A program made the position numbers and the translations under genes. A DNA stretch of 64,000 nucleotides. It comes from Candidatus Sulfotelmatobacter sp. (GTDB taxonomy: Bacteria; Vulcanimicrobiota; Vulcanimicrobiia; Vulcanimicrobiales; Vulcanimicrobiaceae). Position 1 is the first letter of the stretch; each line of letters opens with the position of its first letter. Where the stretch lies: positions 1 to 64,000 of the forward strand of contig DATJRY010000010.1 in the NCBI GenBank assembly GCA_035504415.1. The letters are read 5' to 3'. This document shows, one piece after another, positions 1 to 64,000 of the stretch. The notes beneath the pieces were generated by a model. The model did no database searches, had not been told where the DNA came from, and was given only the letters and a program-made list of their open reading frames with translations.

Positions 1-2189
<2,189 letters not shown>

Positions 2190-2193
<4 letters not shown>

Positions 2194-3194
2194 CCGCGCG
2201 CGCGGACGTCGCACTCGATACCCGGGAGACCTCGCATCTCTCGGTCGGCGTGCTCGCCTACGTGCGTGCGCTGCGCGGGCTGCTGCCGCGCGTCGCGCCC
2301 GACCTGCGCACCGCGTTCGTGGGGCGCGGCGACAACTTCGACCTGGCCGAGCAAGTCGGGCTCCCGCTCGCGCTGGCACGGCTGCGGCCGCGGCTGGCCC
2401 ACTTTCCCGCGCCGTTCGTTCCGCGTTGGATTCCGGTGCCGTACCTGGTCACCGTCCACGACGTGATCGACCTCGAGTTCCCGCAGTACGGCAAGAAGAA
2501 AGTCGGCCCGTACTGGCGGCACCTGGTCGCGCCGGTGCTGCGCGGCGCGCGCGCCGTCATCGTCGACGACGAGCGGACCGTCGGCCCGCTGGTGCGCTAC
2601 ACCGGCGTCGACGCGGCGCGCGTGCGCGTCATCCCGCTCGGCGTCGACGAGCCCGAGCCGCTGCCGGGACCGGCGCTGCGCGCGCGGCGGTACGTGTTCT
2701 ACGCCGGCAATCAGCGCCCGCACAAGGACTTGCCGACGCTGGTGCGCGCGTGGAGCGCGCTGCCGCCCGCGTTCGCGGTCGACCTCGTCGTCACCGGTCC
2801 CGAGAACGCGGCCCTGCGGGCGCTCGCGCACGGACCCGGCGAGCTGGTGTTCGCCGGCGAGCTCGACGCCGGCGCATTGTGGGCACACCATCGCGGCGCG
2901 GCCGCCTACGTGCACCCGGCGCTGCGTGAGGGCTTCGGGTTGCCGCTGCTCGAGGCGTTGCGGGTCGGTACGCCGGTGATCGCCGCCGACGCCGCGGTCC
3001 CGCGGGTGCTGGCCGGTGAGGTCGCGACGTTCCCGGCCGGCGACGTCGACGCGTTGACGGCCCTGCTGCGGCGCACCCTCGCCTCGTCGGCGGCACGGGC
3101 GCAGGCGTCCGCGGCGCGCGCGCGCACCGCGCACCTGACCTGGACGCGCACGGTCGAAGCGACGGCCGCCCTGTATCGCGAGCTGCTGCGATGA
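2190..3194 (+). CDS. Family 4 glycosyltransferase (first of two)
   Basis: 334 residues, GTG start overlapping the upstream stop (GTGA). It shows the GT-B fold of mannosyltransferase-like GT4 enzymes: the N-terminal domain includes VTVHDVIDLEFP, the inter-domain strand is YVFYAGNQRPHKD, and the donor-binding motif EGFGLPLLEAL lies in the C-terminal half. The EX7E-type acid pair is present. Its neighbour downstream is a paralogue with the same motifs, so the pair probably arose by duplication and may add successive sugars to one glycan. Substrate unknown. Confidence 0.85.
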
Positions 3195-4168
3195 TCCGCG
3201 TCGCGGTCGCGACGCGCGCGACGCCACGCACGTCGGCCGGGATGCGCGCGTACGCGCGCGCGCTCCTCGAACGCATCCCCGCCGTCGCGCCCGACGTCAC
3301 GCTGGTCCCGGTCGGCGCACCGCCGGCCGCGCTGCCGTTCGCCTTGCGCGCCGCGCACGCGCGGCTGGCGCACCTGCCGTATTTGGAAGCGGCGCCGTTC
3401 CTCCCGCGGCCGTACGTCGCGATGGTCCACGATCTCTTGCACCTGCGCTTTCCGGCGCTCTTCTCGGCGGCGACCGCGCTGTATTGGCGCACCGTCGCCA
3501 TTCCGATGTATCGCGGCGCCGCACGCCTGTTGGTGAGCGACCCGCGCGTCGCCGACGACTGCGTCCGGCTGCTGGGCGTCGCGCGCGAGCGCATTCGCGT
3601 CGTCCCGCTCGGCTACGACCCGGCCATCCTCGCCGCGCCCCCGTGGCCGGCGGCCCGGCCGTATCTCTTCTACGCCGGCAACCACCGGCCGCACAAGGAT
3701 CTGGCGACGCTCTACGCCGCCTGGGCGGCGCTGCCCGACGACGTCGCGCTCGATCTCGTGCTGACCGGGCCGGACGAGCCCACCGTGCGCGCACGCTTCC
3801 ATCGCGCGCGGGGAGGGATCGCGTTCGTCGGCGATCTCGACGAGGGGACGCTGGCACAGCGCTACCGCGGCGCGCTGGCCTACGTGCAGCCCTCGCTCGG
3901 CGAAGGCTTCGGGATCCCGATGCTCGAGGCGGCGGTGCTCGGCACGCCGGTCGTCGCGTCGACGGCCGCCGTCCCCGCCCCGGTCGCGCCCTACGCGCAG
4001 CGGTTCGCCGCGGGCGACGTCGCCGCGCTGACGGCCCGACTGACCGCGCTCGCGCGCGATCCCGAGGCTGCGCGCGCGCGTGCCGCCGCCGGCGCACAGG
4101 TCTTGCGAGCGTTCACCTGGGATCGATTCGCATGCGAGACGGCAGCCGTGTATCGGGAGTTCGCGTGA
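3191..4168 (+). CDS. Family 4 glycosyltransferase (second of two)
   Basis: 325 residues, ATG start overlapping the previous stop (ATGA). Shares with the preceding gene the layout AMVHDLLHLRFP, then YLFYAGNHRPHKDLATL, then EGFGIPMLEAAVLG, all typical of GT4 retaining glycosyltransferases of the GT-B fold. Slightly shorter than its partner. Translation is coupled on both sides: the next gene begins at a GTGA overlap with its stop. Likely acts in cytoplasmic assembly of a surface or storage glycan; the exact product cannot be inferred. Confidence 0.85.
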   Translation: MIRVAVATRATPRTSAGMRAYARALLERIPAVAPDVTLVPVGAPPAALPFALRAAHARLAHLPYLEAAPFLPRPYVAMVHDLLHLRFPALFSAATALYWRTVAIPMYRGAARLLVSDPRVADDCVRLLGVARERIRVVPLGYDPAILAAPPWPAARPYLFYAGNHRPHKDLATLYAAWAALPDDVALDLVLTGPDEPTVRARFHRARGGIAFVGDLDEGTLAQRYRGALAYVQPSLGEGFGIPMLEAAVLGTPVVASTAAVPAPVAPYAQRFAAGDVAALTARLTALARDPEAARARAAAGAQVLRAFTWDRFACETAAVYREFA

Positions 4169-5700
4169 CGGTGACGACGATCCGAGCGTTCGCGTTGGCC
4201 GCGCTGGTGGCGCTCGGCCTGGCCGCGAGTCCCCCGCTCTCGCCGACGGACCGCGCCGCGGCCTACTTCACCGCCGCCGCGAAGGACCCGGACCCGACGC
4301 GCTTCGAGACGTTCATCGCCCAGATGCCCAAGGGCGGCGACCTGCACCACCATCTGACCGGCGCCGTGTATGCCGAAAGCTACATCCGCTACGCGGTCCA
4401 CGACGGCGACTGCTTCGATGCCGGCTACGCGATCGTCGCGCCGCCGTGCGATCCGGCCACGGGCCTCTCGCCCGCCTCGCGCGCGCTGACCGACTACGAC
4501 TTTCGCATCCGCGTCATCGACGCGCTCTCGGTGCGCAACTACGTGCCCAGTCCGAGCGACCCGAGCATCCTAGGCCATTTCTTCGATACGTTCTACAAAT
4601 TCGACCGCGTGACGAACGGCCACTGGGGTGAGATGCTGGCCGAGGTGGTGCATCGCGCCGCGATCCAGCACGTCATCTACCTCGAGACGATGCTCACGCC
4701 CGATCAGGGCGAGGCCGACGCGCTGGGCCGCAGCGTCGCGTGGACCGACGACCTGCCGACCATGCGCGCGCGGCTCGACGCGGCCGGGATGGCGCACGTC
4801 GTCGCCGACGCGCGGCGCCACCTCGACGACGCCGAACGAACGATGCGCGCGGTGCTGCGCTGCGGCACCGCGCATCCCGATCCGGGCTGCGGCGTGACCC
4901 TGCGCTACCAGAACCAGGTCCTGCGGGCGATGCCGCGGCGCGACGTGTTCGCGCAGATGCTGGCGGGGTTCGAGCTCGCCGCCGTCGACCCGCGCGTCGT
5001 CGCGCTCAACCCGGTGCAGTCGCAGGACGACGCGCGCGCGATGAGCGACTTCGAACCACAGCTGCGGATGTTCGCGTACCTGCACGCGCTCTATCCGCAG
5101 GTGCACCTCTCGATGCACGCCGGCGAGCTCGTCCCGGGGCTGGTGCCGCCGGAGTCGATGCTCGATCCCTCGCACATCCGCGACTCGATCGAGATCGGTC
5201 ATGCCGAGCGGATCGGTCACGGGCTGGACGTGCTGCACGAACGCAATCCGCGCCGGCTGCTCGCCGAGATGGCGCGCCGGCACATCCTGGTCGAGGATCC
5301 GCTCTACAGCCACGAGCTGGTCAAGCCCGGCCGGCCGGGCTCGGACGTGATCCTCATCTACCTGCACGCGCACGTTCCGGTCGCGCTCGCGACCGACGAC
5401 GAAGGCGTGATCCGCTCCGATCTCACCCAGAGCTTCGAGCGGGCCGTCAAGGGCTACGGACTCGACTACCGCACGCTCAAGACGCTCGTGCGCGACAGCC
5501 TCGAACACGCCTTCGTCCCCGGCACGGATCTGTGGGCGGCGCCGGAGCGGTTCACCGCGATGAACCCCGCGTGCGCGGGCACGCCGCTGCTCGACGTCCC
5601 GCCGGCGCCCCGTTGCCGCGCGCTGCTGGCTTCGAGCGAGAAAGCGCGGCTCGAGTGGCGCGAAGAAGTCGCCTTCGCGCGCTTCGAGCGGCGGTTCTGA
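4165..5700 (+). CDS. Exported adenosine deaminase-family hydrolase
   Basis: 511 residues from GTG 4165, which overlaps the preceding stop. This start yields a signal peptide (TIRAFALAALVALGLAAS), so the enzyme is probably periplasmic or secreted, like the ADGF/ADA2 branch rather than cytoplasmic Add. Metal and catalytic motifs of the family are visible in order: GGDLHHHLTGA (HxH), LSMHAGEL (the HAGE motif), RIGHGLDV (GHG) and ALATDDEGV (the terminal Asp pair). At about 500 residues it is longer than typical bacterial Add (about 330), again as in the secreted branch. It should deaminate adenosine or a related nucleoside; the substrate is inferred from the family. Confidence 0.85.
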   Translation: MTVTTIRAFALAALVALGLAASPPLSPTDRAAAYFTAAAKDPDPTRFETFIAQMPKGGDLHHHLTGAVYAESYIRYAVHDGDCFDAGYAIVAPPCDPATGLSPASRALTDYDFRIRVIDALSVRNYVPSPSDPSILGHFFDTFYKFDRVTNGHWGEMLAEVVHRAAIQHVIYLETMLTPDQGEADALGRSVAWTDDLPTMRARLDAAGMAHVVADARRHLDDAERTMRAVLRCGTAHPDPGCGVTLRYQNQVLRAMPRRDVFAQMLAGFELAAVDPRVVALNPVQSQDDARAMSDFEPQLRMFAYLHALYPQVHLSMHAGELVPGLVPPESMLDPSHIRDSIEIGHAERIGHGLDVLHERNPRRLLAEMARRHILVEDPLYSHELVKPGRPGSDVILIYLHAHVPVALATDDEGVIRSDLTQSFERAVKGYGLDYRTLKTLVRDSLEHAFVPGTDLWAAPERFTAMNPACAGTPLLDVPPAPRCRALLASSEKARLEWREEVAFARFERRF

Positions 5701-5738
5701 CCCAGGGACGGCGCCGCGGGTCGCGCGAACACCGGGCC

Positions 5739-7295
5739 ATGCGCGTTTGCACGGTTCCGGTCGCCGGCCTGCTCGCCGCCGTCTTGGCAAGCGGGCCGGT
5801 TGCCGCCTTCGCCGCGCCCGCGCCGCCGCCGAAGAACGAAGAAGTCCCCGTTCGCGTGATCGCGATCGCGGTCAACGGTGAGGATCTCTCGACCGATCCC
5901 GCCCCGCGCATCGTCAACGGCCGGCTGCTCGTTCCGGTGGTGCGCATCTACGGCGCGCTCGGCATCACCGTCTCGCGCGACGGACGCACGCTGATCGCCT
6001 CGGCACCGGGAAAGCGCATCACGCTGCGCAGCGGATCGCGCGTCGCGAGCATCGACGCGCAGACGATCACGATGGATTCGCCGGCACTCGAGATCGACGG
6101 CACGACCTACGTCCCGCTGCGGTTCGTCGCCGACTCGCTGGGCGCGCAGGTGTCCTACGATCCCAAAGCCGAGCGGGTCGAGGTCGTCTCGTCGATCGTC
6201 GGCCGCACGCCGGGACTCGAGCAGCACGTCGCGGGCGGTTCGACGCAGGTGGTCGGTACCGTCAGCGCCGTCGACTTGAACTCCGCGCCGGAGTCGATCA
6301 CGCTCACGCGCGGCCCGAGCGAACGCACGATCGCGGTCACCTCCGACGCGCAGATCGCGATCCAGGACGTCTCGGCGCGCACCGCGATGCCGGGCACGCT
6401 GGCCGACGTGCACGTCGGCGACGCCGCCAGCGTCATCGTGCGCAAGGACGGCCGCGTCGCGCAAGTCGTGGTGCGGTACGCCTCGCGGCAGGGCGTGATC
6501 GCCGCCGTCTCGCCCAGCGCGTTCGTGCTGCAGAGCGGGTACGTCGTCACCCCCGATACCTCGACGGTGATCACCCTCAACGGGCAGCCGGCGACGCTGG
6601 CGGCGCTCAAGGTCGGCGACAGCGTGACGGTCCGGTTGAACCCCGACACGCAGGAGAAGCGCGAGATCTTGGTCGCGCGCGCGATCCCCTCGACGCCGGG
6701 GCCGGCCGGAGCCGCGCAGATCGCCTCGTTCGACGTCGACGCCCCCGGGCCGCTGCGCGCCGGCGAGAGCTTCGGCGTGACGATGCACGGCACGCCCGGC
6801 GGCAGGGCGACGTTCGACGTCGGCTCGTACTTGACCGGGATCGCGCTCCCCGAGACCTCGCCCGGGCTCTACACGACGACGTACACGCTGCCGCCCGGTG
6901 CGAACTTCGGTCGTACCTCGGTGTACGGCCATCTGACGGTCGACGGGGTGGCGGCGCCGCGCGCCGAGGCGGCGACGCTGGTGTCGGTGACGGGGACGCC
7001 GCCGCAGATCATCGACATCGCGCCGACGTTCGGCCAAACGGTCAACAACGACCATCCATCGATCTACGCGACGTACCGTTCGCCGACGGACGTCGGCATC
7101 AACCCGTCGAGCGCGCGCATCGAGATCAACGGCCTCGACGTGACGCCCTCGTCGACCCGTACCGACCAGTTCATCATCTACAGCCCGAGCGTCGCACTCA
7201 ACGGGACCGTCAACGTGAAGGTCTCCGTCGCCGACAATGCCGGCAACGTCAGCAGCCGCACCTGGACCTTCACCGTCCACACCAACACCAAGTAG
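5739..7295 (+). CDS. Exported copper amine oxidase-like N-terminal (stalk) domain protein
   Basis: 518 residues with a signal peptide (VAGLLAAVLASGPVAAFA). Residues about 35-135 form the copper amine oxidase N-terminal-like repeat: NGRLLVPVVRIYGALG, then DGTTYVPLRFVADSLGA. These domains serve as cell-surface stalks and do not carry the oxidase active site. The middle (about 160-310) is beta-rich and repetitive with DUF5666-like strand patterns, and the C-terminus (about 410-518) looks like an Ig/bacterial surface domain (ARIEINGLDVTP). An ATG 38 bases after the deaminase stop is the clear start. Envelope or adhesion role inferred; no catalytic motif seen. Confidence 0.8.
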   Translation: MRVCTVPVAGLLAAVLASGPVAAFAAPAPPPKNEEVPVRVIAIAVNGEDLSTDPAPRIVNGRLLVPVVRIYGALGITVSRDGRTLIASAPGKRITLRSGSRVASIDAQTITMDSPALEIDGTTYVPLRFVADSLGAQVSYDPKAERVEVVSSIVGRTPGLEQHVAGGSTQVVGTVSAVDLNSAPESITLTRGPSERTIAVTSDAQIAIQDVSARTAMPGTLADVHVGDAASVIVRKDGRVAQVVVRYASRQGVIAAVSPSAFVLQSGYVVTPDTSTVITLNGQPATLAALKVGDSVTVRLNPDTQEKREILVARAIPSTPGPAGAAQIASFDVDAPGPLRAGESFGVTMHGTPGGRATFDVGSYLTGIALPETSPGLYTTTYTLPPGANFGRTSVYGHLTVDGVAAPRAEAATLVSVTGTPPQIIDIAPTFGQTVNNDHPSIYATYRSPTDVGINPSSARIEINGLDVTPSSTRTDQFIIYSPSVALNGTVNVKVSVADNAGNVSSRTWTFTVHTNTK

Positions 7296-7306
7296 CACCG
7301 AGGACC

Positions 7307-7657
7307 ATGCCGACCGCCGAGAACTGCCTGTTCTGCAAGATCGTGCGCAAAGAGATCCCGGCGCGCGAGGAGTACCGCGACGAGCACGTCGTCGCGTTCC
7401 ACGACGTGAACCCGCAAGCGCCGGTTCACGTCCTAGTGGTCCCGACCGACCACGCCGAGCACCTGAGCGCCTTCACCGGAGCGGCGGCTGACGGCACGGC
7501 CGCTCGTTTGCTCTACACCGCCTCCGAGATCGGCCGGCGGCTCGGCCCCGGCGGTTACCGGGTCGTGATCAACGAGGGGCCGGACGCGGGACAGTCGGTC
7601 TTTCACCTGCACGCGCACGTCCTGGCGGGGCGCCCACTGGGGTGGCCGCCCGGCTGA
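7307..7657 (+). CDS. HIT-family nucleotide hydrolase (HinT-like)
   Basis: 116 residues, the usual length for HinT. It starts with the typical [17 protein letters not shown], which has the CxxC pair of many bacterial HIT proteins, and ends with the histidine triad [17 protein letters not shown]. Such proteins hydrolyse adenosine phosphoramidates. It lies 11 bases after the stalk-domain gene and 100 bases before rpsU; HIT genes are often found beside rpsU in related genomes. Confidence 0.92.
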
Positions 7658-7701
7658 AGCGGTGGACGCCGGACCGCCCGCCGTGGTATTCTTCGTCGTC
7701 G

Positions 7702-7718
7702 GGCCCGCTAGACGGGCC
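7702..7718 (+). promoter_or_regulatory. Hairpin in the rpsU leader
   Basis: Six-base inverted repeat GGCCCG/CGGGCC with a 5-base loop, 43 bases upstream of the rpsU start. It may be the end of the HIT transcript or a leader structure. No T-run follows, so a terminator call is weak. Confidence 0.35.
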
Positions 7719-7760
7719 ACGAACCGGCATGTGCCGGGCGGAAGGAGGTGTTCACGTAGT

Positions 7761-7931
7761 ATGGAGATTCGAGTCGCACCGGGCGAGACGATCGAGAGCG
7801 CTCTGCGTCGCTTCAAGAAGGCGACCCAGAAGGCCGGCGTCCTTGCCGAGGCGCGGAAGCACGAGCACTACGAGAAGCCGAGCGTCCGCCGCAAGAAGAA
7901 GAGTGCCGCCGCGCGCAAGCGCCGCAGCTGA
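7761..7931 (+). CDS. rpsU: Small-subunit ribosomal protein bS21
   Basis: 56 residues, very basic at the C-terminus ([14 protein letters not shown]), with the bS21 core [18 protein letters not shown] strong ribosome binding site (AAGGAGGTG at 7742-7750) lies before ATG 7761 and rules out the longer upstream reading frame. bS21 binds the 30S platform near the anti-Shine-Dalgarno end of 16S rRNA. It opens the conserved rpsU-yqeY-nfeD-floA-phoH neighbourhood, with two accessory genes inserted after it. Confidence 0.97.
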
Positions 7932-7934
7932 GTG

Positions 7935-7978
7935 GCTTCGGCCTTGGGCCGAAGCTCACGCGTTCGGGCTTCGCCCGA
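7935..7978 (+). terminator. Tandem hairpins after rpsU
   Basis: Two adjacent perfect stem-loops: a 9-bp stem GCTTCGGCC/GGCCGAAGC with a 3-base loop (7935-7955) and TCGGGC/GCCCGA with a 3-base loop (7964-7978). They start four bases after the stop. T-tails are lacking, so they may terminate with help or protect the rpsU 3' end. Confidence 0.6.
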
Positions 7979-8026
7979 TCCGCAGCGCCGGCGAGAGTTC
8001 GCGGGCACGATAGCGAAGAGCGGGTC

Positions 8027-8884
8027 ATGCAGGCCCGCTCTTCTGTTTTGCGTGACCGGTTCGAAGCCGACGGCTTCCTGGTCATCCCGAACTTCAAGTC
8101 GCCCGGCGAGGTCGCGGCGCTGCGCGCGCGGGCCGAGGAGATCGTCGAAGGCTTCGACGCGGCCGGGACGCGCGCGATCTTCACCACGCGCGACGAGAGC
8201 AAGACCAAACAGGACGAGTACTTCCTGACCTCGGGGACGACCGTGCGCTGCTTCTTCGAAGAAGAAGCGTTCGGCGCGGACGGCGAGCTGCGCCAGCCCA
8301 AGTCGCTCTCGATCAACAAGATCGGGCACGCGATGCACGACCTCGATCCGGTCTTCGCGGCGTTCTCGCACGGGCCGCGGCTCGACGCGCTGGTGCGCGA
8401 GCTGGGCGTCACGCAGCCGCAGGTCTATCAGTCGATGTACATCTTCAAGCAGCCGCACATCGGCGGCGAAGTGCGCTGGCACCAAGACGCGACGTACTTC
8501 GCCAGCGAGCCGATCACGGTGACGACGCTGTGGTTCGCGCTGGAACGCGCCGATCGCGGCAACGGCTGCTTGTGGGTCCAGCGCGGCGGCCACCACACCC
8601 CGCTGCGCGAGCAGTTCGTCGTCGACGCGAACGGCAGCCGGATGCTGCAGCTCGACCAGACGCCGTGGCCCACGCAGGACGAGGCCGAGCCGGTCGAGGT
8701 CGAGGCGGGGACGCTGGTCGTCTTCCACGGCCTGTTGCCGCACTACAGCGCGCCCAACCGCTCGTCGGTCTCGCGCCACGCCTACACCCTGCACGTCGTC
8801 GACGGCGCAGCGCGGTATTCGTCACAGAATTGGATTCAGCGGAACGCGGCGTTTCCGGTGCGGGGACTCCTTTCGACGAATTGA
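8027..8884 (+). CDS. Phytanoyl-CoA dioxygenase (PhyH)-family Fe(II)/2-oxoglutarate oxygenase
   Basis: 285 residues. Opens with the PhyH pattern RDRFEADGFLVIPNF, has the iron-binding HxD in RWHQDATYF (about residue 150) and a distal His in LVVFHGLLPHYSAPNRS followed by the Arg/Ser 2-oxoglutarate region (SVSRHAYTLHVVD). Family members hydroxylate lipids, amino acids or small metabolites. It sits alone between rpsU and the TonB receptor, so context does not give the substrate. Confidence 0.85.
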   Translation: MQARSSVLRDRFEADGFLVIPNFKSPGEVAALRARAEEIVEGFDAAGTRAIFTTRDESKTKQDEYFLTSGTTVRCFFEEEAFGADGELRQPKSLSINKIGHAMHDLDPVFAAFSHGPRLDALVRELGVTQPQVYQSMYIFKQPHIGGEVRWHQDATYFASEPITVTTLWFALERADRGNGCLWVQRGGHHTPLREQFVVDANGSRMLQLDQTPWPTQDEAEPVEVEAGTLVVFHGLLPHYSAPNRSSVSRHAYTLHVVDGAARYSSQNWIQRNAAFPVRGLLSTN

Positions 8885-9016
8885 CCGCCGGTGGCACGGG
8901 ACACGCGTTGACCCCGTAGCAGGCATTCGGTACGTTTCCGCACCATTATCGATTTCTTAACATAGGCGTCGAGGGTCCACCTCGGTGTCGGGCTCGCTAT
9001 TTCCGGGAGAATCTTC

Positions 9017-11743
9017 GTGCTACACCGCTGCCTCGCTTTTGTCGCGGCGTGCGCCATTGCCGTCGGTCTGGTAACGCAGACGGCGCTCGCGCAGCCCACG
9101 ACCGCGACGCTCACCGGGACCGTCCGCTCCTCGGGCGGGGACCCGATTCCGGGCGTCACGGTCCGCCTGAGCGGCCCGGCGACCGCGTCGACGGAAACCG
9201 ACGCGACGGGTTCGTTCTCGCTAACGGTTCCGCCGGGACTCTACCGGATCGACGTCAGCAAGCCGGGCTATGTCCCCTCGTCGACCGACAGTCTGCCGCT
9301 CGCGCCGGGCCCGAACGCCGCGCTCACGGTGAGCCTGGGTCAGGTATCACTGCAATCGCTGCGCACCATCGGGTCGACCTCGACCATCAGTCGCGGCAGC
9401 GGGATCGCGCTCAACACGACGGCGGCGCAGCAAGAGTTCGTCTCGGCGCAGCAGTTCGAGAATCTGGGCAACCCGCAGATCAACGACGCGCTGCAGCAAT
9501 CGCCCGACGTGACGATTCAGCACATGGGCAGCCAGCCCGACACGACGATCATCGTCGGCGGCGTGCAGCCCTACGAGACGCAGGTGCTGATCGACGGCCA
9601 CCCGCTGGCGCTCGGTCAGTACGGCGTGTTCGGCAGCCAATATTTCCCGTCGTGGCTCCTCGGCGGCGTCGAAGTGCAGTCCGGTCCCGGCAACACCACC
9701 CCCTTCGCGAACCTCGCGGTGGGCGGCACGGCGAACTTGCTGACGACCGGCTTCACGCAGAAGACGACGGCCTCGCTCGAACAAGGCATCGACAACTACG
9801 GCGCGCTGTTCACGCACCTGCTCGCCAGCGGTTCGTTCGACAAGCTGCAATACGTCGTCGGCGTCGGCGTCGACGGATACAACGGGCCGTACTTCCACAC
9901 CCAGCAGTGCGACGTGACGCCCGCCAACGGGGGCGCCGGCGACAACATGTCCGGCAACACCGGCACCATCCAGTTCTGCGGCGACGCCAGCGGCTCGTTC
10001 TACCAGAAGGGCGAGTTGCTCAAGCTCAAATACAACTTCTCGCCGGCGACCTCGTTCGAGGTGGGCTTCATCGGCGCATGGGCCGGCTATCATCCGCAGG
10101 GCACCGTCTGGGGAACCGACCTCGGTCCGACGACGATCCAGCCGTGCATCGGCGCGGTCTGCAGCAACCCCAACTTCTCGCAGTACTTCGGTCAGACGAT
10201 CAACGCGCTGGCATGGTACCCGGGCTCGGACGTGTGGAACAACCAGACGCTGTTCGACGCCGAGCTGCGCACGCAGATCGGGAGCAACGACACGCTGCTG
10301 GTCCGCCCGTACATAGGGAACCTAGCGCCGGAGATCATCAACGGGCTCGGCGAGACGCAGTACCCGATCATGTACTCGACGCCCGGCGGCGGCGCGAGCG
10401 CCGGCTTCCTGACGGCCTGCGGCAACGCATACGGCAGCACGACGAACCCCGCCGGCGGGACGACGGTCGTCAACGGCCAGACGGCATGCTACGGCAGCGA
10501 ATACTCGACGTACGAGATCGACAAGCTCTACGGCACGACGTTCTCGTACCTTCACCCGTTCGGCGACAGCCTGCTCAACTTGACCTACGACTTCCACGGC
10601 CAGAGCACGTACGCATACATCAACAACCCGGCCGGCGTCTCGGTCCCGTTCTCGTCGGACCGCTATTCGACGCTCTCGCTGACGGGCAACTTGAACTTCG
10701 TGCGCAACCTGGGCCTGGATGTCGGGCTCTACGACACGCGCTACACGGTCATCGGCGTCCAACCGTTCTCGACCACCGACGCGACGCTGGTCGGCCTCGA
10801 CCGCACGATCACGCGTTTCGATCCCCACGTCGCGTTGACGTTCCGGCCCGCCGGCGACATCTCGTACCGCGGCTCGTGGGGAACCTCGACGACGTTCCCG
10901 TTCATCGGCCAGCTCAGCGGTCTAGCGACCTACGAGCAGCCGGCCGCGTCGCTGGGCCCGCCGTACGAAGTCGGCGGCACGCTCACCGAGAAGAACCCCA
11001 ACCTCGAGCCGGAGGTCAGCACGGGCTACGACTTCGGCGTCGACAAACGGCTGCCGAACCGCTCGCTGCTCAGCCTGGACATTCAGCAATCGGTCGTGCA
11101 CAACGTCTTCGAGCAGTCGACCACCAACATTCTCTACAACGGCGAGTGCTGCGAAGGCATCTTCTCGCCGATCAACGTCGCGCGCCTGGACTTGCAGCTG
11201 GTGACGCTGAAGTACACGCACGCGCCGACCGTCGGCTTGGGCTACAGCATTTCCGCGGCCGCGGAGCGCTCGGTCCTCAACGGCGTCCCTGCGTCGATCT
11301 ACTCCGAAGGCGTGGCCAGCTTCCCGGTCAACGGCGTGCAGGTCTGCGGCAACGGCGTCGCGGCGCCCGGCATCGAGACGTGCGTCCCGTACCTCAAAGG
11401 CTACGCCGACATCAACTACCGATTCCTCGACAAGACGTACTTCCATATCGGCGTCGACTACGAAGGGAAGAACAACGCGTACTTCCAGCCGCCCTTCGCG
11501 CTGGTCGACTTCTCCGCGTCGCGGCCGATCACCAAGACCGCGACGATCCAGCTCAGCGTCGAGAACCTGCTCAACACCAACAACTACCTGACGTACCTGG
11601 CGATGCCGAACGTCGGTACGCCGCTCGTCGCCGGGTCGGTCAACGCCGCGGGTCAGGAGATCCAGACCAGCTTCGTTCCGACCGCGATCCCGGCGCTGCC
11701 GCGGATCATCCGGCTCTCGGTCAAGCTCCACACCGGGAACTGA
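9017..11743 (+). CDS. TonB-dependent outer-membrane receptor with carboxypeptidase-regulatory-like N-terminal domain
   Basis: 908 residues from GTG 9017, preceded by GGGAG at 9005-9009. A signal peptide ending near TALAQP is followed by a carboxypeptidase regulatory-like/CNA-B-like domain (TATLTGTVRSSGGDPIPGVTV, about 28-110), a plug domain (about 130-250) and a long beta-barrel rich in aromatic and Asn/Thr residues. No terminal Phe is seen (ends KLHTGN). Such receptors import siderophores, cobalamin or oligosaccharides using TonB energy. Substrate is not deducible: no exporter, periplasmic binding protein or riboswitch is adjacent. Its presence shows an outer membrane. Confidence 0.88.
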   Translation: MLHRCLAFVAACAIAVGLVTQTALAQPTTATLTGTVRSSGGDPIPGVTVRLSGPATASTETDATGSFSLTVPPGLYRIDVSKPGYVPSSTDSLPLAPGPNAALTVSLGQVSLQSLRTIGSTSTISRGSGIALNTTAAQQEFVSAQQFENLGNPQINDALQQSPDVTIQHMGSQPDTTIIVGGVQPYETQVLIDGHPLALGQYGVFGSQYFPSWLLGGVEVQSGPGNTTPFANLAVGGTANLLTTGFTQKTTASLEQGIDNYGALFTHLLASGSFDKLQYVVGVGVDGYNGPYFHTQQCDVTPANGGAGDNMSGNTGTIQFCGDASGSFYQKGELLKLKYNFSPATSFEVGFIGAWAGYHPQGTVWGTDLGPTTIQPCIGAVCSNPNFSQYFGQTINALAWYPGSDVWNNQTLFDAELRTQIGSNDTLLVRPYIGNLAPEIINGLGETQYPIMYSTPGGGASAGFLTACGNAYGSTTNPAGGTTVVNGQTACYGSEYSTYEIDKLYGTTFSYLHPFGDSLLNLTYDFHGQSTYAYINNPAGVSVPFSSDRYSTLSLTGNLNFVRNLGLDVGLYDTRYTVIGVQPFSTTDATLVGLDRTITRFDPHVALTFRPAGDISYRGSWGTSTTFPFIGQLSGLATYEQPAASLGPPYEVGGTLTEKNPNLEPEVSTGYDFGVDKRLPNRSLLSLDIQQSVVHNVFEQSTTNILYNGECCEGIFSPINVARLDLQLVTLKYTHAPTVGLGYSISAAAERSVLNGVPASIYSEGVASFPVNGVQVCGNGVAAPGIETCVPYLKGYADINYRFLDKTYFHIGVDYEGKNNAYFQPPFALVDFSASRPITKTATIQLSVENLLNTNNYLTYLAMPNVGTPLVAGSVNAAGQEIQTSFVPTAIPALPRIIRLSVKLHTGN

Positions 11744-11769
11744 CCGCCCGTCACGGGCGCAAGCGAGGC

Positions 11770-11797
11770 GGGCCCAGGTGCGTACGCGCCTGGGCCC
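11770..11797 (+). terminator. Hairpin terminator after the TonB receptor
   Basis: Perfect 9-bp inverted repeat GGGCCCAGG/CCTGGGCCC around a 10-base loop that can itself pair (GCG/CGC). It lies between the receptor stop and yqeY, with a weak pyrimidine tail (TACCTTTCCC). Confidence 0.7.
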
Positions 11798-11809
11798 GTA
11801 CCTTTCCCT

Positions 11810-12256
11810 GTGAGCATCAAAGACCGGATCACCGCCGACCTGAAGGAGGCGATGAAGGCGCGCGATCAGCTGCGCCTGGACACGCTGCGCAGCGTCCTCT
11901 CGGCGTTCAACTACCGCCGGATCGAAGCCGGCGCGGAGCTCTCCGCGGACGATCAGTTGGGCGTGGTGCAGAAGCTCGTCAAGCAGCGCAACGACTCGAT
12001 CGACCAGTTCGCCAAAGGCGGCCGCACCGAGCTGGTCGAGAAGGAGACGCGCGAGCGCGACATCTTGGCGCAGTACCTGCCGGCGCAGAAGTCGGCCGAC
12101 GAGATTCGGGCGGTCGTGCGCGCGGCGCTCGCCGATTTGCCGGCCGACGCTCGCAACCAGGGCGCGCTGATGAAGGTCGTCATGCCGCAGCTCAAGGGCG
12201 TCGCGGACGGCAACGAGGTGCGCCGGATCGCCGGCGAGGAGCTGGCCTCCGCGTAA
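11810..12256 (+). CDS. yqeY: GatB/YqeY-domain protein
   Basis: 148 residues, GTG start just after the hairpin. It matches the whole YqeY family: KDRITADLKEAMKARDQLRLDTLRS at the start (helical domain) and a C-terminal GatB-like domain (GALMKVVMPQLKGVADGNEVRRI). The GatB tail domain recognises tRNA in amidotransferases; the free-standing protein's role is unclear. Its place between rpsU and nfeD/floA follows the Firmicutes order. Confidence 0.92.
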   Translation: MSIKDRITADLKEAMKARDQLRLDTLRSVLSAFNYRRIEAGAELSADDQLGVVQKLVKQRNDSIDQFAKGGRTELVEKETRERDILAQYLPAQKSADEIRAVVRAALADLPADARNQGALMKVVMPQLKGVADGNEVRRIAGEELASA

Positions 12257-12286
12257 CTCGGCGCGGGCGCGGCGGTAGAAGCGAGC

Positions 12287-13576
12287 GTGCTACTGCGGCG
12301 GTTGTTCGCCCTGACCTGCCTGCTCGCCGGAGCGCTGGCCGCTTGGGTGCCGGCCGCCTTGGCCGCGCCGCGGGGTGAGGTCGTGGTCGTCCCCGTCGAG
12401 GGGACGATCGACGAGGGGATGGCGCATCTGGTGCAGCGCGCCGTCGCGCAGGCCCAGGACGAGGGCGCCAGCGCGATCGTGCTCGACGTGAACACCTTCG
12501 GCGGTCTGGTCGCCGCGGCGACCGAGATACGCGACGCGCTCCTGTCGAGCCGGGTGCCGGTCGACGCGTACGTCGAACGCGCCTGGTCGGCCGGCGCATT
12601 GATCACCTTGTCGGCTTCGCGCATCACGATGGCGCCGGGCTCGTCGATCGGCGCGGCGCAGCCGATCCCCAAGACGGTCAAGACCGTCTCGGCGCTGCGC
12701 GCCGAGTTCGAGTCGACCGCGGCGCGCTGGCACCGCGATCCCAAGCTCGCGGCGGCGATGGTCGACGCGCAGGTCGCCGAACCGATGTACAAGCAGCCCG
12801 ATGCGATCTTGACGTTGACGGCCGACGAGGCGCGCGGCGCAGGCTACTCGGAGGCGACGCTGCCGACGCTCGCCAGCGCCCTGACGCGCTTCGGGCTCGC
12901 CGGCGCGCCGCGGGTCGACGCGCACTATTCGTTCGGTGAAGAGGTCGCGCGCATCGCCACCAACCCCGACGTCAGCGGCATCCTGCTCGCGATCGGTTTC
13001 CTGGGGCTGCTCGTCGAGCTGCAGACGCTGCACGGGATCGCCGGAGCGGTGGGCGTCGCCGCGTTGGCGCTGTTTTTCGGCACGCACGTCTACGCCGGGT
13101 TCTCGAACTCGCTGGTGCTGGGGTTGGCGCTGGTCGGCATCCTGCTGATCCTCTTCGAGCTGCACGTCTTGCCGGGCCACGGCTTGGCGGGGTCGGCGGG
13201 CGCGCTCGCGCTCGTCGCGGCGATCTTGCTCGCCTTCGGGTTGCCGTTCTTCTTCGGAGCGGTGCAGGCGCTGGCCGTCGCGGTCGTCTTGAGCGTGGTG
13301 GCCTTCGTCCTCTTGCAGCGCGTGCTGCCGGAGAACGCGTTCGTGAAGCGGCTGACGTTCGGCGCGCTGCAAGGCCCGGACTACGTCGCGAGCGAGGATC
13401 ACCGTGCCTTGCTGGGCAAGACCGGCGTCGCCAACTCGTTCCTGCGCCCCGCCGGCGTCGCGACCTTCGACCAGACCCGCGTCGACGTCTTGACCGACGG
13501 CGACTTCGTCCCGGCCGGCACGCCCGTCCAAGTCACCCGCGTCGAGGGCGCACGGATTTTCGTCAAAGCCGTTTAG
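12287..13576 (+). CDS. NfeD1b membrane-bound ClpP-class serine protease
   Basis: 429 residues from GTG. A signal peptide/anchor (LFALTCLLAGALAAWVPAALA) precedes a ClpP-class protease domain: the Ser region is YVERAWSAGALITLSA (about 105-120), with a Lys-bearing motif (YKQPDAILTLT) further on. Four or more membrane helices follow (about 225-345), then a C-terminal OB-like NfeD domain (LLGKTGVANSFLRPAG to GARIFVKAV). The family cleaves or partners with flotillin-type membrane proteins; floA follows 12 bases downstream, supporting co-function in membrane microdomains. Equivalent to yqeZ of Bacillus. Confidence 0.9.
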   Translation: MLLRRLFALTCLLAGALAAWVPAALAAPRGEVVVVPVEGTIDEGMAHLVQRAVAQAQDEGASAIVLDVNTFGGLVAAATEIRDALLSSRVPVDAYVERAWSAGALITLSASRITMAPGSSIGAAQPIPKTVKTVSALRAEFESTAARWHRDPKLAAAMVDAQVAEPMYKQPDAILTLTADEARGAGYSEATLPTLASALTRFGLAGAPRVDAHYSFGEEVARIATNPDVSGILLAIGFLGLLVELQTLHGIAGAVGVAALALFFGTHVYAGFSNSLVLGLALVGILLILFELHVLPGHGLAGSAGALALVAAILLAFGLPFFFGAVQALAVAVVLSVVAFVLLQRVLPENAFVKRLTFGALQGPDYVASEDHRALLGKTGVANSFLRPAGVATFDQTRVDVLTDGDFVPAGTPVQVTRVEGARIFVKAV

Positions 13577-13588
13577 AACGGAGTCTCC

Positions 13589-14602
13589 ATGGTCGCGGTC
13601 TTCTCGGTCGTCATCATCGTCGCGATCTTCGCCGGGATCGTGCTGTTCCTGTACTACTTCCCGCTGGCGCTGTGGATTCGCACGATCGCCGCCGGGGTGC
13701 CGCTCTCGATCGGGTCGCTGATTCGGATGCGGGTGATCGGCGTGCCGGCGGGGCTGATCGTCGCGAACTTGGTGCGGGCGCGCAAGGCGGGGCTGAACCT
13801 CACCGTCGACCAGCTGCAATCGCACGTGCTGGCCGGCGGCAACGTCGAGAAGGTGACGCTGGCGATGATCGCGGCGCAGCGCGCGCAGATTCCGCTGGAA
13901 TGGCAGCGCGCGGCCGCAATAGACTTGGCCGGCCGCGACGTGCTCGAGGCGCTCCAGACGTCGGTCAACCCGAAGGTCATCGAGACGCCGATCTTCCAAG
14001 GCGTCGCGCAAAACGGCATCCAGCTCAACGTCAAAGCCCGCATCACGGTGCGCTCGAACCTCGACCGGTACGTCGGCGGCGCCGGCGAGCCGACGATCGT
14101 CGCGCGCGTCGGCGAGGGCGTCGTCAGCGCGGTCGGCGCCGCGGTCGATCACAAGGAAGTTCTCGAGTACCCCGACCGTATCTCGAAGGCGGTGCTCTCG
14201 AAGGGACTGGACGCCGGCACCGCGTTCGAGATCGTCTCGATCGACATCGCCGACGTCGACGTCGGGAAGAACATCGGCGCGGACCTGCAGACCTCGCAAG
14301 CCGAAGCCGATCGTCGCATCGCGCAGGCGAAGGCCTCGGAACGGCAATACGCCGCGATGGCCGCCGAGCAGGAGCAGAAGGCCGAGACGCAGCGCATGCG
14401 CGCGAAGGTCGTCGAGGCCGAAGCGCAGATCCCCGAAGCGATCGCCGAAGCGTTTCGTTCGGGCCACCTGGGCGTGATGGACTACTACAAGCTCAACAAC
14501 GTCAAGGCCGACACCGAGATGCGCGGATCGATCGGGCAGAGCCTGGGCGGGGCCGACCCCAGCCAGCAGCCGCCGCCTGCCGGTCCGACGACCACGCTGT
14601 GA
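13589..14602 (+). CDS. floA: Flotillin-like SPFH protein FloA
   Basis: 337 residues. Contains an N-terminal membrane-inserted hairpin ([24 protein letters not shown]), the FloA core ([17 protein letters not shown]), the SPFH domain, then a coiled-coil segment rich in Ala, Glu and Gln (about 235-300) and a Pro-rich tail ([13 protein letters not shown]). FloA scaffolds functional membrane microdomains. Directly follows its NfeD partner, as in Bacillus yqeZ-yqfA. Confidence 0.95.
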
Positions 14603-14967
14603 ACCTGCACGACCTCGCGCAAATCGCGCCGTTCGCCATCCTGGTCTTCGCGATCGGCGGCTCGGTCTTCCGCGCGATCGGGCGGGCGGGCCGCCAGCGC
14701 GCCGGCGCGGCGCCGCCGAGTGCGCCGCGACCGGCCGCCGTCGCGCCGCCGGCCGTCGGGGCGCCGCCGCGCCCGACCACGGTGCCGCCGTCGCTGCGGG
14801 GTGCCGCGGCGCCGCCGGGGCCGCCCGTCCGGGCGGTCCTCGTCCCCGTGCAGGTCGGCCCCGCCGGCCCGTCCGGCGCCCTGGCGACCGCGCTGAGCCA
14901 ACCCGACCGGATTCGGACCGCGGTGGTCCTGGCCGAGGTCCTGGGGCCGCCGTTGGCGCTGCGGTGA
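14599..14967 (+). CDS. Small membrane protein with Pro/Ala-rich tail, unknown function
   Basis: 122 residues from GTG 14599, overlapping the floA stop by four bases. One N-terminal membrane segment ([17 protein letters not shown]) is followed by about 70 residues dominated by Pro and Ala, then a short conserved-looking end ([20 protein letters not shown]). The end segment resembles the short C-terminal motif seen in small proteins encoded after floA in other genomes, but I do not recognise a named family. Translational coupling suggests a role with FloA. Confidence 0.6.
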
Positions 14968-15002
14968 CACCTTCCGGCCAGCCGGCGCGTTGAAAACGGG
15001 AG

Positions 15003-15974
15003 ATGCCGTCGATCACCAGCGAGGCGACGTTCGACCTCGGCGGGCTGTCTGATCCGATCCGCTTCTGCGGGTTCCGCGACCAAAACCTCAACGCGCTCGA
15101 AGCGCTCGTCCCGGTCGTGCTGCGGCTCGACGGCGACCGCGTTCACCTCAGCGGTGACCGGGCGGCCGTCCGGCGCGCCGAAGGCGTGCTGGGCGCCATG
15201 TTGGCCGCCGCGCGCGCCGGCTCGCAGGTGACCCCCGACGACGTCGCGCTCGCGGTGCGCTCGAGCGCGGCGGCGGCCGGGAACGGCGACGGCGCGATTC
15301 CGCCGACGCTGGTCACGACTGCGCGCGGCCGGGAGATTCGCCCCAAGACGGCCGGCCAACGCGCGCTGGCCGCGGCCATCGGCGCCGACACGCTGACGTT
15401 CGCGATCGGCCCGGCCGGGACGGGCAAGACGTTCTTGGCGATCGTCATGGCGGTGCGCGCGCTGCGCAACCGTGAGGTTTCGCGCATCGTGCTCAGCCGG
15501 CCGGCGGTCGAAGCCGGCGAGAAGCTCGGGTTCTTGCCGGGCGATCTCAAGGAGAAGGTCGACCCGTACCTGCGGCCGCTCTACGATGCACTCTCCGAGC
15601 TGCTCGACGACGCGACGACGCAAAAGTATCTCGAGCGCGGCACGATCGAGGTCGCACCGATCGCGTACATGCGCGGGCGCACGCTCGCCGACGCGTTCGT
15701 CATCCTCGACGAAGCGCAGAACGCCACCGCCGAGCAGCTCAAGATGTTCCTCACGCGCCTGGGGCAGAACTCGAAGATGGTCGTCAACGGCGACGATACG
15801 CAGATCGACCTGCCGCGCGGCCAGCGCAGCGGGCTGCTCGACGTCGAGCGCATCTTCGCGGGCATGGAGGACGTCGGGATCGTCCGGCTCGACGAAACCG
15901 ACGTCGTGCGGCACCCGCTGGTCGGACGCATCGTCGCGGCGTACGCGCAGCTCTCGCGCGAACGCGGCGAGTGA
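15003..15974 (+). CDS. phoH: PhoH-like ATPase
   Basis: 323 residues, the family's usual length. N-terminal KH-like segment, then the P-loop GPAGTGKT (about residue 140), Walker B VILDEAQNAT and the sensor region MVVNGDDTQIDLPRGQRSGL. PhoH proteins are RNA-linked ATPases. Next to ybeY, which acts in 16S rRNA maturation, the usual pairing. A GGGAG abuts ATG 15003, closer than usual. Confidence 0.95.
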   Translation: MPSITSEATFDLGGLSDPIRFCGFRDQNLNALEALVPVVLRLDGDRVHLSGDRAAVRRAEGVLGAMLAAARAGSQVTPDDVALAVRSSAAAAGNGDGAIPPTLVTTARGREIRPKTAGQRALAAAIGADTLTFAIGPAGTGKTFLAIVMAVRALRNREVSRIVLSRPAVEAGEKLGFLPGDLKEKVDPYLRPLYDALSELLDDATTQKYLERGTIEVAPIAYMRGRTLADAFVILDEAQNATAEQLKMFLTRLGQNSKMVVNGDDTQIDLPRGQRSGLLDVERIFAGMEDVGIVRLDETDVVRHPLVGRIVAAYAQLSRERGE

Positions 15975-16474
15975 TCTATCTCGACAACCAGACGCGCGGC
16001 AGCGGCCTGGACGCGCGTGCCGCCGCGCGCGTCCTCGAACGGCTGCTGGCCGAGATCGGCGAGGCCGATTCCAGCGTTTCGCTGACGTTCGTGCGAGACG
16101 CGGCGATGCGCGAGCTCAACCGCGAGCATCGCGGCAAGGACGCGTCGACCGACGTGCTGAGCTTCCCGCTGCACCCGCCGGAGGCGTTCGACCGCAGCGG
16201 GCGCACGCGCGCCCTGCGCGCGGACGACGAAGACGGCGCGGAGCGCATGCTGGGCGACGTCGTCGTCAGCGTCGACACCGCCGCCCGGCAAGCGGCCGAC
16301 TACGACGCGCCGCTCGCGCGCGAAGTCGAGCGGCTGCTGATCCACGCCGTGCTGCACTTGGCCGGCCACGACCACATGGAACCCGGCGAGCGAGCGGTGA
16401 TGGAGGCGGAGGAGCGGCGGCTCGCCGCGGCGATCGGGATGCCGTGGCCCTACCTCGAATCGACGCTTCGATGA
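15971..16474 (+). CDS. ybeY: Endoribonuclease YbeY
   Basis: 167 residues, GTG start overlapping the phoH stop (GTGA). Shows the family signature DASTDVLSFPL and the zinc motif HAVLHLAGHDH (HxxxHxxxxxH). YbeY matures the 16S rRNA 3' end and functions in ribosome quality control. Confidence 0.96.
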   Translation: MIYLDNQTRGSGLDARAAARVLERLLAEIGEADSSVSLTFVRDAAMRELNREHRGKDASTDVLSFPLHPPEAFDRSGRTRALRADDEDGAERMLGDVVVSVDTAARQAADYDAPLAREVERLLIHAVLHLAGHDHMEPGERAVMEAEERRLAAAIGMPWPYLESTLR

Positions 16475-18027
16475 TCCGTTCGCTCGTCGCCGCGCTGGCG
16501 CTGGCGTTGCTCGGCGTCGCGCCGACGCCGCTGCCGACCGCCGCGCCGCCCGCCCCGGTGCCGCCCGCGGCGACGCCGGCGCCCGCTGCGCCAACGCCGG
16601 TCGGTGCGCCGACGATCGCGCCACAGCCGGCGACCGCGCAGGAGGCGCACGCACACTGGCCCGTCGAGGGCGCCTCGGTCGCGGTGCAAGCGCTGCTCGA
16701 TCGCGGCGTGCTGATGCTGTACGCGTTCGACGTCGGCGAGGCGCGCGTCGCGTTCGGCAAGGCGATCGCGCTCGATCCGCACCTCGCGCTGGCGTACTGG
16801 GGCGAAGCCGAAGCCGACACGATCGACATCAACGCGCCGCAGAGCAGCGAGGGCGATCTGCGCGGTGCGGAGGCCGTGGCGGCCGGGCGCCGCCACCTCG
16901 CGCACGCCAGCCCGGTCGAGAAGATGCTGATCGACGCGATCGCGCTGCGCTACGGGCACGGCAGCAAGGAGCAGCGCTTCGCGCGCTATGCCGACGCGCT
17001 CGACGCGTGGACGCGCACGCACCGCGACGACGCGAACGTGCTGACGGTCGCGGCGTACGCGCGCTGGAACGCCGAGGACACGCTCTCCGTGCACGGCGCA
17101 CCGACCGAGAAGGCGCGGGCCATGCTGGCTGATCTCGACGACGCGCTCGAGCTCGAGCCGACCAATCTGGGCGCCCACCACCTGCGCATCCACCTGCTCG
17201 AAGAGACGCACCGTGCGCGCGAGGCGATTCCCGACGCGATCGCGCTCGGTTCGTACGCGTATCCGCCCGGCACCTCGCACCTGATCCACATGCCCGGCCA
17301 CATCTGGGACCGGGTCGGCAACTACGCGCAGCTGGTCGACGACAACGAGCGCGCCGTGGCCAACGATCAGGCCTGGTTCTCGCAAGGTGACGGGCCGGGC
17401 CAAGCGTACATGCGCAACTATCACGACCACGACGTCGACTTCGTCCTGTACGGGTTGACGACGGTCGGCCGCGACGCCGACGCGCTGGCGTTCGCGCGGC
17501 ACGAGGACGCCGCGATGCAGACCAGGCTCGCGATTCGGCTGCACGACGACGCCACGGCGGAACGCGAGGCACCGGCCGAAGCGCTGCTGCCGCGCGGCAT
17601 CGCGGCCGCGCGTCTGGGCGAGCGGGCCCAGGCGCAGCGCTTTCGCGCTCGGCTCGCGGACGACGCGGTCGCGCAAGAGCTGATCGACGCGGCCCTGGCG
17701 CAGCACGCCGGCGACCTCGCCGCGCGGGTCGCGGCCTACGCGAAGGCCTACGTGGCGACCAAGAACGACGACCCCGGCGATCCGAAGACCTATTGGGCGA
17801 CCCCGGTCGGCGAAGGCTACGGGGCCGCGCTGTTGGCCGACCACCAGCCTGCCCAGGCCGAGGCGGTGTTCGCGGCCGAGCTGATGCGCTTCCCGGACGA
17901 TCCGCACTTGGAGTGGGGCTTGGCGGAGGCGCGCACGGCGCAGGGGAAGGACGACCCCGGAGCGCGCGCCGCCTATCGCGCGCACTGGAAGGGGAGCCGC
18001 GATCTCACGCTCGCCGACCTCGGATGA
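16471..18027 (+). CDS. Exported tetratricopeptide-repeat protein
   Basis: 518 residues, ATG overlapping the ybeY stop (ATGA). Signal peptide followed by a Pro/Ala-rich linker (about 20-60), then helical repeats. Motifs such as ALAYWGEAEAD and LIHMPGHIWDRVGNYAQ are typical of a widespread family of periplasmic or secreted TPR proteins of unknown function. It is an insertion relative to the Firmicutes order between ybeY and dgkA. Confidence 0.8.
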   Translation: MIRSLVAALALALLGVAPTPLPTAAPPAPVPPAATPAPAAPTPVGAPTIAPQPATAQEAHAHWPVEGASVAVQALLDRGVLMLYAFDVGEARVAFGKAIALDPHLALAYWGEAEADTIDINAPQSSEGDLRGAEAVAAGRRHLAHASPVEKMLIDAIALRYGHGSKEQRFARYADALDAWTRTHRDDANVLTVAAYARWNAEDTLSVHGAPTEKARAMLADLDDALELEPTNLGAHHLRIHLLEETHRAREAIPDAIALGSYAYPPGTSHLIHMPGHIWDRVGNYAQLVDDNERAVANDQAWFSQGDGPGQAYMRNYHDHDVDFVLYGLTTVGRDADALAFARHEDAAMQTRLAIRLHDDATAEREAPAEALLPRGIAAARLGERAQAQRFRARLADDAVAQELIDAALAQHAGDLAARVAAYAKAYVATKNDDPGDPKTYWATPVGEGYGAALLADHQPAQAEAVFAAELMRFPDDPHLEWGLAEARTAQGKDDPGARAAYRAHWKGSRDLTLADLG

Positions 18028-18385
18028 CCGCGACCACGGCCTGGCGGCCGCCTTCGGCTACGCGCTCGAGGGGCTGGCGGCGGCGTGGCGCGGCCAGCGC
18101 AACGTCCGCATCCACGCCGGGATCGTCGCGGTGGTCGTCGTCGGCGGGGTCGTCATCCGGCTGCCGTTGCTGGGTTGGGCGGTCGTCGCGCTGGCGGTCG
18201 GCCTGGTGCTGGGCGCCGAGCTGCTCAACACCGCTCTCGAGGCCGTCGTCGACTTGGTCTCGCCCCAGGACCACCCGTTGGCCAAGCTGGCCAAGGACTG
18301 TGCTGCCGCGGCCGTCCTGGTCGCCGCCCTGGCGGCGGCGGCCGCCGGTCTGCTGATCGGGGCATGGAGCATCCTGCGACCGTGA
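18002..18385 (+). CDS. dgkA: Diacylglycerol/undecaprenol kinase family (DgkA), start uncertain
   Basis: The reading frame encodes the complete family: FGYALEGLAAAWRGQRNVRIH at the N-terminus, the catalytic segment ELLNTALEAVVDLV, then DHPLAKLAKDCAAAAVL and a last membrane helix. Three membrane segments; phosphorylates undecaprenol or diacylglycerol at the inner face. The frame has no ATG/GTG/TTG before the conserved start. ATC 18002, preceded by AAGGGGAG at 17989-17996, gives 127 residues, the normal size. The alternative is that ATG 18024, which overlaps the TPR stop, is the true start and one base is missing just after it. GTG 18131 would delete the first conserved segment. Confidence 0.85.
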   Translation: MSRSPTSDDRDHGLAAAFGYALEGLAAAWRGQRNVRIHAGIVAVVVVGGVVIRLPLLGWAVVALAVGLVLGAELLNTALEAVVDLVSPQDHPLAKLAKDCAAAAVLVAALAAAAAGLLIGAWSILRP

Positions 18386-18409
18386 CCGGTGGAGGCGGTG
18401 TGTTATAAT
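18382..18409 (+). promoter_or_regulatory. Sigma-70-type promoter before the CorC-like gene
   Basis: A perfect TATAAT (18404-18409) stands out in the GC-rich background, with GTGACC as a -35 candidate 16 bases upstream. It lies about 60 bases before the CBS-domain gene start, after dgkA, so it would start a new transcript for the corC-cdd-recO run. Confidence 0.6.
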
Positions 18410-18471
18410 GGGCCCCGCTTGAATACCGACCCTTCCCCTGCGGGCAGTAGCGGCCGCGGCCCCTCGCGCCG

Positions 18472-19770
18472 ATGACGCCGCAATGGCCCGCGATCGTGGG
18501 CCTCGTCCTCTTGGTCGCAGCGGCGGCCTTTTTCGCAGCCTCCGAGGCGGCCATCGTCTCGACCAACCGCATCCGCGCCCGCGCGCTCGCCGAGAAGGGC
18601 GTCGGCGGCGCGCGCCGGCTGGAGCACCTGGTCGAGAACCGTAACCGAACGCTGACCTCGGTGCTGATCGGCAGTACCTTCGTGCTGCTGGCGGCCGATT
18701 CGCTGGCGACCGCGCTGTTCATCGCGGCGCGGATCCCGCACGCGGCGATCTGGTCGACGGTGACCATGACCATCCTGATCTTGATCCTGGGCGAGATCCT
18801 CCCCAAGACGGTGGCGGTGGGCGCCGGTGACCGCACCGCGCTGCGCCTGGCGCCCGCGCTGGGTCTGGTCACGCGCGTCCTCTCGCCGCTGACCGCGACG
18901 CTGCTGTGGATCACCGACGGGTTGGTACGGCTGTTCGGCGGCAAGCCGCACGTCGGCCCGTACGTCACCGAAGAGGACATCAAGACGCTCGTCAACGTCG
19001 GCGTCGAGCAGAACGTGCTCGAGGAAGGCGAACGGGAGCTGATCCATTCGGTCATCGAGTTCGGCGACACGATCGTGCGCGAGGTGATGACGCCGCGCAC
19101 CGACATGGTGACCGTCGCGGTCACCAGCTCGCCGCGCCGCGCGCTCGATCTGGTCATCGCCGAAGGGTACTCGAAGCTGCCGGTCTACGAGGAGACGATC
19201 GACAACGTCGTCGGCGTCGTTCACGACCGCGAGCTGTTGATCGCGCTGGCCAACGGTACGATCGCGACCAACAGCGTGCGCGCGCTCATGCGTCCGGTCG
19301 TCCACGTGCCGGAGAACAAGCGCATCTCCGAGCTGCTGCGCGAGATGCAGCGCGGCAAGTTCTCGCTGGCCATCGTGCTCGACGAGTACGGCGGCACCGC
19401 GGGGCTGGTCACGATGGAGGACTTGCTCGAGGAGATCGTCGGCGAGATCCGCGACGAGCACGACGAAGGCGAAGAAGAGCCGATCCGCGAGATCGGCCCC
19501 GGCGAGACCGCGGTCGAGGCCGGCACGAACATCGAGGACGTCAACGCCGCGCTCGGGATCGCGCTCCCGCACGAAGAGTTCGAGACGATCGGCGGCTACA
19601 CGGTCGGCCTGTTCGGCCGCCTCCCGCGTGAGGGCGAGGAGATCGACGCGGTCGACGGGGTGCGGCTGCGGGTCGACCGTACCCGCGGACGGCGCATCAT
19701 CAGCGTGCGCGTCCTGACCGACCAGGCCGACGGCACGCCGGAGGCCGAACACGCCACCGTCCGTGAGTGA
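18472..19770 (+). CDS. HlyC/CorC-family transporter-associated protein (DUF21-CBS-CorC_HlyC)
   Basis: 432 residues. Four membrane segments of the DUF21/CNNM domain (about 1-190; FFAASEAAIVSTN at the start), a CBS pair opening with REVMTPRTDMV (about 200-330), and a C-terminal CorC_HlyC domain (about 345-425, TIGGYTVGLFGRLP). The family exports or regulates magnesium and related cations. It sits where Firmicutes usually place cdd/era. Confidence 0.92.
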   Translation: MTPQWPAIVGLVLLVAAAAFFAASEAAIVSTNRIRARALAEKGVGGARRLEHLVENRNRTLTSVLIGSTFVLLAADSLATALFIAARIPHAAIWSTVTMTILILILGEILPKTVAVGAGDRTALRLAPALGLVTRVLSPLTATLLWITDGLVRLFGGKPHVGPYVTEEDIKTLVNVGVEQNVLEEGERELIHSVIEFGDTIVREVMTPRTDMVTVAVTSSPRRALDLVIAEGYSKLPVYEETIDNVVGVVHDRELLIALANGTIATNSVRALMRPVVHVPENKRISELLREMQRGKFSLAIVLDEYGGTAGLVTMEDLLEEIVGEIRDEHDEGEEEPIREIGPGETAVEAGTNIEDVNAALGIALPHEEFETIGGYTVGLFGRLPREGEEIDAVDGVRLRVDRTRGRRIISVRVLTDQADGTPEAEHATVRE

Positions 19771-20167
19771 TCCCGCCACCTTGCTGGCCGCGGCGCAGAG
19801 CGCGCGCGCCGGCAGCTATTCGCCGTACTCGCAGTTCGCCGTCGGCGCCGCGCTGCTCGACGAGGACGGTCGCGTATGGACCGGCGCCAACGTCGAGAAC
19901 GCCTCGTACGGCCTCTCGATGTGCGCGGAGCGCACGGCGATCTTCCACGCCGTCGCGTCCGGCGTGAAGCGCTTCGTCGCGTGCGCGGTCGCCGGTCCGC
20001 CGGGCGTGACGACGACGCCGTGCGGCGCGTGCCGTCAGGTCCTCAACGAATTCGGCCCGCGCATGCCGGTCTACTACGAGGACGCGGGCCGGCTCGTCAC
20101 GACCTCGGTCGACGCGCTGCTGCCCGGCGCGTTCGGTCCGGCCCAACTGGACGAGGCGCGGCGCTGA
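19763..20167 (+). CDS. cdd: Cytidine deaminase
   Basis: 134 residues, GTG start eight bases inside the preceding gene. Zinc and catalytic motifs are intact: CAERTAIFHAVASG (CAE, with the catalytic Glu) and PCGACRQVLNEF (PCxxC). Substrate-binding NVENASYG is present. Converts cytidine/deoxycytidine to uridine/deoxyuridine in pyrimidine salvage. Its stop overlaps the proposed recO start. Confidence 0.96.
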   Translation: MSDPATLLAAAQSARAGSYSPYSQFAVGAALLDEDGRVWTGANVENASYGLSMCAERTAIFHAVASGVKRFVACAVAGPPGVTTTPCGACRQVLNEFGPRMPVYYEDAGRLVTTSVDALLPGAFGPAQLDEARR

Positions 20168-20898
20168 CCGCCCGCAGCTCCGTCACCGACGCGATCGTGC
20201 TGCGCGCGCGTCCGATCGGTGAGGCGGATCGCGTCTACACGCTGCTGACGCGCGAGCGCGGCAAGGTCGACGCCGTCGCCAAGGGCGCGCGCCGGCCGCG
20301 CAGCTCCGTCGGCGGGCGGCTCGAGCTCCTGGCCGAGGTGCGCATCTCGCTGCACAAGGGACGCTCGCTCGACGTCGTGGTCGAAGTGCGCGAGCTGCGC
20401 AGCCACTGGGAGGGACTGGTGCGCCCGGACACCTTCGCCGCGGCCTCGCTGGTCGCCGAGACGGTCGATCTGTTCTGCGAGCCCGATCTCGCGCTGCCGG
20501 AGATTTACACGCTGGTCGGCGGCGTCACCGCGGCGATGGCCGTCAGCGACGCGCCGGCGGTGCTGCTGCCGCGTTTCCAGCTGCGGCTGCTGCACGCGCT
20601 GGGATTGGCGCCGGCCGACGACGCGTGCGTGCGCTGCGGCAACGCGCTCGACGCCGGGGCCTGGCTCGATCTCGACGCCGGCGGTCTGGGCTGCCCGGAT
20701 TGCTACGGCGCGCGCGGCGACGCGCACGCGCTCGACGCCGGCGACGTCGCCAACTTCCGCGCGCTGGGCGCCGAGCGCGGTGCCGGCGCGGCGCTGTTGG
20801 CGACGCCGAAGGTCGCGCGTGCGGCCGACGACCTGATCTCGTGGCACCTCGGGCGCCGGCCGAAGGCGCGCGCGCTCGTGCACGAGCTCTCGTCATGA
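20164..20898 (+). CDS. recO: DNA repair protein RecO
   Basis: 244 residues. N-terminal OB fold (SVTDAIVLRARPIGEADRVY), helical middle and a four-Cys zinc site (CVRCGN and CPDC, about 155-180). RecO loads RecA at gaps with RecF/RecR and anneals strands. The only plausible initiator keeping the first beta strand is CTG 20164, overlapping the cdd stop as CTGA; GAGG at 20154-20157 gives a properly spaced ribosome binding site. GTG 20197 would remove that strand. Confidence 0.92.
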   Translation: MTARSSVTDAIVLRARPIGEADRVYTLLTRERGKVDAVAKGARRPRSSVGGRLELLAEVRISLHKGRSLDVVVEVRELRSHWEGLVRPDTFAAASLVAETVDLFCEPDLALPEIYTLVGGVTAAMAVSDAPAVLLPRFQLRLLHALGLAPADDACVRCGNALDAGAWLDLDAGGLGCPDCYGARGDAHALDAGDVANFRALGAERGAGAALLATPKVARAADDLISWHLGRRPKARALVHELSS

Positions 20899-21308
20899 CC
20901 GAAACGGTGATCGGGCTCGACGTCGGCAGCAAACGCATCGGCGTCGCCGTCGGCGAAGGCAGCTTCGCCTTTCCGCACGCGACGCTCGAACGCACCAATG
21001 TGCGCGACGACGTCGCCAAGATCGTCGCGATCGCCCGCGAGCGCGGCGCGCGCACCATCGTGGTCGGCGATCCGCTGACGATGGCCGGTGAACGCGCGCT
21101 GGCCAGCGAGAAGATCGACGCGTTCGTCGCGCACCTGGCCCGGGCGTGGGACGGCGCGATCGAACGGATCGACGAGCGGCTGACGACGGCCGCCGCGCAG
21201 AAGGCGCTGATCGGCGCCGACGTGTCGCGCGCGAAGCGCAAGCAGGTCGTCGACCAACTCGCCGCCGTCGGCATCTTGGAGACATGGCTAGCCCGCAGAC
21301 GTCGGTGA
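20895..21308 (+). CDS. ruvX: RuvX/YqgF, RNase H-fold pre-16S rRNA nuclease
   Basis: 137 residues, ATGA overlap with recO. Family start VIGLDVGSKRIGVAVGE carries the first catalytic Asp; IVVGDPLTMAGE and IERIDERLTT follow, with the last acid near LTTAAAQKAL. Trims the 5' end of 16S rRNA precursor or resolves junctions. Followed by mltG as in many genomes. Confidence 0.95.
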   Translation: MTETVIGLDVGSKRIGVAVGEGSFAFPHATLERTNVRDDVAKIVAIARERGARTIVVGDPLTMAGERALASEKIDAFVAHLARAWDGAIERIDERLTTAAAQKALIGADVSRAKRKQVVDQLAAVGILETWLARRRR

Positions 21309-22312
21309 ACCGCGCCCGCGCCGCCCTCATCGGCGTCGCGCTCGCGGTGCTGGTCAGCGCGGGGACGATCGTGTTGGCGGCCTCGCTGTGGTTCCAGCAC
21401 GCCGTCTACGGGGATCGTGCGCTGCCGGCCGTCCAGACCGACGTCGTCGTGCCGCGCGGGTCGACGTTCGGCCAGGTCGTCACGCTGCTCGACACGCATC
21501 GCGTCCTCGCACACCCGCTCGCGTTCCGGCTGCTGGCGCGCTTGCGGTCGGTCGAGGCCGACGTCCAGGCCGGCGAGTACCGCTTTCCGGCGCACCAGTC
21601 CAGCGACGAAGTGCTCGAACGGCTGGTGCGCGGCGAGCAGTATGCGGTCTGGGTCACGATTCCCGAGGGCTTCACCGCGCGCGAGATCGCCACGACGCTC
21701 GCCGCGCGCGGGTTGAAGCCGGCCGACGACTTCGAGCGCGTGTTCTTGCACGAGCCGCTGACCGTCGACGGCACGCGGGCGCCCGACCTCGAGGGCTATC
21801 TCTTTCCGAGTACCTATCTCTTGCCGGTCGACGACTCACCCGAGGCGATCGCCGACGTGCTGGTCGGACAGTTCTTCCAGGAGCTGCCGCCCCACGCCGC
21901 CGCGCGCGCGCGCGCGCTGCACGTCACCGTCCCGCAGGCGGTGACGGTTGCCTCGCTGGTCGAGCGCGAAGGCAAGGTCGACGACGAGCGGCCGTTGATC
22001 GCATCGGTCATCTACAACCGCTTGCGGCGCAAGATGCCGCTCGAGATCGACGCCTCGCTCGAGTACGCGTTTCCGACCCATCACGACGTCATCACCGCGC
22101 GCGATCTGCACGTCGACTCGCCGTACAACACCTACCGGCACGTGGGCCTGCCCCCGACGCCGATCGCCAATCCGGGCAAGCCCAGCCTCGATGCCGCGTT
22201 CGCACCCGCGACGACGGACTATCTGTACTACGTCGCGAAAGGGGACGGTCGCCACGCGTTCGCGCGCACGTACGCCGAGCACCAGGCGAACGTCGCCCGC
22301 TACCTCAAGTAA
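21284..22312 (+). CDS. mltG: Endolytic murein transglycosylase MltG
   Basis: About 342 residues. One N-terminal membrane helix (LIGVALAVLVSAGTIVLAAS), then a LysM-like subdomain and the YceG catalytic domain: ASLVEREGKVDDERPLIASV contains the catalytic Glu, then SPYNTYRHVGLPPTPIANPG. Cleaves nascent glycan strands to set their length. ATG 21284 lies inside ruvX; GTG 21305, overlapping the ruvX stop as GTGA, is an equally good start and fits local habit. Confidence 0.95.
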   Translation: MASPQTSVNRARAALIGVALAVLVSAGTIVLAASLWFQHAVYGDRALPAVQTDVVVPRGSTFGQVVTLLDTHRVLAHPLAFRLLARLRSVEADVQAGEYRFPAHQSSDEVLERLVRGEQYAVWVTIPEGFTAREIATTLAARGLKPADDFERVFLHEPLTVDGTRAPDLEGYLFPSTYLLPVDDSPEAIADVLVGQFFQELPPHAAARARALHVTVPQAVTVASLVEREGKVDDERPLIASVIYNRLRRKMPLEIDASLEYAFPTHHDVITARDLHVDSPYNTYRHVGLPPTPIANPGKPSLDAAFAPATTDYLYYVAKGDGRHAFARTYAEHQANVARYLK

Positions 22313-22322
22313 GGAGAACGCC

Positions 22323-22619
22323 ATCGATACCAACGGCAGCCCCGGCGCAAACGGCGACGGCGAGAAGCGAGCGCTCGACCTCAAGGACGTGCTCGAGCTC
22401 CACACCGACGACGGCAACGAGCTCCACTTCGAGGTCGTCGGCCTGGTCGAGGACGAGGAGAACAACGCCTACGCGGTCTGCTACAACGAGGCCGGCGACG
22501 AGTTCATCGTCACCGACAAGTTCGGGGAGCTGTTGGACGACGAGGAGCTGGCGCAGGAGATCCTCGACGACTTCTTCGTCTTGGCCGAGGAGTCGGGCGG
22601 AGCCGAAGAACCGGGTTAA
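22323..22619 (+). CDS. DUF1292 protein
   Basis: About 98 residues, strongly acidic. The DUF1292 core runs DVLELHTDDGNELHFEVVG to DEFIVTDKFGELLDDEEL. No ATG, GTG or TTG precedes the core in this frame, but AAGGAG (22311-22316) lies six bases before ATC 22323, so an ATC initiator is proposed. Ten bases after mltG; the ruvX-DUF1292-mltG grouping is known from Firmicutes. Function unknown. Confidence 0.85.
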   Translation: MDTNGSPGANGDGEKRALDLKDVLELHTDDGNELHFEVVGLVEDEENNAYAVCYNEAGDEFIVTDKFGELLDDEELAQEILDDFFVLAEESGGAEEPG

Positions 22620-22686
22620 CGCCAGCGACCGGCCCGGCCGACGAAAGGGAGGGGGCCCTGGGCGTCCGAACCTGGGGACCCGGCGC

Positions 22687-22775
22687 GGAGAGATGGCCGA
22701 GCGGCTGAAGGCGGCGGTTTGCTAAACCGTTATACGAGTAACATCGTATCGAGGGTTCGAATCCCTCTCTCTCCG
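22687..22775 (+). tRNA. tRNA-Ser (GCT)
   Basis: Full cloverleaf with long variable arm: acceptor GGAGAGA/TCTCTCC, anticodon loop TTGCTAA, variable-arm stem around TACGAG/ATCGTA, T-loop TTCGAAT. Discriminator G; CCA not encoded. Reads AGC/AGU serine codons. Confidence 0.97.
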
Positions 22776-22842
22776 AAGTCGACGCGGCAGGAACCGTCAT
22801 CTCCGCCGCGTATTCGTTCGGGTCGCCGCGCAGGCGACGCAC

Positions 22843-22916
22843 GCGGTCGTAGCTCAATTGGATAGAGCAACAGGCTACGAACTTGTAGGTTGGGGGTTCG
22901 AGTCCCTCCGACCGCG
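22843..22916 (+). tRNA. tRNA-Arg (ACG)
   Basis: Acceptor GCGGTCG/CGACCGC, D-arm GCTCAATTGGATAGAGC, anticodon stem ACAGG/CTTGT with loop CTACGAA, T-loop TTCGAGT. ACG anticodon, read as inosine after deamination by the tadA product encoded 2.4 kb away. CCA not encoded. Confidence 0.95.
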
Positions 22917-22928
22917 TATTCGAACGAA

Positions 22929-22963
22929 ACGGCCCGCACGAACAGATCGCGCGGGCCGTTTTT
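22929..22963 (+). terminator. Intrinsic terminator after tRNA-Arg
   Basis: Nine-base stem ACGGCCCGC/GCGGGCCGT followed by TTTTT. It ends the tRNA transcript and faces the convergent protease gene that ends five bases beyond. Confidence 0.85.
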
Positions 22964-22967
22964 CGTA

Positions 22968-24491
22968 CTAGCGCTTGCGCAGCACGAGATAGCCGTCGGG
23001 GTAGTCGAACGTGATGTTGAACGCGCGCAAGAACTCGAGCCCGACCAGCACGTCGCTGTGCCCCATCGACGGTGACGCACAGGCCGGCACCGGTTGATAG
23101 ACGATGGGCCCGAGCTGCAGGCTTTGGAGCTTCCCGCATTTGTCGAGCTCACGCCCGTTGACGCCGACGATGTACGCTTCTTGCATGAGCGAGGTCGGGT
23201 CGACGATGAACGCGACGTGGTCGCGGCTCTGCAGCTCCGTGCTGAAGAGCACCAGCGCGGGGCTGCCGCTGTCGAGCGTGGCCAGTACCGGGACACGGCC
23301 GCCCGCCCGCATCGGTACTCGCGGCTGACCGCTGGTCAGATCGACGGGCACGACGAACCCAACGCTCTTGTCGGGCTCGAAACGGGTCGGGTCGAGGATG
23401 CGCAGCGTCTGCTGATCGAGGTTCAGGTCGACGATCGCTCCCGCGAAGAGGTCGAAGCCGATCACGCCATCGAAGCCGCGCCACGCGTCGGCCTCCTCGT
23501 CGATGCCCGTGTACGCGGCGACGTTGCGCAAGGTACTGTTTCCGAACGCGATCGTGTCGAGCTGGTAGACGTTGCTGGCCACGCCGCCGCCGATGCCCAC
23601 GATGCGCGACTCCGTGATGCGGTGCGCGTTCGCGCGCCGCGCGAAGGTGTCGGTGAGGACGATCGAGCTCGCACCGGTGTCGAGGAAGAAGTGCCCTTTG
23701 ACGCCGTTCACGACGGCGTCGACGGTGATCCGCTCCTCGGTGAGCTCGACCGGCACCGTTCCCATCGCGGGATCGAACGACCAGGTCGCACGCGGCGCGG
23801 GTGGGTGCAGCTCGGCGTCGCTGACGGGCGCATTCGCGGTGACCGACGTGTAGGCGTAGATCGGGCGCGTGCCGCGATAGCGCCAACTGCTGATCACGCG
23901 CTTCCCCCCGCCGACGTCGGTGTAGCCGAGAATGTCGAGCGCCGTCTCGTAGTCGCCGCCCGGATCGAGCACGACGTGTTTGAACGCGCCCGTCGACGGA
24001 TCGATCGCGACGTCGACGGGGACGCCGACCGCCGGTGCGAGGTGAACCCACGTGACCGCCGTCCCGTCGAGCGTCTCGGCGCGCAACACGGTCGCCGGCG
24101 CGTCGCCCAGCCCTTCGCCGAACAAGCTCGCGTCGGTCGCGGCGTAGCGAGCCGGCTCGCCGACGCTCTGCACCGTGAACCCGTTCTCGTTGGACGTCCA
24201 GAGCACGCGTCCGGTGAAGCCGTTCTGGAAGACTTGCTGCCGCCGCTCGTACACGTTGCGATAGGCGATGCCGCGCCGGAAGTGCGTGAGGCGGGCGACG
24301 ACGGTGTCACCGCGCGTCTCCGTGCCGCTCTCGCGCAGCGAGGTGATGCTGCCGTCGCCGTCTTGCCAGCCGACGTACGCGCGGTGCTTGGCGAGCAGCG
24401 CGGCCGCGTCGTCGGCGGCGACGGGCGTGCCGCTCATGCCGAACAGCGCCAGCGCGATCAGAGCGATGGTCCCGACCATCCGTGCGACCAT
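22968..24491 (-). CDS. Exported two-domain retropepsin-like aspartic protease
   Basis: 507 residues from the ATG preceded by GAGGGG; the longer frame adds 23 unlikely residues. Signal peptide (VGTIALIALALFGMSGTPVAA), an N-terminal lipoprotein-localisation-like domain of about 230 residues, then two retropepsin folds: the first with FFLDTGASSIVL (about 268), the second with LATLDSGSPALVLF (about 405). Each fold ends in a hydrophobic glycine motif (GFDGVIGFDLF, VLVGLEFLRAF). The pair could form one intramolecular pepsin-like site. Periplasmic protease role inferred from the PF13650-type family; target unknown. Confidence 0.85.
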   Translation of the reverse strand: MVARMVGTIALIALALFGMSGTPVAADDAAALLAKHRAYVGWQDGDGSITSLRESGTETRGDTVVARLTHFRRGIAYRNVYERRQQVFQNGFTGRVLWTSNENGFTVQSVGEPARYAATDASLFGEGLGDAPATVLRAETLDGTAVTWVHLAPAVGVPVDVAIDPSTGAFKHVVLDPGGDYETALDILGYTDVGGGKRVISSWRYRGTRPIYAYTSVTANAPVSDAELHPPAPRATWSFDPAMGTVPVELTEERITVDAVVNGVKGHFFLDTGASSIVLTDTFARRANAHRITESRIVGIGGGVASNVYQLDTIAFGNSTLRNVAAYTGIDEEADAWRGFDGVIGFDLFAGAIVDLNLDQQTLRILDPTRFEPDKSVGFVVPVDLTSGQPRVPMRAGGRVPVLATLDSGSPALVLFSTELQSRDHVAFIVDPTSLMQEAYIVGVNGRELDKCGKLQSLQLGPIVYQPVPACASPSMGHSDVLVGLEFLRAFNITFDYPDGYLVLRKR

Positions 24492-24682
24492 GGATTCCCC
24501 TCGGACGGCGCCTGCGCGCGAAAGACGATCTGGCTGAAGAGTGCCAGGCCGACCGAGCACTTGGCGGCGGATGGCGTGTGCGTCCTGCTGCGGTTTGAGA
24601 CGAAAACCGGCGGGTGCAGCCCGGCAGGGTCCCGGCGGGTTCTGCCTAATCGGCGCACGTTCGAGACGTCGGAGCCCTGCGC

Positions 24683-24754
24683 GGCTCGGTAGCTCAGCGG
24701 TAGAGCGGGGGACTCATAAGCCCTAGGTCGTAGGTTCGAATCCTACCCGAGTCA
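24683..24754 (+). tRNA. tRNA-Met, elongator type (CAT)
   Basis: Acceptor GGCTCGG/CCGAGTC with a G-T pair, D-arm GCTCAGCGGTAGAGC, anticodon loop CTCATAA, T-loop TTCGAAT, discriminator A. The first acceptor bases pair, so it is not initiator tRNA. One A-G mismatch closes the anticodon stem (GGGGA/GCCCT). A lysidine-modified tRNA-Ile (CAT) cannot be ruled out from sequence alone. Confidence 0.85.
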
Positions 24755-24762
24755 GTGTGTCG

Positions 24763-24795
24763 ACGCCCGCCCGGATGCGAGTCCGCGGCGGGCGT
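24763..24795 (+). terminator. Hairpin terminator after tRNA-Met
   Basis: Nine-base stem ACGCCCGCC/GGCGGGCGT with a 15-base loop, eight bases after the tRNA, followed by TGCGTTTGT. Confidence 0.65.
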
Positions 24796-24934
24796 TGCGT
24801 TTGTCGCTCCGACGCGGGGGCGGAGGCGCGTCGCGGCCGGGGCCCGAAACCGCGTTACGAACGGACGGGTCTTGAACCCGAGCCAGGGCGCGTTACCCAG
24901 ACACGTCCTGCTCGTTCCTGAGGTACAGTACACC

Positions 24935-25183
24935 ATGTCGACGATCCCCTGCGATTTCTGCCCGCACCCGGTTGACCGGGCGCAAATGGAAGAGATCGAG
25001 ATCAGCCATTATGTGCCGGACAGTTCGGGGGATGATCTGGCGTACGCCCGGACCTATTTCTTCGGTCACCCGGACTGCGTTCGCAAGTTCTACCGCGGGC
25101 TGGTCGAACACAAGCTCGACCTGTTCAAGCACATTCCGACCCAAGGCCCCACCGGCCCCACCGCCACCGAAGGCAATCGCTAG
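24935..25183 (+). CDS. Small cysteine-containing protein of unknown function
   Basis: 82 residues from ATG 24935. Begins TIPCDFCPHPV, a CxxC that with HPDC further on (about residue 50) could hold a metal ion; the C-terminus is Gly/Thr/Pro-rich. The frame stays open 180 bases upstream but that part is composed of tRNA-terminator sequence and is not coding. Flanked by tRNA genes; no recognised family. Confidence 0.6.
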   Translation: MSTIPCDFCPHPVDRAQMEEIEISHYVPDSSGDDLAYARTYFFGHPDCVRKFYRGLVEHKLDLFKHIPTQGPTGPTATEGNR

Positions 25184-25221
25184 CGCGCTCGCTCCGCGAC
25201 CGCGCCGCGCCGTAGGAAGGC

Positions 25222-25244
25222 TGACCCGCGTCGAACGCGGGTCA
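25222..25244 (+). terminator. Hairpin after the small Cys protein
   Basis: Nine-base perfect stem TGACCCGCG/CGCGGGTCA with a 5-base loop. A second 8-bp stem, CGTTCGGC/GCCGAACG (25253-25279), follows, ending two bases before the next tRNA. No T-run. Confidence 0.6.
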
Positions 25245-25281
25245 TGCCGACCCGTTCGGCGAGCAAAGCGAGCCGAACGCT

Positions 25282-25355
25282 GCTCCCGTAGCTCAATTGG
25301 ATAGAGTGTCGCCCTCCGAAGGCGAAGGTTGCCCGTTCGAGCCGGGCCGGGAGCG
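25282..25355 (+). tRNA. tRNA-Arg (CCG)
   Basis: Acceptor GCTCCCG/CGGGAGC, D-arm GCTCAATTGGATAGAGT, anticodon stem TCGCC/GGCGA with loop CTCCGAA, T-loop TTCGAGC. CCA not encoded. The 3' end runs straight into the tadA reading frame. Confidence 0.95.
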
Positions 25356-25356
25356 A

Positions 25357-25818
25357 ATTTCCCTCGCCGCCGCGAGCGCGTCGGACGAGGCGTACCTGCG
25401 GCGCGCGATGGCGCTTGCCGACCAGGCCGCCGCGGCCGGCGACGTGCCGATCGGCGCCGTGCTGGTCGTCGACGACCGCGTCTTCGAGGCCCGCAACGAG
25501 AAGGAGCTGCGACCGGATCCGACCGCGCACGCGGAGCTGCTGGTCATCCGGGCGGCGGCGCAGGCGCTCGGCCGCTGGCGGATCGGCGGTTCGCTCTACG
25601 TCACCAAAGAGCCGTGCCCGATGTGTGCGGGCGCCTTGGCCGGCGCGCGAATCGAACGGTTGATTTACGGTTGTCGCGATCCGAAGGGAGGGGCGGCGGG
25701 GTCCGTCATCGATATACTCGGTTCGGCCGCCGTGAACCATCGCGTCGAGGTCATCGACGGGGTGCTCGCGGACGAGACTGCCGCCCAGCTGCGCGAGTTC
25801 TTCGCCCGGCGGCGGTGA
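25357..25818 (+). CDS. tadA: tRNA adenosine(34) deaminase TadA
   Basis: About 153 residues. Family motifs: DVPIGAVLVVDD, the zinc/catalytic TAHAELLVIRAAA (HAE) and [15 protein letters not shown] (PCxxC). Converts A34 to inosine in tRNA-Arg(ACG), present nearby. The conserved N-terminal helix (SDEAYLRRAMALAD) lies upstream of the first ATG; the only candidate initiators before it are ATT 25357, one base after the tRNA-Arg end, or weaker codons. The tRNA's own GGGAG could act as ribosome binding site, implying a shared transcript processed at the tRNA 3' end. Confidence 0.9.
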   Translation: MSLAAASASDEAYLRRAMALADQAAAAGDVPIGAVLVVDDRVFEARNEKELRPDPTAHAELLVIRAAAQALGRWRIGGSLYVTKEPCPMCAGALAGARIERLIYGCRDPKGGAAGSVIDILGSAAVNHRVEVIDGVLADETAAQLREFFARRR

Positions 25819-25822
25819 CCAC

Positions 25823-25910
25823 GGAGAGGTGGTCGAGTGGTTGAAGGCACCCGCCTCGAAAGCGGGCAGACGTTGATAGCGTCTCGAGAGTTCGAATCTC
25901 TCCCTCTCCG
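25823..25910 (+). tRNA. tRNA-Ser (CGA)
   Basis: Acceptor GGAGAGG/CCTCTCC, anticodon loop CTCGAAA, long variable arm, T-loop TTCGAAT, discriminator G. The three following bases are CCA, unlike the other tRNAs here, which may be chance. Begins four bases after the tadA stop. Confidence 0.96.
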
Positions 25911-25915
25911 CCATA

Positions 25916-25950
25916 AAGAAAAAGACGAGCTGTTAGCTCGTCTTTTTCTT
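25916..25950 (+). terminator. Strong bidirectional intrinsic terminator
   Basis: Fifteen-base perfect inverted repeat, AAGAAAAAGACGAGC and its complement, with a 5-base loop; the A-tract and T-tract are part of the stem, so it can terminate from both strands. Ends the tRNA/tadA cluster. Confidence 0.9.
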
Positions 25951-25996
25951 CTGGCGGATCGGGGGTTGAAAGGCGCTCCGCCCCTGGCTGCGCGCC

Positions 25997-26044
25997 CCCC
26001 ACGCCCTAGGGGCGTGGGGCCCCCCGGGCGTGCAAGCCCGGGGG
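25997..26044. repeat. Tandem GC-only hairpins beside a G-rich tract
   Basis: Two perfect stem-loops in direct succession: CCCCACGCCC/GGGCGTGGGG (10 bp, loop TAG, 25997-26019) and CCCCCGGGC/GCCCGGGGG (9 bp, 6-base loop, 26021-26044). The following 100 bases on the plus strand carry many GGG/GGGG runs. This lies past the 3' end of the minus-strand gene at 26152 and may terminate it, or form unusual structure. Confidence 0.6.
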
Positions 26045-26151
26045 CGTTGCGGTGGGGCGGGATTCCCCGAGGGGGCTTGCAATGGGCCGTTGTGGTTAGG
26101 GGGTGGGATTGTCCGGGGCGGGGCTGGGCGCGGTGGGGGCGCGCGGTGGTG

Positions 26152-26895
26152 CTAGCGCTTTGGCGTGGGGGTGGGTTGGGGTGGGGCGGCGAGTTTGGGG
26201 TCGGTTGGGGTGGTGGGGAAGGTGAAGTCTTCGTTGGTGGCTTCGGCGTGGGCGCTGATGCGGCCGAGGTGGAGCACGGCGTAGAAGGTGGCGTTGTAGA
26301 CGGCGTGGCGGACGAGCCAGTGGCCGTCGACGGTGGTGTAGTCGACCGTCATCTGTTGGGTCGGGCCGGTGTAGGTCACGCTCGTCGGCAGGTTCGTCGC
26401 CGTGTCGACGTAGACGTCGTGCAGGTAGAAGGTCGAGTTGTTGCCCGTCGTGAGGGAGGGGAGCGGGTCCATCACGATGTGGGCGATTTTGTCGTTCGAG
26501 TCGGGGGCGTAGTCGGCGTGGTAGTAGCGCAGCGCCGTGACGATCACGTCGGCGTGCGCGGGCTCCTTGAACGTGATGGGTTCGACCTGTTGGACGTACG
26601 CCAGCGCGTTACGGTGCAGGGCGCTGTAGACGAAATTGAAGTACGAGAGCGCGTCGAAGGTCGGCGGCATCGGGAAGCTGTGCCCGTACTGATGCTGGCC
26701 GCGGGGAAGGTCCTGCAGGGACGCAAAGTCGTCGGCGGTGCGCGTCTCGACGGCGCGCGCGATCGACTCGTGGCGGTTCAGGGACGGCACGTCGACGGTC
26801 ACCGTCGTGCGGTACGCGAGGTAGGGCGGTGCTTGCGCGTAGGCGGCGGCGGCAGCGTTGCACGCCAGGCGGAAGGCGACGTCGGCGGGGATCAC
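26152..26895 (-). CDS. Exported protein of unknown function
   Basis: About 247 residues from a GTG. Starts with a short hydrophobic leader (VAFRLACNAAAAAYAQA) that looks like a weak or truncated signal peptide, then alternating beta-strand segments (YRTTVTVDVPSL; NSTFYLHDVYVDTATNLPT; GHWLVRHAVYNATFYAVLHLG), resembling lipoprotein-carrier-like beta sheets, and a Pro/Thr-rich end. I do not recognise a family. The divergent gene begins only 15 bases away, which leaves little room for a promoter, so the true start may be elsewhere. Confidence 0.55.
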   Translation of the reverse strand: MIPADVAFRLACNAAAAAYAQAPPYLAYRTTVTVDVPSLNRHESIARAVETRTADDFASLQDLPRGQHQYGHSFPMPPTFDALSYFNFVYSALHRNALAYVQQVEPITFKEPAHADVIVTALRYYHADYAPDSNDKIAHIVMDPLPSLTTGNNSTFYLHDVYVDTATNLPTSVTYTGPTQQMTVDYTTVDGHWLVRHAVYNATFYAVLHLGRISAHAEATNEDFTFPTTPTDPKLAAPPQPTPTPKR

Positions 26896-26910
26896 AAAGG
26901 CGGCCTCATC

Positions 26911-27366
26911 GTGTCGGACTCTTCGCGAACAACGTACGTCGGCACCGCCCCGTTCCTGAGCGCGGCCGGGGCAAGGACCATCCTGGCGGCCGCGCTGGCC
27001 GAGGCCGATGCGATCGGCGTTGCGCAGTGCGTCGCGGTGGTCGACGCGGGCGGACATTTGCTGGCCTTCGGGCGCTCGGACGGCGCCCGCATCGGCTCGA
27101 TCTCGATCGCGCAGACCAAGGCGATGTCGGCCGCCACCCGCAAGCGCCCCTCGGGTGAGGAAGGGGGCGGCGACCAACTGGTGCAGATTCGGTTGGCGCT
27201 GGCCGCCGACCGCGTCACCGGGATCGCCGGCGGCCTGCCGATCGTCGCCGAGGGCAGCGTGATCGGCGGGGTCGGCGTGAGCAGCGGGACCAGCGAGCAG
27301 GACGCGCAGTGCGCACGGGCCGGCATCGCCGCGATCGGTCTCGACCCGGACGCGCGGGCGCGATGA
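26911..27366 (+). CDS. GlcG/HbpS-like heme-binding family protein (DUF336)
   Basis: 151 residues from GTG 26911 (AAAGG ten bases upstream). Family features: LSAAGARTILAAALAEADAIG, AVVDAGGHLLAFGRSDGARIGS, the AQTKAMSAATRKRPSGE segment and GGLPIVAEGSVIGGVGVSSGT near the end. Members bind heme or act in glycolate/corrinoid-linked contexts; many are of unknown role. The stop overlaps the start of the broken maoC gene. Confidence 0.88.
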   Translation: MSDSSRTTYVGTAPFLSAAGARTILAAALAEADAIGVAQCVAVVDAGGHLLAFGRSDGARIGSISIAQTKAMSAATRKRPSGEEGGGDQLVQIRLALAADRVTGIAGGLPIVAEGSVIGGVGVSSGTSEQDAQCARAGIAAIGLDPDARAR

Positions 27367-27790
27367 CCGGCTACGGCACCAAAGCCTACGAAGCGTTCGC
27401 GGTCGGGATCGCGCCGAGTTCGCGAAGACGATCACGGAGGCGGACGTCTTGCTGTTCGCGGGCGTGAGCGGCGATCAATATCCGTTGCACGTCGATGCCG
27501 AGTACGCGCGCGGGACGCGCTTCGGTCAGCGCGCGGCGCACGGCATGCTCTCGGCGAGCCTGCTCTCGACCGTCAACGGGCTGCTGCTGCAAAAGCCCGG
27601 CGGCATCTACGTCGAGCAGACGCTGCATTTCCGCAAACCCGTGTTCCTCGGCGACACGCTGACCGCCAGCGCCGAGGTCGTCGAGCTGATCCCCGAGCGC
27701 CGCCGCTTTCGCGCGCGCACGCAGGTCGTCAACCAGCGCGGCGACGTCGTGGTCGAGGGGATCGCCGTGCTGCAGAAGGACGAACGGTGA
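27363..27790 (+). pseudogene. MaoC-like (R)-hydratase/dehydratase with a single-base frameshift
   Basis: ATG 27363 overlaps the preceding stop (ATGA) and opens the expected N-terminus, TGYGTKAYEAFAVG. After GGG at 27405-27407 the frame is lost; the conserved continuation DRAEFAKTITEADVLLFAGV is in the +1-shifted frame and runs on to the stop at 27790. One additional G would restore an intact hot-dog hydratase of about 142 residues. The C-terminal part has the active-site HGMLSASLLS preceded by SGDQYPLHVDAEYA. Hydrates 2-enoyl-CoA in the intact family. TTG 27449 could give a 113-residue remnant lacking the N-terminal strand. Confidence 0.8.
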
Positions 27791-28356
27791 GCCCCGCGAC
27801 GATGCTGCCCCTCTCGGACCCGGCCTGGGACCACTACCCGGACGCCTACGGTTCCGGACTCCCGGTCGCATCGCGTCTGCGCGCGCTGGCACAGTCGCCG
27901 TTCGAACCGAGCGAAGCGGTCGAGGGCAACACGTGGTTCCATCTCTGGTCGGGGCTGGCGCATCAGGGTGACATCTACCCCGCTTCGTATGCGGCTTTGC
28001 CGCATCTGGTGACGATCGGCTCCTCGATCGTCGCCGACGACGCACACGACGTCCCGCTGGACTTCCTGCACCTCCCCGCGTGGATCGAGATCGTGCGCTT
28101 GACGCGCGAGGACGCGCCCGAGATCCCCGAACGGCTCGCCGAGGCGTATCATGCCGCGATCCGCAGCTTGGACGATCTCGCGATCGGATACGCGCTGCGC
28201 TCGTCGGACCCCGACGTCGGGCGAGTCGTCGCCGCCGCGCTGCTCGTCTCGCGCGGAGAGGGCGCGCGCGCCGAGGTCGTGCTCGACTGGGACGACGACG
28301 ACATCGCGCAGGCGCAGCAGTATCTCGTCGACGGCCCGGCCTTCGGTGTAAACTGA
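27787..28356 (+). CDS. Protein of unknown function, HEAT-like helical
   Basis: 189 residues from GTG overlapping the preceding stop. Acidic; contains NTWFHLWSGLAHQGDIYPASYAALPHLV, a W..LWS.L.HQG...ASYAA.PHLV pattern (about 46-72) that I associate with helical-repeat proteins of unknown role, and a terminal segment AQQYLVDGPAF. No enzyme motif or signal peptide. The stop overlaps the methyltransferase start. Confidence 0.7.
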   Translation: MSPATMLPLSDPAWDHYPDAYGSGLPVASRLRALAQSPFEPSEAVEGNTWFHLWSGLAHQGDIYPASYAALPHLVTIGSSIVADDAHDVPLDFLHLPAWIEIVRLTREDAPEIPERLAEAYHAAIRSLDDLAIGYALRSSDPDVGRVVAAALLVSRGEGARAEVVLDWDDDDIAQAQQYLVDGPAFGVN

Positions 28357-29060
28357 AGAACCCGCTCTACGACGATCCGGCCTTGGCTGCGGCGTACGCC
28401 CGCGTCACGACCGGCAACGTCTGCAACGCCGCCTACGAGCGGCCCGCGCTGCGCGCGGCACTCGGCGACGTCGAGGAGCTCGCGGTGCTCGACGCCGGCT
28501 GCGCGGCCGGTGAGAACGCGGCCTGGCTGGTCGAGCACGGCGCGCACGTCGTCGCGCTCGACGCGAGCGCCGCGATGATCGACCTCGCGCGCGCACGGCT
28601 GGGCGCGGCGGCGCAGCTCGTGCGCGCCGACCTCGAGCAGCGCTTGCCGTTCGGCGACCGTTCGTTCGACCTGGTCGTTTCCTCGCTCACCCTGCACTAC
28701 GTGCGCGATTGGGCGCCGGTCCTGCGTGAGTTCGCGCGGGTTTTGCGCCGCCCGGGCTGGCTCGTCCTGACGACGCACCATCCGCTGCTCACCGCCGACC
28801 AAGTCGACGATTATTTCGGCGTGACGCTGGTGCGCGAGCAGTGGACCGACTTCGGCGCGCAGCCGGTGCCGGTGCAGTTCTACCATCGCCCGCTGCAGCG
28901 GATCACCGACGATCTGCACGGCGCCGGCTTTCGCATCCGCCGCCTCGAGGAGATTCGGCCGACCGCCGACGCCGCCGCGCGCAACCCACAGCTGGCGGCG
29001 CGGTTGCGCACGCGGCCGGGGTTTCTGCTCGTCGACGCGGTGCCGTCGGCGGACCGCTGA
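28353..29060 (+). CDS. Class I SAM-dependent methyltransferase
   Basis: 235 residues. Methyltransf_11-like: motif I LAVLDAGCAAGENAAWL, motif II VVALDASAAMIDLAR, post-motif DRSFDLVVSSLTLHYVRDWA, then FARVLRRPGWLVLTTHHP. Resembles small-molecule or lipid methyltransferases such as the UbiE/Coq5 group. Proposed start is CTG 28353, overlapping the upstream stop as CTGA; TTG 28383 is the alternative and would cost ten residues. Confidence 0.88.
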   Translation: MKNPLYDDPALAAAYARVTTGNVCNAAYERPALRAALGDVEELAVLDAGCAAGENAAWLVEHGAHVVALDASAAMIDLARARLGAAAQLVRADLEQRLPFGDRSFDLVVSSLTLHYVRDWAPVLREFARVLRRPGWLVLTTHHPLLTADQVDDYFGVTLVREQWTDFGAQPVPVQFYHRPLQRITDDLHGAGFRIRRLEEIRPTADAAARNPQLAARLRTRPGFLLVDAVPSADR

Positions 29061-29072
29061 CGCGCCGGCGCG

Positions 29073-29654
29073 ATGGCCGGCAGCGAGCCGATTCGGCTCA
29101 TCACCCTCGGGCACGGAACCGCCGGTCAGGACGAGCTGGCGGCGCTGCTGCGCGAGGCCGAGCTGGACGCGCTCGTCGACGTGCGCACCGTTCCGAAGAG
29201 CCGGCGCCATCCGCACGTCTGGCGCGAGGAGCTCGAGCGGTGGGTCCCCGCGCTGACCGGCGTCGCCTATCGCTGGGAGCCGCGCTTGGGCGGGTTCCGC
29301 AAGCCGGATCCCAACAGCAGCAACGTCGCGTTGCGGCATCCCGCCTTTCGCGCCTACGCCGACGCGATGGAGAAGCCGCCGTTTCAGCTCGCACTCGACG
29401 AGCTGCTGGCGCAGGCGGCGGCGTCGCGGACGGCGATCATGTGCTCGGAGTCGCTGTGGTGGCGTTGTCACCGGCGGCTGATCGCCGACGCGGCGCAGTT
29501 GCTGCACGGCACGCAGGTCGAGCACCTCATGCACGACGGCACGTACCGTCCGCACGTCCCGACCGCGGGCGTCCGCGTCACCGACGAGGGGACGCTGCGT
29601 TACGACGTGCTGTTCGCCGGCGACGAGGCGGGGGATCCGGCCGCGAGCACCTGA
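29073..29654 (+). CDS. DUF488-family protein
   Basis: 193 residues. Family signature: LITLGHGTAGQDELAALL, DVRTVPKSRRHPHVW, LGGFRKPDPNSSNVAL and the Cys pair IMCSESLWWRCHRRLIAD. Function unknown in general. Its last 55 bases overlap the end of the convergent LysR gene. Confidence 0.9.
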   Translation: MAGSEPIRLITLGHGTAGQDELAALLREAELDALVDVRTVPKSRRHPHVWREELERWVPALTGVAYRWEPRLGGFRKPDPNSSNVALRHPAFRAYADAMEKPPFQLALDELLAQAAASRTAIMCSESLWWRCHRRLIADAAQLLHGTQVEHLMHDGTYRPHVPTAGVRVTDEGTLRYDVLFAGDEAGDPAAST

Positions 29655-30592
29655 CGAGCCCGGACTGAACGACGTGCGCGCGGGGCGGCGACGGCCAACA
29701 GCGCGCCGAGCGCGTCGTTGCGCGTCGCCTCGCGCGGATAAGCCAGGGCGACGGCGCGGATGAGCGGGATCGCCATCGCGATCGGGAGGTGCGCGACGAG
29801 CGGATGCGGGCGCTGGATCGCGCTGCGCGGCACCAGCGCGACGCCGAGCCCGGCCGCGACGGCTCCCTCGATCGTGCAGAAATCGTCGGCTTCGAGGGCG
29901 ATGCGTGGCCGAAAGCCGGCTCGCCCGCAGAGGCGGATGACGGCCGCTTGATTGATCGAGTTCTCGCCGAGCGTGATGAAGTTGCGATCGCGAAACGCGG
30001 CGATGTCGATCCGGGCGCTCTGCGCGAGCGGATCGTCGATCGGCAGCGCGAGCAAGATCGGCTCGTGAAAGAGCGGCACGACGTGCAGCTCCGGCTCGTC
30101 GGGCGTTCCGGAAACGAGCGCGGCGTCGAGCTCGCCCGCGAGGAGCGCGGCGATCAGCTCCTTCGTCGAGCCTTGGTGCAGCTGGACGTGCGTGCGCGGC
30201 GCGCGCCGCAGCAGCTTTTCGACGTAGCGCGGCACGACCACGAAGCCGAGCGACGAGGTGTGGCCGAGGCGCAGCGTCTGGCGCGTGCCGGAGGAAGCGG
30301 CGAGCGCCGCGCGCACCGCGTCCGTTCTCGAGCGCAGAATCTGCGTCGCGTGCTCGGCGAGAACCTGACCGGCCGGCAGCAACCGCAGGCGCCGGCCGTC
30401 GCGCACGACCAGCGGGATCCCGAGTTCCAGCTCGAGCGCGCGAACCGTTCGTTGAATCGACGGGATGCTCACGCCGAGCGCTTCGGCCGCGCGACCCATG
30501 TGCTCGGTCTGCGCGAAGGCGAAGAAGACCTCGAGTTCGCGCAAGCCCAGCCGGTGCTCCGTATCGTGCTGCCGGTGATCGTTACGCCTCAT
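29600..30592 (-). CDS. LysR-family transcriptional regulator
   Basis: 330 residues from the ATG at 30592 (an upstream ATG at 30637 adds 15). N-terminal winged helix: LRELEVFFAFAQTEHMGRAAEALGVSIPSIQRTVRALE, then a LysR substrate-binding domain (about 95-300; LRLGHTSSLGFVVVPRYV, IALEADDFCTIEGAVAAGLGVALVPRS). Divergent from the beta-helix lipoprotein gene, so that gene is its likely target by the usual LysR arrangement. Closest in style to YwbI/CynR-type regulators; effector unknown. Confidence 0.93.
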   Translation of the reverse strand: MRRNDHRQHDTEHRLGLRELEVFFAFAQTEHMGRAAEALGVSIPSIQRTVRALELELGIPLVVRDGRRLRLLPAGQVLAEHATQILRSRTDAVRAALAASSGTRQTLRLGHTSSLGFVVVPRYVEKLLRRAPRTHVQLHQGSTKELIAALLAGELDAALVSGTPDEPELHVVPLFHEPILLALPIDDPLAQSARIDIAAFRDRNFITLGENSINQAAVIRLCGRAGFRPRIALEADDFCTIEGAVAAGLGVALVPRSAIQRPHPLVAHLPIAMAIPLIRAVALAYPREATRNDALGALLAVAAPRARRSVRARQVLAAGSPASSPANSTS

Positions 30593-30698
30593 GCAACGAA
30601 TTGAGCGCCTGTGCGGACTGTTTCCTCCTCTTGTCAACGGCTATCGTTACAGACGAGGGTGTGCACAACGTACTTTTCGCGCAATGGGAGCCAGGCTC

Positions 30699-32540
30699 AT
30701 GAAAAGTCTCGCGTCGGCCGCGCTCGTCGCCGCTTTGTCCGCCACGCTGCTGAGCGGGTGCAGCTCGAGCGGTTCCGCGCCCGCACCGCGCGCGCCGCAC
30801 ATGCCGGCGGCTGATATGTGCTACACGCCGCAAACGACCTACGGCGCGAAGACGTGGTACGTCAGCGCGGCCGCGACCACGAGCGGAAACGGTACGCTCG
30901 TATCACCGTTCAATAGTCTCGCGGCCGTTCAGGCTGCGTCGCATCCCGGCGACACGATCGCGATTCTGGCTTCACCGGCCGGCACGGCGCCGCTCAACGG
31001 CGGGATCGTGCTGCAGTCGGGTCAGCAGCTCGTCGGCGCGGGACCGGCCGTGCTCGCGCAAGGCGCGCCGGCGATGACGGGAAGCTTACCCTTGGTCGGT
31101 TCGAGCGGCGCCTCGTCGCTGCCCGAGATCACCAACACGACGACCGCCAACAACGGCGACGCCGTCGAGCTGGCGAACTACACCTCGGTCTACAACGTGG
31201 TGGTGGCCGGCGCGTCGCGCGGCGGCATTTACGGAAGCAACGTCACCGGCGTGTGCGTTCAGGGCAACGACGTCTCCGGCACGAACACCTCGCAGACGGT
31301 CGGGTTCGTGGTGCTCCCGTTCTATCTCGAGTCCTACACCGCAGGCGCGGCGACGCACGCGTCGCTGAACGCCGGCTGGGCCGCGATCATGGTCGACGAG
31401 AGCAGCGGTACCGCCGCGGTCGCGATCGACGGCAACTACGTGCACAACGGGTCCTGCAGCGACGGCATCGACCTGCGCTCGATGGGCACGGCGATCGAGA
31501 CGGCACAGGTGAACGGGAACTTCGTCTCGGCGATGCCGCAGTGCAGCGCGGTGCGGACGATCGAGGGCATCGGCGCCCAGGCCAACGTCAACGGCGCGCT
31601 CACGATCAGCCTCTTCGGCAACACCGAAGAGAACAACGGCAGCTCGGGCGCCAACGCGGACAGCGTCTTCGTCAACGAAGGCGGCTCGGGCCAGCTCAAC
31701 GAGACGATCGCGTACAACTACTACAACACCGGCATCGGCGGCGCGTCGACCAATGGAATGGAGTTCATCGTGGGCGACGGCACCAACGAAGTCGGCAACG
31801 TCACGATCTCGAACAGCACCTTCATCAACGATCCGGGCGACATGCTCGAAGAGTACAATCGCGGCACCGGCTCGCAGACGACCCTCACGCTCGACAACGT
31901 GACCGTGCAAGGCACGACGATCAGCGGCGGGCTGCCGTCGTACGCCGATCCGGCCGGCACCGCGACGACGCCCGACAACACCGGCGAGTGCCTCGGCGTC
32001 GCCTCGGTGGGCGCCGGCAACCAGACGATCCTCAAGCTCGACAACACGGTGCTGCAGAACTGCGGCAACAACGGGATCGAAGTCACCAACAATCATCCGA
32101 CCGCGCAGGGCGCGGGTTCGCCGGCCCTGTTCTCGCTGGACCTCGAGAACAGCGCGATCATCAACACCAAGTACTACGGCGTGTGGATGAACACGGTGAC
32201 GCCGCTGCAGACGCTGCAGATCAAGGCCGCCAACACGCTGTTCATGACCTCGACCAACGGCGTGCTGCTGGGCTTCGACAATCAGCCGACGGGTGGGACC
32301 ACGACCTCGGCGGTCGACTTGGGCGGCGGCAGCCTCGGCAGCGGCGGGAACAACTGCATCCTCAACGGCTCGATCTACGGCCTGGAGGCGACCAGCTACG
32401 ACGTCTCCGCCAACTCCGACTGGTGGGGCTCGCCGGCCGGACCGGCCCCGGGAACCGTCTCGGTCACCCCGAGCGGCTACAGCGCCTCGACCGCGTCGCC
32501 GCTCGCCACGGAACCGGCGTTCTGCACGAACCCGATCTGA
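30699..32540 (+). CDS. Right-handed beta-helix lipoprotein
   Basis: 613 residues. Lipoprotein signal peptide with lipobox LLSGC at Cys 24. From about residue 60 on the chain opens as a pectate-lyase-like fold (TWYVSAAATTSGNGTLVSPFNSL, DUF1565-like), then shows repeated rungs rich in N, G, S, T (GNDVSGTN, INGNYVHNGSCSDGID). Such folds bind or cleave polysaccharide. GGGAG lies eight bases before ATG 30699. Divergent from the LysR gene; no catalytic residues assignable. Confidence 0.85.
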   Translation: MKSLASAALVAALSATLLSGCSSSGSAPAPRAPHMPAADMCYTPQTTYGAKTWYVSAAATTSGNGTLVSPFNSLAAVQAASHPGDTIAILASPAGTAPLNGGIVLQSGQQLVGAGPAVLAQGAPAMTGSLPLVGSSGASSLPEITNTTTANNGDAVELANYTSVYNVVVAGASRGGIYGSNVTGVCVQGNDVSGTNTSQTVGFVVLPFYLESYTAGAATHASLNAGWAAIMVDESSGTAAVAIDGNYVHNGSCSDGIDLRSMGTAIETAQVNGNFVSAMPQCSAVRTIEGIGAQANVNGALTISLFGNTEENNGSSGANADSVFVNEGGSGQLNETIAYNYYNTGIGGASTNGMEFIVGDGTNEVGNVTISNSTFINDPGDMLEEYNRGTGSQTTLTLDNVTVQGTTISGGLPSYADPAGTATTPDNTGECLGVASVGAGNQTILKLDNTVLQNCGNNGIEVTNNHPTAQGAGSPALFSLDLENSAIINTKYYGVWMNTVTPLQTLQIKAANTLFMTSTNGVLLGFDNQPTGGTTTSAVDLGGGSLGSGGNNCILNGSIYGLEATSYDVSANSDWWGSPAGPAPGTVSVTPSGYSASTASPLATEPAFCTNPI

Positions 32541-32549
32541 GCGCTCGGC

Positions 32550-33230
32550 TCAGTCGAACAGACGCAGAGCCGGCGACGGGGTCGCCGGCTCGATGCACGA
32601 GGGATCCTCGAACGTCGCCCGGTTGACCGCCGGGCCGACGGCGACCACGCGCAGCCGCGCGGAATCGAACGGCGCGGCGACGGCCAACGCATCGGCCGCC
32701 TCGCCGTGCAGCCACGCGTCGAGCGCGTCGTCGTCGGCGATGATCGCCGGCATGCGATCGTGCAACGGCGCGATGCGCTCGTTCGCCGGACAAGTGACGA
32801 TGGTGCAGGTCTCCAGGCTCTGATCGCCGCGCCGCCAGCGCTCCCACAGCCCCGCGAAGGCGAACGGCGCGCCGTCGTCGATCGTGATCCGATGCGGTTG
32901 GCGGTGGCCCCTGGCGCCCGACCACTCGTAGAAGCCGTCGGCCAGGATCGCGCACCGGCGCCGCTCGAACGCGGAGCGGTAGAGCGGCGTCTGGGCCACC
33001 GTCTCCACGCGCGCGTTGATGCGTTTCTGCGCGCCGGTCGGGTCGGACGCCCAGGCCGGGACCAAGCCCCAGCGCAGCGTGACCAGCTCGCGGTCACCGC
33101 GCAGGGCGGGGACGTCCTGGGTCGGCGCGACGTTGAAGCGGGGCGGCCATTGCGGCCGACCGTGCTTGCCCGCGCTGGGCCAGCGGTCGAGGATGGGACC
33201 GGGCTCCGCGAGCGTGTAGCGAGCGCACAT
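32550..33230 (-). CDS. SRAP-domain abasic-site crosslinking protein (HMCES/YedK-like)
   Basis: 226 residues starting MCARYTLAE, so Cys2, exposed after Met removal, is the crosslinking residue. Other SRAP motifs: FNVAPTQDVPAL, WGLVPAWASDPTGAQKRINARVET, CAILADGFYEW (Glu in the active site) and LHDRMPAII. It covalently shields abasic sites in single-stranded DNA. The upstream ATG four codons earlier would bury Cys2, so this start is chosen. Ten bases from the convergent beta-helix gene. Confidence 0.95.
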   Translation of the reverse strand: MCARYTLAEPGPILDRWPSAGKHGRPQWPPRFNVAPTQDVPALRGDRELVTLRWGLVPAWASDPTGAQKRINARVETVAQTPLYRSAFERRRCAILADGFYEWSGARGHRQPHRITIDDGAPFAFAGLWERWRRGDQSLETCTIVTCPANERIAPLHDRMPAIIADDDALDAWLHGEAADALAVAAPFDSARLRVVAVGPAVNRATFEDPSCIEPATPSPALRLFD

Positions 33231-33283
33231 CCTCCACTTCAACCTCCGACTGGGCCGGCCGGGTTCCGGGCACCGCTGCGGGC

Positions 33284-33973
33284 ATGGGGCTCAGCCGCAT
33301 CGTCGTCGCCGAGGACGACGCCGCGATCCGTGAGCTGCTCGCCCACCATCTGCGGCGCGAGGGGTTTCTGTGCGACGAGGTCGCCGACGGGCCGGCGGCG
33401 CTTCGCTTGGCGCGCGGCGGAGCCGACCTGCTGGTGCTCGACCTCGGCTTGCCGGCGGTCGACGGCTTCGACGTCGTGCGCGCCTTGCGCCGCGAAGGAC
33501 ACGCGCTGCCGATCTTGGTGCTGACCGCGCGCGGCGACGAAGTCGATCGCGTCGTGGGGCTCGAGCTCGGCGCGGACGACTACGTCACCAAGCCGTTTTC
33601 GCCGCGCGAGGTCGTCGCGCGGGTGCGCGCCATCGTGCGTCGCGCTGGGCTGGCACGAGCGACGAACGCGCGCCTGTTCGTGTTCGACCGGCTCGAGATC
33701 GACGAGGCGGCGCGCGAAGCGCGCGTCGACGGCGCCGACGTCGGGCTCAAGCCGCGCGAGTTCGCGCTGCTGCTCGAGTTGGCGGCGAACGCCGGCGTCG
33801 CGCTCTCGCGCTCGGCGCTGCTCGAGCACGTTTGGGGCTACGACTACGACGGCGACGAGCGCACCGTCGACGTCCACGTACGTCGCTTGCGGCTGGTCCT
33901 CGAAGAACGAGCGGCGCTCGGACCGTTGGTGCACACCGTGCACGGCTTCGGCTACAAGTTCGGCCGTGCCTGA
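33284..33973 (+). CDS. OmpR/PhoB-family response regulator
   Basis: 229 residues. Receiver domain with the phosphoacceptor in LLVLDLGLPAVDGFDV (about 52), conserved Thr and Lys (VLTARGDE, TKPFSPREVVARV), then an OmpR winged helix (LKPREFALLLELAANAGVALSRSALL, RTVDVHVRRLRLVLE). The kinase gene overlaps its 3' end by 8 bases. Confidence 0.96.
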   Translation: MGLSRIVVAEDDAAIRELLAHHLRREGFLCDEVADGPAALRLARGGADLLVLDLGLPAVDGFDVVRALRREGHALPILVLTARGDEVDRVVGLELGADDYVTKPFSPREVVARVRAIVRRAGLARATNARLFVFDRLEIDEAAREARVDGADVGLKPREFALLLELAANAGVALSRSALLEHVWGYDYDGDERTVDVHVRRLRLVLEERAALGPLVHTVHGFGYKFGRA

Positions 33974-35183
33974 GCGGCGTTGGCCGTTGGCCGGCGGCGC
34001 CGCGTTCCTCGCCCGCCTGCAACGGGTCGACGCGGTTGACGCCGTCCCCGTGCTCGCGATCCGGCTGCCGGAGCTCGAGCGCGTGGCGTGGCGCCGCGGC
34101 GTGCGCGCGGCGCGGCTGCTCGAACGGCGCGCGGTCGCCGCGTTCGGCACGGCGGTGGCGCGGGTGCTGCGCGCGGAGGATCTGGTCGCGCACGAGCGCG
34201 GCAGCGACGTGTTCGTCTGCGCGCTCGCAGCACCGATGCGGGGCGAGACGGGCGCGCCGTCCGATGCGCGCGCGGCGTTGGCCCGCATCGCCGCCGCGAT
34301 GGAAGCGGCGCTGCGCGTACGGGCCGAAGCCGGCTGGACGAGCGTCGAGCCACGGCAAGCCTTGCCGCCGCTCGAGACGCTGATCGAGCGCGCCTTGGCG
34401 CGGGGCGCGCAGGAGCGCGAGCGATTCGGATTCTTCTCCGCCCTGGGCCACGAGCTGCGCACGCCGCTGGCGGCGATTCGCGGCTACCTGGAGACCGTGC
34501 TCGACGAGGCGGTCGAGGGCGAGCAGCGTCGCCGCTTCGTGCGGATTGCCTATCACGAGACGGTGCGCATGAGCCGGCTGGTCGAGGGGATGTTCGAGAT
34601 CTCGCTGCTCGATCTGCACGGCGGCGCACCGGCGCGAGCCGGCGGGTCGCTCGATGCGGCGCTCGACGCCACGCGCGATGCCGTCGAGACGACCGCGTCG
34701 CGGCGCGGCACGACGCTCGTCTTTCCCGCCCCGACGGCGCTGCACGTCGCGCTCGACGCGGACCGCTTGACGTTGCTGCTGCGCAACCTGGTCGAGAACG
34801 CGATCGCGCACGGCCGGCCCGCCGGCCGGGTCGAGCTGCGCGCCGACGCGAGCGCGCGGACGGTCCGCCTCGTCGTCGAGGACGATGGGCCGGGCGTGCC
34901 GCCCGGCGAGCGCGAGCGGATCTTCGCGCTCGGCGAGCGCGGGACGACCCACGCCGGCGGCAGCGGGATCGGGCTCGCGCTGGTGCGGCTGATGGTCGAG
35001 CGGGCGGGCGGACGCGTTTCCGTCGGCGAGGCGTCGCTGGGCGGCGCGCGCTTCACCCTGACGCTGCCGAGGAGCCTGCCCGCGGCCGCGCCAATGGCGA
35101 CCGGCGATGGACGAGCGTACGCCGAGCCGGACGGCGCTCTCGGTCGCGGCGCTGCGCGCGGCGCACCAGCTGTTCGACGCTGA
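33966..35183 (+). CDS. Cytoplasmic histidine kinase with degenerate GGDEF-like N-terminal domain
   Basis: 405 residues, no membrane segment. HisKA: FFSALGHELRTPLAAIRGYLE with phospho-His 162; HATPase: NLVENAIAHGRPAG (N box), VEDDGPGVPPGERERIFALGER (G1), GGSGIGLALVRLMVER (G2). Residues about 20-150 read as a diguanylate cyclase-like fold: VPVLAIRLPEL, then ERGSDVFVCAL where GGDEF would sit, and LETLIERALARGAQ at its end. The GGDEF signature is lost, so it is probably a sensory module. The methyltransferase gene overlaps its end by 77 bases. Confidence 0.9.
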   Translation: MPERRWPLAGGAAFLARLQRVDAVDAVPVLAIRLPELERVAWRRGVRAARLLERRAVAAFGTAVARVLRAEDLVAHERGSDVFVCALAAPMRGETGAPSDARAALARIAAAMEAALRVRAEAGWTSVEPRQALPPLETLIERALARGAQERERFGFFSALGHELRTPLAAIRGYLETVLDEAVEGEQRRRFVRIAYHETVRMSRLVEGMFEISLLDLHGGAPARAGGSLDAALDATRDAVETTASRRGTTLVFPAPTALHVALDADRLTLLLRNLVENAIAHGRPAGRVELRADASARTVRLVVEDDGPGVPPGERERIFALGERGTTHAGGSGIGLALVRLMVERAGGRVSVGEASLGGARFTLTLPRSLPAAAPMATGDGRAYAEPDGALGRGAARGAPAVRR

Positions 35184-35934
35184 GCCGAAGGTGCTCGACG
35201 ACCCGGTCGCGGCGCGGCTGTTGGATCCGCGCTGGGCGGCGTCCCTGCGGACCGACTCCGAGCGCTGGCGCACGCCGGAGCGCACGCGACTGCGCACGCA
35301 CGTCGTCGTGCGCAGCCGCTTCGCCGAAGACCGGTTGGCGGCAGCGGTCGCGCGCGGCGTCCGGCAAGCCGTGATCCTGGGCGCCGGCTACGACACCTTC
35401 GCGTTTCGCCAACCGGCGTGGGCCCAGGCGCTGCACATCGTCGAGATCGATCAGCCGGCGACCCAGGCCGACAAACGTGCGCGACTCTCCCGCGCCGGCA
35501 TCGCGATCCCGCCCAACGTCACGTTCCACGCCGTCGACTTCGAGCGCACGCCGCTCGCGGCGGCGCTGCCGGCGGCGATCGACGTCACGCGGCCGGCGTT
35601 CTTCTCGTGGCTGGGCGTCATCCCGTACCTGGGGACGAGCGCGATCGAGGCGGTGTTCCGCGCCGTCGCCGCGCTGCCGCGCGAGAGCGAGATCGCGTTC
35701 AGCTTCGCTGGCCCGCGCACGGGTGAAGATGCGATCGAAACCGCCGCCGAGGCGGTCGGCGAGCCGTGGCGCACGCGCCTGGCACCCGAGGAGCTCGACA
35801 CGATGCTGCGCGCGCTGGGCTATCGCGAGGTGCGCTTTCTCTCGCCCGCCGACGTCGCCGACCGGTACTTGAGCGGGCGCGGCGACGACCTGCAGCCCGC
35901 GAACCAGACGACCATCGGAACGGCGCTCGTCTGA
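35107..35934 (+). CDS. SAM-dependent methyltransferase, LCMT/PPM family (TIGR00027-like)
   Basis: 275 residues. Typical opening SRTALSVAALRAAHQLFDAEPKVLDDPVA, SAM site ILGAGYDTFAFR, VEIDQPATQADK, and FFSWLGVIPYLGTSAIEAVFR. The group resembles leucine carboxyl methyltransferases and bacterial O-methyltransferases of secondary metabolism; substrate unknown. Long overlap with the kinase gene suggests co-transcription. Confidence 0.9.
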   Translation: MDERTPSRTALSVAALRAAHQLFDAEPKVLDDPVAARLLDPRWAASLRTDSERWRTPERTRLRTHVVVRSRFAEDRLAAAVARGVRQAVILGAGYDTFAFRQPAWAQALHIVEIDQPATQADKRARLSRAGIAIPPNVTFHAVDFERTPLAAALPAAIDVTRPAFFSWLGVIPYLGTSAIEAVFRAVAALPRESEIAFSFAGPRTGEDAIETAAEAVGEPWRTRLAPEELDTMLRALGYREVRFLSPADVADRYLSGRGDDLQPANQTTIGTALV

Positions 35935-35948
35935 CGCGCCGGGCCCGC

Positions 35949-37301
35949 TCAGAGCACGTGCGGGATGATGAAGAAGACGACCTCGTCCTTGGTGTGCGAG
36001 GATTGGCGGTTGCGAAAGAACGCGCCCAGGATCGGCAGGTCGCCGAGCAGCGGGAACTTGGTGATCGTCTCGGAGTCGACGTCTTGGAACAATCCGCCCA
36101 GCACGATCGTCTCGCCGTCGCGAACGCGGATCGTCGCGTCGACCTTGCGGTTCGCGATGATCGGGAAGCTGGCGTTGAAGCCGATGATCTGCGAGAACTC
36201 CGGATGCAGCTCGGCCGTGATCGTGCCGTCGCCGCCGATCGTCGGCGTCAGGCGCAGGCGCACGCCGACGTCGATCGTCTGCACGCTGGGAAAGCCGGTC
36301 TGTTGGTTGACGGTGACGACGGGATACTGCTCGCCGACCAGCAGCGAGGCTTCGTGGTTGTTCAAGGTGGCGATCTTCGGCTGCGCGAGGATCGAGGCAC
36401 GGCCGTGCTGGATCAGGGTGTCGATCTGCGCGTTGACGGCCAGCGCGCTCTTGGTCAGCGTGTACGGAATCGTGCCGAGCGCCCCGCTGCCGAAGCCGCT
36501 GCCGCCGAACTCGACGCCGACGTTGCTGTTGTCGTTGATCGGCTCGACGTCGGCGACCTTGACCTCGAACATCACCTGGCGACCGGGCGCGTCGAGCCCG
36601 GCCAGCAAGGCGCGCACGCGCGCGCGCAGCTCGAGGTTACCGCTCACGACCACGACGTTCTGGCGGTCGTCGGCGAACAGCGCGCCGTCGGGCGTCGCGC
36701 CCTTGAGGAGCTTGAGGGCGTCGCCGGCGCGCAGGTTGTGGAGCTGCACGGCTTCGGTGGCGGCGGGACTGCCGGCCCCGTCGGCCGGCGCGTCAAGCGC
36801 GTCGACCAGGCCGCGCGCGCGGGCCAGCGTCGCCGGCGCACCGGTCACCAGCACCGCGGCCGTCCGCTTGTCGGACACGACGACGGTCCCCGGCGCCAGC
36901 GCCGCCTGCAGCGCCGCGGCCACGTCCTCGGGGTGCGCGTGCGCGAGGACGAAGGTGCGCGTGCGGGTGCCGCCGGGACCCGCGTCGTCGGGAAAGCGCC
37001 GGCTCATCGAGCTCGCGTCGCCGACGATGACGACGGTGCCTTCGCGGTGCGTCTGCAGCGCGTACGAGGCCGCGAGCGCGGCCAGTGCTTCGTCGAAGGT
37101 GACGTCGGCGAGCCGCACGGTGACGCGCTGCGGCTTGACGGAACCGTCGGCGACGACGTTGCGGTTGGCGCGCGCGCCGAGCAGGCGGATGACGTCGGCC
37201 AGCTGCACGTCGCGCGCGTCGATCGTGAACCGCTCCGTCTGTGCGCTCGCGGGGAGCGTCAGCAGGGCGAGCAGCGCGAGCGCGCAGAGCGCACGTCTCA
37301 T
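35949..37301 (-). CDS. pilQ: Type IV pilus secretin PilQ
   Basis: 450 residues with signal peptide (ALCALALLALLTLPASA). An STN/TonB-short N-terminal domain (FTIDARDVQLADVIRLLGA), two N1-like repeats (TRTFVLAHAHPEDVAAAL about 120; VQLHNLRAGDALKLLKGA about 200) and the secretin core (GRASILAQPKIATLNNHEA, VGVRLRLTPTIGGDG, GETIVLGGLFQD). Shorter than proteobacterial PilQ because AMIN domains are absent. Forms the outer-membrane gate for the pilus. Its ATG overlaps the pilP stop by four bases; last gene of the operon. Confidence 0.93.
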   Translation of the reverse strand: MRRALCALALLALLTLPASAQTERFTIDARDVQLADVIRLLGARANRNVVADGSVKPQRVTVRLADVTFDEALAALAASYALQTHREGTVVIVGDASSMSRRFPDDAGPGGTRTRTFVLAHAHPEDVAAALQAALAPGTVVVSDKRTAAVLVTGAPATLARARGLVDALDAPADGAGSPAATEAVQLHNLRAGDALKLLKGATPDGALFADDRQNVVVVSGNLELRARVRALLAGLDAPGRQVMFEVKVADVEPINDNSNVGVEFGGSGFGSGALGTIPYTLTKSALAVNAQIDTLIQHGRASILAQPKIATLNNHEASLLVGEQYPVVTVNQQTGFPSVQTIDVGVRLRLTPTIGGDGTITAELHPEFSQIIGFNASFPIIANRKVDATIRVRDGETIVLGGLFQDVDSETITKFPLLGDLPILGAFFRNRQSSHTKDEVVFFIIPHVL

Positions 37302-37819
37302 TGGCGGTCGCCTCCGCCCAGGCCGGCGTCCAGCGAGAAGCGACGGCCGTCGGCGAGCCGCACGCCGGTCGCGCCGATGGCCGCCACGCTGCTGCCGTCG
37401 AGCCGATCGCCGACGGTCACGATCCGTGGACCGCGCGGGTCGTCGACGAGCGCGAACGGACGCGCTCCGGTGACGATCGCGGCCAGCCGCGGCGGAGCGA
37501 CGTCCGGCGGCGCCGCCCCGCCGGCGCCCGGATTCGGCGGCAGGACGGGCACGGCGGCGGACAGCGAGGGGACGAGCGCGAGCGCGGCGCTGGGCGCCGG
37601 TGCCGGCGTGCCCTCGGGACCCGCGAACGGGTCGCGATTCGGCCGCACCGCGAGGACTCGGGGCGGCGCGGGCGTCGTCAGCGCGAACGCCGCCGACGCG
37701 AACCGATCGCCGGCGACGCCGCCGCGCGCGACGAGCGGCGAGGTGACGAACGCTCCGGCCACGCACAGGGCGCCGCTCGCGGCCAGTGCCGTGCGGCTAC
37801 GGGGTCCGAGCGCGATCAT
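37298..37819 (-). CDS. pilP: PilP/GspC-like pilus assembly protein
   Basis: 173 residues: an N-terminal membrane helix (AALAASGALCVAGAFVTSPLV), a Pro/Ala-rich linker with the DPFA motif typical of PilP (RPNRDPFAGPEG), and a small beta-domain (ARPFALVDDPRGPRIVTVGD, VAAIGATGVRLADG) as in PilP and the GspC HR region. It would connect the PilMNO complex to the secretin. Assignment rests on motif and position; sequence similarity is otherwise low. Confidence 0.7.
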   Translation of the reverse strand: MIALGPRSRTALAASGALCVAGAFVTSPLVARGGVAGDRFASAAFALTTPAPPRVLAVRPNRDPFAGPEGTPAPAPSAALALVPSLSAAVPVLPPNPGAGGAAPPDVAPPRLAAIVTGARPFALVDDPRGPRIVTVGDRLDGSSVAAIGATGVRLADGRRFSLDAGLGGGDRQ

Positions 37820-38371
37820 CGGCCGGTAGCGTCACGCGTGGCAACGCGACGCGCAGCGAGGCGGTCAGCGACGGGTCGGAGCCGGCGGTACGCGCGCGCG
37901 TGAGCGCGACGACGTCGACGCCGGCCGGAACGCCCATGCGCGAGAGATCCGCCACGGCGCCCAGCAGATCGCCGTAGCGACCGGACAGATCGACCGTGAG
38001 CGCGAGCGGCGTCGTCGGGTGGCGCGTGCCGCGCGGCGGTTGGTCGGCGCTGACCGCGAGCACGAGCGCGTTGTGGCGCCGCGCGACCGCATCGGCGCCG
38101 CGCAGGAAGCGCGCCAGCGAGCGCGCCGCGTCCGTGCCGAGGTCCAGCCCGCGCAGGCGGCCCTGGAGCCGACGCCGCTCACCGTCGACGGCCGGCGCGC
38201 GCACCAGCTCCCGCGCCAACGCGTCGGCATGCGCGGCGGCACGCGCGTTCTCGTCGAGCTGCTCGGCGATGCGGCGTTGATCGCCGCGCACGAGGACGTA
38301 GCGAGCAGCACGACCGTCAAGGCGGCCAGCGCGAGGCCGCGTTCCAACGGGCCGGTGCGAACGGTCACCAT
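37797..38371 (-). pseudogene. pilO: PilO-like pilus assembly protein with an apparent single-base frameshift
   Basis: ATG at 38371 opens TVRTGPLERGLALAALTVVLLA, a membrane helix of the right length. The frame then needs one extra base near 38301-38302 to continue into YVLVRGDQRRIAEQLDENARA and the coiled-coil/ferredoxin-like PilO body that ends at 37797. As read, the first frame stays open through non-pilin sequence. With one base restored the product would be about 191 residues, right for PilO. May be a sequence error or a real lesion. Confidence 0.75.
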
Positions 38372-38907
38372 GGCGCCTCCAGCGCGACCGCGTAGAGGTA
38401 CTCGTTGCGTGCGGCGTCGCGACGCACGCTGACCAGCCGCGCCGCGCCATAACCGGGCACGCGACGCAGCGACGCCAACGCGTCGCCGACGTCGCGCAAC
38501 GCGGCCCCGTGCCCCTCGAGCGCGACCGCCGGCCCGTCGAGGCGCACGGTGGTCAGCCAGGCGTCGTGCGCGAGACGGTTGCCCAAGAGGGCGACGTGGC
38601 TCGCGCTGCGGGTACCGGACGTGGCCAGCTCGTCGACGTGACGCGACAACGCGCGCAGCCGGTCGACGTCGGCCGCGGCGGCGCGCATCGCGTCGAGCGC
38701 GGCGTGCGCGCTGCCCAGCCGCGCGGCCGCCCGTGCACCGGCCGCGCGCGCGGCGTGCAAGCGCAGATCGTCGACGAAGCACAGCGCCGCGACGGCGAGC
38801 AGGGCCGCGGCCAGCGACGCGAGCGGGACGCGCGTTCGTCGGTCGAGCCGACGCGCGAGCGCCGCGAACACGTCCCGGCGCGGCCGCAGATAGTTGACGC
38901 GGGTCAT
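38365..38907 (-). CDS. pilN: PilN-like pilus assembly protein
   Basis: 180 residues. Opens TRVNYLRPRRD, the short cytoplasmic NLLP-like segment by which PilN docks to PilM, then one membrane helix (VPLASLAAALLAVAALCFVDD), an Ala/Arg-rich coiled coil and a small fold ending LRRVPGYGAARLVSVRRD. Start overlaps the pilM stop by four bases. Confidence 0.82.
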   Translation of the reverse strand: MTRVNYLRPRRDVFAALARRLDRRTRVPLASLAAALLAVAALCFVDDLRLHAARAAGARAAARLGSAHAALDAMRAAAADVDRLRALSRHVDELATSGTRSASHVALLGNRLAHDAWLTTVRLDGPAVALEGHGAALRDVGDALASLRRVPGYGAARLVSVRRDAARNEYLYAVALEAPW

Positions 38908-39830
38908 GTCGCGTGCTCCCACAGCGCCAAGCCGTACGCCAGACCCCAGTCGGGCGCGGCGACGCGCACCACGTCGGCCGGCAGCGTGACGCAGGCGTCG
39001 GGTGCGAAGGTGCCCAGTCGCGTCGGGACGCCCAAGGCACGCTCGAGCGCGGCCGCCAGACCCTGCAGCCGCGCGCCGTTTCCGGTCAGCACCGCGCCGG
39101 CCGGCTCCCGCGGCGCGGCGGCGCGCAGCTCGACGAACGCGCTCGCGATCTGCTCGACCAACGCCGCGCGCGCCGACTCGCCGGCCCCGGCCATGCCGAC
39201 GCCGCGCTTGCGCAGCTCGGCGGTCGTTTCGTCGACGCCCAGGCCGGCGACGATGGCGTCGGTCAGCGCGCGCCCGCCCAGCGGAACGATCCGCGTCAGG
39301 GGCAACGCTTCGCCGCGCACGATCACGGTGCAGGCGGTCAGGCCGACGTCGACGACGGCGTCGGCGGCAAAGGCGCGCAAAAGCGCGAGGGCGCCGTCGT
39401 CGACCGCGACGGCGTGCAGCCCGGCGACCCGCGCGATCTCGACGGCGCGCTCGACCGCCGAACGACGCGCGACCGCGACGACCGTCCGCCCCGGGGTGAG
39501 CGGAACGAACCGAAGGACGCCGTCGTGCAGGGCGTGCGGTGCGAAGCGCGCGGCTTCGAAGCCGGCGGCGCGCTCGCGTTCGCGGCGGCGCAGCGGCGGC
39601 AACGCGATCTCGCGCACGTGCGAGTCGGGGGCGCGCAGCGCCAGCACGCAGCGGCGTTCGCGCGTCGAGAGCTCCGTCCGGGCGCCGGCGATCGCGGCCG
39701 ACGGATCGTCGCCGGTCGTGCGCGATGCGGCCGCCACCAAGCGCGGCGTTCCGCCCGCATCGAGCTCGGCCAGCGCCACGCACGTGCGCGCGCTGCCGAC
39801 GTCGATGCCGAGCGGCAACGAACGGGTCAT
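38904..39830 (-). CDS. pilM: PilM-like actin-fold protein
   Basis: 308 residues. Actin/FtsA-type ATPase features: PLGIDVGSARTCVALAELD (phosphate 1), AVVDVGLTACTVIVRG (phosphate 2), and AVLTGNGARLQGLAAALERALG (adenosine). PilM is a cytoplasmic ring protein that binds PilN. Shorter than the usual 350 residues. Overlaps pilD and pilN by four bases each side. Confidence 0.88.
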   Translation of the reverse strand: MTRSLPLGIDVGSARTCVALAELDAGGTPRLVAAASRTTGDDPSAAIAGARTELSTRERRCVLALRAPDSHVREIALPPLRRRERERAAGFEAARFAPHALHDGVLRFVPLTPGRTVVAVARRSAVERAVEIARVAGLHAVAVDDGALALLRAFAADAVVDVGLTACTVIVRGEALPLTRIVPLGGRALTDAIVAGLGVDETTAELRKRGVGMAGAGESARAALVEQIASAFVELRAAAPREPAGAVLTGNGARLQGLAAALERALGVPTRLGTFAPDACVTLPADVVRVAAPDWGLAYGLALWEHAT

Positions 39831-40261
39831 GCTGCCCACGGCTGCAGCACGGCACCGGCGAGCGTGCCGAGCGCGAGGAACGGTGCGAACGGCAGCGCGG
39901 AGCGTCGCGTCGCACGGCGGGCGAGAAGCAACGCGATGCCGGCCAGCGCGCCGAACGTGAACGCCGCACCCAGCGCGACGAACGCCGCCGCCGGCCCGAG
40001 CGCCGCGCCGATCGCCGCGCCTAGCTTGACGTCGCCCAACCCCAGCCCGCGCCCGCCCGTGGCGGCGTGGAGGAGCCACAGCGCGCCGCCCGCCGCCACG
40101 CTGCCGGCGAGCGCCGTCGGCAGGGTGCCGTTCAAGGCCGCCGCGGCAAGCGCGACCAGCGCGGTCGTGCCGGAGATCGGGTCGGGGATCAGCCCGGTGC
40201 GCAGATCGATCGCGGCGGCGATCAGCGTGCCTGCGATCGCCGTGGCCGGCGCGGCGGTCAT
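39827..40261 (-). CDS. pilD: Type IV prepilin peptidase (A24), short form
   Basis: 144 residues, all membrane helices. The two catalytic Asp motifs are present: AIDLRTGLIPDPIS and GLGLGDVKLGAAIG (GxGD). The N-terminal Cys-rich methyltransferase domain of PilD is missing, as in short A24 peptidases, so N-methylation of the pilin may need another enzyme. Cleaves the G|F bond of the pilin encoded upstream. Confidence 0.9.
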   Translation of the reverse strand: MTAAPATAIAGTLIAAAIDLRTGLIPDPISGTTALVALAAAALNGTLPTALAGSVAAGGALWLLHAATGGRGLGLGDVKLGAAIGAALGPAAAFVALGAAFTFGALAGIALLLARRATRRSALPFAPFLALGTLAGAVLQPWAA

Positions 40262-40794
40262 CGCGTCAGCTCGCGCAGCGCGGCGCGCGCGGGGGCGAAG
40301 TCGGGCGCGAGGGCGAGCGCGACGGCGAAGTCGTGCCGGGCCACCGTCGGCTCGTGCGCGCGCTGCGCCATCCGGCCGGCCAGCTGCGCGTAGCGCGGGT
40401 CGCGCGCGCCGAGCGCGGCGGCCGCGAAGGCGCGTTCCGCTTCGCGTATGCGGCCGAGGCGCTGAGCGGCGAAGCCGCGATCGGCCAACAAGAGCGGATC
40501 GTTCGGCACGGCGCGCAGCGCGCGCACGGCCACGGCGAGCGCGAGCGCGGCGTCGCCGCGTCCGCGGCGGACGAGCAAGAAGAAGGCCAGCCGATCGGCC
40601 GCCACGGCCGAGCGTGCGTCGATCGCCGTCGCTCGCGCATACGCGTTCACGGCGCGATCGACGTCACCGCCGCGCAGCGCGTCGTCGCCGCGCGTCACCA
40701 GCGCCGTCGCCACCTCGCCGCGGAAGAGCAGGGCCGCGCACGCCAGCGCGACGGCGGCCAGCGCGAAGCGACGAGGCCGTGCGAGCGCGCTCAC
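40258..40794 (-). CDS. Membrane-anchored TPR protein (pilus operon)
   Basis: 178 residues from GTG overlapping the previous stop (GTGA). One membrane helix (FALAAVALACAALLFRGEV), then tetratricopeptide-like helices (GDDALRGGDVDRAVNAYARATAID; LADRGFAAQRLGRIREAERAFAAAALG; HDFAVALALAPDFAPARAAL). Possibly a scaffold for the pilus complex, like PilF/Tgl pilotins, but it lacks a lipobox. Confidence 0.75.
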   Translation of the reverse strand: MSALARPRRFALAAVALACAALLFRGEVATALVTRGDDALRGGDVDRAVNAYARATAIDARSAVAADRLAFFLLVRRGRGDAALALAVAVRALRAVPNDPLLLADRGFAAQRLGRIREAERAFAAAALGARDPRYAQLAGRMAQRAHEPTVARHDFAVALALAPDFAPARAALRELTR

Positions 40795-41441
40795 GCCAGC
40801 ACTCCGTAGTACGAGGCCAAGGCCAGCATCAGCGTGCCGCCGACGGTCGCAGGCGCATGCGAGCCGGCCATTCGCGCGAAGCCGCGCGCGAGCCGCGTCC
40901 CCAGCACGCCCACGCCCACCAATGGCAGCGCGTGCCCCAGCGCGTACGCGGTCAGCACCGCCGTCGCGCTCGCGGTCGTGCCGCCGCCCAACGTCAACCC
41001 CGCGATCGCGGCCAGCACCGGCGTGCAACACGGCGAGACGACCAGCGCACCGGACGCACCGAGCAGCGCGACGCCGCCGAGGCCGACCGGTGCCGTCCGC
41101 CGTGCGGCGTGCGCCGCGCCGCCGCGCGCGAGCACCACGATGCCGGCGACGGCCAAGGCGCCGGCGAGCAGCGCGTCGGTCACGCTCGCGGCGCCGCGCA
41201 CGGACGCCAACGCGTCGACCGCGAGGCCGAGCAGCACCATCGCACCGACCAAGCCGACGACGTACGCGCAGACGAGCGCCCATGGCCGCGCGCCGGTTTG
41301 CATGACGGCCGCCAGCGCCAAGTAGCGCGGGGCGACGCAGGGCCCGGCGCTCGTCACGACGCCGGCGGCGAAGGCCAGCGGCAGCGCGCGCCCCTGCTGC
41401 GAGGCGGCCGCCTGGAGGGTGCTGACGACGAGGTCGCTCAC
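40791..41441 (-). CDS. CcdA/DsbD-like thiol-disulfide membrane transporter
   Basis: 216 residues, about six membrane helices. Contains the paired transmembrane cysteines of the family: AGVVTSAGPCVAPRYLAL near the start and VVSPCCTPVLAAIAG in the middle. Such proteins pass electrons across the inner membrane to periplasmic thioredoxin-like partners for cytochrome c maturation or disulfide reduction. It lies between the Cys-rich pilin (4-bp overlap) and the TPR gene, so it may act on pilin folding. Confidence 0.85.
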   Translation of the reverse strand: MSDLVVSTLQAAASQQGRALPLAFAAGVVTSAGPCVAPRYLALAAVMQTGARPWALVCAYVVGLVGAMVLLGLAVDALASVRGAASVTDALLAGALAVAGIVVLARGGAAHAARRTAPVGLGGVALLGASGALVVSPCCTPVLAAIAGLTLGGGTTASATAVLTAYALGHALPLVGVGVLGTRLARGFARMAGSHAPATVGGTLMLALASYYGVLA

Positions 41442-41947
41442 GGCGAGACCTGCAGCCCTTGGCCAGCGACGTAAAGGATCTTCGTCGCCGTGCAGCCCGT
41501 GCCGCAGACCGAACCGCTGGTGCCGCCGGTAAGCGGAATCTTCGCCAGCGTCGAACCGACGTGCACGCCCGGACAGGTGATCGTGTAGCCGGCGGGGCTT
41601 CCGCCCGAGGCTTGCGTCGTCGTCAGCGAGTACGTCGCGGTCGCCGTTTGCGCGGCCGGGTCCTTGGGCGTGTTGTCGAGGTACGGAACGCCGTTGGCGG
41701 TGAGCAGCGAGGGCTGCACGCTCGCGGCCGATGCGGTCGGATAGACCTGGTTGTCGGTGTAGTACAGCTCGAGCGAGGTCGCGATCGAGCGCAGGTTCGA
41801 CTCGCAGGCGGCCGTCTGCGCCTGTGCGCGCGCGTTGACGAAGTTGGGGATCAAGATTCCGGCGAGGATGGCGATGATCGCGACGACGACCATCAGCTCG
41901 ATCAGCGTGAAACCGCGTTCTCCGGAACGCGAACGGCTCGGGTGCAC
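41438..41947 (-). CDS. pilA: Type IV major or minor pilin with four cysteines
   Basis: 169 residues. Prepilin leader MHPSRSRSGERG then FTLIELMVVVAIIAILAGILIPNFVNA, with Glu5 of the mature chain. The globular part (about 45-169) has four cysteines: AACESN, TITCPGV and VCGTGCTA, enough for two disulfides. GspG/PilA-like. First gene of the minus-strand pilus operon; cleaved by the PilD encoded three genes on. Confidence 0.92.
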   Translation of the reverse strand: MHPSRSRSGERGFTLIELMVVVAIIAILAGILIPNFVNARAQAQTAACESNLRSIATSLELYYTDNQVYPTASAASVQPSLLTANGVPYLDNTPKDPAAQTATATYSLTTTQASGGSPAGYTITCPGVHVGSTLAKIPLTGGTSGSVCGTGCTATKILYVAGQGLQVSP

Positions 41948-42045
41948 GGCGTTCTCCCTTTGCGGATGTACGGCGGAGGGTGCCCGGCGCCGGGTCGACC
42001 TATGCGGCGTGAGGAGGCCGCCGCGTCCCGGCGAAAGAGCACCCC

Positions 42046-42600
42046 ATGAGCGAGCTGCAAACTATCCCGCTTCGGCGGATCGACGGTTCCGAGACGCGCC
42101 TGGCCGATTTCGCCGGCGACGTCCTGTTGGTGGTCAACGTCGCCTCGCAGTGCGGTCTCACGCCGCAGTACGCGGGGCTGCAGAGCCTCTACGAGCGCTA
42201 CGGCGACCGCGGCTTCGCGGTGCTGGGCTTTCCGGCCAACGAGTTCGCCGCGCAAGAGCCGGGTTCGAACGCGGACATCGCGCAGTTCTGCGAGACGCAG
42301 TTCTCGGTGACGTTCCCGATGTTCGAGAAGATCGTCGTCAAGGGAGACGGCCGCCACCCGCTCTACGACAAACTGGTCGGCGCGCAGCCGCAGGCGCGCA
42401 CCAAACCCGACGGTCAGCTCGCCGCCCGGCTCGAATCGAAGGGACTCTTAGCCGGACGCAAGCCCGACGACGTCATGTGGAACTTCGAGAAGTTCGTGGT
42501 CGGCCGCAACGGCGAGGTCGTGGCCCGCTTCGCGCCCGACGTCGCGCCCGACGATCCGATGCTGATCGAGACGATCGAGGCGGAACTGGCCAAGGGCTGA
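42046..42600 (+). CDS. Glutathione peroxidase-family thiol peroxidase
   Basis: 184 residues. Active-site Cys in NVASQCGLTPQYAGLQ, Gln in LGFPANEFAAQEPG, Trp in MWNFEKFVVGRNGEV. Most bacterial members use thioredoxin. Reduces hydroperoxides. Its start lies about 100 bases from the divergent pilin. Confidence 0.94.
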   Translation: MSELQTIPLRRIDGSETRLADFAGDVLLVVNVASQCGLTPQYAGLQSLYERYGDRGFAVLGFPANEFAAQEPGSNADIAQFCETQFSVTFPMFEKIVVKGDGRHPLYDKLVGAQPQARTKPDGQLAARLESKGLLAGRKPDDVMWNFEKFVVGRNGEVVARFAPDVAPDDPMLIETIEAELAKG

Positions 42601-42624
42601 GGGATGTGATATCGTGGCCGCAAC

Positions 42625-42650
42625 GCACGGCTCGCTTTGTCGAGCCGTGC
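42625..42650 (+). terminator. Hairpin between the peroxidase and the next gene
   Basis: Ten-base perfect stem GCACGGCTCG/CGAGCCGTGC with a 6-base loop, 25 bases after the peroxidase stop; followed by GCCGCCAGTTTG. Confidence 0.6.
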
Positions 42651-42678
42651 CGCCAGTTTGCGTCTTCAGGGGGTGGGC

Positions 42679-44223
42679 ATGCAACAGGTGCGAACGGCCG
42701 CATTGGCATTCGTCGCGATCACCGTGCTGATCGTGAGCGGCTCGCAGTTCGGGACGTCGGTGGGAGCCGCCGCGCCGAGCGCGAGCTTCCGCCCCGGCGA
42801 GGGCTCCAAACCGTCCTCGTGCGACAAGAAGTACACCGGCGTCATCGTGCCCGTCATTCTCCCCTTGCAGCTCGGTGGCAAGGTGGACGGCCAGTTCGAG
42901 GCCAGCTGCAACGCGTATCAAGAGTTCACCTACCTCAACTGGCGTAGCGCCGGTCACGGCATCCCCGACCCCACCGTCAAGGGCAGCGCCTTCGGCGCAC
43001 CGGTCGACGGCGCGCACACCTACGCGACGGTGTGGGAGACGTACACCAATCCGGACGTCCTGTTCGCGACGCCGACCGGCCTGCGAAACGTGAAGTTGAG
43101 CTCGAACGGGCTGCGGACGCTCTCCGCGATTTCGAAGGGCGACGGCGACGACGTGCATTTCAGCGGCTTCCAGCAAGCCGGCAGCTTCGGCTGGCTGACG
43201 ACGCGCGGCGGCGATCTGACGTTCTACGAAGAGCGGATCGACAACGACGAGGCGCAGTACATCACCAGCAACGGGCTCACCTCGGCGGCCAAGCAGCGCA
43301 CCTGCGCGCAGAGCAAGTACGGCTTGAATCTGCCGGCCGGCGCGTCGGTCGATCCGGCCAAGCCCTGGACCGATCACAGCTGCACCGGCGCCGCGGTCAC
43401 GTACGGCCAAAACATCGGCGCGATCGAGCTCAAGGCGGCATGGATCGAGCTGCACGATCCCGCGCTGTACCGGAAGTACTTGATCTCGCGCGCGAACCTG
43501 CTCTACCCGGACGGGACGGAGCGCAAGAACGTCGTGATCGGTTTGGTCGGGCTGCACATCATTCACAAGTCGCCGACCACCCAGCAGTTCTTGTGGGCCA
43601 CCTTCGAGCACGTCGACAACGTGCCGGACGCGACGCCGTACCCCGAGGTTCCCTCGACCGAGGCGCCCGCGACGCCGACGGCAACGCCGCAGTGGACGTA
43701 CTACAACCCGAACTGCGCCGGCCCGTTCTGCGCGGTCAACAAGCTGCCTTCACCGTGTCCGGCGCCGCCGATTCCCGGCTGCCAAGGGTATCACGTGCCG
43801 ACCCGTACGATGCGCGTCGTTCCACGTTCGTCGTTCGCCGAGGCCGAGAACACAACGTTCGACGAAGCGCTGACGACTGCCGGCGCGGTGAATTCGGTGT
43901 TCCGGTACTATCGGCTGGTCGACGTGCAGTGGCCGACGCAAGGCACGCTCGTCAACCCGCCGGGAGCACCGATCCCGCTCAGCGACGGCGTGGCGCTGCC
44001 GCGCTGGATCGTGGCGAACGCGACCATGGAGACCTACTTCCAGAACGTCTTGGCGTGCCAAAGCTGCCACACCGGCGCCGCGGTCTCCGAAGGCCGGCCG
44101 GGCGGGCGCGTGCACATCAACCTGGTCAACCCGGTCCTGCTGCGAAAACTCATGCACGCGAAATCGGGTGAGCCGACGGAATACGCGTCGGACTACTCGT
44201 TCATCTTCGGCAAGGCGAAGTAG
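42679..44223 (+). CDS. Exported protein with a single C-terminal CxxCH heme-binding motif
   Basis: 514 residues. Signal peptide (TAALAFVAITVLIVSGSQ). The body is unlike any family I recognise; it carries CDKKYTGVIVP, then Cys pairs, and a CAGPFCAVNKLPSPCPAPP segment about residue 350. Near the C-terminus (about 465) NVLACQSCHTGAAV is a c-type heme site, so it is probably a periplasmic cytochrome-like protein. A distal Met ligand is not obvious. A CcdA-like gene is 1.2 kb away. Function unknown. Confidence 0.7.
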   Translation: MQQVRTAALAFVAITVLIVSGSQFGTSVGAAAPSASFRPGEGSKPSSCDKKYTGVIVPVILPLQLGGKVDGQFEASCNAYQEFTYLNWRSAGHGIPDPTVKGSAFGAPVDGAHTYATVWETYTNPDVLFATPTGLRNVKLSSNGLRTLSAISKGDGDDVHFSGFQQAGSFGWLTTRGGDLTFYEERIDNDEAQYITSNGLTSAAKQRTCAQSKYGLNLPAGASVDPAKPWTDHSCTGAAVTYGQNIGAIELKAAWIELHDPALYRKYLISRANLLYPDGTERKNVVIGLVGLHIIHKSPTTQQFLWATFEHVDNVPDATPYPEVPSTEAPATPTATPQWTYYNPNCAGPFCAVNKLPSPCPAPPIPGCQGYHVPTRTMRVVPRSSFAEAENTTFDEALTTAGAVNSVFRYYRLVDVQWPTQGTLVNPPGAPIPLSDGVALPRWIVANATMETYFQNVLACQSCHTGAAVSEGRPGGRVHINLVNPVLLRKLMHAKSGEPTEYASDYSFIFGKAK

Positions 44224-44234
44224 GCTTGCCCAAG

Positions 44235-44266
44235 CGAGCGTCCGGCGTGGGTTTGCCGGACGCTCG
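44235..44266 (+). terminator. Hairpin terminator after the heme-motif gene
   Basis: Twelve-base perfect stem CGAGCGTCCGGC/GCCGGACGCTCG with an 8-base loop, 12 bases after the stop. Confidence 0.7.
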
Positions 44267-44287
44267 TCGGGGCGCTATGATCGGCGC

Positions 44288-44500
44288 ATGAAGAAGCAGG
44301 GCCCGCGGGCCGAGCTCAAGCTCGGCGATCACGTTCGCATCCCGGCCGACGACGTGGTCGGCACCGTCACCGACGTGCACCCGCACGAAGTGACCGTTAA
44401 GGTGACCATCGACGGTGAGACGGCGCACCGCAAGTACGCGTACGAGTCCGTCGAGCGCGTGGGCACGCTCGACGAAGTCTCGCACTACGTGGATCACTAG
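44288..44500 (+). CDS. Small KOW-like protein of unknown function
   Basis: 70 residues. LKLGDHVRIPADDVVGTVTDVHPHEVTVKV reads as a small SH3/KOW-type barrel. No named family recognised. Its TAG stop shares a CTAG palindrome with the stop of the convergent lipoprotein gene. Confidence 0.65.
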   Translation: MKKQGPRAELKLGDHVRIPADDVVGTVTDVHPHEVTVKVTIDGETAHRKYAYESVERVGTLDEVSHYVDH

Positions 44501-46131
44501 CTGCCGGAATACGGCGTGCAGGTCGCGAGCACGCTCTGGAACGTGCTCGAGAGGGTCGAGAGGACGGCGCTGTCGGTGACGTCCATGCCCCAGTCGATCT
44601 GATACGCCGCGCCGGCGGTCGCGTTCGACGAGCCGAACCAGCCCGTGCCCGAGCCGATCAGGGTCATCTTTTCGGCGCCCGAGGCGGGATTGAGCTCGAC
44701 GTCGGCGCCGGCGCTCTGCAGCTGGCTCAAGACCGTCTCCTCGCCCGAGTCGAGGTCGCTCTTGAGCACGATGACGTGGACGCTCTGGCCGCCCTGCGCG
44801 GCGGCCAGCAGCGCGCTCGCGACGTTGCCGGGCCCGAACGACTCGGTCATGAAGTCGACCGTTCCGCTGGTGTGCGCCTGGATGTAAGCGGTCTCCATCG
44901 ACAGCGAGTCCTGCTTGATCGTGTCGAGGCGCGTCCCGTCACCGGGATTCAGCGCCAGCGCGTTGCCGATCGTCGTCAGGTCGTTCGCGTTCGTGTCGCG
45001 CAGAATGACGTCGCCGCTGTCCCAGTTGCGGCCGTCGAGGAAGCCGACGCCATCGACGATCGCGAGCTTGGCGTGCAGCGGCTCGGGATTCGGTGACTGC
45101 GTGCCCGCGTCCCAAACGACGCTGCCGCCGGCCGCCTCGAGCGTCGCCGCGGACTGCTCGTCGGTGCTGTAGACACCGATGCTCTGCGCGTACGAATCGG
45201 ACGGGAGATCGACGGTCACGCTCGCGCCGGCCTTGGCCGCCGCCACGAGCGCGTTGAGCAGACCGCTGCTCGGCTCGAGGGTGTACGTGCTCAACTGGAC
45301 TTTCTTGCCGGCTTGAATCGTCGAGAGGACCGTCGCCTGGCTCACCACGGTCAGACCGGAGCCCGAGCTCGGCGTCGGGCTGGGTGTGGGCGTCGGCGTC
45401 GGCGTGGTGGTGGGCTTCGGCGTCGCCGTCGGCTTGGGCGTGGCGGTCGGCGTCGCGGTCGTCGTCGGTATCGGCGTCGGGGTCGCGGTCGGGCCCGCGG
45501 TGGGCGTCGCGGTCGGTGCGCTCGTCGACGTGCCGGTGAGGCTGACGTCGTCGACGTACTGCACGATGTGGTAGCTGCCGTCGGGGTCGCCTTTGACGCC
45601 GAAGTAGATCTCGACCGTCTGGCCGGCGTACGCGCTCAGGTCGTACGAGCGCTGCACCCAACCGCTGGTGGTGTTGGCTTCGGAGTAGATGGTGCTCAGG
45701 ATCGTGCCGCTCGTGTTGCGGACGTCGGCTTCCTGGTCGGCGTACTTCGTCGAGGTCTCGTTGGTCGATTCTTCGATCCAGAACGTCAGCGTCGCGCCGG
45801 CGGGCACGGTGACGGTCTGGTAGAGACCCGACGTGCCGTTGGGTTCGGTCGTCGTGTCACCCATCTTCGCGGCGTAGGAGCCGCTGTGCACGACGCTGGT
45901 CTGGATGGAGGCACTCACCGTACCGCCCTGTTTCCAGTACGTGTACGAGTCGGACTCGAAGCCGGGGTCTTGCATGACGTTCGTCGCGGCTTGCGCGACG
46001 GCGCTCGCGGTGCGCGAGCCGCCGGTCAGGTGCTGCTCGTTGGTGGGGACCGTGCCGTCGCGGCCACCGGAGCACGCGGCGATCGTGGCGACGAGCAAGA
46101 CGCTCGCGCAAATCATCGTCGGTCGTTGCAA
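44497..46131 (-). CDS. Lipoprotein with Thr-Pro linker and phospholipase D-like domain
   Basis: 544 residues. Lipobox TIAACS (Cys 20). Residues about 50-195 look like a carbohydrate-binding or jelly-roll module (NVMQDPGFESDSYTYW, VQYVDDVSLTG). Then about 65 residues of Thr/Pro repeats (TPTATPKPTATPKP), and from about 260 a PLD-like fold with one HKD-type motif, PLHAKLAIVDGVGFLDGRNWD, plus a second half ending GWFGSSNATAGAAYQIDWG where His and Lys are missing. Ends at the CTAG shared with the opposite gene. Surface enzyme or binder; substrate unknown. Confidence 0.75.
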   Translation of the reverse strand: MQRPTMICASVLLVATIAACSGGRDGTVPTNEQHLTGGSRTASAVAQAATNVMQDPGFESDSYTYWKQGGTVSASIQTSVVHSGSYAAKMGDTTTEPNGTSGLYQTVTVPAGATLTFWIEESTNETSTKYADQEADVRNTSGTILSTIYSEANTTSGWVQRSYDLSAYAGQTVEIYFGVKGDPDGSYHIVQYVDDVSLTGTSTSAPTATPTAGPTATPTPIPTTTATPTATPKPTATPKPTTTPTPTPTPSPTPSSGSGLTVVSQATVLSTIQAGKKVQLSTYTLEPSSGLLNALVAAAKAGASVTVDLPSDSYAQSIGVYSTDEQSAATLEAAGGSVVWDAGTQSPNPEPLHAKLAIVDGVGFLDGRNWDSGDVILRDTNANDLTTIGNALALNPGDGTRLDTIKQDSLSMETAYIQAHTSGTVDFMTESFGPGNVASALLAAAQGGQSVHVIVLKSDLDSGEETVLSQLQSAGADVELNPASGAEKMTLIGSGTGWFGSSNATAGAAYQIDWGMDVTDSAVLSTLSSTFQSVLATCTPYSGS

Positions 46132-46264
46132 GGGCCTCTCCCGTCAGTACGCGTTGCAACCAGGGGTCGCCGAGCGTTGCGGTGGGCGTTCTCGCGCTTC
46201 CTGCTTATGGCAAGTTAAAGAACGAACGGAATGCGCGGTGGCCGCAGCGAAACGGCTGGCTCAT

Positions 46265-47257
46265 ATGCGCTCGAAGGTCATTTTTTCTGGTATACAACCG
46301 ACGGGTGCGATTCACATCGGCAACTTTTTCGGTGCCATCAAGCAGTGGGTCGCGGGTCAAGACGAAGCCGAGAACATCTTTTGCCTGGTCGACATGCACG
46401 CGCTCACGGTCCCGCAAGAACCGGCCGCGCTGCGCGCGCAGATCGTCGAAACGGCGACGGTCCTGCTGGCGGCCGGGATCGACCCCCAGAAGTCGCGCCT
46501 GTACGTGCAGAGCGACGTGCGCGAGCACGGCGAGCTGACCTGGTACCTCTCGTGCGTCGGGTCGATGGGACAGTTGAACCGAATGACGCAGTTCAAGGAG
46601 AAGTCCGAGCAGCAGAAGGGGGAGGTGCGGGTCGGCCTGTTCATCTACCCGCTGCTGATGGCATCGGACATCCTGCTCTACCGCACGACGCACGTCCCGG
46701 TCGGCGAGGACCAGAAGCAGCACATCGAGCTGACGCGCGACCTCGCGCAGCGCTTCAACGCGACCTACGGCGAGACGTTCGTGCTGCCGGAGGCGACCGT
46801 CCCGGCGGCCGGCGCGCGCATCATGGGGCTCGACGACCCGACCAAGAAGATGTCCAAGAGCGCGCCGGGCTCGTACCATGCGGTGCGCGTGCTCGACACG
46901 CCCGATCAGATCCGCAAGACGGTGATGTCGGCGCAGACGGACAGCGGGCGCGACATCAAGCTCGACCCGCAGCGGCCCGGGGTGAGCAATCTGCTCGGCA
47001 TCTACATGGCCGCGACCGGCCAGACGCCGGCGCAGGCCGAAGCGCATTTCGCCAACGCGCGCGGCTACGGCGATCTCAAGAAAGAGATCGCCGAGCTGCT
47101 GGTCGAGACGCTGCGCCCGATCCGCGAGCGCTACGAGGACCTCTCGCGCGACCCGAGCGTCGTGCGCGAGATCCTGCAGCGCTGCGCCGACGAGCTGCGC
47201 CCGACGGCGCGCGCGACGACCGATGCGGTCAAACGGGCGATGGGCGCCGGCAGCTGA
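46265..47257 (+). CDS. trpS: Tryptophanyl-tRNA synthetase
   Basis: 330 residues. Class I features: SGIQPTGAIHIGNFFGAIKQW (HIGN), the Trp-binding core (MASDILLYRTTHVPVGEDQKQH) and KMSKSAPGS. Normal length. Start ATG 46265 precedes the canonical beginning SKVIFSGIQPTG. Confidence 0.97.
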   Translation: MRSKVIFSGIQPTGAIHIGNFFGAIKQWVAGQDEAENIFCLVDMHALTVPQEPAALRAQIVETATVLLAAGIDPQKSRLYVQSDVREHGELTWYLSCVGSMGQLNRMTQFKEKSEQQKGEVRVGLFIYPLLMASDILLYRTTHVPVGEDQKQHIELTRDLAQRFNATYGETFVLPEATVPAAGARIMGLDDPTKKMSKSAPGSYHAVRVLDTPDQIRKTVMSAQTDSGRDIKLDPQRPGVSNLLGIYMAATGQTPAQAEAHFANARGYGDLKKEIAELLVETLRPIRERYEDLSRDPSVVREILQRCADELRPTARATTDAVKRAMGAGS

Positions 47258-47259
47258 CC

Positions 47260-47541
47260 GTGACGGCCCTGCGCGCTCGGCTTCGCTCGATCGCGCTGCG
47301 CCGTGGCGGGTCGCCGCTGCCGACGGGCTATCCGTTCAACGTGCGCGCGATCCGTGAACGGCAAGAGGCATCGCGACGGGTTCTTCCTGCGTGCGCGCAG
47401 ATTCTCTCGTTCGACGGCGGCGGCGTCCATGAAGTCGCTTATCACGAGACGGACGCGTACGTCGTTACACGGCGGTTCCTGGCCGACCCCGAGCGAAGCT
47501 GCGCGGCGGTGCGGTCGTTGGCGGCGGCGAAGGTGCGGCCC
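47260..47541 (+). pseudogene. Degraded AAA-type ATPase (internal deletions)
   Basis: Starts with GTG after trpS. Three blocks of a large predicted-ATPase family appear in order: PLPTGYPFNVRAIRE (frame 1, the N-terminus ahead of the missing P-loop), GKRHRDGFFLRA (shifted frame, from 47360, the middle motif) and QILSFDGGGVHEVAYHETD to TRRFLADPERS (frame 1, the C-terminus). The P-loop, Walker B and switch regions are absent. No stop separates it from the next gene's frame. Best read as debris of a gene of about 230 residues. Confidence 0.6.
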
Positions 47542-49626
47542 ATGCGGATCGCGGGACTGGTCCTGATGGTGGTGGCGCTGGGTGTCGCGTACCCGGCAAC
47601 GCCCAGAGACGACGTGCGGGAGACCTTCTTCGGAACGACGGTCGCCGACCCGTATCGGTGGCTCGAGGCAGTGCACGCCCCGCGCGTGCGTGCTTGGGTC
47701 GCGCGGCAGGATGCGCTGACCGAAGCGACGCTCGCGAGCGTACCGCTGCGCGACACGCTCCGCGCGACGACACGACGCCTGTTCTCGATGCCCAGCCGGA
47801 GCTTGCCGCAGCGGGGCGGTCCGATCGCGGTCGTCGCGCGAACCGACGGCAGCGGGCGACGAGCCGTGCTCGTCGCGACCGGAGCGCACGGCGATCGGGT
47901 CGTGCTCGATCCGAACGTCGGCTGGGATCCGGCCGTCACGCTGGCCGACTGGAAGCTCGCGCCGGACGGAACGCACGTCGCCTACGCGACGAAGCGCGCC
48001 GGCCTGGGGTTGGTGCGCTGGCACGTCCGCTCGCTCGCGACCGGACGCGACTTGGCGGATCTGGTCGTCGGAACGCCCGATTGGGCCCCGATCGGGTGGA
48101 GCACGGATGGTCGCGGGTTCTATTACGGCGGCTACGCGAGCGAGGCGGCACGGGCGCCCGGCGAGCCGATCGGCCGGGGCTACACCGTGCGCTTCCACCG
48201 GCTCGGTGGCGATCAGCGCGACGACCGCGTCGTGTACGCGTTGCCGCAGCGCCCGACGTGGCTCCCCTACGCGCAGGAGAGCGACGACGGGCGCTATGTG
48301 ATCCTCGGGGCGATCGACGGCGGCGGCGGGAATCTCGTCGCCGTGCGCGACGCGCACGACCCGCGTGGTGCGATCCGCACGATCCGGCAGCTGTCCCCGT
48401 CGGTGTACTCATATGTCACGAGCGACGGACCGATCGCGTATTTCTTCACTAATGCGGGCGCACCGCGCGGCAAGCTCGTCGCGATCGATCTTCGCCAACC
48501 CGCGCATCAGTGGGACGTGATCCCCCAGAGCTCGCGAACGCTGGAAGACGTTAGCGCCGCCGGCGACCAGTTCCTCGCACGGTACCTGCACGACGTGCGC
48601 TCCGAGATCATCGCCTTCGACCGTCACGGCGCGCGGCTGCGCGCGTTACCGACGCCCGGCATCGGAACGGTCGCGAACGTCGCCGCGGACCCGTCGCACG
48701 CGAGCGCGTACTACGACTTCTCGAGCCCGACGACCCCGCCCAGCGTCTTCGCGTACGACAGCCGGGACGGCCGCACGCATTTGGTCGGCCGGCAGCGCGC
48801 CGTGTTCGATGCCGCGCAGTTCGTCACGGAGGAGCTCTTCGCACGCTCCGCCGACGGGACGCGCGTTCCCGTCTTCGTCGCGCACCGGCGCGGTCTGCGG
48901 CTCGACGGCTCACATCCGACGATGCTGACCGGCTACGGCGGTTTCGGCGACAGCTACCGGCCGGAGTGGTGGACGCCGAACGAAGCGTGGATCGCCGCCG
49001 GCGGCACGCTCGCCATCGCGTGCGTGCGCGGCGGCGGCGAGTACGGGCAGGCCTGGCACCGCGCGGGGATGCTCGGCAACAAGCAGCACGCCTTCGACGA
49101 TCTCGCCGCGGCGGCGCGCCTCCTGGTCGCGCGCGGCTACGCCACGCGGAAAACTTTGGGCTTGTACGGCTACTCCGGCGGTGGCTTGCTGGTCGGCGTC
49201 ACCGAAGTGCAGCATCCCGACCTGTTCGGGGCCGTCGTCGAGGCGGCCGGGCCGGTCGACGTCCTGCGCGGCGAGACGTACGGCAGCGAAGCGATCTGGA
49301 CGACCGAGGTCGGCTCGCCGACCAAGAGCGCGCGCGAGTTCGCGTGGCTCTACCGGTACGCGCCGCTCGTCGCCATTCGTCAAGGAACGCGCTACCCGGC
49401 GACGCTCGTGATGACCTCGGAGAACGACGAGCGCGTATCACCTGCGCATGCCTACAAGTTCGCGGCGACGTTGCAACGGGCGCAAGGCGGCGACGCACCG
49501 ATCCTCCTGGACGCCGTGCGCGGAACCGGTCACGTCGGCGGCGGCACGCTGGCCGCGCAGATCGCGCCGATCGTCGACGCCGACACGTTCCTCCTCGCGC
49601 ACCTCCGAACGTCGGCGGCGGATTGA
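47542..49626 (+). CDS. Prolyl oligopeptidase (S9A)-family serine protease, exported
   Basis: 694 residues from ATG 47542 with a signal peptide (IAGLVLMVVALGVAYPA). Family opening DDVRETFFGTTVADPYRWLE, a seven-bladed propeller (about 80-410), then the alpha/beta hydrolase: oxyanion GYGGFGDSYRP, ERGGGEYG-equivalent VRGGGEYGQAWH, nucleophile GYSGGGLL, acid SENDERVSPAHA, His GTGHVGG. Cleaves Pro-containing peptides. Its frame is fused upstream to the ATPase debris without a stop; the signal peptide argues for this start. Confidence 0.93.
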   Translation: MRIAGLVLMVVALGVAYPATPRDDVRETFFGTTVADPYRWLEAVHAPRVRAWVARQDALTEATLASVPLRDTLRATTRRLFSMPSRSLPQRGGPIAVVARTDGSGRRAVLVATGAHGDRVVLDPNVGWDPAVTLADWKLAPDGTHVAYATKRAGLGLVRWHVRSLATGRDLADLVVGTPDWAPIGWSTDGRGFYYGGYASEAARAPGEPIGRGYTVRFHRLGGDQRDDRVVYALPQRPTWLPYAQESDDGRYVILGAIDGGGGNLVAVRDAHDPRGAIRTIRQLSPSVYSYVTSDGPIAYFFTNAGAPRGKLVAIDLRQPAHQWDVIPQSSRTLEDVSAAGDQFLARYLHDVRSEIIAFDRHGARLRALPTPGIGTVANVAADPSHASAYYDFSSPTTPPSVFAYDSRDGRTHLVGRQRAVFDAAQFVTEELFARSADGTRVPVFVAHRRGLRLDGSHPTMLTGYGGFGDSYRPEWWTPNEAWIAAGGTLAIACVRGGGEYGQAWHRAGMLGNKQHAFDDLAAAARLLVARGYATRKTLGLYGYSGGGLLVGVTEVQHPDLFGAVVEAAGPVDVLRGETYGSEAIWTTEVGSPTKSAREFAWLYRYAPLVAIRQGTRYPATLVMTSENDERVSPAHAYKFAATLQRAQGGDAPILLDAVRGTGHVGGGTLAAQIAPIVDADTFLLAHLRTSAAD

Positions 49627-49633
49627 CGGACCG

Positions 49634-50131
49634 CTAGAGCGGATAGCGGTACAGCAGCGTCTCGGGATCGTCCGGGTTCGGTCCGACGAGCTGAAAGCCC
49701 GACTTCTCGAGCACGCGGCGCGAGGCGAGGTTCGACTCGAGCACGACCGCGCGGATCGCGGTCGGCCGCGAGGCGGCGACGGCCTGCGCGACGGCGGCGC
49801 AGAGTTCACTCGCGTAGCCGCGTCCCCAGTACTCGGGCCGCAGCGCGTAGCCGACGTTGACGGCGCCGGGTTCGGCCGCGGCCGGGAACACGCCGGCGCA
49901 CCCGACGAACTCGCCGCTGGGCAACCGAACCACGTAGTCGCCGCAACCATGGACGTTCCACGTCTCGACGCGCCGCGCGACCCGAGCGCGCGTCTCTTCC
50001 AGCGCAAACGTGTGCCCGAAGATCGTCGCCTGCACGCGCTCGTCGGTATCGAGGATCGCCAGCTCGGGGACGTGCTCGTCGGTGAACCGCTCGCACCGCA
50101 GCCGTGGGGTGATCAAGGGATCCGGAAGCAT
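49634..50131 (-). CDS. GNAT-family N-acetyltransferase (RimJ/RimL-like)
   Basis: 165 residues. LITPRLRCERFTDEHVPEL opening, VGYALRPEYWGRGYASELCAA (motif A, acetyl-CoA loop) and VLESNLASRRVLEKSGF (motif B) are typical of the Acetyltransf_3 group, which acts on protein N-termini or small amines. Convergent with the peptidase gene, seven bases apart. Confidence 0.93.
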   Translation of the reverse strand: MLPDPLITPRLRCERFTDEHVPELAILDTDERVQATIFGHTFALEETRARVARRVETWNVHGCGDYVVRLPSGEFVGCAGVFPAAAEPGAVNVGYALRPEYWGRGYASELCAAVAQAVAASRPTAIRAVVLESNLASRRVLEKSGFQLVGPNPDDPETLLYRYPL

Positions 50132-50308
50132 CGAAGCAGCTTTCGGCGGCTACGCGGACGGCACATCGAGGGCCATCGAACGCTCCGGACGGGTATTACA
50201 TGCTCGCTCAGAGGTTGTCCCTGCCTTCGTGCAAGAAACCGGGCGCATGCCTTGGGAAGCCTTTAGCGCGGGTCCGTCGTCGGCGATTCTCGCAGAACGT
50301 CTCGAACG

Positions 50309-52138
50309 GTGAAACCCGCGACGTGGCGCGCGATGCTTTTGACGCTCTGCGCGGTTGGGATACTCCTCGCCGTTGGGGCCTTGGTGGACCAGACGGGGAT
50401 GCGCGGCTTGCCGGCGCGATACGGCGTCTGGGGCGCCTACTTCGATGGATCGGCGGCGCCATACCATATGACGCTTCGCGGCGTCGATCCGGGCGGACCG
50501 GCCGATCGCAGCGGGCTGCACGAGGGCGACCTCATCGACCTGCGCGCCTCCTCGCTGCTCGAGCGCCTTTCGCTGATGGGGCAGCCGCAAGCCGATCGAC
50601 CGGTGACGTTGCGGGTAGAGCGCGGGTCGGCACGCTCGGACGTGGTTATCGTTCCGAAATCGCTCGTCTTATCGCGGTTTTGGAATTTGGCCATCTGGGA
50701 GGTCGCCAGCCTCTGGCTGCTGTTCTTTGCGGCGTTGATCGCTTGGCGGCGACCGTACGTCGACAGCAATCTCTTACTCTCGGCTGTCTTGGCATGTACG
50801 GGGATCGGCGTTAGCGCACGACCGCTATTTTTCGGATTTCCGTGGGCTTCGGCCTACGTCGCGCTCAGCATCGCAGGTCAAGCTCTCCCGTTGTCGATCG
50901 CCCTGTGGGCCGCGCTCGCAAGCCGATTCGCGCGTCCCCTCTCGCCGGCCAGGCGCGGTGCGCTCGCCCTCTGCTACGCGCTGGTCGCCGTCGCCGTCGT
51001 TACCGGCGACGGCACACCCGATCTGAGCAGCGGGATCGCTCCGCTGATTGCCACGCTCACGCTATGGTTCGATCCGACGCTGTTTCTTGGACCGCTTTGG
51101 ATCATCCCCATGGAGGCAGCCGTCCTGATGGCACTGCTGGGCAGCGCCATGGCGATCGCGGCCGGACGGGGCGTCGATCGCCAACGCGCGGTGTGGCTGC
51201 TGGCCCCCCTTGCGGTCTTGGACGGCGTTCGCGGGGTGAGCACGCTGTCGTTTCACTTCCTGTCGTATTCGGCGCTGCTCGTCACGGGAGAGTTCTACAG
51301 CATCGTCGCGGTCGTCACGCCGCTCGTGCTCACCTACGTTGCGCTGAATCGGCGACTCATCGATCTCGGATTCGTCGTCAACCGCACGGTCGTTTTCGCC
51401 ATCATTTCGACGATCGTGGTCGGCGCATTCGTGCTGGTGGAATGGGCCGTCGGCGCATGGCTCGTCAACGCGAGCCACACGACGAGCGCCGTGGTCGCCA
51501 TGGTCGTTGCGTTAGCGCTCGGGTTTTCGCTGCGCTCGATCCACAAGTACGTCGATCGCGTCGTCGACACCGTGCTCTTTCGCAAGCGTCACGACGATGA
51601 ATTGGCGCTGCGTCGGTTCGCACACGAGTCGGCATACATTACCGACGCTGGGATTCTGCTGGAACGCGCGCTAGAGACGGTGCGCGAGCGCACCGCCGCC
51701 GACGTTGTCGAGATTTTCGTTCGCAGCGGATCGGCGCGGTACGTCTCGACCGCCAAGGGCGACGGTCTCGACGTCAGCGAGAATGACCCCGTTCTCATCG
51801 CCTTGGCCGCATGGAACAAGCCGGTCGCTCTGCACGGGATCGCCGGGTCCGCGCTGTGCGGTGAGTTGGCGTTTCCGATGATTTCGCGCGGCCGGCTCGT
51901 GGGCGCGCTCATCTGCGGAGCCAAGCGCGACGGCGATGTCTATGCGCCGGATGAATCCGATGCGTTACTCGCGCTCGCGCATGGCGTCGCCGATGCGCTC
52001 GACGTGCTGGATGCGAAGGGCGCCCGCTTCGCCGACCCGGAACTCGTGGAGATTCGTCAGTCGATACGCGCGCTGTCCGAGGCGACGTCGGCCTTGCCTG
52101 ATGCCATCGCCGCGCGGGTGCGTGCGGGAAGCGCGTAG
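50309..52138 (+). CDS. PDZ-like, multi-pass membrane and GAF-like protein of unknown function
   Basis: 609 residues from GTG. An N-terminal anchor (AMLLTLCAVGILLAVGALV), a PDZ-like extracytoplasmic domain (DPGGPADRSGLHEGDLID, about 55-110), six to eight membrane helices (about 125-420) resembling the sensor half of ComP-type kinases, then a cytoplasmic helical link and GAF-like domain (ILLERALETVRERTAADVVEIF to FPMISRGRLVGALICGAKR). No kinase domain. GC and codon use are lower than neighbours, a sign of acquisition. Possibly a sensor lacking its output partner. Confidence 0.7.
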   Translation: MKPATWRAMLLTLCAVGILLAVGALVDQTGMRGLPARYGVWGAYFDGSAAPYHMTLRGVDPGGPADRSGLHEGDLIDLRASSLLERLSLMGQPQADRPVTLRVERGSARSDVVIVPKSLVLSRFWNLAIWEVASLWLLFFAALIAWRRPYVDSNLLLSAVLACTGIGVSARPLFFGFPWASAYVALSIAGQALPLSIALWAALASRFARPLSPARRGALALCYALVAVAVVTGDGTPDLSSGIAPLIATLTLWFDPTLFLGPLWIIPMEAAVLMALLGSAMAIAAGRGVDRQRAVWLLAPLAVLDGVRGVSTLSFHFLSYSALLVTGEFYSIVAVVTPLVLTYVALNRRLIDLGFVVNRTVVFAIISTIVVGAFVLVEWAVGAWLVNASHTTSAVVAMVVALALGFSLRSIHKYVDRVVDTVLFRKRHDDELALRRFAHESAYITDAGILLERALETVRERTAADVVEIFVRSGSARYVSTAKGDGLDVSENDPVLIALAAWNKPVALHGIAGSALCGELAFPMISRGRLVGALICGAKRDGDVYAPDESDALLALAHGVADALDVLDAKGARFADPELVEIRQSIRALSEATSALPDAIAARVRAGSA

Positions 52139-52234
52139 AGCATAGAGCGAGACAAGCGATCGGCGACACTGATTGCGACGGTTTTTCTTCGCTTACGTTG
52201 GTATCGGCCATGGTGAATGCCGGCGACGGACACA

Positions 52235-52266
52235 ATAACGGGCGCCGTTTATGCGGCGCCCGTTAT
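52235..52266. terminator. Hairpin between convergent genes
   Basis: Thirteen-base perfect inverted repeat ATAACGGGCGCCG and complement with a 6-base loop, between the PDZ/GAF gene and the nrdJ 3' end. Short T-run only on the nrdJ side (TTTTTT, 52312-52317). Confidence 0.75.
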
Positions 52267-52315
52267 CATCCTTGGGCTGTACAGAGTTGCGTAGAGCGGT
52301 ACTATCGCACGTTTT

Positions 52316-55300
52316 TTACGAGCACCCGCTCGTGGTGCCGCAGCTGTCGCATTTGAGGCACGTGCCGTTGCGGACGAGGGTGAACTGGCCGCACTGCGTG
52401 CACGCGTCGCCGCTGTAGCCCTTGGCAATCGCTTCGCGCGCCTTTTCGGCGACGATCTGGCCCTTTGCGGGACCACTCGTCGTCGTGCGGACCGCCGAGA
52501 CGGCGCCGACGGGCTCCGGCACGCGGCTGACCAACGCGGGCGGCGGTCCGGTACGGGTCGGCGTGGAGGCAGTCGGCGCGAGGTAGTGGACTTCGCCTTC
52601 CTCTTCGCCGACGTACTCGGGCTCCGGTCCCATCGCGTCCATCTGCGTCGACGGCTGCACCTGAGCGAGATCGTAGCGGCCGAGATAGCTCACCGCCAGC
52701 TCGCGGAAGATGTAGTCGAGGATCGACGTCGCCATCTTGATGTTCTCGTGACCGATGACGGGCCCGTTGGGCTCGAAGCGCGTGAAGGTGAATGCGTCGA
52801 CGTACTCCTCGAGCGGGACGCCGTGCTGCAAGCCCAGCGAGACCGCGATCGCGAAGTTGTTCATCAGCGAGCGGAAGGCCGCGCCTTCCTTGTGCATGTC
52901 GATGAAGATCTCGCCGAGGGTGCCGTCGTCGTATTGACCGGTCCGCAAGTAGACTTTGTGGCCGCCGACGATCGCCTTCTGCGTGTAGCCGCCGCGGCGA
53001 TCCGGCATGCGCCGGCGCTTGGCGATGTAGCGGTACACGATCTTCTCGGCGATCTGGACCGGCGTGTCGTAGGCGGCTTGCGGAGCCTCCTCCTCGTCGC
53101 CGGCACCGACGTCGTAGCTGGCCGCCAGCGGCTGCGAGAGCTTCGAGCCGTCGCGATAGAGCGCGACCGCCTTGACCATCTTCTCCCAGGAGTAGCGGTA
53201 GGCGTCCTTGACGTCTTGCACGCTCGCCGTTTGCGGGAGGTTGATCGTCTTCGAGATCGCGCCGGAGATGAACGGCTGCGCGGCCGCCATCATGTCGACG
53301 TGCGCCAGCGGACGGATGTAGCGCGAGCCGTGCTTCCCGCACGGGGTGGCGCAGTCGAAGACCGCCAGGTGCTCGTCCTTGAGGAACGGCGCGCCTTCGA
53401 GCGTCATCCGCCCGCAGATCACGTCGGAGGCTTCCTCGATCTGCGCTTGGGTGAAGCCCAGCGCGTCGCGCAGGATCGAATAGTTCCAATCCGCCAGCTG
53501 CGCGTCGGTCATCCCGAGCTTCTCTTTGCAGAACCGCTCGCCCAGCACGTGCTGGTTGAACGCGAACCCGATCTCGAACGCGCCGGGTAGACCGGCTTCG
53601 ATCTTGGCCAGGGCCTCGTCGTCGAAGCCCTTCGCCTTGAGCGTCGCGCGGTTGATGTGCGGCGTGCCCTCGAGCGTGTTGGTGCCCTTGGCGAACGTCT
53701 CGATGGCCGCGATCTGCTCGCTGTTGTAGCCGAGACGGCGCAGGGCCGGCTCGACCGACTGGTTGACGATCTTGAAGTAGCCGCCGCCGGCGAGCTTCTT
53801 GAACTTGACCAGCGCGAAGTCGGGCTCGATCCCGGTGGTATCGCAATCCATCACCAGGCCGATGGTGCCGGTCGGCGCGATGCAGGTGACCTGCGCGTTG
53901 CGGTAGCCGGCGACCTCGCCGATCGCCAGCGCGTTGTCCCAGGTCGTGCGTGCCAGCTGCCACGTCTCTTGCGTGAAGAGCGTGGGCTGATGCGTGACCG
54001 GAACGACGGTCAGGCCTTCGTAGTCCTCGGCCCGCGCCGCGTATGCCGCCTGGCGGTGGTTGCGCAGCACGCGGCCCATGTCCTCAGCGTTGCGCTCGTA
54101 GGAGGGAAACGGTCCCAGCTCGCGCGCCATCTCGGCCGAGGCTTTGTAGGCGGCGCCCGTCATCAGCGCGCTGATCGCCGCGCACCAGCCGAAGCCTTCC
54201 TCCGAGTCGTACGGCAAACCCAGCCGCATGAGCAGCGTGCCGAGATTGGCGTAGCCCAGGCCGAGCGTGCGGTACTCGTACGAGCGGCGCGCGATCTCGC
54301 GGCTGGGGAACTGCGCCATCAGCACGCTGACTTCGAGCGTGAACGTCCAAATGCGGCACGCCTCGGCGAACTTCTTGGCGTCGAATTGCCCACGATCGTC
54401 GAGGAACGTCACGAGATTGAGGCTTGCAAGATTACAGCTCGTGTCATCGAGGAACATGTATTCGGAGCAGTTGTGAACGACGACGCCATTGCCAATGAAG
54501 TGAGACGTGTCGGGCTCGGTCAGATCATAGACCGGCTCTTCGCCTTCATACCGGACGAATGTGACCTCATCCGTCATGTGATCCCGATACGTCGTCACAC
54601 TTGCGTTGAGGCGTCGAAGCGCGAGCGCCTTATCGGAAGCAGCGATGAACCCGATCTGCTGTTCGAACGCGATGCGCGATGAGCGCGTGATGCGAAGCGA
54701 GTGCATCTCACGAACTGGGTATGACGCGGTGCCCCCGCGGCCGTCCGGCAGCATTGCCGCGTCCGTACCGGCTCGGCGGTCACGATAGAGCTTTGCCTTT
54801 ACACCGAAGGACAGGAGCGTCAACTGCACCTGCTGCAGGAGGGCCAGCGAGGTCGAATCGAGCGAGACGTACTGGGTCTTCTCACCTATATCGACGACGC
54901 AGCCGTCTGCGGTGAAGAGTCCGCGCAACATTGCAGCCGTCGACGTACGGTCGAGCCCGAAGAAGGCTGAGCGGAAGCGCTTCTCGTGGCTTCCTTTGTC
55001 GAGCACAGCGAATTCTTCGAACGCCGAAACGACGCTCGACGCGTTCGTTTGAACGCGAGCAGTCGTCTGTGGCGTGCGCACGGCGACTCGACGAGCCGTG
55101 CGCCCGTCGGTGGCGCCGACTTTGAGGTCATTGATGGCGGCCGCTACGCCTTCCACGACGTCGGCTTCCGAAGGCGCCATCGTCACGGCGAGGTAGCGCG
55201 TGCCATTCGGATCGCTCGTTACGCAGCCATCGCCGACGGAAAGGCCAATCGCCTCCGCCAGCGTCGTGTCGATCGCCCGACCGCCGAATCCGGACCCGCT

Positions 55301-56962
55301 GAGCATGACGCGCTCACCCGCGATGAGATCTTTGGCTGCGACGTCACCGCGCTCTTCGGTCAGGACCTTGTGGTCCGCCGTAAGGCGCAGCTCGAAGCCC
55401 GAGCGCGTGCGCAGTCGGTAGACAGGCTTCGTCCCGGTCGGGAAGATGCGGTTGACGAAGTGCGGCTTTCCGTCGGAGCCGATGACGAACGCCGCCTTAC
55501 CGACGAGCTCGTCGATGCGGTGCAGGCCATCGGCCGTGGCAACCATCGTGTCGCCGGTAACGCATGGATTGCTGGCGTTGATCTTGCCGTCGGCGATGCA
55601 GGTGTGCCACTCGTTGATGGTCGTGTCGTACTGCACGCCGGGATCGGCACATTGCCACGCCGCGACGGCGATCTTCTCCCAGAGATCCTCGGCCGGCACG
55701 GATTTTGCGACGCCGGCGTTCTTGCGCCAGGTCAGGTCCCAAGTTTGCCCAGCGTCGAGCCGGGCGAAGAACTCGTTCGAGATGCGAACCGAGTTGTTCG
55801 AATTCTGACCGGAGACGGTGCCGTAGGCCTTTGAATCCCAATTGGTGTCATAGGTCTCGATCTGCAGCTCGCGATAGCCTTGGCGCGCGAAGTCGAGCGC
55901 GTACTGGACGTTCGCCTGCGGGATTCCCATCGTGAGCGCGCTACGAATCGCCGAGCGCAGTTTGGGATTGAGCGCGGGGTCGAGTCGCGCCGATTCCGGC
56001 AACGTTTCGTCGTGCGCCGCGGCGAGGATCGCGTTGAGGTGCTTTTCGCAGACGATCGAGCCGGCGACCAGGTCGGAGACTTTCTGCTCCTCGGTCACCT
56101 TCCAGCTGATGAATTCCTCGATGTCGGGATGATCGAGATCGAGCGTGACCATCTTCGCTGCGCGACGCGTCGTACCGCCGGACTTGATCGCGCCTGCCGC
56201 GCGATCGCCGACCTTGAGGAACGACATCAGACCCGACGACGTCCCGCCGCCGGAAAGCCGTTCGCCTTCGCCGCGGATCGCCGAGAAATTCGACCCCGTG
56301 CCGGAGCCGTATTTGAAGATGCGCGCCTCACGAACCCACAGGTCCATGATGCCGCCCTCGTTGACCAAATCGTCGCTTACACTCTGGATAAAGCAAGCGT
56401 GCGGGGCTGGGTGCTCGTAGGCGCTCGTCGATTGGCCGAGCACGTGCGTCTTGGGATCGACGAACCAGTGGCCTTGCGCCGGGCCGGCGATGCCGTACGC
56501 CCAGTGCAGGCCGGTGTTGAACCACTGCGGCGAGTTGGGCGCGCCGATCTGGCGGGCCAGCATCGCGCACATCTCGTCATAGTAGGCGCGCGCCTGGAAC
56601 TCGTCGTCGAAGTAGCCGTGCTTGAAGGCCCAATAGGTCCAGCAGCCGGCCAGCCGGTGGAAGACCTGGCGGGCGTCCGTCTCGCCGATGAAGGTCGCGT
56701 CGGAGGCCGGCTCCGAGCGCCAGAGCCACTCCGGGATCCCCTCTTCGGGCACACGCACCGTCGCCGTCGGGACCCCGGCCCGCCGGAAATACTTCTGGGC
56801 CAGGATATCCGCCGCCACCTGGCTCCAGGCGCTCGGAATCTGGACGTCCTTGGCCTCGAAGACGACCTTGCCATCCGGGTTGGCGATGCGCGAGGTCCGG
56901 GGCTCGAAGGTGATGCCGGCGTAGGGATCGCCGGGTTGAGAATAGGTGCGCGCGAACTTCAT
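52316..56962 (-). CDS. nrdJ: Vitamin B12-dependent (class II) ribonucleotide reductase, intein-containing
   Basis: 1548 residues before splicing, about 1183 after. The start is the ATG at 56962 ([21 protein letters not shown]); the frame continues upstream only through the promoter/operator. Class II motifs: [41 protein letters not shown]-(intein)[20 protein letters not shown], GVGGNLPIGL-type loops, and [15 protein letters not shown]. The C-terminal zinc-ribbon [23 protein letters not shown] has CxxC pairs and the redox tail. Reduces ribonucleotides to deoxyribonucleotides with adenosylcobalamin, so it works with or without oxygen. Promoter has a LexA box. Confidence 0.95.
54470..55564 (-). 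mobile_element. LAGLIDADG intein in nrdJ
   Basis: 365 residues inserted in NASNP|CSEYMF, a conserved active-site region. Starts [14 protein letters not shown] (block A, Cys1), block [13 protein letters not shown] endonuclease blocks [11 protein letters not shown] and [12 protein letters not shown] with acidic residues intact, block [16 protein letters not shown], block G GVVVHN|C with Cys+1. All splicing residues are present. Base composition is less GC-rich than the exteins, as for a horizontally moving element. Self-splices to restore nrdJ; endonuclease probably still able to home. Confidence 0.93.
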
Positions 56963-57007
56963 GCCGGCTGCGTCCTCACGAGGGAGATGCGTGGCGGAGG
57001 GACGACC

Positions 57008-57036
57008 ATTCTCGAACATGCGTTCGAGAATGTCAA
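57008..57036 (-). promoter_or_regulatory. nrdJ promoter with overlapping LexA-type SOS box
   Basis: On the minus strand, TTGACA (57036-57031) and GAGAAT (57013-57008) are 17 bases apart. The spacer and -10 are filled by an 11-bp inverted repeat, CATTCTCGAAC and complement around ATGC (57007-57032 on plus), whose core CGAAC-N4-GTTCG (57013-57026) matches the Gram-positive/actinobacterial LexA box. It ends about 45 bases before the nrdJ ATG. A bound repressor would block RNA polymerase. Confidence 0.8.
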
Positions 57037-57216
57037 TCCCCGCCGAGTTGCCCCTGGGCGGGCTTCGGCACCAGATATGGTGGCCGTCCCCGTCGGGCTG
57101 TACTAGATATTGTACACCGTCCGAAGTCCCTTGTGAATGATGGGGGACACGAATCATATTCCCGTGGACAACCCGACCGGGCGCTGTGGAGGCCCGGCGA
57201 GCGGGGTGAGGGCCCT

Positions 57217-57723
57217 GTGGACGGAATCGGGGATAGCGTGGAGAGGCTTCGCGCGGACCATCACGCGGACACGCTGCCCGAGGTCTCGCTCGACCGGCTC
57301 GCCGCCTGGGGGATCCGCGGCATCGTCGTCGATCTCGACAACACGGTCTGTGCCTATCACCAGCCGGAGCTGGCGCCCGGCGTCGCCGAGTGGGTCGCAG
57401 CCGCGCGGGGACGCGGTTTTTCGCTCGTCCTGGTTTCCAACAACTTCACCGAGCGGGTCGCCTCGGTCGGTGCGCGGCTCGGCATCCCGGTGGTGCCGAA
57501 CGCCCTCAAACCCTTGCCGTTCGCGTTTTTGCGCGCGTTGCGGCTGCTCGGCACGCCGCGCCGCGACACCGTCGTCATCGGCGATCAGCTCTTCACCGAC
57601 GTGCTCGGCGCGAAGCTGGTCGGCCTGCGCAGCGTGTTGACGCGACCGCTGGTCGCGCACGATTTCCCGCTCACGCGCGTACTGCGCTATCTCGAACGCA
57701 CCATCGCAGGAAGGACACCCTGA
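57217..57723 (+). CDS. YqeG-family HAD phosphatase
   Basis: 168 residues from GTG 57217 (GGTGAGGG four bases upstream); GTG 57238 is another option. HAD motifs: [14 protein letters not shown] (nucleophile Asp and DxD variant DLDNT), [11 protein letters not shown], then [11 protein letters not shown] and [19 protein letters not shown]01668-like, acting on phospholipid- or nucleotide-linked phosphates in relatives (phosphatidylglycerophosphatase PgpP/GEP4 group). Divergent from nrdJ. Confidence 0.9.
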
Positions 57724-58389
57724 GTGGCCACCCGTGCCGTCGTCTTCGATCTCTATGGAACGGTCTTGCGGCTCGAAGGCCTGCAAGACGCGGCCGCCGT
57801 CGCCGGCGCGGCCGACCCGGCCGCGTTCGTCGCGACCTGGCGGCGCAAGCAGCTGGAGTACGCCTTCCTCAGCTCGCTGGCCAATGCGTACCGCAACTTC
57901 GACGAGCTGACCGGTCTCGCGCTCGAGCACACCTGCGCGCAGCTGGGACTGCGGCTCGACGCGATCGGCAAGGCGCGGCTGTTCGAGGCGGCGAGCTCGT
58001 TGCCGGCGCACGCCGACGCGCTGCCCGCGCTGCAAGCGCTGCAGGCGCGCAACGTGCCGCTGGCGGTGCTGACGAACGGCGTGCAGGCGTCGGCGCAGCG
58101 CGCGATCGCGAACGCCGGCTTGGGCGGCCTGTTCTCGGCCGTGCTGAGCGTCGAGACCGTGCGCGCGTACAAGCCGGATCCGCGGGTTTACGGCATCGCG
58201 ACGACGCACTTCGACTGCGCGCCGCTCGAGATCGCGTTCGTCTCCTCGAACCCGTGGGACGCGTGGGGCGCCGCGCACTTCGGCTTCCGCGTACTCTGGT
58301 GCAACCGCACCGGCGCGCCCCCCGAGCTGCTCACCCCGGCGCCCGAAGTGACCATGACCAGCCTCGCCGAGCTGCCCGCGCACGTCTAG
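57724..58389 (+). CDS. Haloacid dehalogenase-like hydrolase
   Basis: 221 residues, GTG directly after the preceding stop. VVFDLYGTVLRL has the nucleophile Asp; LAVLTNGVQASA, VRAYKPDPRVYGIA (Lys) and EIAFVSSNPWDAWGAAHFG follow. Resembles 2-haloacid dehalogenase type II (HAD-IA). The SSNxWD motif is characteristic of that group. Substrate not testable here. Confidence 0.9.
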   Translation: MATRAVVFDLYGTVLRLEGLQDAAAVAGAADPAAFVATWRRKQLEYAFLSSLANAYRNFDELTGLALEHTCAQLGLRLDAIGKARLFEAASSLPAHADALPALQALQARNVPLAVLTNGVQASAQRAIANAGLGGLFSAVLSVETVRAYKPDPRVYGIATTHFDCAPLEIAFVSSNPWDAWGAAHFGFRVLWCNRTGAPPELLTPAPEVTMTSLAELPAHV

Positions 58390-58441
58390 CGGGCGGCCGC
58401 CGGGATGGCGCCCGCCGTTCGGCGGGTAGAATCCGGACGTC

Positions 58442-58678
58442 ATGGCAAGCGAGGACACGACGCGGGACGATGTGACCAAATCGACGACCGACGTGACGAG
58501 CGGCGCGCGCAGCGAGCCGGATCTGACCGAGGTCAACTCGGAGACGGTCCGCGAGGAGATCGACCTGAGCAACCAGAGTGCCCCGCCGCCCCGCAGCGGC
58601 GCGATCCCGTCTTCGTACGGTGCGCCGGGCGGGACGGTGCGCGGCGAGTCCGACGAGCGGGCGCGTAAGCAGCAGTAG
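58442..58678 (+). CDS. Small hydrophilic, probably disordered protein
   Basis: 78 residues, dominated by Asp, Glu, Ser, Thr and Arg with no hydrophobic core (TTRDDVTKSTTDVTSGARSE). No motif. The ATG is clear and the frame is free of stops, but function and even expression are unproven. Confidence 0.5.
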   Translation: MASEDTTRDDVTKSTTDVTSGARSEPDLTEVNSETVREEIDLSNQSAPPPRSGAIPSSYGAPGGTVRGESDERARKQQ

Positions 58679-58722
58679 CGCCCGAGGGAGTCGGGGCCGC
58701 CGGGCCCGTAGATTGGCGGGTT

Positions 58723-61395
58723 GTGAACGGTCGTCCCGAGCTCCCGAAGACCTTCGATCCCGCCGAGGTCGAGCCGCGCCTGTACGCGCGCTCGCTCGCG
58801 GCCGGGGTCTTCCACGAGGAGCCCGACCCGGCGCGGCCGCCGTTCATCATCTCGATGCCGCCGCCGAACATCACCGGCCGCGCGCACCTCGGTCACGGCT
58901 CGACCTACACGCCGATGGACGTGCTCACGCGCTACCATCGCATGCTGGGCGACAACGCCGACTGGATTCCCGGCCAAGATCACGCGGCGATCGCGACCGA
59001 GGCCGTGTTGGTTCGCGAGCTGGCGAAGGAAGGCCTCACGCGCGACGGCCTGGGCCGCGCGGAATATCTCGCCCGCGCCTGGGCGTGGCGCGAGCAGTAC
59101 GGCGGGGCGATCAACGAGCAGTTCCAGCGGCTGGGTTTCGGTCCCGATTGGGCGCGCGAACGCTTCACCCTGGACGAGGGACTCTCGAACGCGGTCGTCG
59201 AGGTGTTCGTCGCGCTCTATCGCGACGGGCTGATCTATCGCGGCACGCGCCTGGTCAACTGGGATCCGCAGGCCGGCGGCACGCTCTCCGACGCCGAGGT
59301 CGAGAACGAAGACGTCGACACGTTCCTGTGGCACATCCGCTACCGCGCGCAGGACGGCGGTGACGGACTGGTCATCGCGACGACGCGGCCCGAGACGTTC
59401 CTGGCCGACGTCGCGGTCGCGGTCAATCCGGACGATCCGCGCTACGCGAGCCTGATCGGCAAGCACGTCGTGCTGCCGTTGATCGAGCGCGCGATTCCCG
59501 TCATCGCCGATCCGGCCGTCGAGTCGGGTTTCGGCACCGGCGCCGTCAAGGTGACGCCCGCCCACGACCCGACCGACTACGAGATCGGCCAGCGCCACGG
59601 CTTACCGATGCCGACCGTCATCGACTACGACGGCACGATCGCGGCACCGCTGTGGCGCTACGACGAGACGCCCGAGCGCCGCGCGCCGATCGACGCGCAA
59701 GCGCCGCGCATGGCCGCGTTCGTCGGGCTCGACCGGTTCGAGGCACGCAAGCGAATCGTCGCCGCCCTGCGCGCGGCCGGCGCCCTGGTGAAGGAGGAGC
59801 CGTACCACACGACGGTCCCGACCAGCTCGCGCTCGGGCGCGATCATCGAGCCGCTGCTCTCGCTGCAGTGGTTCGTCGCCGTCGCCGAGCTGGCGAAGCC
59901 GGCTCTGGAGGCGTATCGCGACGGGCGCATCACCTTCGTTCCCGAGCGCTTCGGGCGCACCTACGCGGCCAGTCTCGAAAACATCCGTGACTGGAACATC
60001 TCGCGCCAGGTGTGGTGGGGGCACCAGCTGCCGGTCTGGTACACGCCGAACGACGACATCGTGGTCGCGCACGACGAGGCCGAGGCCCGCGCCATCGCGC
60101 AGCGCGAGCACGGCACGACCGAGCTGCGCCGCGATCCCGATACGCTCGACACCTGGTTCTCCTCGGGCCTGTGGCCGTTCTCGATCCTGGGCTGGCCGGA
60201 CAAGACGCCCGAGCTGGCGCACTGGTATCCCAATCAAGTCATGATCACCAGCCGAGACATCATCTTCTTGTGGGTGACGCGGATGGTGATGCTCGGCATG
60301 CGCTTCGCCGGCGGCATCCCGTTCAAGACCGTGTTCGTCACGCCGCTGGTGTTCGACATGCACGGTCGCAAGATGTCCAAGTCGCTCGGCAACGCGATCG
60401 ATCCGATGACCGACCTCGTGCCGAAATACGGCGCCGACGGGACGCGCTTGGGGATCCTGCGCCAGATGCGGCTCGAATCGCAGGAGCTGCGCTTCGACGA
60501 GCGGGTGTGCGACGAGGCCAAGCGCTTCGGCACCAAGCTCTGGAACGCGCTGCGCTATACGGTCGCGCTCGAGGAAGGGTTGCCGACGGCGTACACGCTG
60601 CCGCCCGCGGCGCAGCTGACGGTCGCGGATCGCTGGATCCTCACCGAGCTGCACGAGCTCGTCGCGACCGTCGAACAGGCCTACGACGGCTTCGCGTTCG
60701 GCGTGGCCGCGGACGCGCTCGTGCAGTTCGGCTGGTACACGTTCTGCGATTGGTACGTCGAGGTCACCAAGGCGCCCGCGCAGCGGGCGACGCGCGCGGC
60801 CGTGCTCTCGTACGTGCTCAACGCGCTGGTGCGCGCGCTGCACCCGATCGCGCCCTTCATCACCGAAGAGATCTGGCTCAACCTGCCGCACGACGGCACC
60901 ACGATCGTGACCACCTCGTGGCCGGACCTAGCCGAGATCCCGACCTTCCCCGAGGACGCCGCCACCTTCCGCGCGGCGATCGCGAAGGTCGAGGAGCTGC
61001 GCAACGCGCGCGCCGCCTGGGGCATCCAGCCCAAGGAGACGATGCGGCTGGAAGCGCCGGCCGCATTGCTCGCGAGCGCGCCGCAGTTGGTCGAAGCGAT
61101 CGCGACCTTGGTGCGCGGCGAGGTCAGCGCCTACGACGGCGCCGCGCAGGGCTCGCTGCGCGACCAGGTCGCGAGCATTCGCGCCGTCGCCGACGCGGCG
61201 AAGCTGCGCGAGCGCTACGCGAAGGACCTCGAGCGGCTCGAAGGCGAGGTCGCGCGTTCGGAGAAGAAGCTCGCCAACCCCGGCTTCGTCGAACGCGCCG
61301 CGCCGGACGTCGTCGCCGCCGAGCGCGAGAAGCTCGACGGCTACAAGCGCGACCTCGAGCGCGTGCGCTCGGCGCTGGAGACCGTCTCGGCTTAG
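58723..61395 (+). CDS. valS: Valyl-tRNA synthetase
   Basis: 890 residues from GTG, standard length. Class I: PPPNITGRAHLGHGSTYTP (HLGH), an editing domain with TTRPETFLADVAVAVN, GRKMSKSLGNAIDP (KMSKS), the anticodon-binding domain, and a C-terminal coiled coil (KLRERYAKDLERLEGEVARSEKK). Charges tRNA-Val. Its stop overlaps the convergent membrane gene by four bases. Confidence 0.97.
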   Translation: MNGRPELPKTFDPAEVEPRLYARSLAAGVFHEEPDPARPPFIISMPPPNITGRAHLGHGSTYTPMDVLTRYHRMLGDNADWIPGQDHAAIATEAVLVRELAKEGLTRDGLGRAEYLARAWAWREQYGGAINEQFQRLGFGPDWARERFTLDEGLSNAVVEVFVALYRDGLIYRGTRLVNWDPQAGGTLSDAEVENEDVDTFLWHIRYRAQDGGDGLVIATTRPETFLADVAVAVNPDDPRYASLIGKHVVLPLIERAIPVIADPAVESGFGTGAVKVTPAHDPTDYEIGQRHGLPMPTVIDYDGTIAAPLWRYDETPERRAPIDAQAPRMAAFVGLDRFEARKRIVAALRAAGALVKEEPYHTTVPTSSRSGAIIEPLLSLQWFVAVAELAKPALEAYRDGRITFVPERFGRTYAASLENIRDWNISRQVWWGHQLPVWYTPNDDIVVAHDEAEARAIAQREHGTTELRRDPDTLDTWFSSGLWPFSILGWPDKTPELAHWYPNQVMITSRDIIFLWVTRMVMLGMRFAGGIPFKTVFVTPLVFDMHGRKMSKSLGNAIDPMTDLVPKYGADGTRLGILRQMRLESQELRFDERVCDEAKRFGTKLWNALRYTVALEEGLPTAYTLPPAAQLTVADRWILTELHELVATVEQAYDGFAFGVAADALVQFGWYTFCDWYVEVTKAPAQRATRAAVLSYVLNALVRALHPIAPFITEEIWLNLPHDGTTIVTTSWPDLAEIPTFPEDAATFRAAIAKVEELRNARAAWGIQPKETMRLEAPAALLASAPQLVEAIATLVRGEVSAYDGAAQGSLRDQVASIRAVADAAKLRERYAKDLERLEGEVARSEKKLANPGFVERAAPDVVAAEREKLDGYKRDLERVRSALETVSA

Positions 61396-61841
61396 ATCCC
61401 CCGCGCCATGAAGGTGGCGCAGAGCGGGATGAAGACGAAGATTCCGATCTGCAGGTAGACCAAGCCGCGGATGCGCTCGTACTCCGCTTCCTCGAGCGCG
61501 AGCGAGCCGTCGGGCTCGGTGCGCTTCTCCCAGCGCAGGTACGCGACGGTCGGGACGATCGAGATCAGCCCGACGATGACGAACAGCGAGATCTTGGCCC
61601 AGAACACCGCGTTGCCGCTGTAGAACGCAACGCCTTTGGGGCTGGTGAACAAGCGCAAGAGGCCGGTGACGATGACCAGGCCCGCGATGATGCCGTACCA
61701 TCGGTCGACCGCCAACAGTCGCCGGAACGTACCGGCGGGCAGCGTGCGGCGCAGCAGCAGCGCCTCACCGACCAGCACGCACGCCAGCGCGAAGATGGCC
61801 AGGAAGTGCGCATACGCCACCAGCGCATCGCGGACGAGCAT
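61392..61841 (-). CDS. DUF2214-family small membrane protein
   Basis: 149 residues with four membrane helices. Begins [46 protein letters not shown] and [24 protein letters not shown] fit DUF2214. An ORF extending 35 codons further upstream has a Pro/Gly-rich opening that is not coding-like. Function unknown. Confidence 0.85.
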
Positions 61842-61944
61842 GGCGCGCACTTCCGTGCGGCCGGCTCGGCCGCCTGGTCCCTTGGTACAGCCGCCGGGGC
61901 GGCCGGTTGGAGCGTTCGTTCGACCGGGCGGCGAACGGGCGGAC

Positions 61945-63447
<1,503 letters not shown>

Positions 63448-63456
63448 CGGCCGCGC

Positions 63457-64000
63457 TTAAGTCTCGACCGGCGGCAGCGTACCGTTGCGGTTGTCGCCGT
63501 TGAGCACGGTGTCGATCAAGCCGTAGGTCTTGGCCTCCTCGGCACTCATGTAGAAGTCGCGCTCGAGGTCGCGCAGGATCTCGTCGACCGGCTTGTGCGT
63601 CGTGCGGTGGTACAGCTCGGCGATCTGTAGCCGCGTCGCGACCAGCTCGCGGGCGTGGATCTCGATGTCGGTCGCCTGGCCGCCGATCTGACCGATCGAC
63701 GGCTGATGGATGAGGATCTTCGAGTAGGGCAACGCCATACGTTTGCCGGGCGCGCCGCCGGTCAGCAGCAGGGTCGCGGCCGACGCGGCGAAGCCGGCGC
63801 AGATGGTCGCGATCCCCGGCTTGATCAGCTGCATCGTGTCGTACATCGCGAGCGCGGCGCTGACGCTCCCGCCCGGGCTGTTGATGTACACGTCGATGTC
63901 GCGGTCGGGATCGCTGCGTTCGAGAAACAGCAGCTGCGCGATGACCAGATTCGCCATCCCGTCGTCGATCGGACCGGTCACGAACACGATGCGCTCTTGC
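63457..64000 (-). CDS. clpP: ATP-dependent Clp protease proteolytic subunit ClpP, 3' part
   Basis: The frame remains open to the window edge ([12 protein letters not shown] visible), so about 30 N-terminal residues are missing. Catalytic Ser in [14 protein letters not shown], His in [11 protein letters not shown], Asp in [19 protein letters not shown]. The usual AASMG segment reads AASAA, a mild substitution. Degrades proteins with ClpX/ClpA. Convergent with mmsA, nine bases apart. Confidence 0.96.

Follow-up and report, generated by a model that had tools for sequence, protein, structure and literature searches.

A Vulcanimicrobium-family pilus operon with a CcdA-like and a TPR protein encoded behind the pilin

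Pilin disulfides need general oxidising enzymes. The locus analysed here, a pilus operon with the gene of a CcdA/DsbD-like membrane protein directly behind the pilin gene, raises the question of whether a module of the operon itself sets the thiol state of its pilin, as the first-pass annotation had supposed in proposing a dedicated redox step in pilin folding. It lies in a window (the whole stretch of DNA analysed) of 64,000 nucleotides from the Vulcanimicrobiota, a phototrophic phylum of soil and permafrost bacteria; the source belongs to the same genus as the cultured Vulcanimicrobium alpinum. Since the CcdA/DsbD proteins described so far all carry reductant, to our knowledge, disulfide folding of the pilin would here mean reduction or reshuffling, not bond formation.

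Operon structure and pilus components

Nine genes were found on the minus strand from 41947 to 35949, all at the annotated positions and in the following order.

41438..41947, minus strand: major-type pilin, 169 aa (N_methyl, T2SSG; class III signal ..ERGFTLIELM; C48, C125, C148, C152)
40791..41441, minus strand: CcdA/DsbD-TM family membrane protein, 216 aa (DsbD_TM below cut-off, plus family profile; redox cysteines C35 and C138, with C139 adjacent)
40258..40794, minus strand: TPR protein with an N-terminal membrane anchor (TPR_2 36.9 bits)
39827..40261, minus strand: short prepilin peptidase, a PilD of 144 aa with no methylase domain (Peptidase_A24 44.9 bits, above cut-off)
38904..39830, minus strand: PilM, actin-like (PilM_2 48.1 bits, above the Pfam cut-off)
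38365..38907, minus strand: PilN (PilN 19.4 bits, below cut-off; operon position conserved)
37797..38371, minus strand: PilO (by position; homologous to the in-frame PilO of nine relatives)
37298..37819, minus strand: PilP (by conserved position; weak GspC match, E 0.008)
35949..37301, minus strand: secretin PilQ, 450 aa (Secretin 151 bits, above cut-off; Secretin_N 83.4 bits)

The overlaps, annotated as mostly 4 bp, are of that length at six of the eight junctions, and those of PilN/PilO and PilO/PilP are 7 bp and 23 bp, respectively. The coupling of the first two genes was likewise confirmed, the GTG start codon of ccdA overlapping the pilin stop by 4 bp. As assembled, pilO of the window has a frameshift near 38,300, with the membrane-anchor start and the remainder in different frames; the gene is in frame in the nine relatives. 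A divergent glutathione peroxidase gene neighbours the operon; neither this gene nor the neighbouring methyltransferase gene was matched beside the operon in relatives.

Most likely, the locus is the operon by which the Vulcanimicrobium family assembles type IVa pili, with a CcdA and TPR thiol module built in behind the pilin. The core parts of type IVa pilus systems are present, the assignments of PilN (below cut-off) and of PilO and PilP (no Pfam match) being putative, and the pilMNOPQ order is canonical. The motor ATPases PilB/PilT and PilC were, as annotated, absent from the locus, but not from the genome: the search for them elsewhere placed all three on the same contig at a distance of 190 kb (C10:232-236 kb). 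PilT, at C10:233.7 kb, is above its curated cut-off (TIGR01420, 368.7 vs 319.1 bits). PilB (T2SSE 369 bits) and PilC (T2SSF 114.5/82.5 bits) are above the Pfam cut-offs, their equivalog cut-offs are not reached and the GspE/GspF models score similarly. The secretin is matched alike by the PilQ model (187.5 bits) and the GspD model (192.6 bits), both below their own cut-offs. Type II secretion, which has no retraction ATPase and has GspL/GspM for PilM/PilN, is not matched, PilT being present and PilM a separate, actin-like protein. The locus differs from type IVa systems in that pilin, ccdA, TPR and pilD genes precede pilM in one overlapping operon, that PilD is without its methylase domain and that the CcdA-TPR pair is added.

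The annotated lack of a methylase domain in PilD was borne out: the protein consists of the peptidase domain only and is the sole PF01478 match in the genome. Among its homologues, the GxGD motif occurs in 49/52 and CxxC in only 3. Methylase-less prepilin peptidases are a known kind (T4cP/TadV; PMC10191384). A hidden small gene in the 150-200 bp gap between the TPR and PilD genes of other genera was considered and rejected, as the gap is an in-frame N-terminal PilD extension, which in nearly all cases is without the CxxC methylase motif.

The CcdA-like protein, its TPR partner and the pilin cysteines

The window CcdA-like protein scored 25.1 bits with DsbD_TM (PF02683), just below the cut-off of 27.1, while the V. 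alpinum orthologue is above it (33.8 bits) and 33/42 family members matched at E<=0.01. The family profile retrieved Thermus thermophilus CcdA (5vkv, E 4.8e-14), in an alignment that pairs the redox Cys at both positions, and the CcdA structure 2n4x (E 6.3e-4). The AF2 model had a pLDDT of 87.6, and its fold search against the PDB gave no significant match, CcdA structures being absent among the matches listed, so the assignment to CcdA rests on the sequence profile. C35 lies in GPCxAPR and C138-C139 in SPCCTP; in the alignment with 5vkv, its two PC cysteines fall on C35 and C138. The PC..P motif of TM1 and the PCC.P motif of TM4 are kept in all but one of the pilin-linked CcdAs at a mean column identity of 41%, and the redox cysteines are conserved in 53/54 of them across 24 genera. 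The exception is genome G057 (locus L076), in which CcdA is without all three redox cysteines and the pilin yet keeps C48 and C125. The 5vkv match, the two aligned PCxxP-type motifs and the length of about 220 aa are shared with CcdA, the DsbD transmembrane domain and ScsB; the PCxAPR and PCCTP signatures, an invariant Arg39, a conserved His170, the pilus-operon location and a TPR partner rather than a thioredoxin-fold gene are different here. Weak CcdA matches in family f2 and other families (L074, L136-L139) were set apart as other DsbD-like proteins, several of them beside thioredoxin-like genes.

An N-terminal hydrophobic segment was found in 64/69 homologues of the TPR protein, and its TPR domain is predicted to be periplasmic from the positive-inside pattern. 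Its gene invariably comes after ccdA, and the two are lost together. The pairing of a membrane electron carrier with a TPR-type, substrate-binding protein recalls CcdA with CcmI/CcmH in cytochrome c maturation, and the TPR protein has weak, sub-cut-off similarity to TPR_CcmH_CycH. The present locus differs in that CcmG/ResA and haem lyase genes are absent and that the client would be the pilin.

The pilin is above the Pfam cut-off for both N_methyl (37.1 bits, cut-off 21.2) and T2SSG (22.7 bits) and was the only prepilin-like ORF in the window by motif scan. Its AF2 model (pLDDT 84.6) had T. thermophilus PilA4 (6xxd, E 3.4e-3) as the best PDB match. C48, residue 36 of the mature protein, belongs to the long N-terminal helix, and C125 is part of the globular head. 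Conservation of the pilin cysteines in relatives, one of two refutation tests set beforehand, bore out the description as a four-Cys pilin for one pair only: every CcdA-linked pilin (54/54) has C48 and C125, whereas C148/C152 are present in 12-13/54, mostly of the window's own genus, and also occur in CcdA-less operons, thus not tracking CcdA. Outside membrane anchors, no product of the operon other than the pilin has conserved Cys; PilN, PilO, PilP and PilQ are without such Cys in 45-49 of 48-50 loci.

Conservation and co-occurrence across relatives

Across the family, 24 genera share this gene order. The other refutation test set beforehand, whether CcdA is in the operon of close relatives, returned it in all 24, always beside the pilin; the gap between the two genes was 9 bp or less in 53/53 junctions measured, with the exact 4-bp overlap in 26. 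Seven other genera of the same family contribute eight operons in which the CcdA and TPR genes are both missing, and the pilins of these eight have neither C48 nor C125. Within the class, C125 was found in 0/26 pilins without adjacent CcdA (the eight family operons, three of f2 and 15 of the sister order f3). A further pilin that seemed to have no CcdA, in genome G098, was set aside because its contig stops about 45 bases past the gene. Elsewhere in the eight CcdA-less genomes no second copy of the pilin-linked CcdA type was found, generic CcdA matches being of 49-58 bits or none. That a thiol-carrier gene is always behind the pilin, and only where the Cys pair is kept, suggests that these cells exert redox control over the pilin itself.

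On the pilin tree, 2-3 changes suffice for the C125 pattern, and the family operons without CcdA fall in one clade, so the co-occurrence does not represent many independent events. Outside the class, there are pilins with C48 and C125 (plus a third Cys) and no CcdA alongside.

Proposed mechanism and competing explanations

The reading that the CcdA-TPR module sets the redox state of pilin C48/C125 is put forward tentatively, its chance being judged a little short of even. The CcdA-like protein would carry electrons from cytoplasmic thioredoxin across the inner membrane and, on its outer face, set with them the state of C48 and C125, either by keeping these reduced or by undoing wrong disulfides while the pilin sits in the membrane. 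The TPR protein may hold or present the pilin, and the PilMNOPQ/PilBTC machine would then take up subunits that carry the native C48-C125 disulfide or have both thiols free. The pilin thiols are a plausible candidate client, because among the operon products the pilin alone has conserved periplasmic Cys and because C125 tracks CcdA. The Cys-less CcdA of G057 beside a two-Cys pilin, together with the few-event phylogeny, weakens the case for the dedicated redox step.

Streptococcus pneumoniae CcdA1/2 are membrane electron carriers from cytoplasmic thioredoxin to extracytoplasmic thioredoxin-like proteins (PMC3914529). Of the thioredoxin-like partner for which the annotation had advised a search, no gene was found within the operon; candidates exist elsewhere in the genome, where several exported TlpA-like CxxC proteins are encoded. 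The Thioredoxin_4 protein, the only DsbA-like protein of the genus, was rejected as a partner for want of a signal peptide. Direct transfer of electrons from CcdA-TPR to pilin Cys at the membrane surface, with no thioredoxin-fold carrier and with pilus assembly, and in Vulcanimicrobium phototactic surface motility, dependent on cytoplasmic redox, is an unlikely though conceivable form of the mechanism.

The pair might instead be a Cys-independent inner-membrane scaffold or chaperone by which the pilin is stabilised or handed over, the redox cysteines being ancestral and used only in some cases. The retention of the G057 CcdA in its operon and the joint loss of the TPR and ccdA genes are consistent with this. 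In f3, a homologous CcdA-TPR pair is kept in 16 loci with Ser or Asp replacing the redox Cys (SPSSVPR/APDATP) and with no pilin adjacent, by which a Cys-independent role is made possible; not being next to pilins, however, the f3 pair may do a different job. Neutral ancestry would not preserve the redox cysteines in all but one of the pilin-linked CcdAs, and a scaffold is considered rather unlikely. It is somewhat more doubtful still that CcdA feeds a general envelope pathway (TlpA-like proteins, methionine sulfoxide repair or cytochrome c) and that its operon location reflects co-expression only. Such a role is known for CcdAs elsewhere (PMC3914529), and the exported TlpA-like proteins and the divergent glutathione peroxidase gene would agree with it; but general duties can fall to a second CcdA of ordinary type, which almost every genome has, the peroxidase gene lacks conservation beside the operon, and the pilin-linked type tracks C125 within the class and is absent from family members without a pilin of the operon's type.

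An oxidising CcdA-like protein, forming pilin disulfides as a substitute for DsbB/VKOR at least in the window's genus, is very improbable. VKOR matched in 0/11 genomes of that genus and DsbB in no genome of the order, yet the pilins of the genus have four Cys, and the lack of a signal peptide in Thioredoxin_4 points the same way. Against this, most of the other genera that share the operon do have VKOR, and the characterised CcdA/DsbD proteins, as far as is known, all carry reductant.

Redox control of the pilin by CcdA-TPR, the reading preferred here, is comparable in part with two known systems. In Bacillus subtilis ComGC, a Cys of alpha-1 (Cys36) is bonded to the head in dependence on thiol oxidoreductases (PMC7212644). 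The alpha-1 Cys is the common feature; in ComGC the oxidising pair BdbD/BdbC is encoded outside the pilin operon and the second Cys is elsewhere in the head, whereas here a reductant-type carrier is in the operon. Neisseria DsbA1/DsbA2 are disulfide enzymes acting on the type IV pilus proteins PilE and PilQ (PMC3526765); unlike the present CcdA they are oxidases with general substrates and are encoded elsewhere, and PilQ of this operon is without periplasmic Cys. The literature search returned no report of a reductant carrier in a pilus operon that is translationally coupled to the pilin and tracks one pilin Cys. If confirmed, the mechanism would mean that the cell spends cytoplasmic reductant on a pilus subunit and that, in a phototrophic phylum, redox state bears on pilus building. 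A direct test is possible because a cultured species has both this operon and visible pili: V. alpinum WC8-2 makes visible type IV pili, which are used for phototactic gliding (PMC9758169), and the same operon was found in genome G091 (locus L043).

Conservation of the pilin-ccdA-TPR arrangement

The nine overlapping genes were found in the order claimed by the first-pass annotation, and its mostly 4-bp overlaps hold at six of the eight junctions, PilN/PilO and PilO/PilP overlapping by 7 and 23 bp, respectively.

41947-35949, minus strand: nine-gene pilus operon (pilin, CcdA-like, TPR, short PilD, PilM, PilN, PilO, PilP, secretin)

The CcdA protein was searched against 103 genomes of the order, of which 47 were matched, and further ones were obtained from a profile search of 149 genomes of the phylum. 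The proposed pilin-CcdA adjacency was kept across 24 genera of the family, in which the neighbourhoods read had the order pilin-ccdA-TPR-pilD-pilM-N-O-P-Q; the pilin-ccdA gap was ≤9 bp in 53 of 53 loci measured, with an exact 4-bp overlap in 26. This pilin and this CcdA are jointly missing from many family members, e.g. another genus (g5). In seven other genera, eight operons run pilin-pilD-pilM-N-O-P-Q and lack both ccdA and TPR; they form one clade on the PilQ tree (98/96), and the profile search of their genomes gave no further copy of this type of CcdA. One genome carries a second, diverged pilin-CcdA-TPR copy (L067, G063:C230), which ends at the contig edge and whose pilin also has C48 and C125. 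No paper connecting CcdA/DsbD proteins with a type IV pilus operon was found in the literature search; the constituent families are all known, and what is new is the way they are combined, how tightly this arrangement is conserved and the tracking of cysteines.

Cysteines of the pilin and of CcdA

The conservation expected of four pilin cysteines applied to C48 and C125, present in 54 of 54 pilins adjoining a CcdA, but not to C148 and C152, present in only 12-13 of the 54, chiefly in the window's genus. C48 and C125 are both substituted in the eight CcdA-less family operons, seven of which retain the C-terminal pair. In the pilins of a related group (f2; three genomes, no adjoining CcdA) and of another order of the class (f3; fifteen), C48 is kept and C125 is Asp or similar. 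Within the class, C125 thus occurs in 54/54 pilins with CcdA versus 0/26 without; since this association amounts to only 2-3 changes on the pilin tree, it is suggestive and no statistical proof. Seven pilins outside the class have C48, C125 and a third cysteine ('PTC'), and no CcdA lies within 1.5 kb of them; most class members have Asp (KDP, VDP) at the site of this third cysteine. In our reading of these alignments, the usual partner of C125 would have disappeared in this class, and C48 and C125 would be the conserved cysteines left in the pilin subunit where CcdA occurs. Pilins of other classes of the phylum (L172-L183) have C48, the PTC cysteine and a CxGxxH-type motif in common, and the histidine of this motif is retained in many pilins without C125.

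Outside the membrane anchor, no operon product besides the pilin has a conserved cysteine (none outside the anchor for PilN, O, P and Q in 45-49 of 48-50 loci; one TPR column is Cys in 20/54), which makes the pilin the natural client. The pilin was modelled as a lollipop-type pilin (pLDDT 84.6), with T. thermophilus PilA4 as the closest, weak match (E 3.4e-3), C48 within a long helix (15-66) and C125 directly past strand 120-124.

The CcdA-like protein scored 25.1 bits against Pfam, slightly below the cut-off of 27.1, and its Vulcanimicrobium alpinum orthologue scored above it. A profile of 42 CcdA-like relatives matched T. thermophilus CcdA (5vkv; E 4.8e-14), whose two PC cysteines correspond to C35 and C138 in the alignment; the CcdA model (pLDDT 87.6) had no significant match in the PDB. 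C35 and C138-C139 are retained in all but one pilin-linked CcdA, at a mean column identity of 41%.

Redox reading and its alternative

The best-supported reading is that CcdA sets the redox state of C48/C125 with cytoplasmic reductant, of which we infer the direction, client and pairing. CcdA would carry the reductant across to the outer side of the inner membrane, where it would set the C48/C125 state during the pilin's stay in the membrane, while the TPR protein would hold the pilin. Several exported TlpA-like CxxC proteins are encoded in the window's genome and could be intermediates between CcdA and pilin. In pneumococci, CcdA1/2 transfer electrons from Trx to Trx-like proteins at the surface (PMC3914529), and PilE and PilQ are targets of Neisseria DsbA1/2 (PMC3526765). 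In Bacillus ComGC, the alpha-1 cysteine (Cys36) is close enough for a bond with the head, and BdbDC is required (PMC7212644); C48 is mature residue 36 by count, an equivalence by numbering and not by alignment.

Alternatively, the CcdA-TPR pair may do something independent of redox chemistry. The best evidence for this comes from the one exceptional CcdA (G057), which lacks all three cysteines while the adjoining pilin retains C48 and C125, and a homologous CcdA-TPR pair in 16 f3 loci (L120-L135), in which Ser/Asp replace the cysteines (SPSSVPR, APDATP) and no pilin adjoins. The retention of C35 and C138-C139 in all other pilin-linked copies is consistent with the redox reading. In the three f3 loci read (L120, L124, L128), the pair and a monothiol glutaredoxin gene (CGFT) are transcribed in divergent directions.

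In most genomes an ordinary CcdA is encoded as well. VKOR was found in 70 of 103 genomes of the order and in none of 11 of the window's genus (G000, G091-G100), and DsbB had no match in any genome searched across the order; the genus thus has neither match despite its four-Cys pilins. The only DsbA-like protein read in the genus is without a signal peptide.

Remaining pilus machine and neighbouring genes

The window is the beginning of a 306-kb contig in a draft genome of 4.17 Mb.

42046-42600, plus strand: glutathione peroxidase gene, transcribed divergently to the pilin gene
42637-44223, plus strand: predicted exported 528-aa protein, one CxxCH (haem c type) motif, no Pfam match
44497-46131, minus strand: exported phospholipase D-like protein with Thr/Pro-rich linker
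232.5-234.7 kb, same contig: PilB and PilT
235-236 kb, same contig: PilC

No glutathione peroxidase gene was matched beside the operon in relatives. PilB, PilT and PilC, which the first-pass annotation did not see in the locus, lie at 232.5-236 kb. PilT passed its curated cut-off, which together with PilM favours a pilus over type II secretion. The lack of a methylase domain in the short PilD (39827-40261) was confirmed, and as the genome yielded no other prepilin peptidase, its pilin may lack methylation. PilD of other genera has an N-terminal extension of ~55 residues that lacks CxxC.

Pfam cut-offs were passed by the pilin, PilD, PilM and the secretin; PilN, PilO and PilP are weakly identified, from weak matches or position. 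The annotated pilO reading frame is broken: the start codon (ATG) and membrane anchor lie in one frame and the remaining protein in another, with the break near 38,300 (within 38290-38371, minus strand), unlike pilO of nine relatives, which is in frame. This stretch has 75% GC, and the break is equally likely to be a genuine mutation or an error of sequencing or assembly in GC-rich DNA.

The named scan gave as relatives 'Candidatus Eremiobacterota' genomes (Vulcanimicrobiota being the current phylum name) from palsa, bog and other samples. G091 falls into the window's genus. V. alpinum WC8-2 has type IV pili and shows gliding motility towards light (PMC9758169).

Follow-up and report, generated by a model that had tools for sequence, protein, structure and literature searches.

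A probable pseudogene of a small P-loop ATPase between trpS and a prolyl-oligopeptidase-family gene in Candidatus Sulfotelmatobacter sp.

Results

Layout of the locus

The window (the whole stretch of 64,000 nucleotides analysed here) carries on its forward strand the gene for tryptophanyl-tRNA synthetase, trpS (46265..47257; Pfam tRNA-synt_1b, E 4.1e-73), which shows 44-86% identity to the loci of ten relatives. Its right-hand neighbour on the same strand encodes a prolyl-oligopeptidase (POP)-family peptidase (47542..49626; Pfam Peptidase_S9_N, E 2e-67, and Peptidase_S9, E 4.2e-39), the N terminus of which, MRIAGLVLMVVALGVAYPA, is hydrophobic and by eye resembles a signal peptide. The 282 bases enclosed by these genes (47260..47541, forward strand) are read here as what is left of the gene for a small stand-alone ATPase, which can no longer encode the enzyme. 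A GTG, probably the old start codon of the ATPase gene, lies at 47260, 2 bases past the trpS stop. As the first-pass annotation had stated, the frame of this GTG, about 94-95 aa long, is free of stops up to and into the peptidase ATG at 47542. Scans of the region for promoter and terminator patterns and for Rfam families found none.

Identification of the ATPase family

The 95-aa frame has no match in Pfam or NCBIfam at E values up to 1, and its only matches among solved structures are to DNA polymerase eta, at chance level. When plasmids were searched in translation, nine weak matches came up, of which the best has an E value of 0.2 and is confined to the C-terminal half. The open frame underlying the Caballeronia plasmid match is a 251-aa ATPase which contains all three of the blocks described below and which matches AAA_21, AAA_15 and other P-loop ATPase models of Pfam. 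We take this family to be COG3910, predicted ATPase.

For a more sensitive comparison a profile of 252 positions was built from 82 homologues, five of them from our own searches and 77 from the 80 loci of a scan of named-genome contigs; the other three (L133, L138 and L142) were left out because their extracted frames held a stop. In a HMMER search of the six translated frames, profile positions 9-39 and 210-245 are matched in the frame of 47260 (E 1.3e-10) and positions 97-117 in the next frame (E 4.1e-4), and the three matches are colinear. The N-terminal block (47281..47352, forward strand; LRSIALRR...GYPFNVRAI) carries the family motif L-x-R...YPF, keeps 5/5 family-invariant residues and matches the ATPases of genomes G022, G002 and G086 at 39-48%. 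The middle block (47366..47395, forward strand; RHRDGFFLRA) lies in the next frame, contains the motif D-x-FF-x-RA with its invariants likewise complete (5/5), and matches G086, Caballeronia, G002 and G022 at 33-48%. The C-terminal block (47395..47511, forward strand; AQILSFDGGGVHEVAYHETDAYVVTRRFLADPERS...) returns to the first frame and retains six of the eight invariants of the motif I...Y..T......R.FL. With the intact gene of G086, its best match among the six relatives compared, it has 23 of 33 residues in common (E 2.9e-15, when the short stretch alone is searched), and it is the only block that matches the distant relatives in G092 and G096 in pairwise comparison.

In an alignment of four sequences, 16 of the 18 invariant columns that fall inside the blocks are kept. 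The alignment has 86 invariant columns in all, and the other 68 have disappeared with the missing parts; they include those of the P-loop (GENGSGKST), the signature (SHGE) and Walker B (DEPE). The pairwise and profile matches thus bear out what the first-pass annotation had proposed, namely three blocks of one ATPase family in the right order, the middle one in a different frame, with the P-loop and Walker B region gone. The translated comparison with predicted ATPases that it had called for matches all three blocks to the family. The remnant shares the order of N-terminal, middle and C-terminal blocks with small stand-alone AAA family ATPases (about 250 aa, similar to Pfam AAA_21/AAA_15), but it differs from them in the absence of the P-loop, signature and Walker B regions and in its out-of-frame middle block.

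Comparison with chance

In a frame-tolerant alignment to the profile the remnant scores 196 half-bit units. This score was reached by none of 890 other windows of 284 bases from both strands of the 64-kb sequence (highest score 69) and by none of 1000 dinucleotide shuffles (highest score 63). Because the family had first been found through the C-terminal block, the N-terminal and middle blocks (47258-47395) were also tested without it. They score 5.9 bits per block and 11.8 bits when chained, and 0/2000 shuffles and 0/1839 windows reached these values, either as best or as chained score; the closest single window came to 5.4 bits against 5.9. Since the controls never reach the observed scores, we regard the three-block pattern as real. 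Together with the profile score and the invariant residues that are kept, the controls lend strong support to the reading of the stretch as an ATPase remnant. The third-position GC content is 0.91 for trpS and 0.88 for the peptidase gene, but 0.79 for the remnant frame; the lower value is what relaxed selection would produce, although the stretch is short.

ATPase copies in the genome and its relatives

No intact ATPase of the family was found in the assembly itself, which is 95.7% complete, with the Caballeronia and G086 proteins as queries. Among the 99 genomes of the same family, three (G022, G002 and G086) carry close relatives with 50-57% identity to the Caballeronia query, all intact and of normal length. 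Ten further genomes of the 99 carry a more distant version, mostly longer, at E 2e-23 or better. At a threshold of E 0.001 the ATPase query matches 35/99 genomes in total, including weaker matches, which are taken to be general P-loop ATPases. The G086 protein as query finds matches at E 1e-25 in six of 149 genomes of the phylum, and intact relatives are also present in the 77 of 80 named-genome loci that were used for the profile.

A protein search of 11 genomes of the genus with the 95-aa frame gave only weak partial matches outside the locus (best E 8.6e-4), and the same remnant was not found in a second genome. In G094 the coding sequence of a distant ATPase relative (L064, contig C219, about 1480-2126, reverse strand) is broken up between two frames, and its middle part is missing. 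Either this gene, too, may be in decay or the short contig may be at fault.

The position after trpS in relatives

The DNA of trpS has matches in at least 11 of the 99 genomes, its own included. The ten relatives whose loci were confirmed as trpS and examined, eight of the same genus and two of another, are those with sufficiently alike trpS DNA, and thus a part of all relatives. An ATPase gene downstream of trpS is found in 0/10 of these loci, so that an intact gene in the space between trpS and the peptidase gene, for which the first-pass annotation suggested looking, was not encountered. The peptidase is likewise next to trpS in none of the ten, and no relative with the order trpS-peptidase was found. 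Instead, trpS is followed by a formamidopyrimidine-DNA glycosylase gene in G096 and by a gene of similar appearance in G094. In G092 the next gene is sigma-factor-like, in G059 (and by eye in G060) it encodes an aminotransferase, and G093 and G091 have a PNKP-ligase protein and an EAL/GGDEF protein, respectively; for G087, G088 and G089 the frames scanned against Pfam had no match. The neighbour of trpS thus changes in nearly every relative, which makes the position a variable slot in the loci read, and among these loci an ATPase and the peptidase stand together after trpS only in the genome under study. In G060 a weak ATPase match (31% over 83 aa, E 0.001) lies on the upstream side of trpS, within an open frame that looks like a thiamin-pathway kinase; we attribute this match to chance.

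Discussion

Three colinear pieces of an ATPase family are present at the locus, and the parts that bind and hydrolyse ATP are missing. We are confident that 47260-47541 is an ordinary pseudogene of a small P-loop ATPase, disabled by two internal deletions and without a functional fusion to its neighbour. Its ancestor would have been an intact ATPase gene that followed trpS directly. The P-loop region on the one hand, and the signature and Walker B region on the other, would have been lost through two internal deletions, of approximately 220 and 310 bases when measured against the relative in G086 and of fewer bases against shorter members of the family. Taken together, the deletions would leave the frame unchanged; as the original stop towards the C-terminal end appears to be lost too, the frame continues by accident into the peptidase gene. 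What is left would no longer have any ATPase role. We can only infer the junctions, the deletions and their order, because no relative was found with an intact copy at the locus.

That the net frame is kept has a probability of one in three in the absence of selection, but might instead point to selection for translation. The first-pass annotation had suggested that the peptidase might carry the translated remnant as an N-terminal extension. Translation from the GTG at 47260 would then yield either a second, non-exported peptidase or a leader that couples the translation of the peptidase to that of trpS, and the closeness of this GTG to the trpS stop, the frame open into 47542 and the mutual cancellation of the deletions would all fit. 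However, a frame of 282 bases is open by chance in 489 of 2000 shuffles (24%) and in 3409 of 7498 real frames of the window (45%). Since frames in this GC-rich window are often open by chance, the open frame into the peptidase is unremarkable. The extension would furthermore bury the signal-peptide-like N terminus of the peptidase, and because the middle block is read in the wrong frame, the joint protein would have a nonsense centre. The nearest POP relative, in G075 (59%), aligns from residue 1 and has no such extension; none of 29 loci of POP relatives, each with about 1.5 kb upstream at most, has an ATPase-like stretch beside the peptidase gene, and a scan of named-genome contigs with the POP peptidase returned 99 pattern matches with no relative among them. 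We therefore consider the suggested extension unsupported and translation of the remnant from 47260 very unlikely. Similarly little credence is given to a coupling from trpS through the leader to the peptidase that keeps the frame translated, whether as a leader that sets expression or as a cytoplasmic peptidase with an ATPase-derived tail. On the sequence evidence, with a frame open at chance level and the G075 peptidase free of any extension, a functional ATPase-peptidase fusion is likewise considered improbable. Most likely translation of the peptidase starts at its own ATG, at 47542, and the product is exported.

It would be possible to ascribe the deletions to an assembly or sequencing artefact, with an intact ATPase gene at this place in the living organism, given that a single assembly carries the locus. 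This would, however, need two separate internal losses and a lost stop within one contig of 306 kb in which the flanking genes are intact, and the rest of the assembly contains no ATPase of the family; we regard it as extremely improbable. That the similarity is fortuitous, or that the stretch is the gene of an unrelated small protein, could be argued from the silence of Pfam and NCBIfam on the 95-aa frame. Chance similarity is contradicted by the profile matches to three ordered blocks and by the controls, and a small conserved protein was not found in the 11 genomes of the genus, which show only weak matches outside the locus. We accordingly give these two readings virtually no weight.

The pseudogene interpretation describes ordinary gene decay in biological terms. 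It is nevertheless a clean case of a remnant on which Pfam and NCBIfam are silent and which is revealed by family blocks lying in shifted frames. For annotators it means that neither the 1131-aa open frame nor the 788-aa fusion should be taken as the peptidase. As far as titles and the opening lines of abstracts tell, the remnant resembles known bacterial pseudogenes (e.g., those of the survey PMC522871) in being the disabled version of a known gene with a patchy distribution, flanked by intact genes, and nothing notable sets it apart from them except that its frame stays open into the next gene; the titles and abstract openings found give no description of this locus.

Other genes of the window

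To the left of trpS, on the reverse strand, lies the gene of a PLD-like protein with a long linker of the TPTPTP type (44497-46131; Pfam PLDc_2, E 5e-13). A class II ribonucleotide reductase gene of 1613 aa (52316-57157, reverse strand) contains an intein, as evident from matches inside the reductase domains to Pfam Intein_splicing (E 7.1e-14) and LAGLIDADG_3 (E 3.3e-19). It lies 5 kb downstream of trpS, and in G094 a relative of the reductase is likewise found approximately 5 kb downstream of trpS; the insert of this relative also ends, by eye, in HNC.
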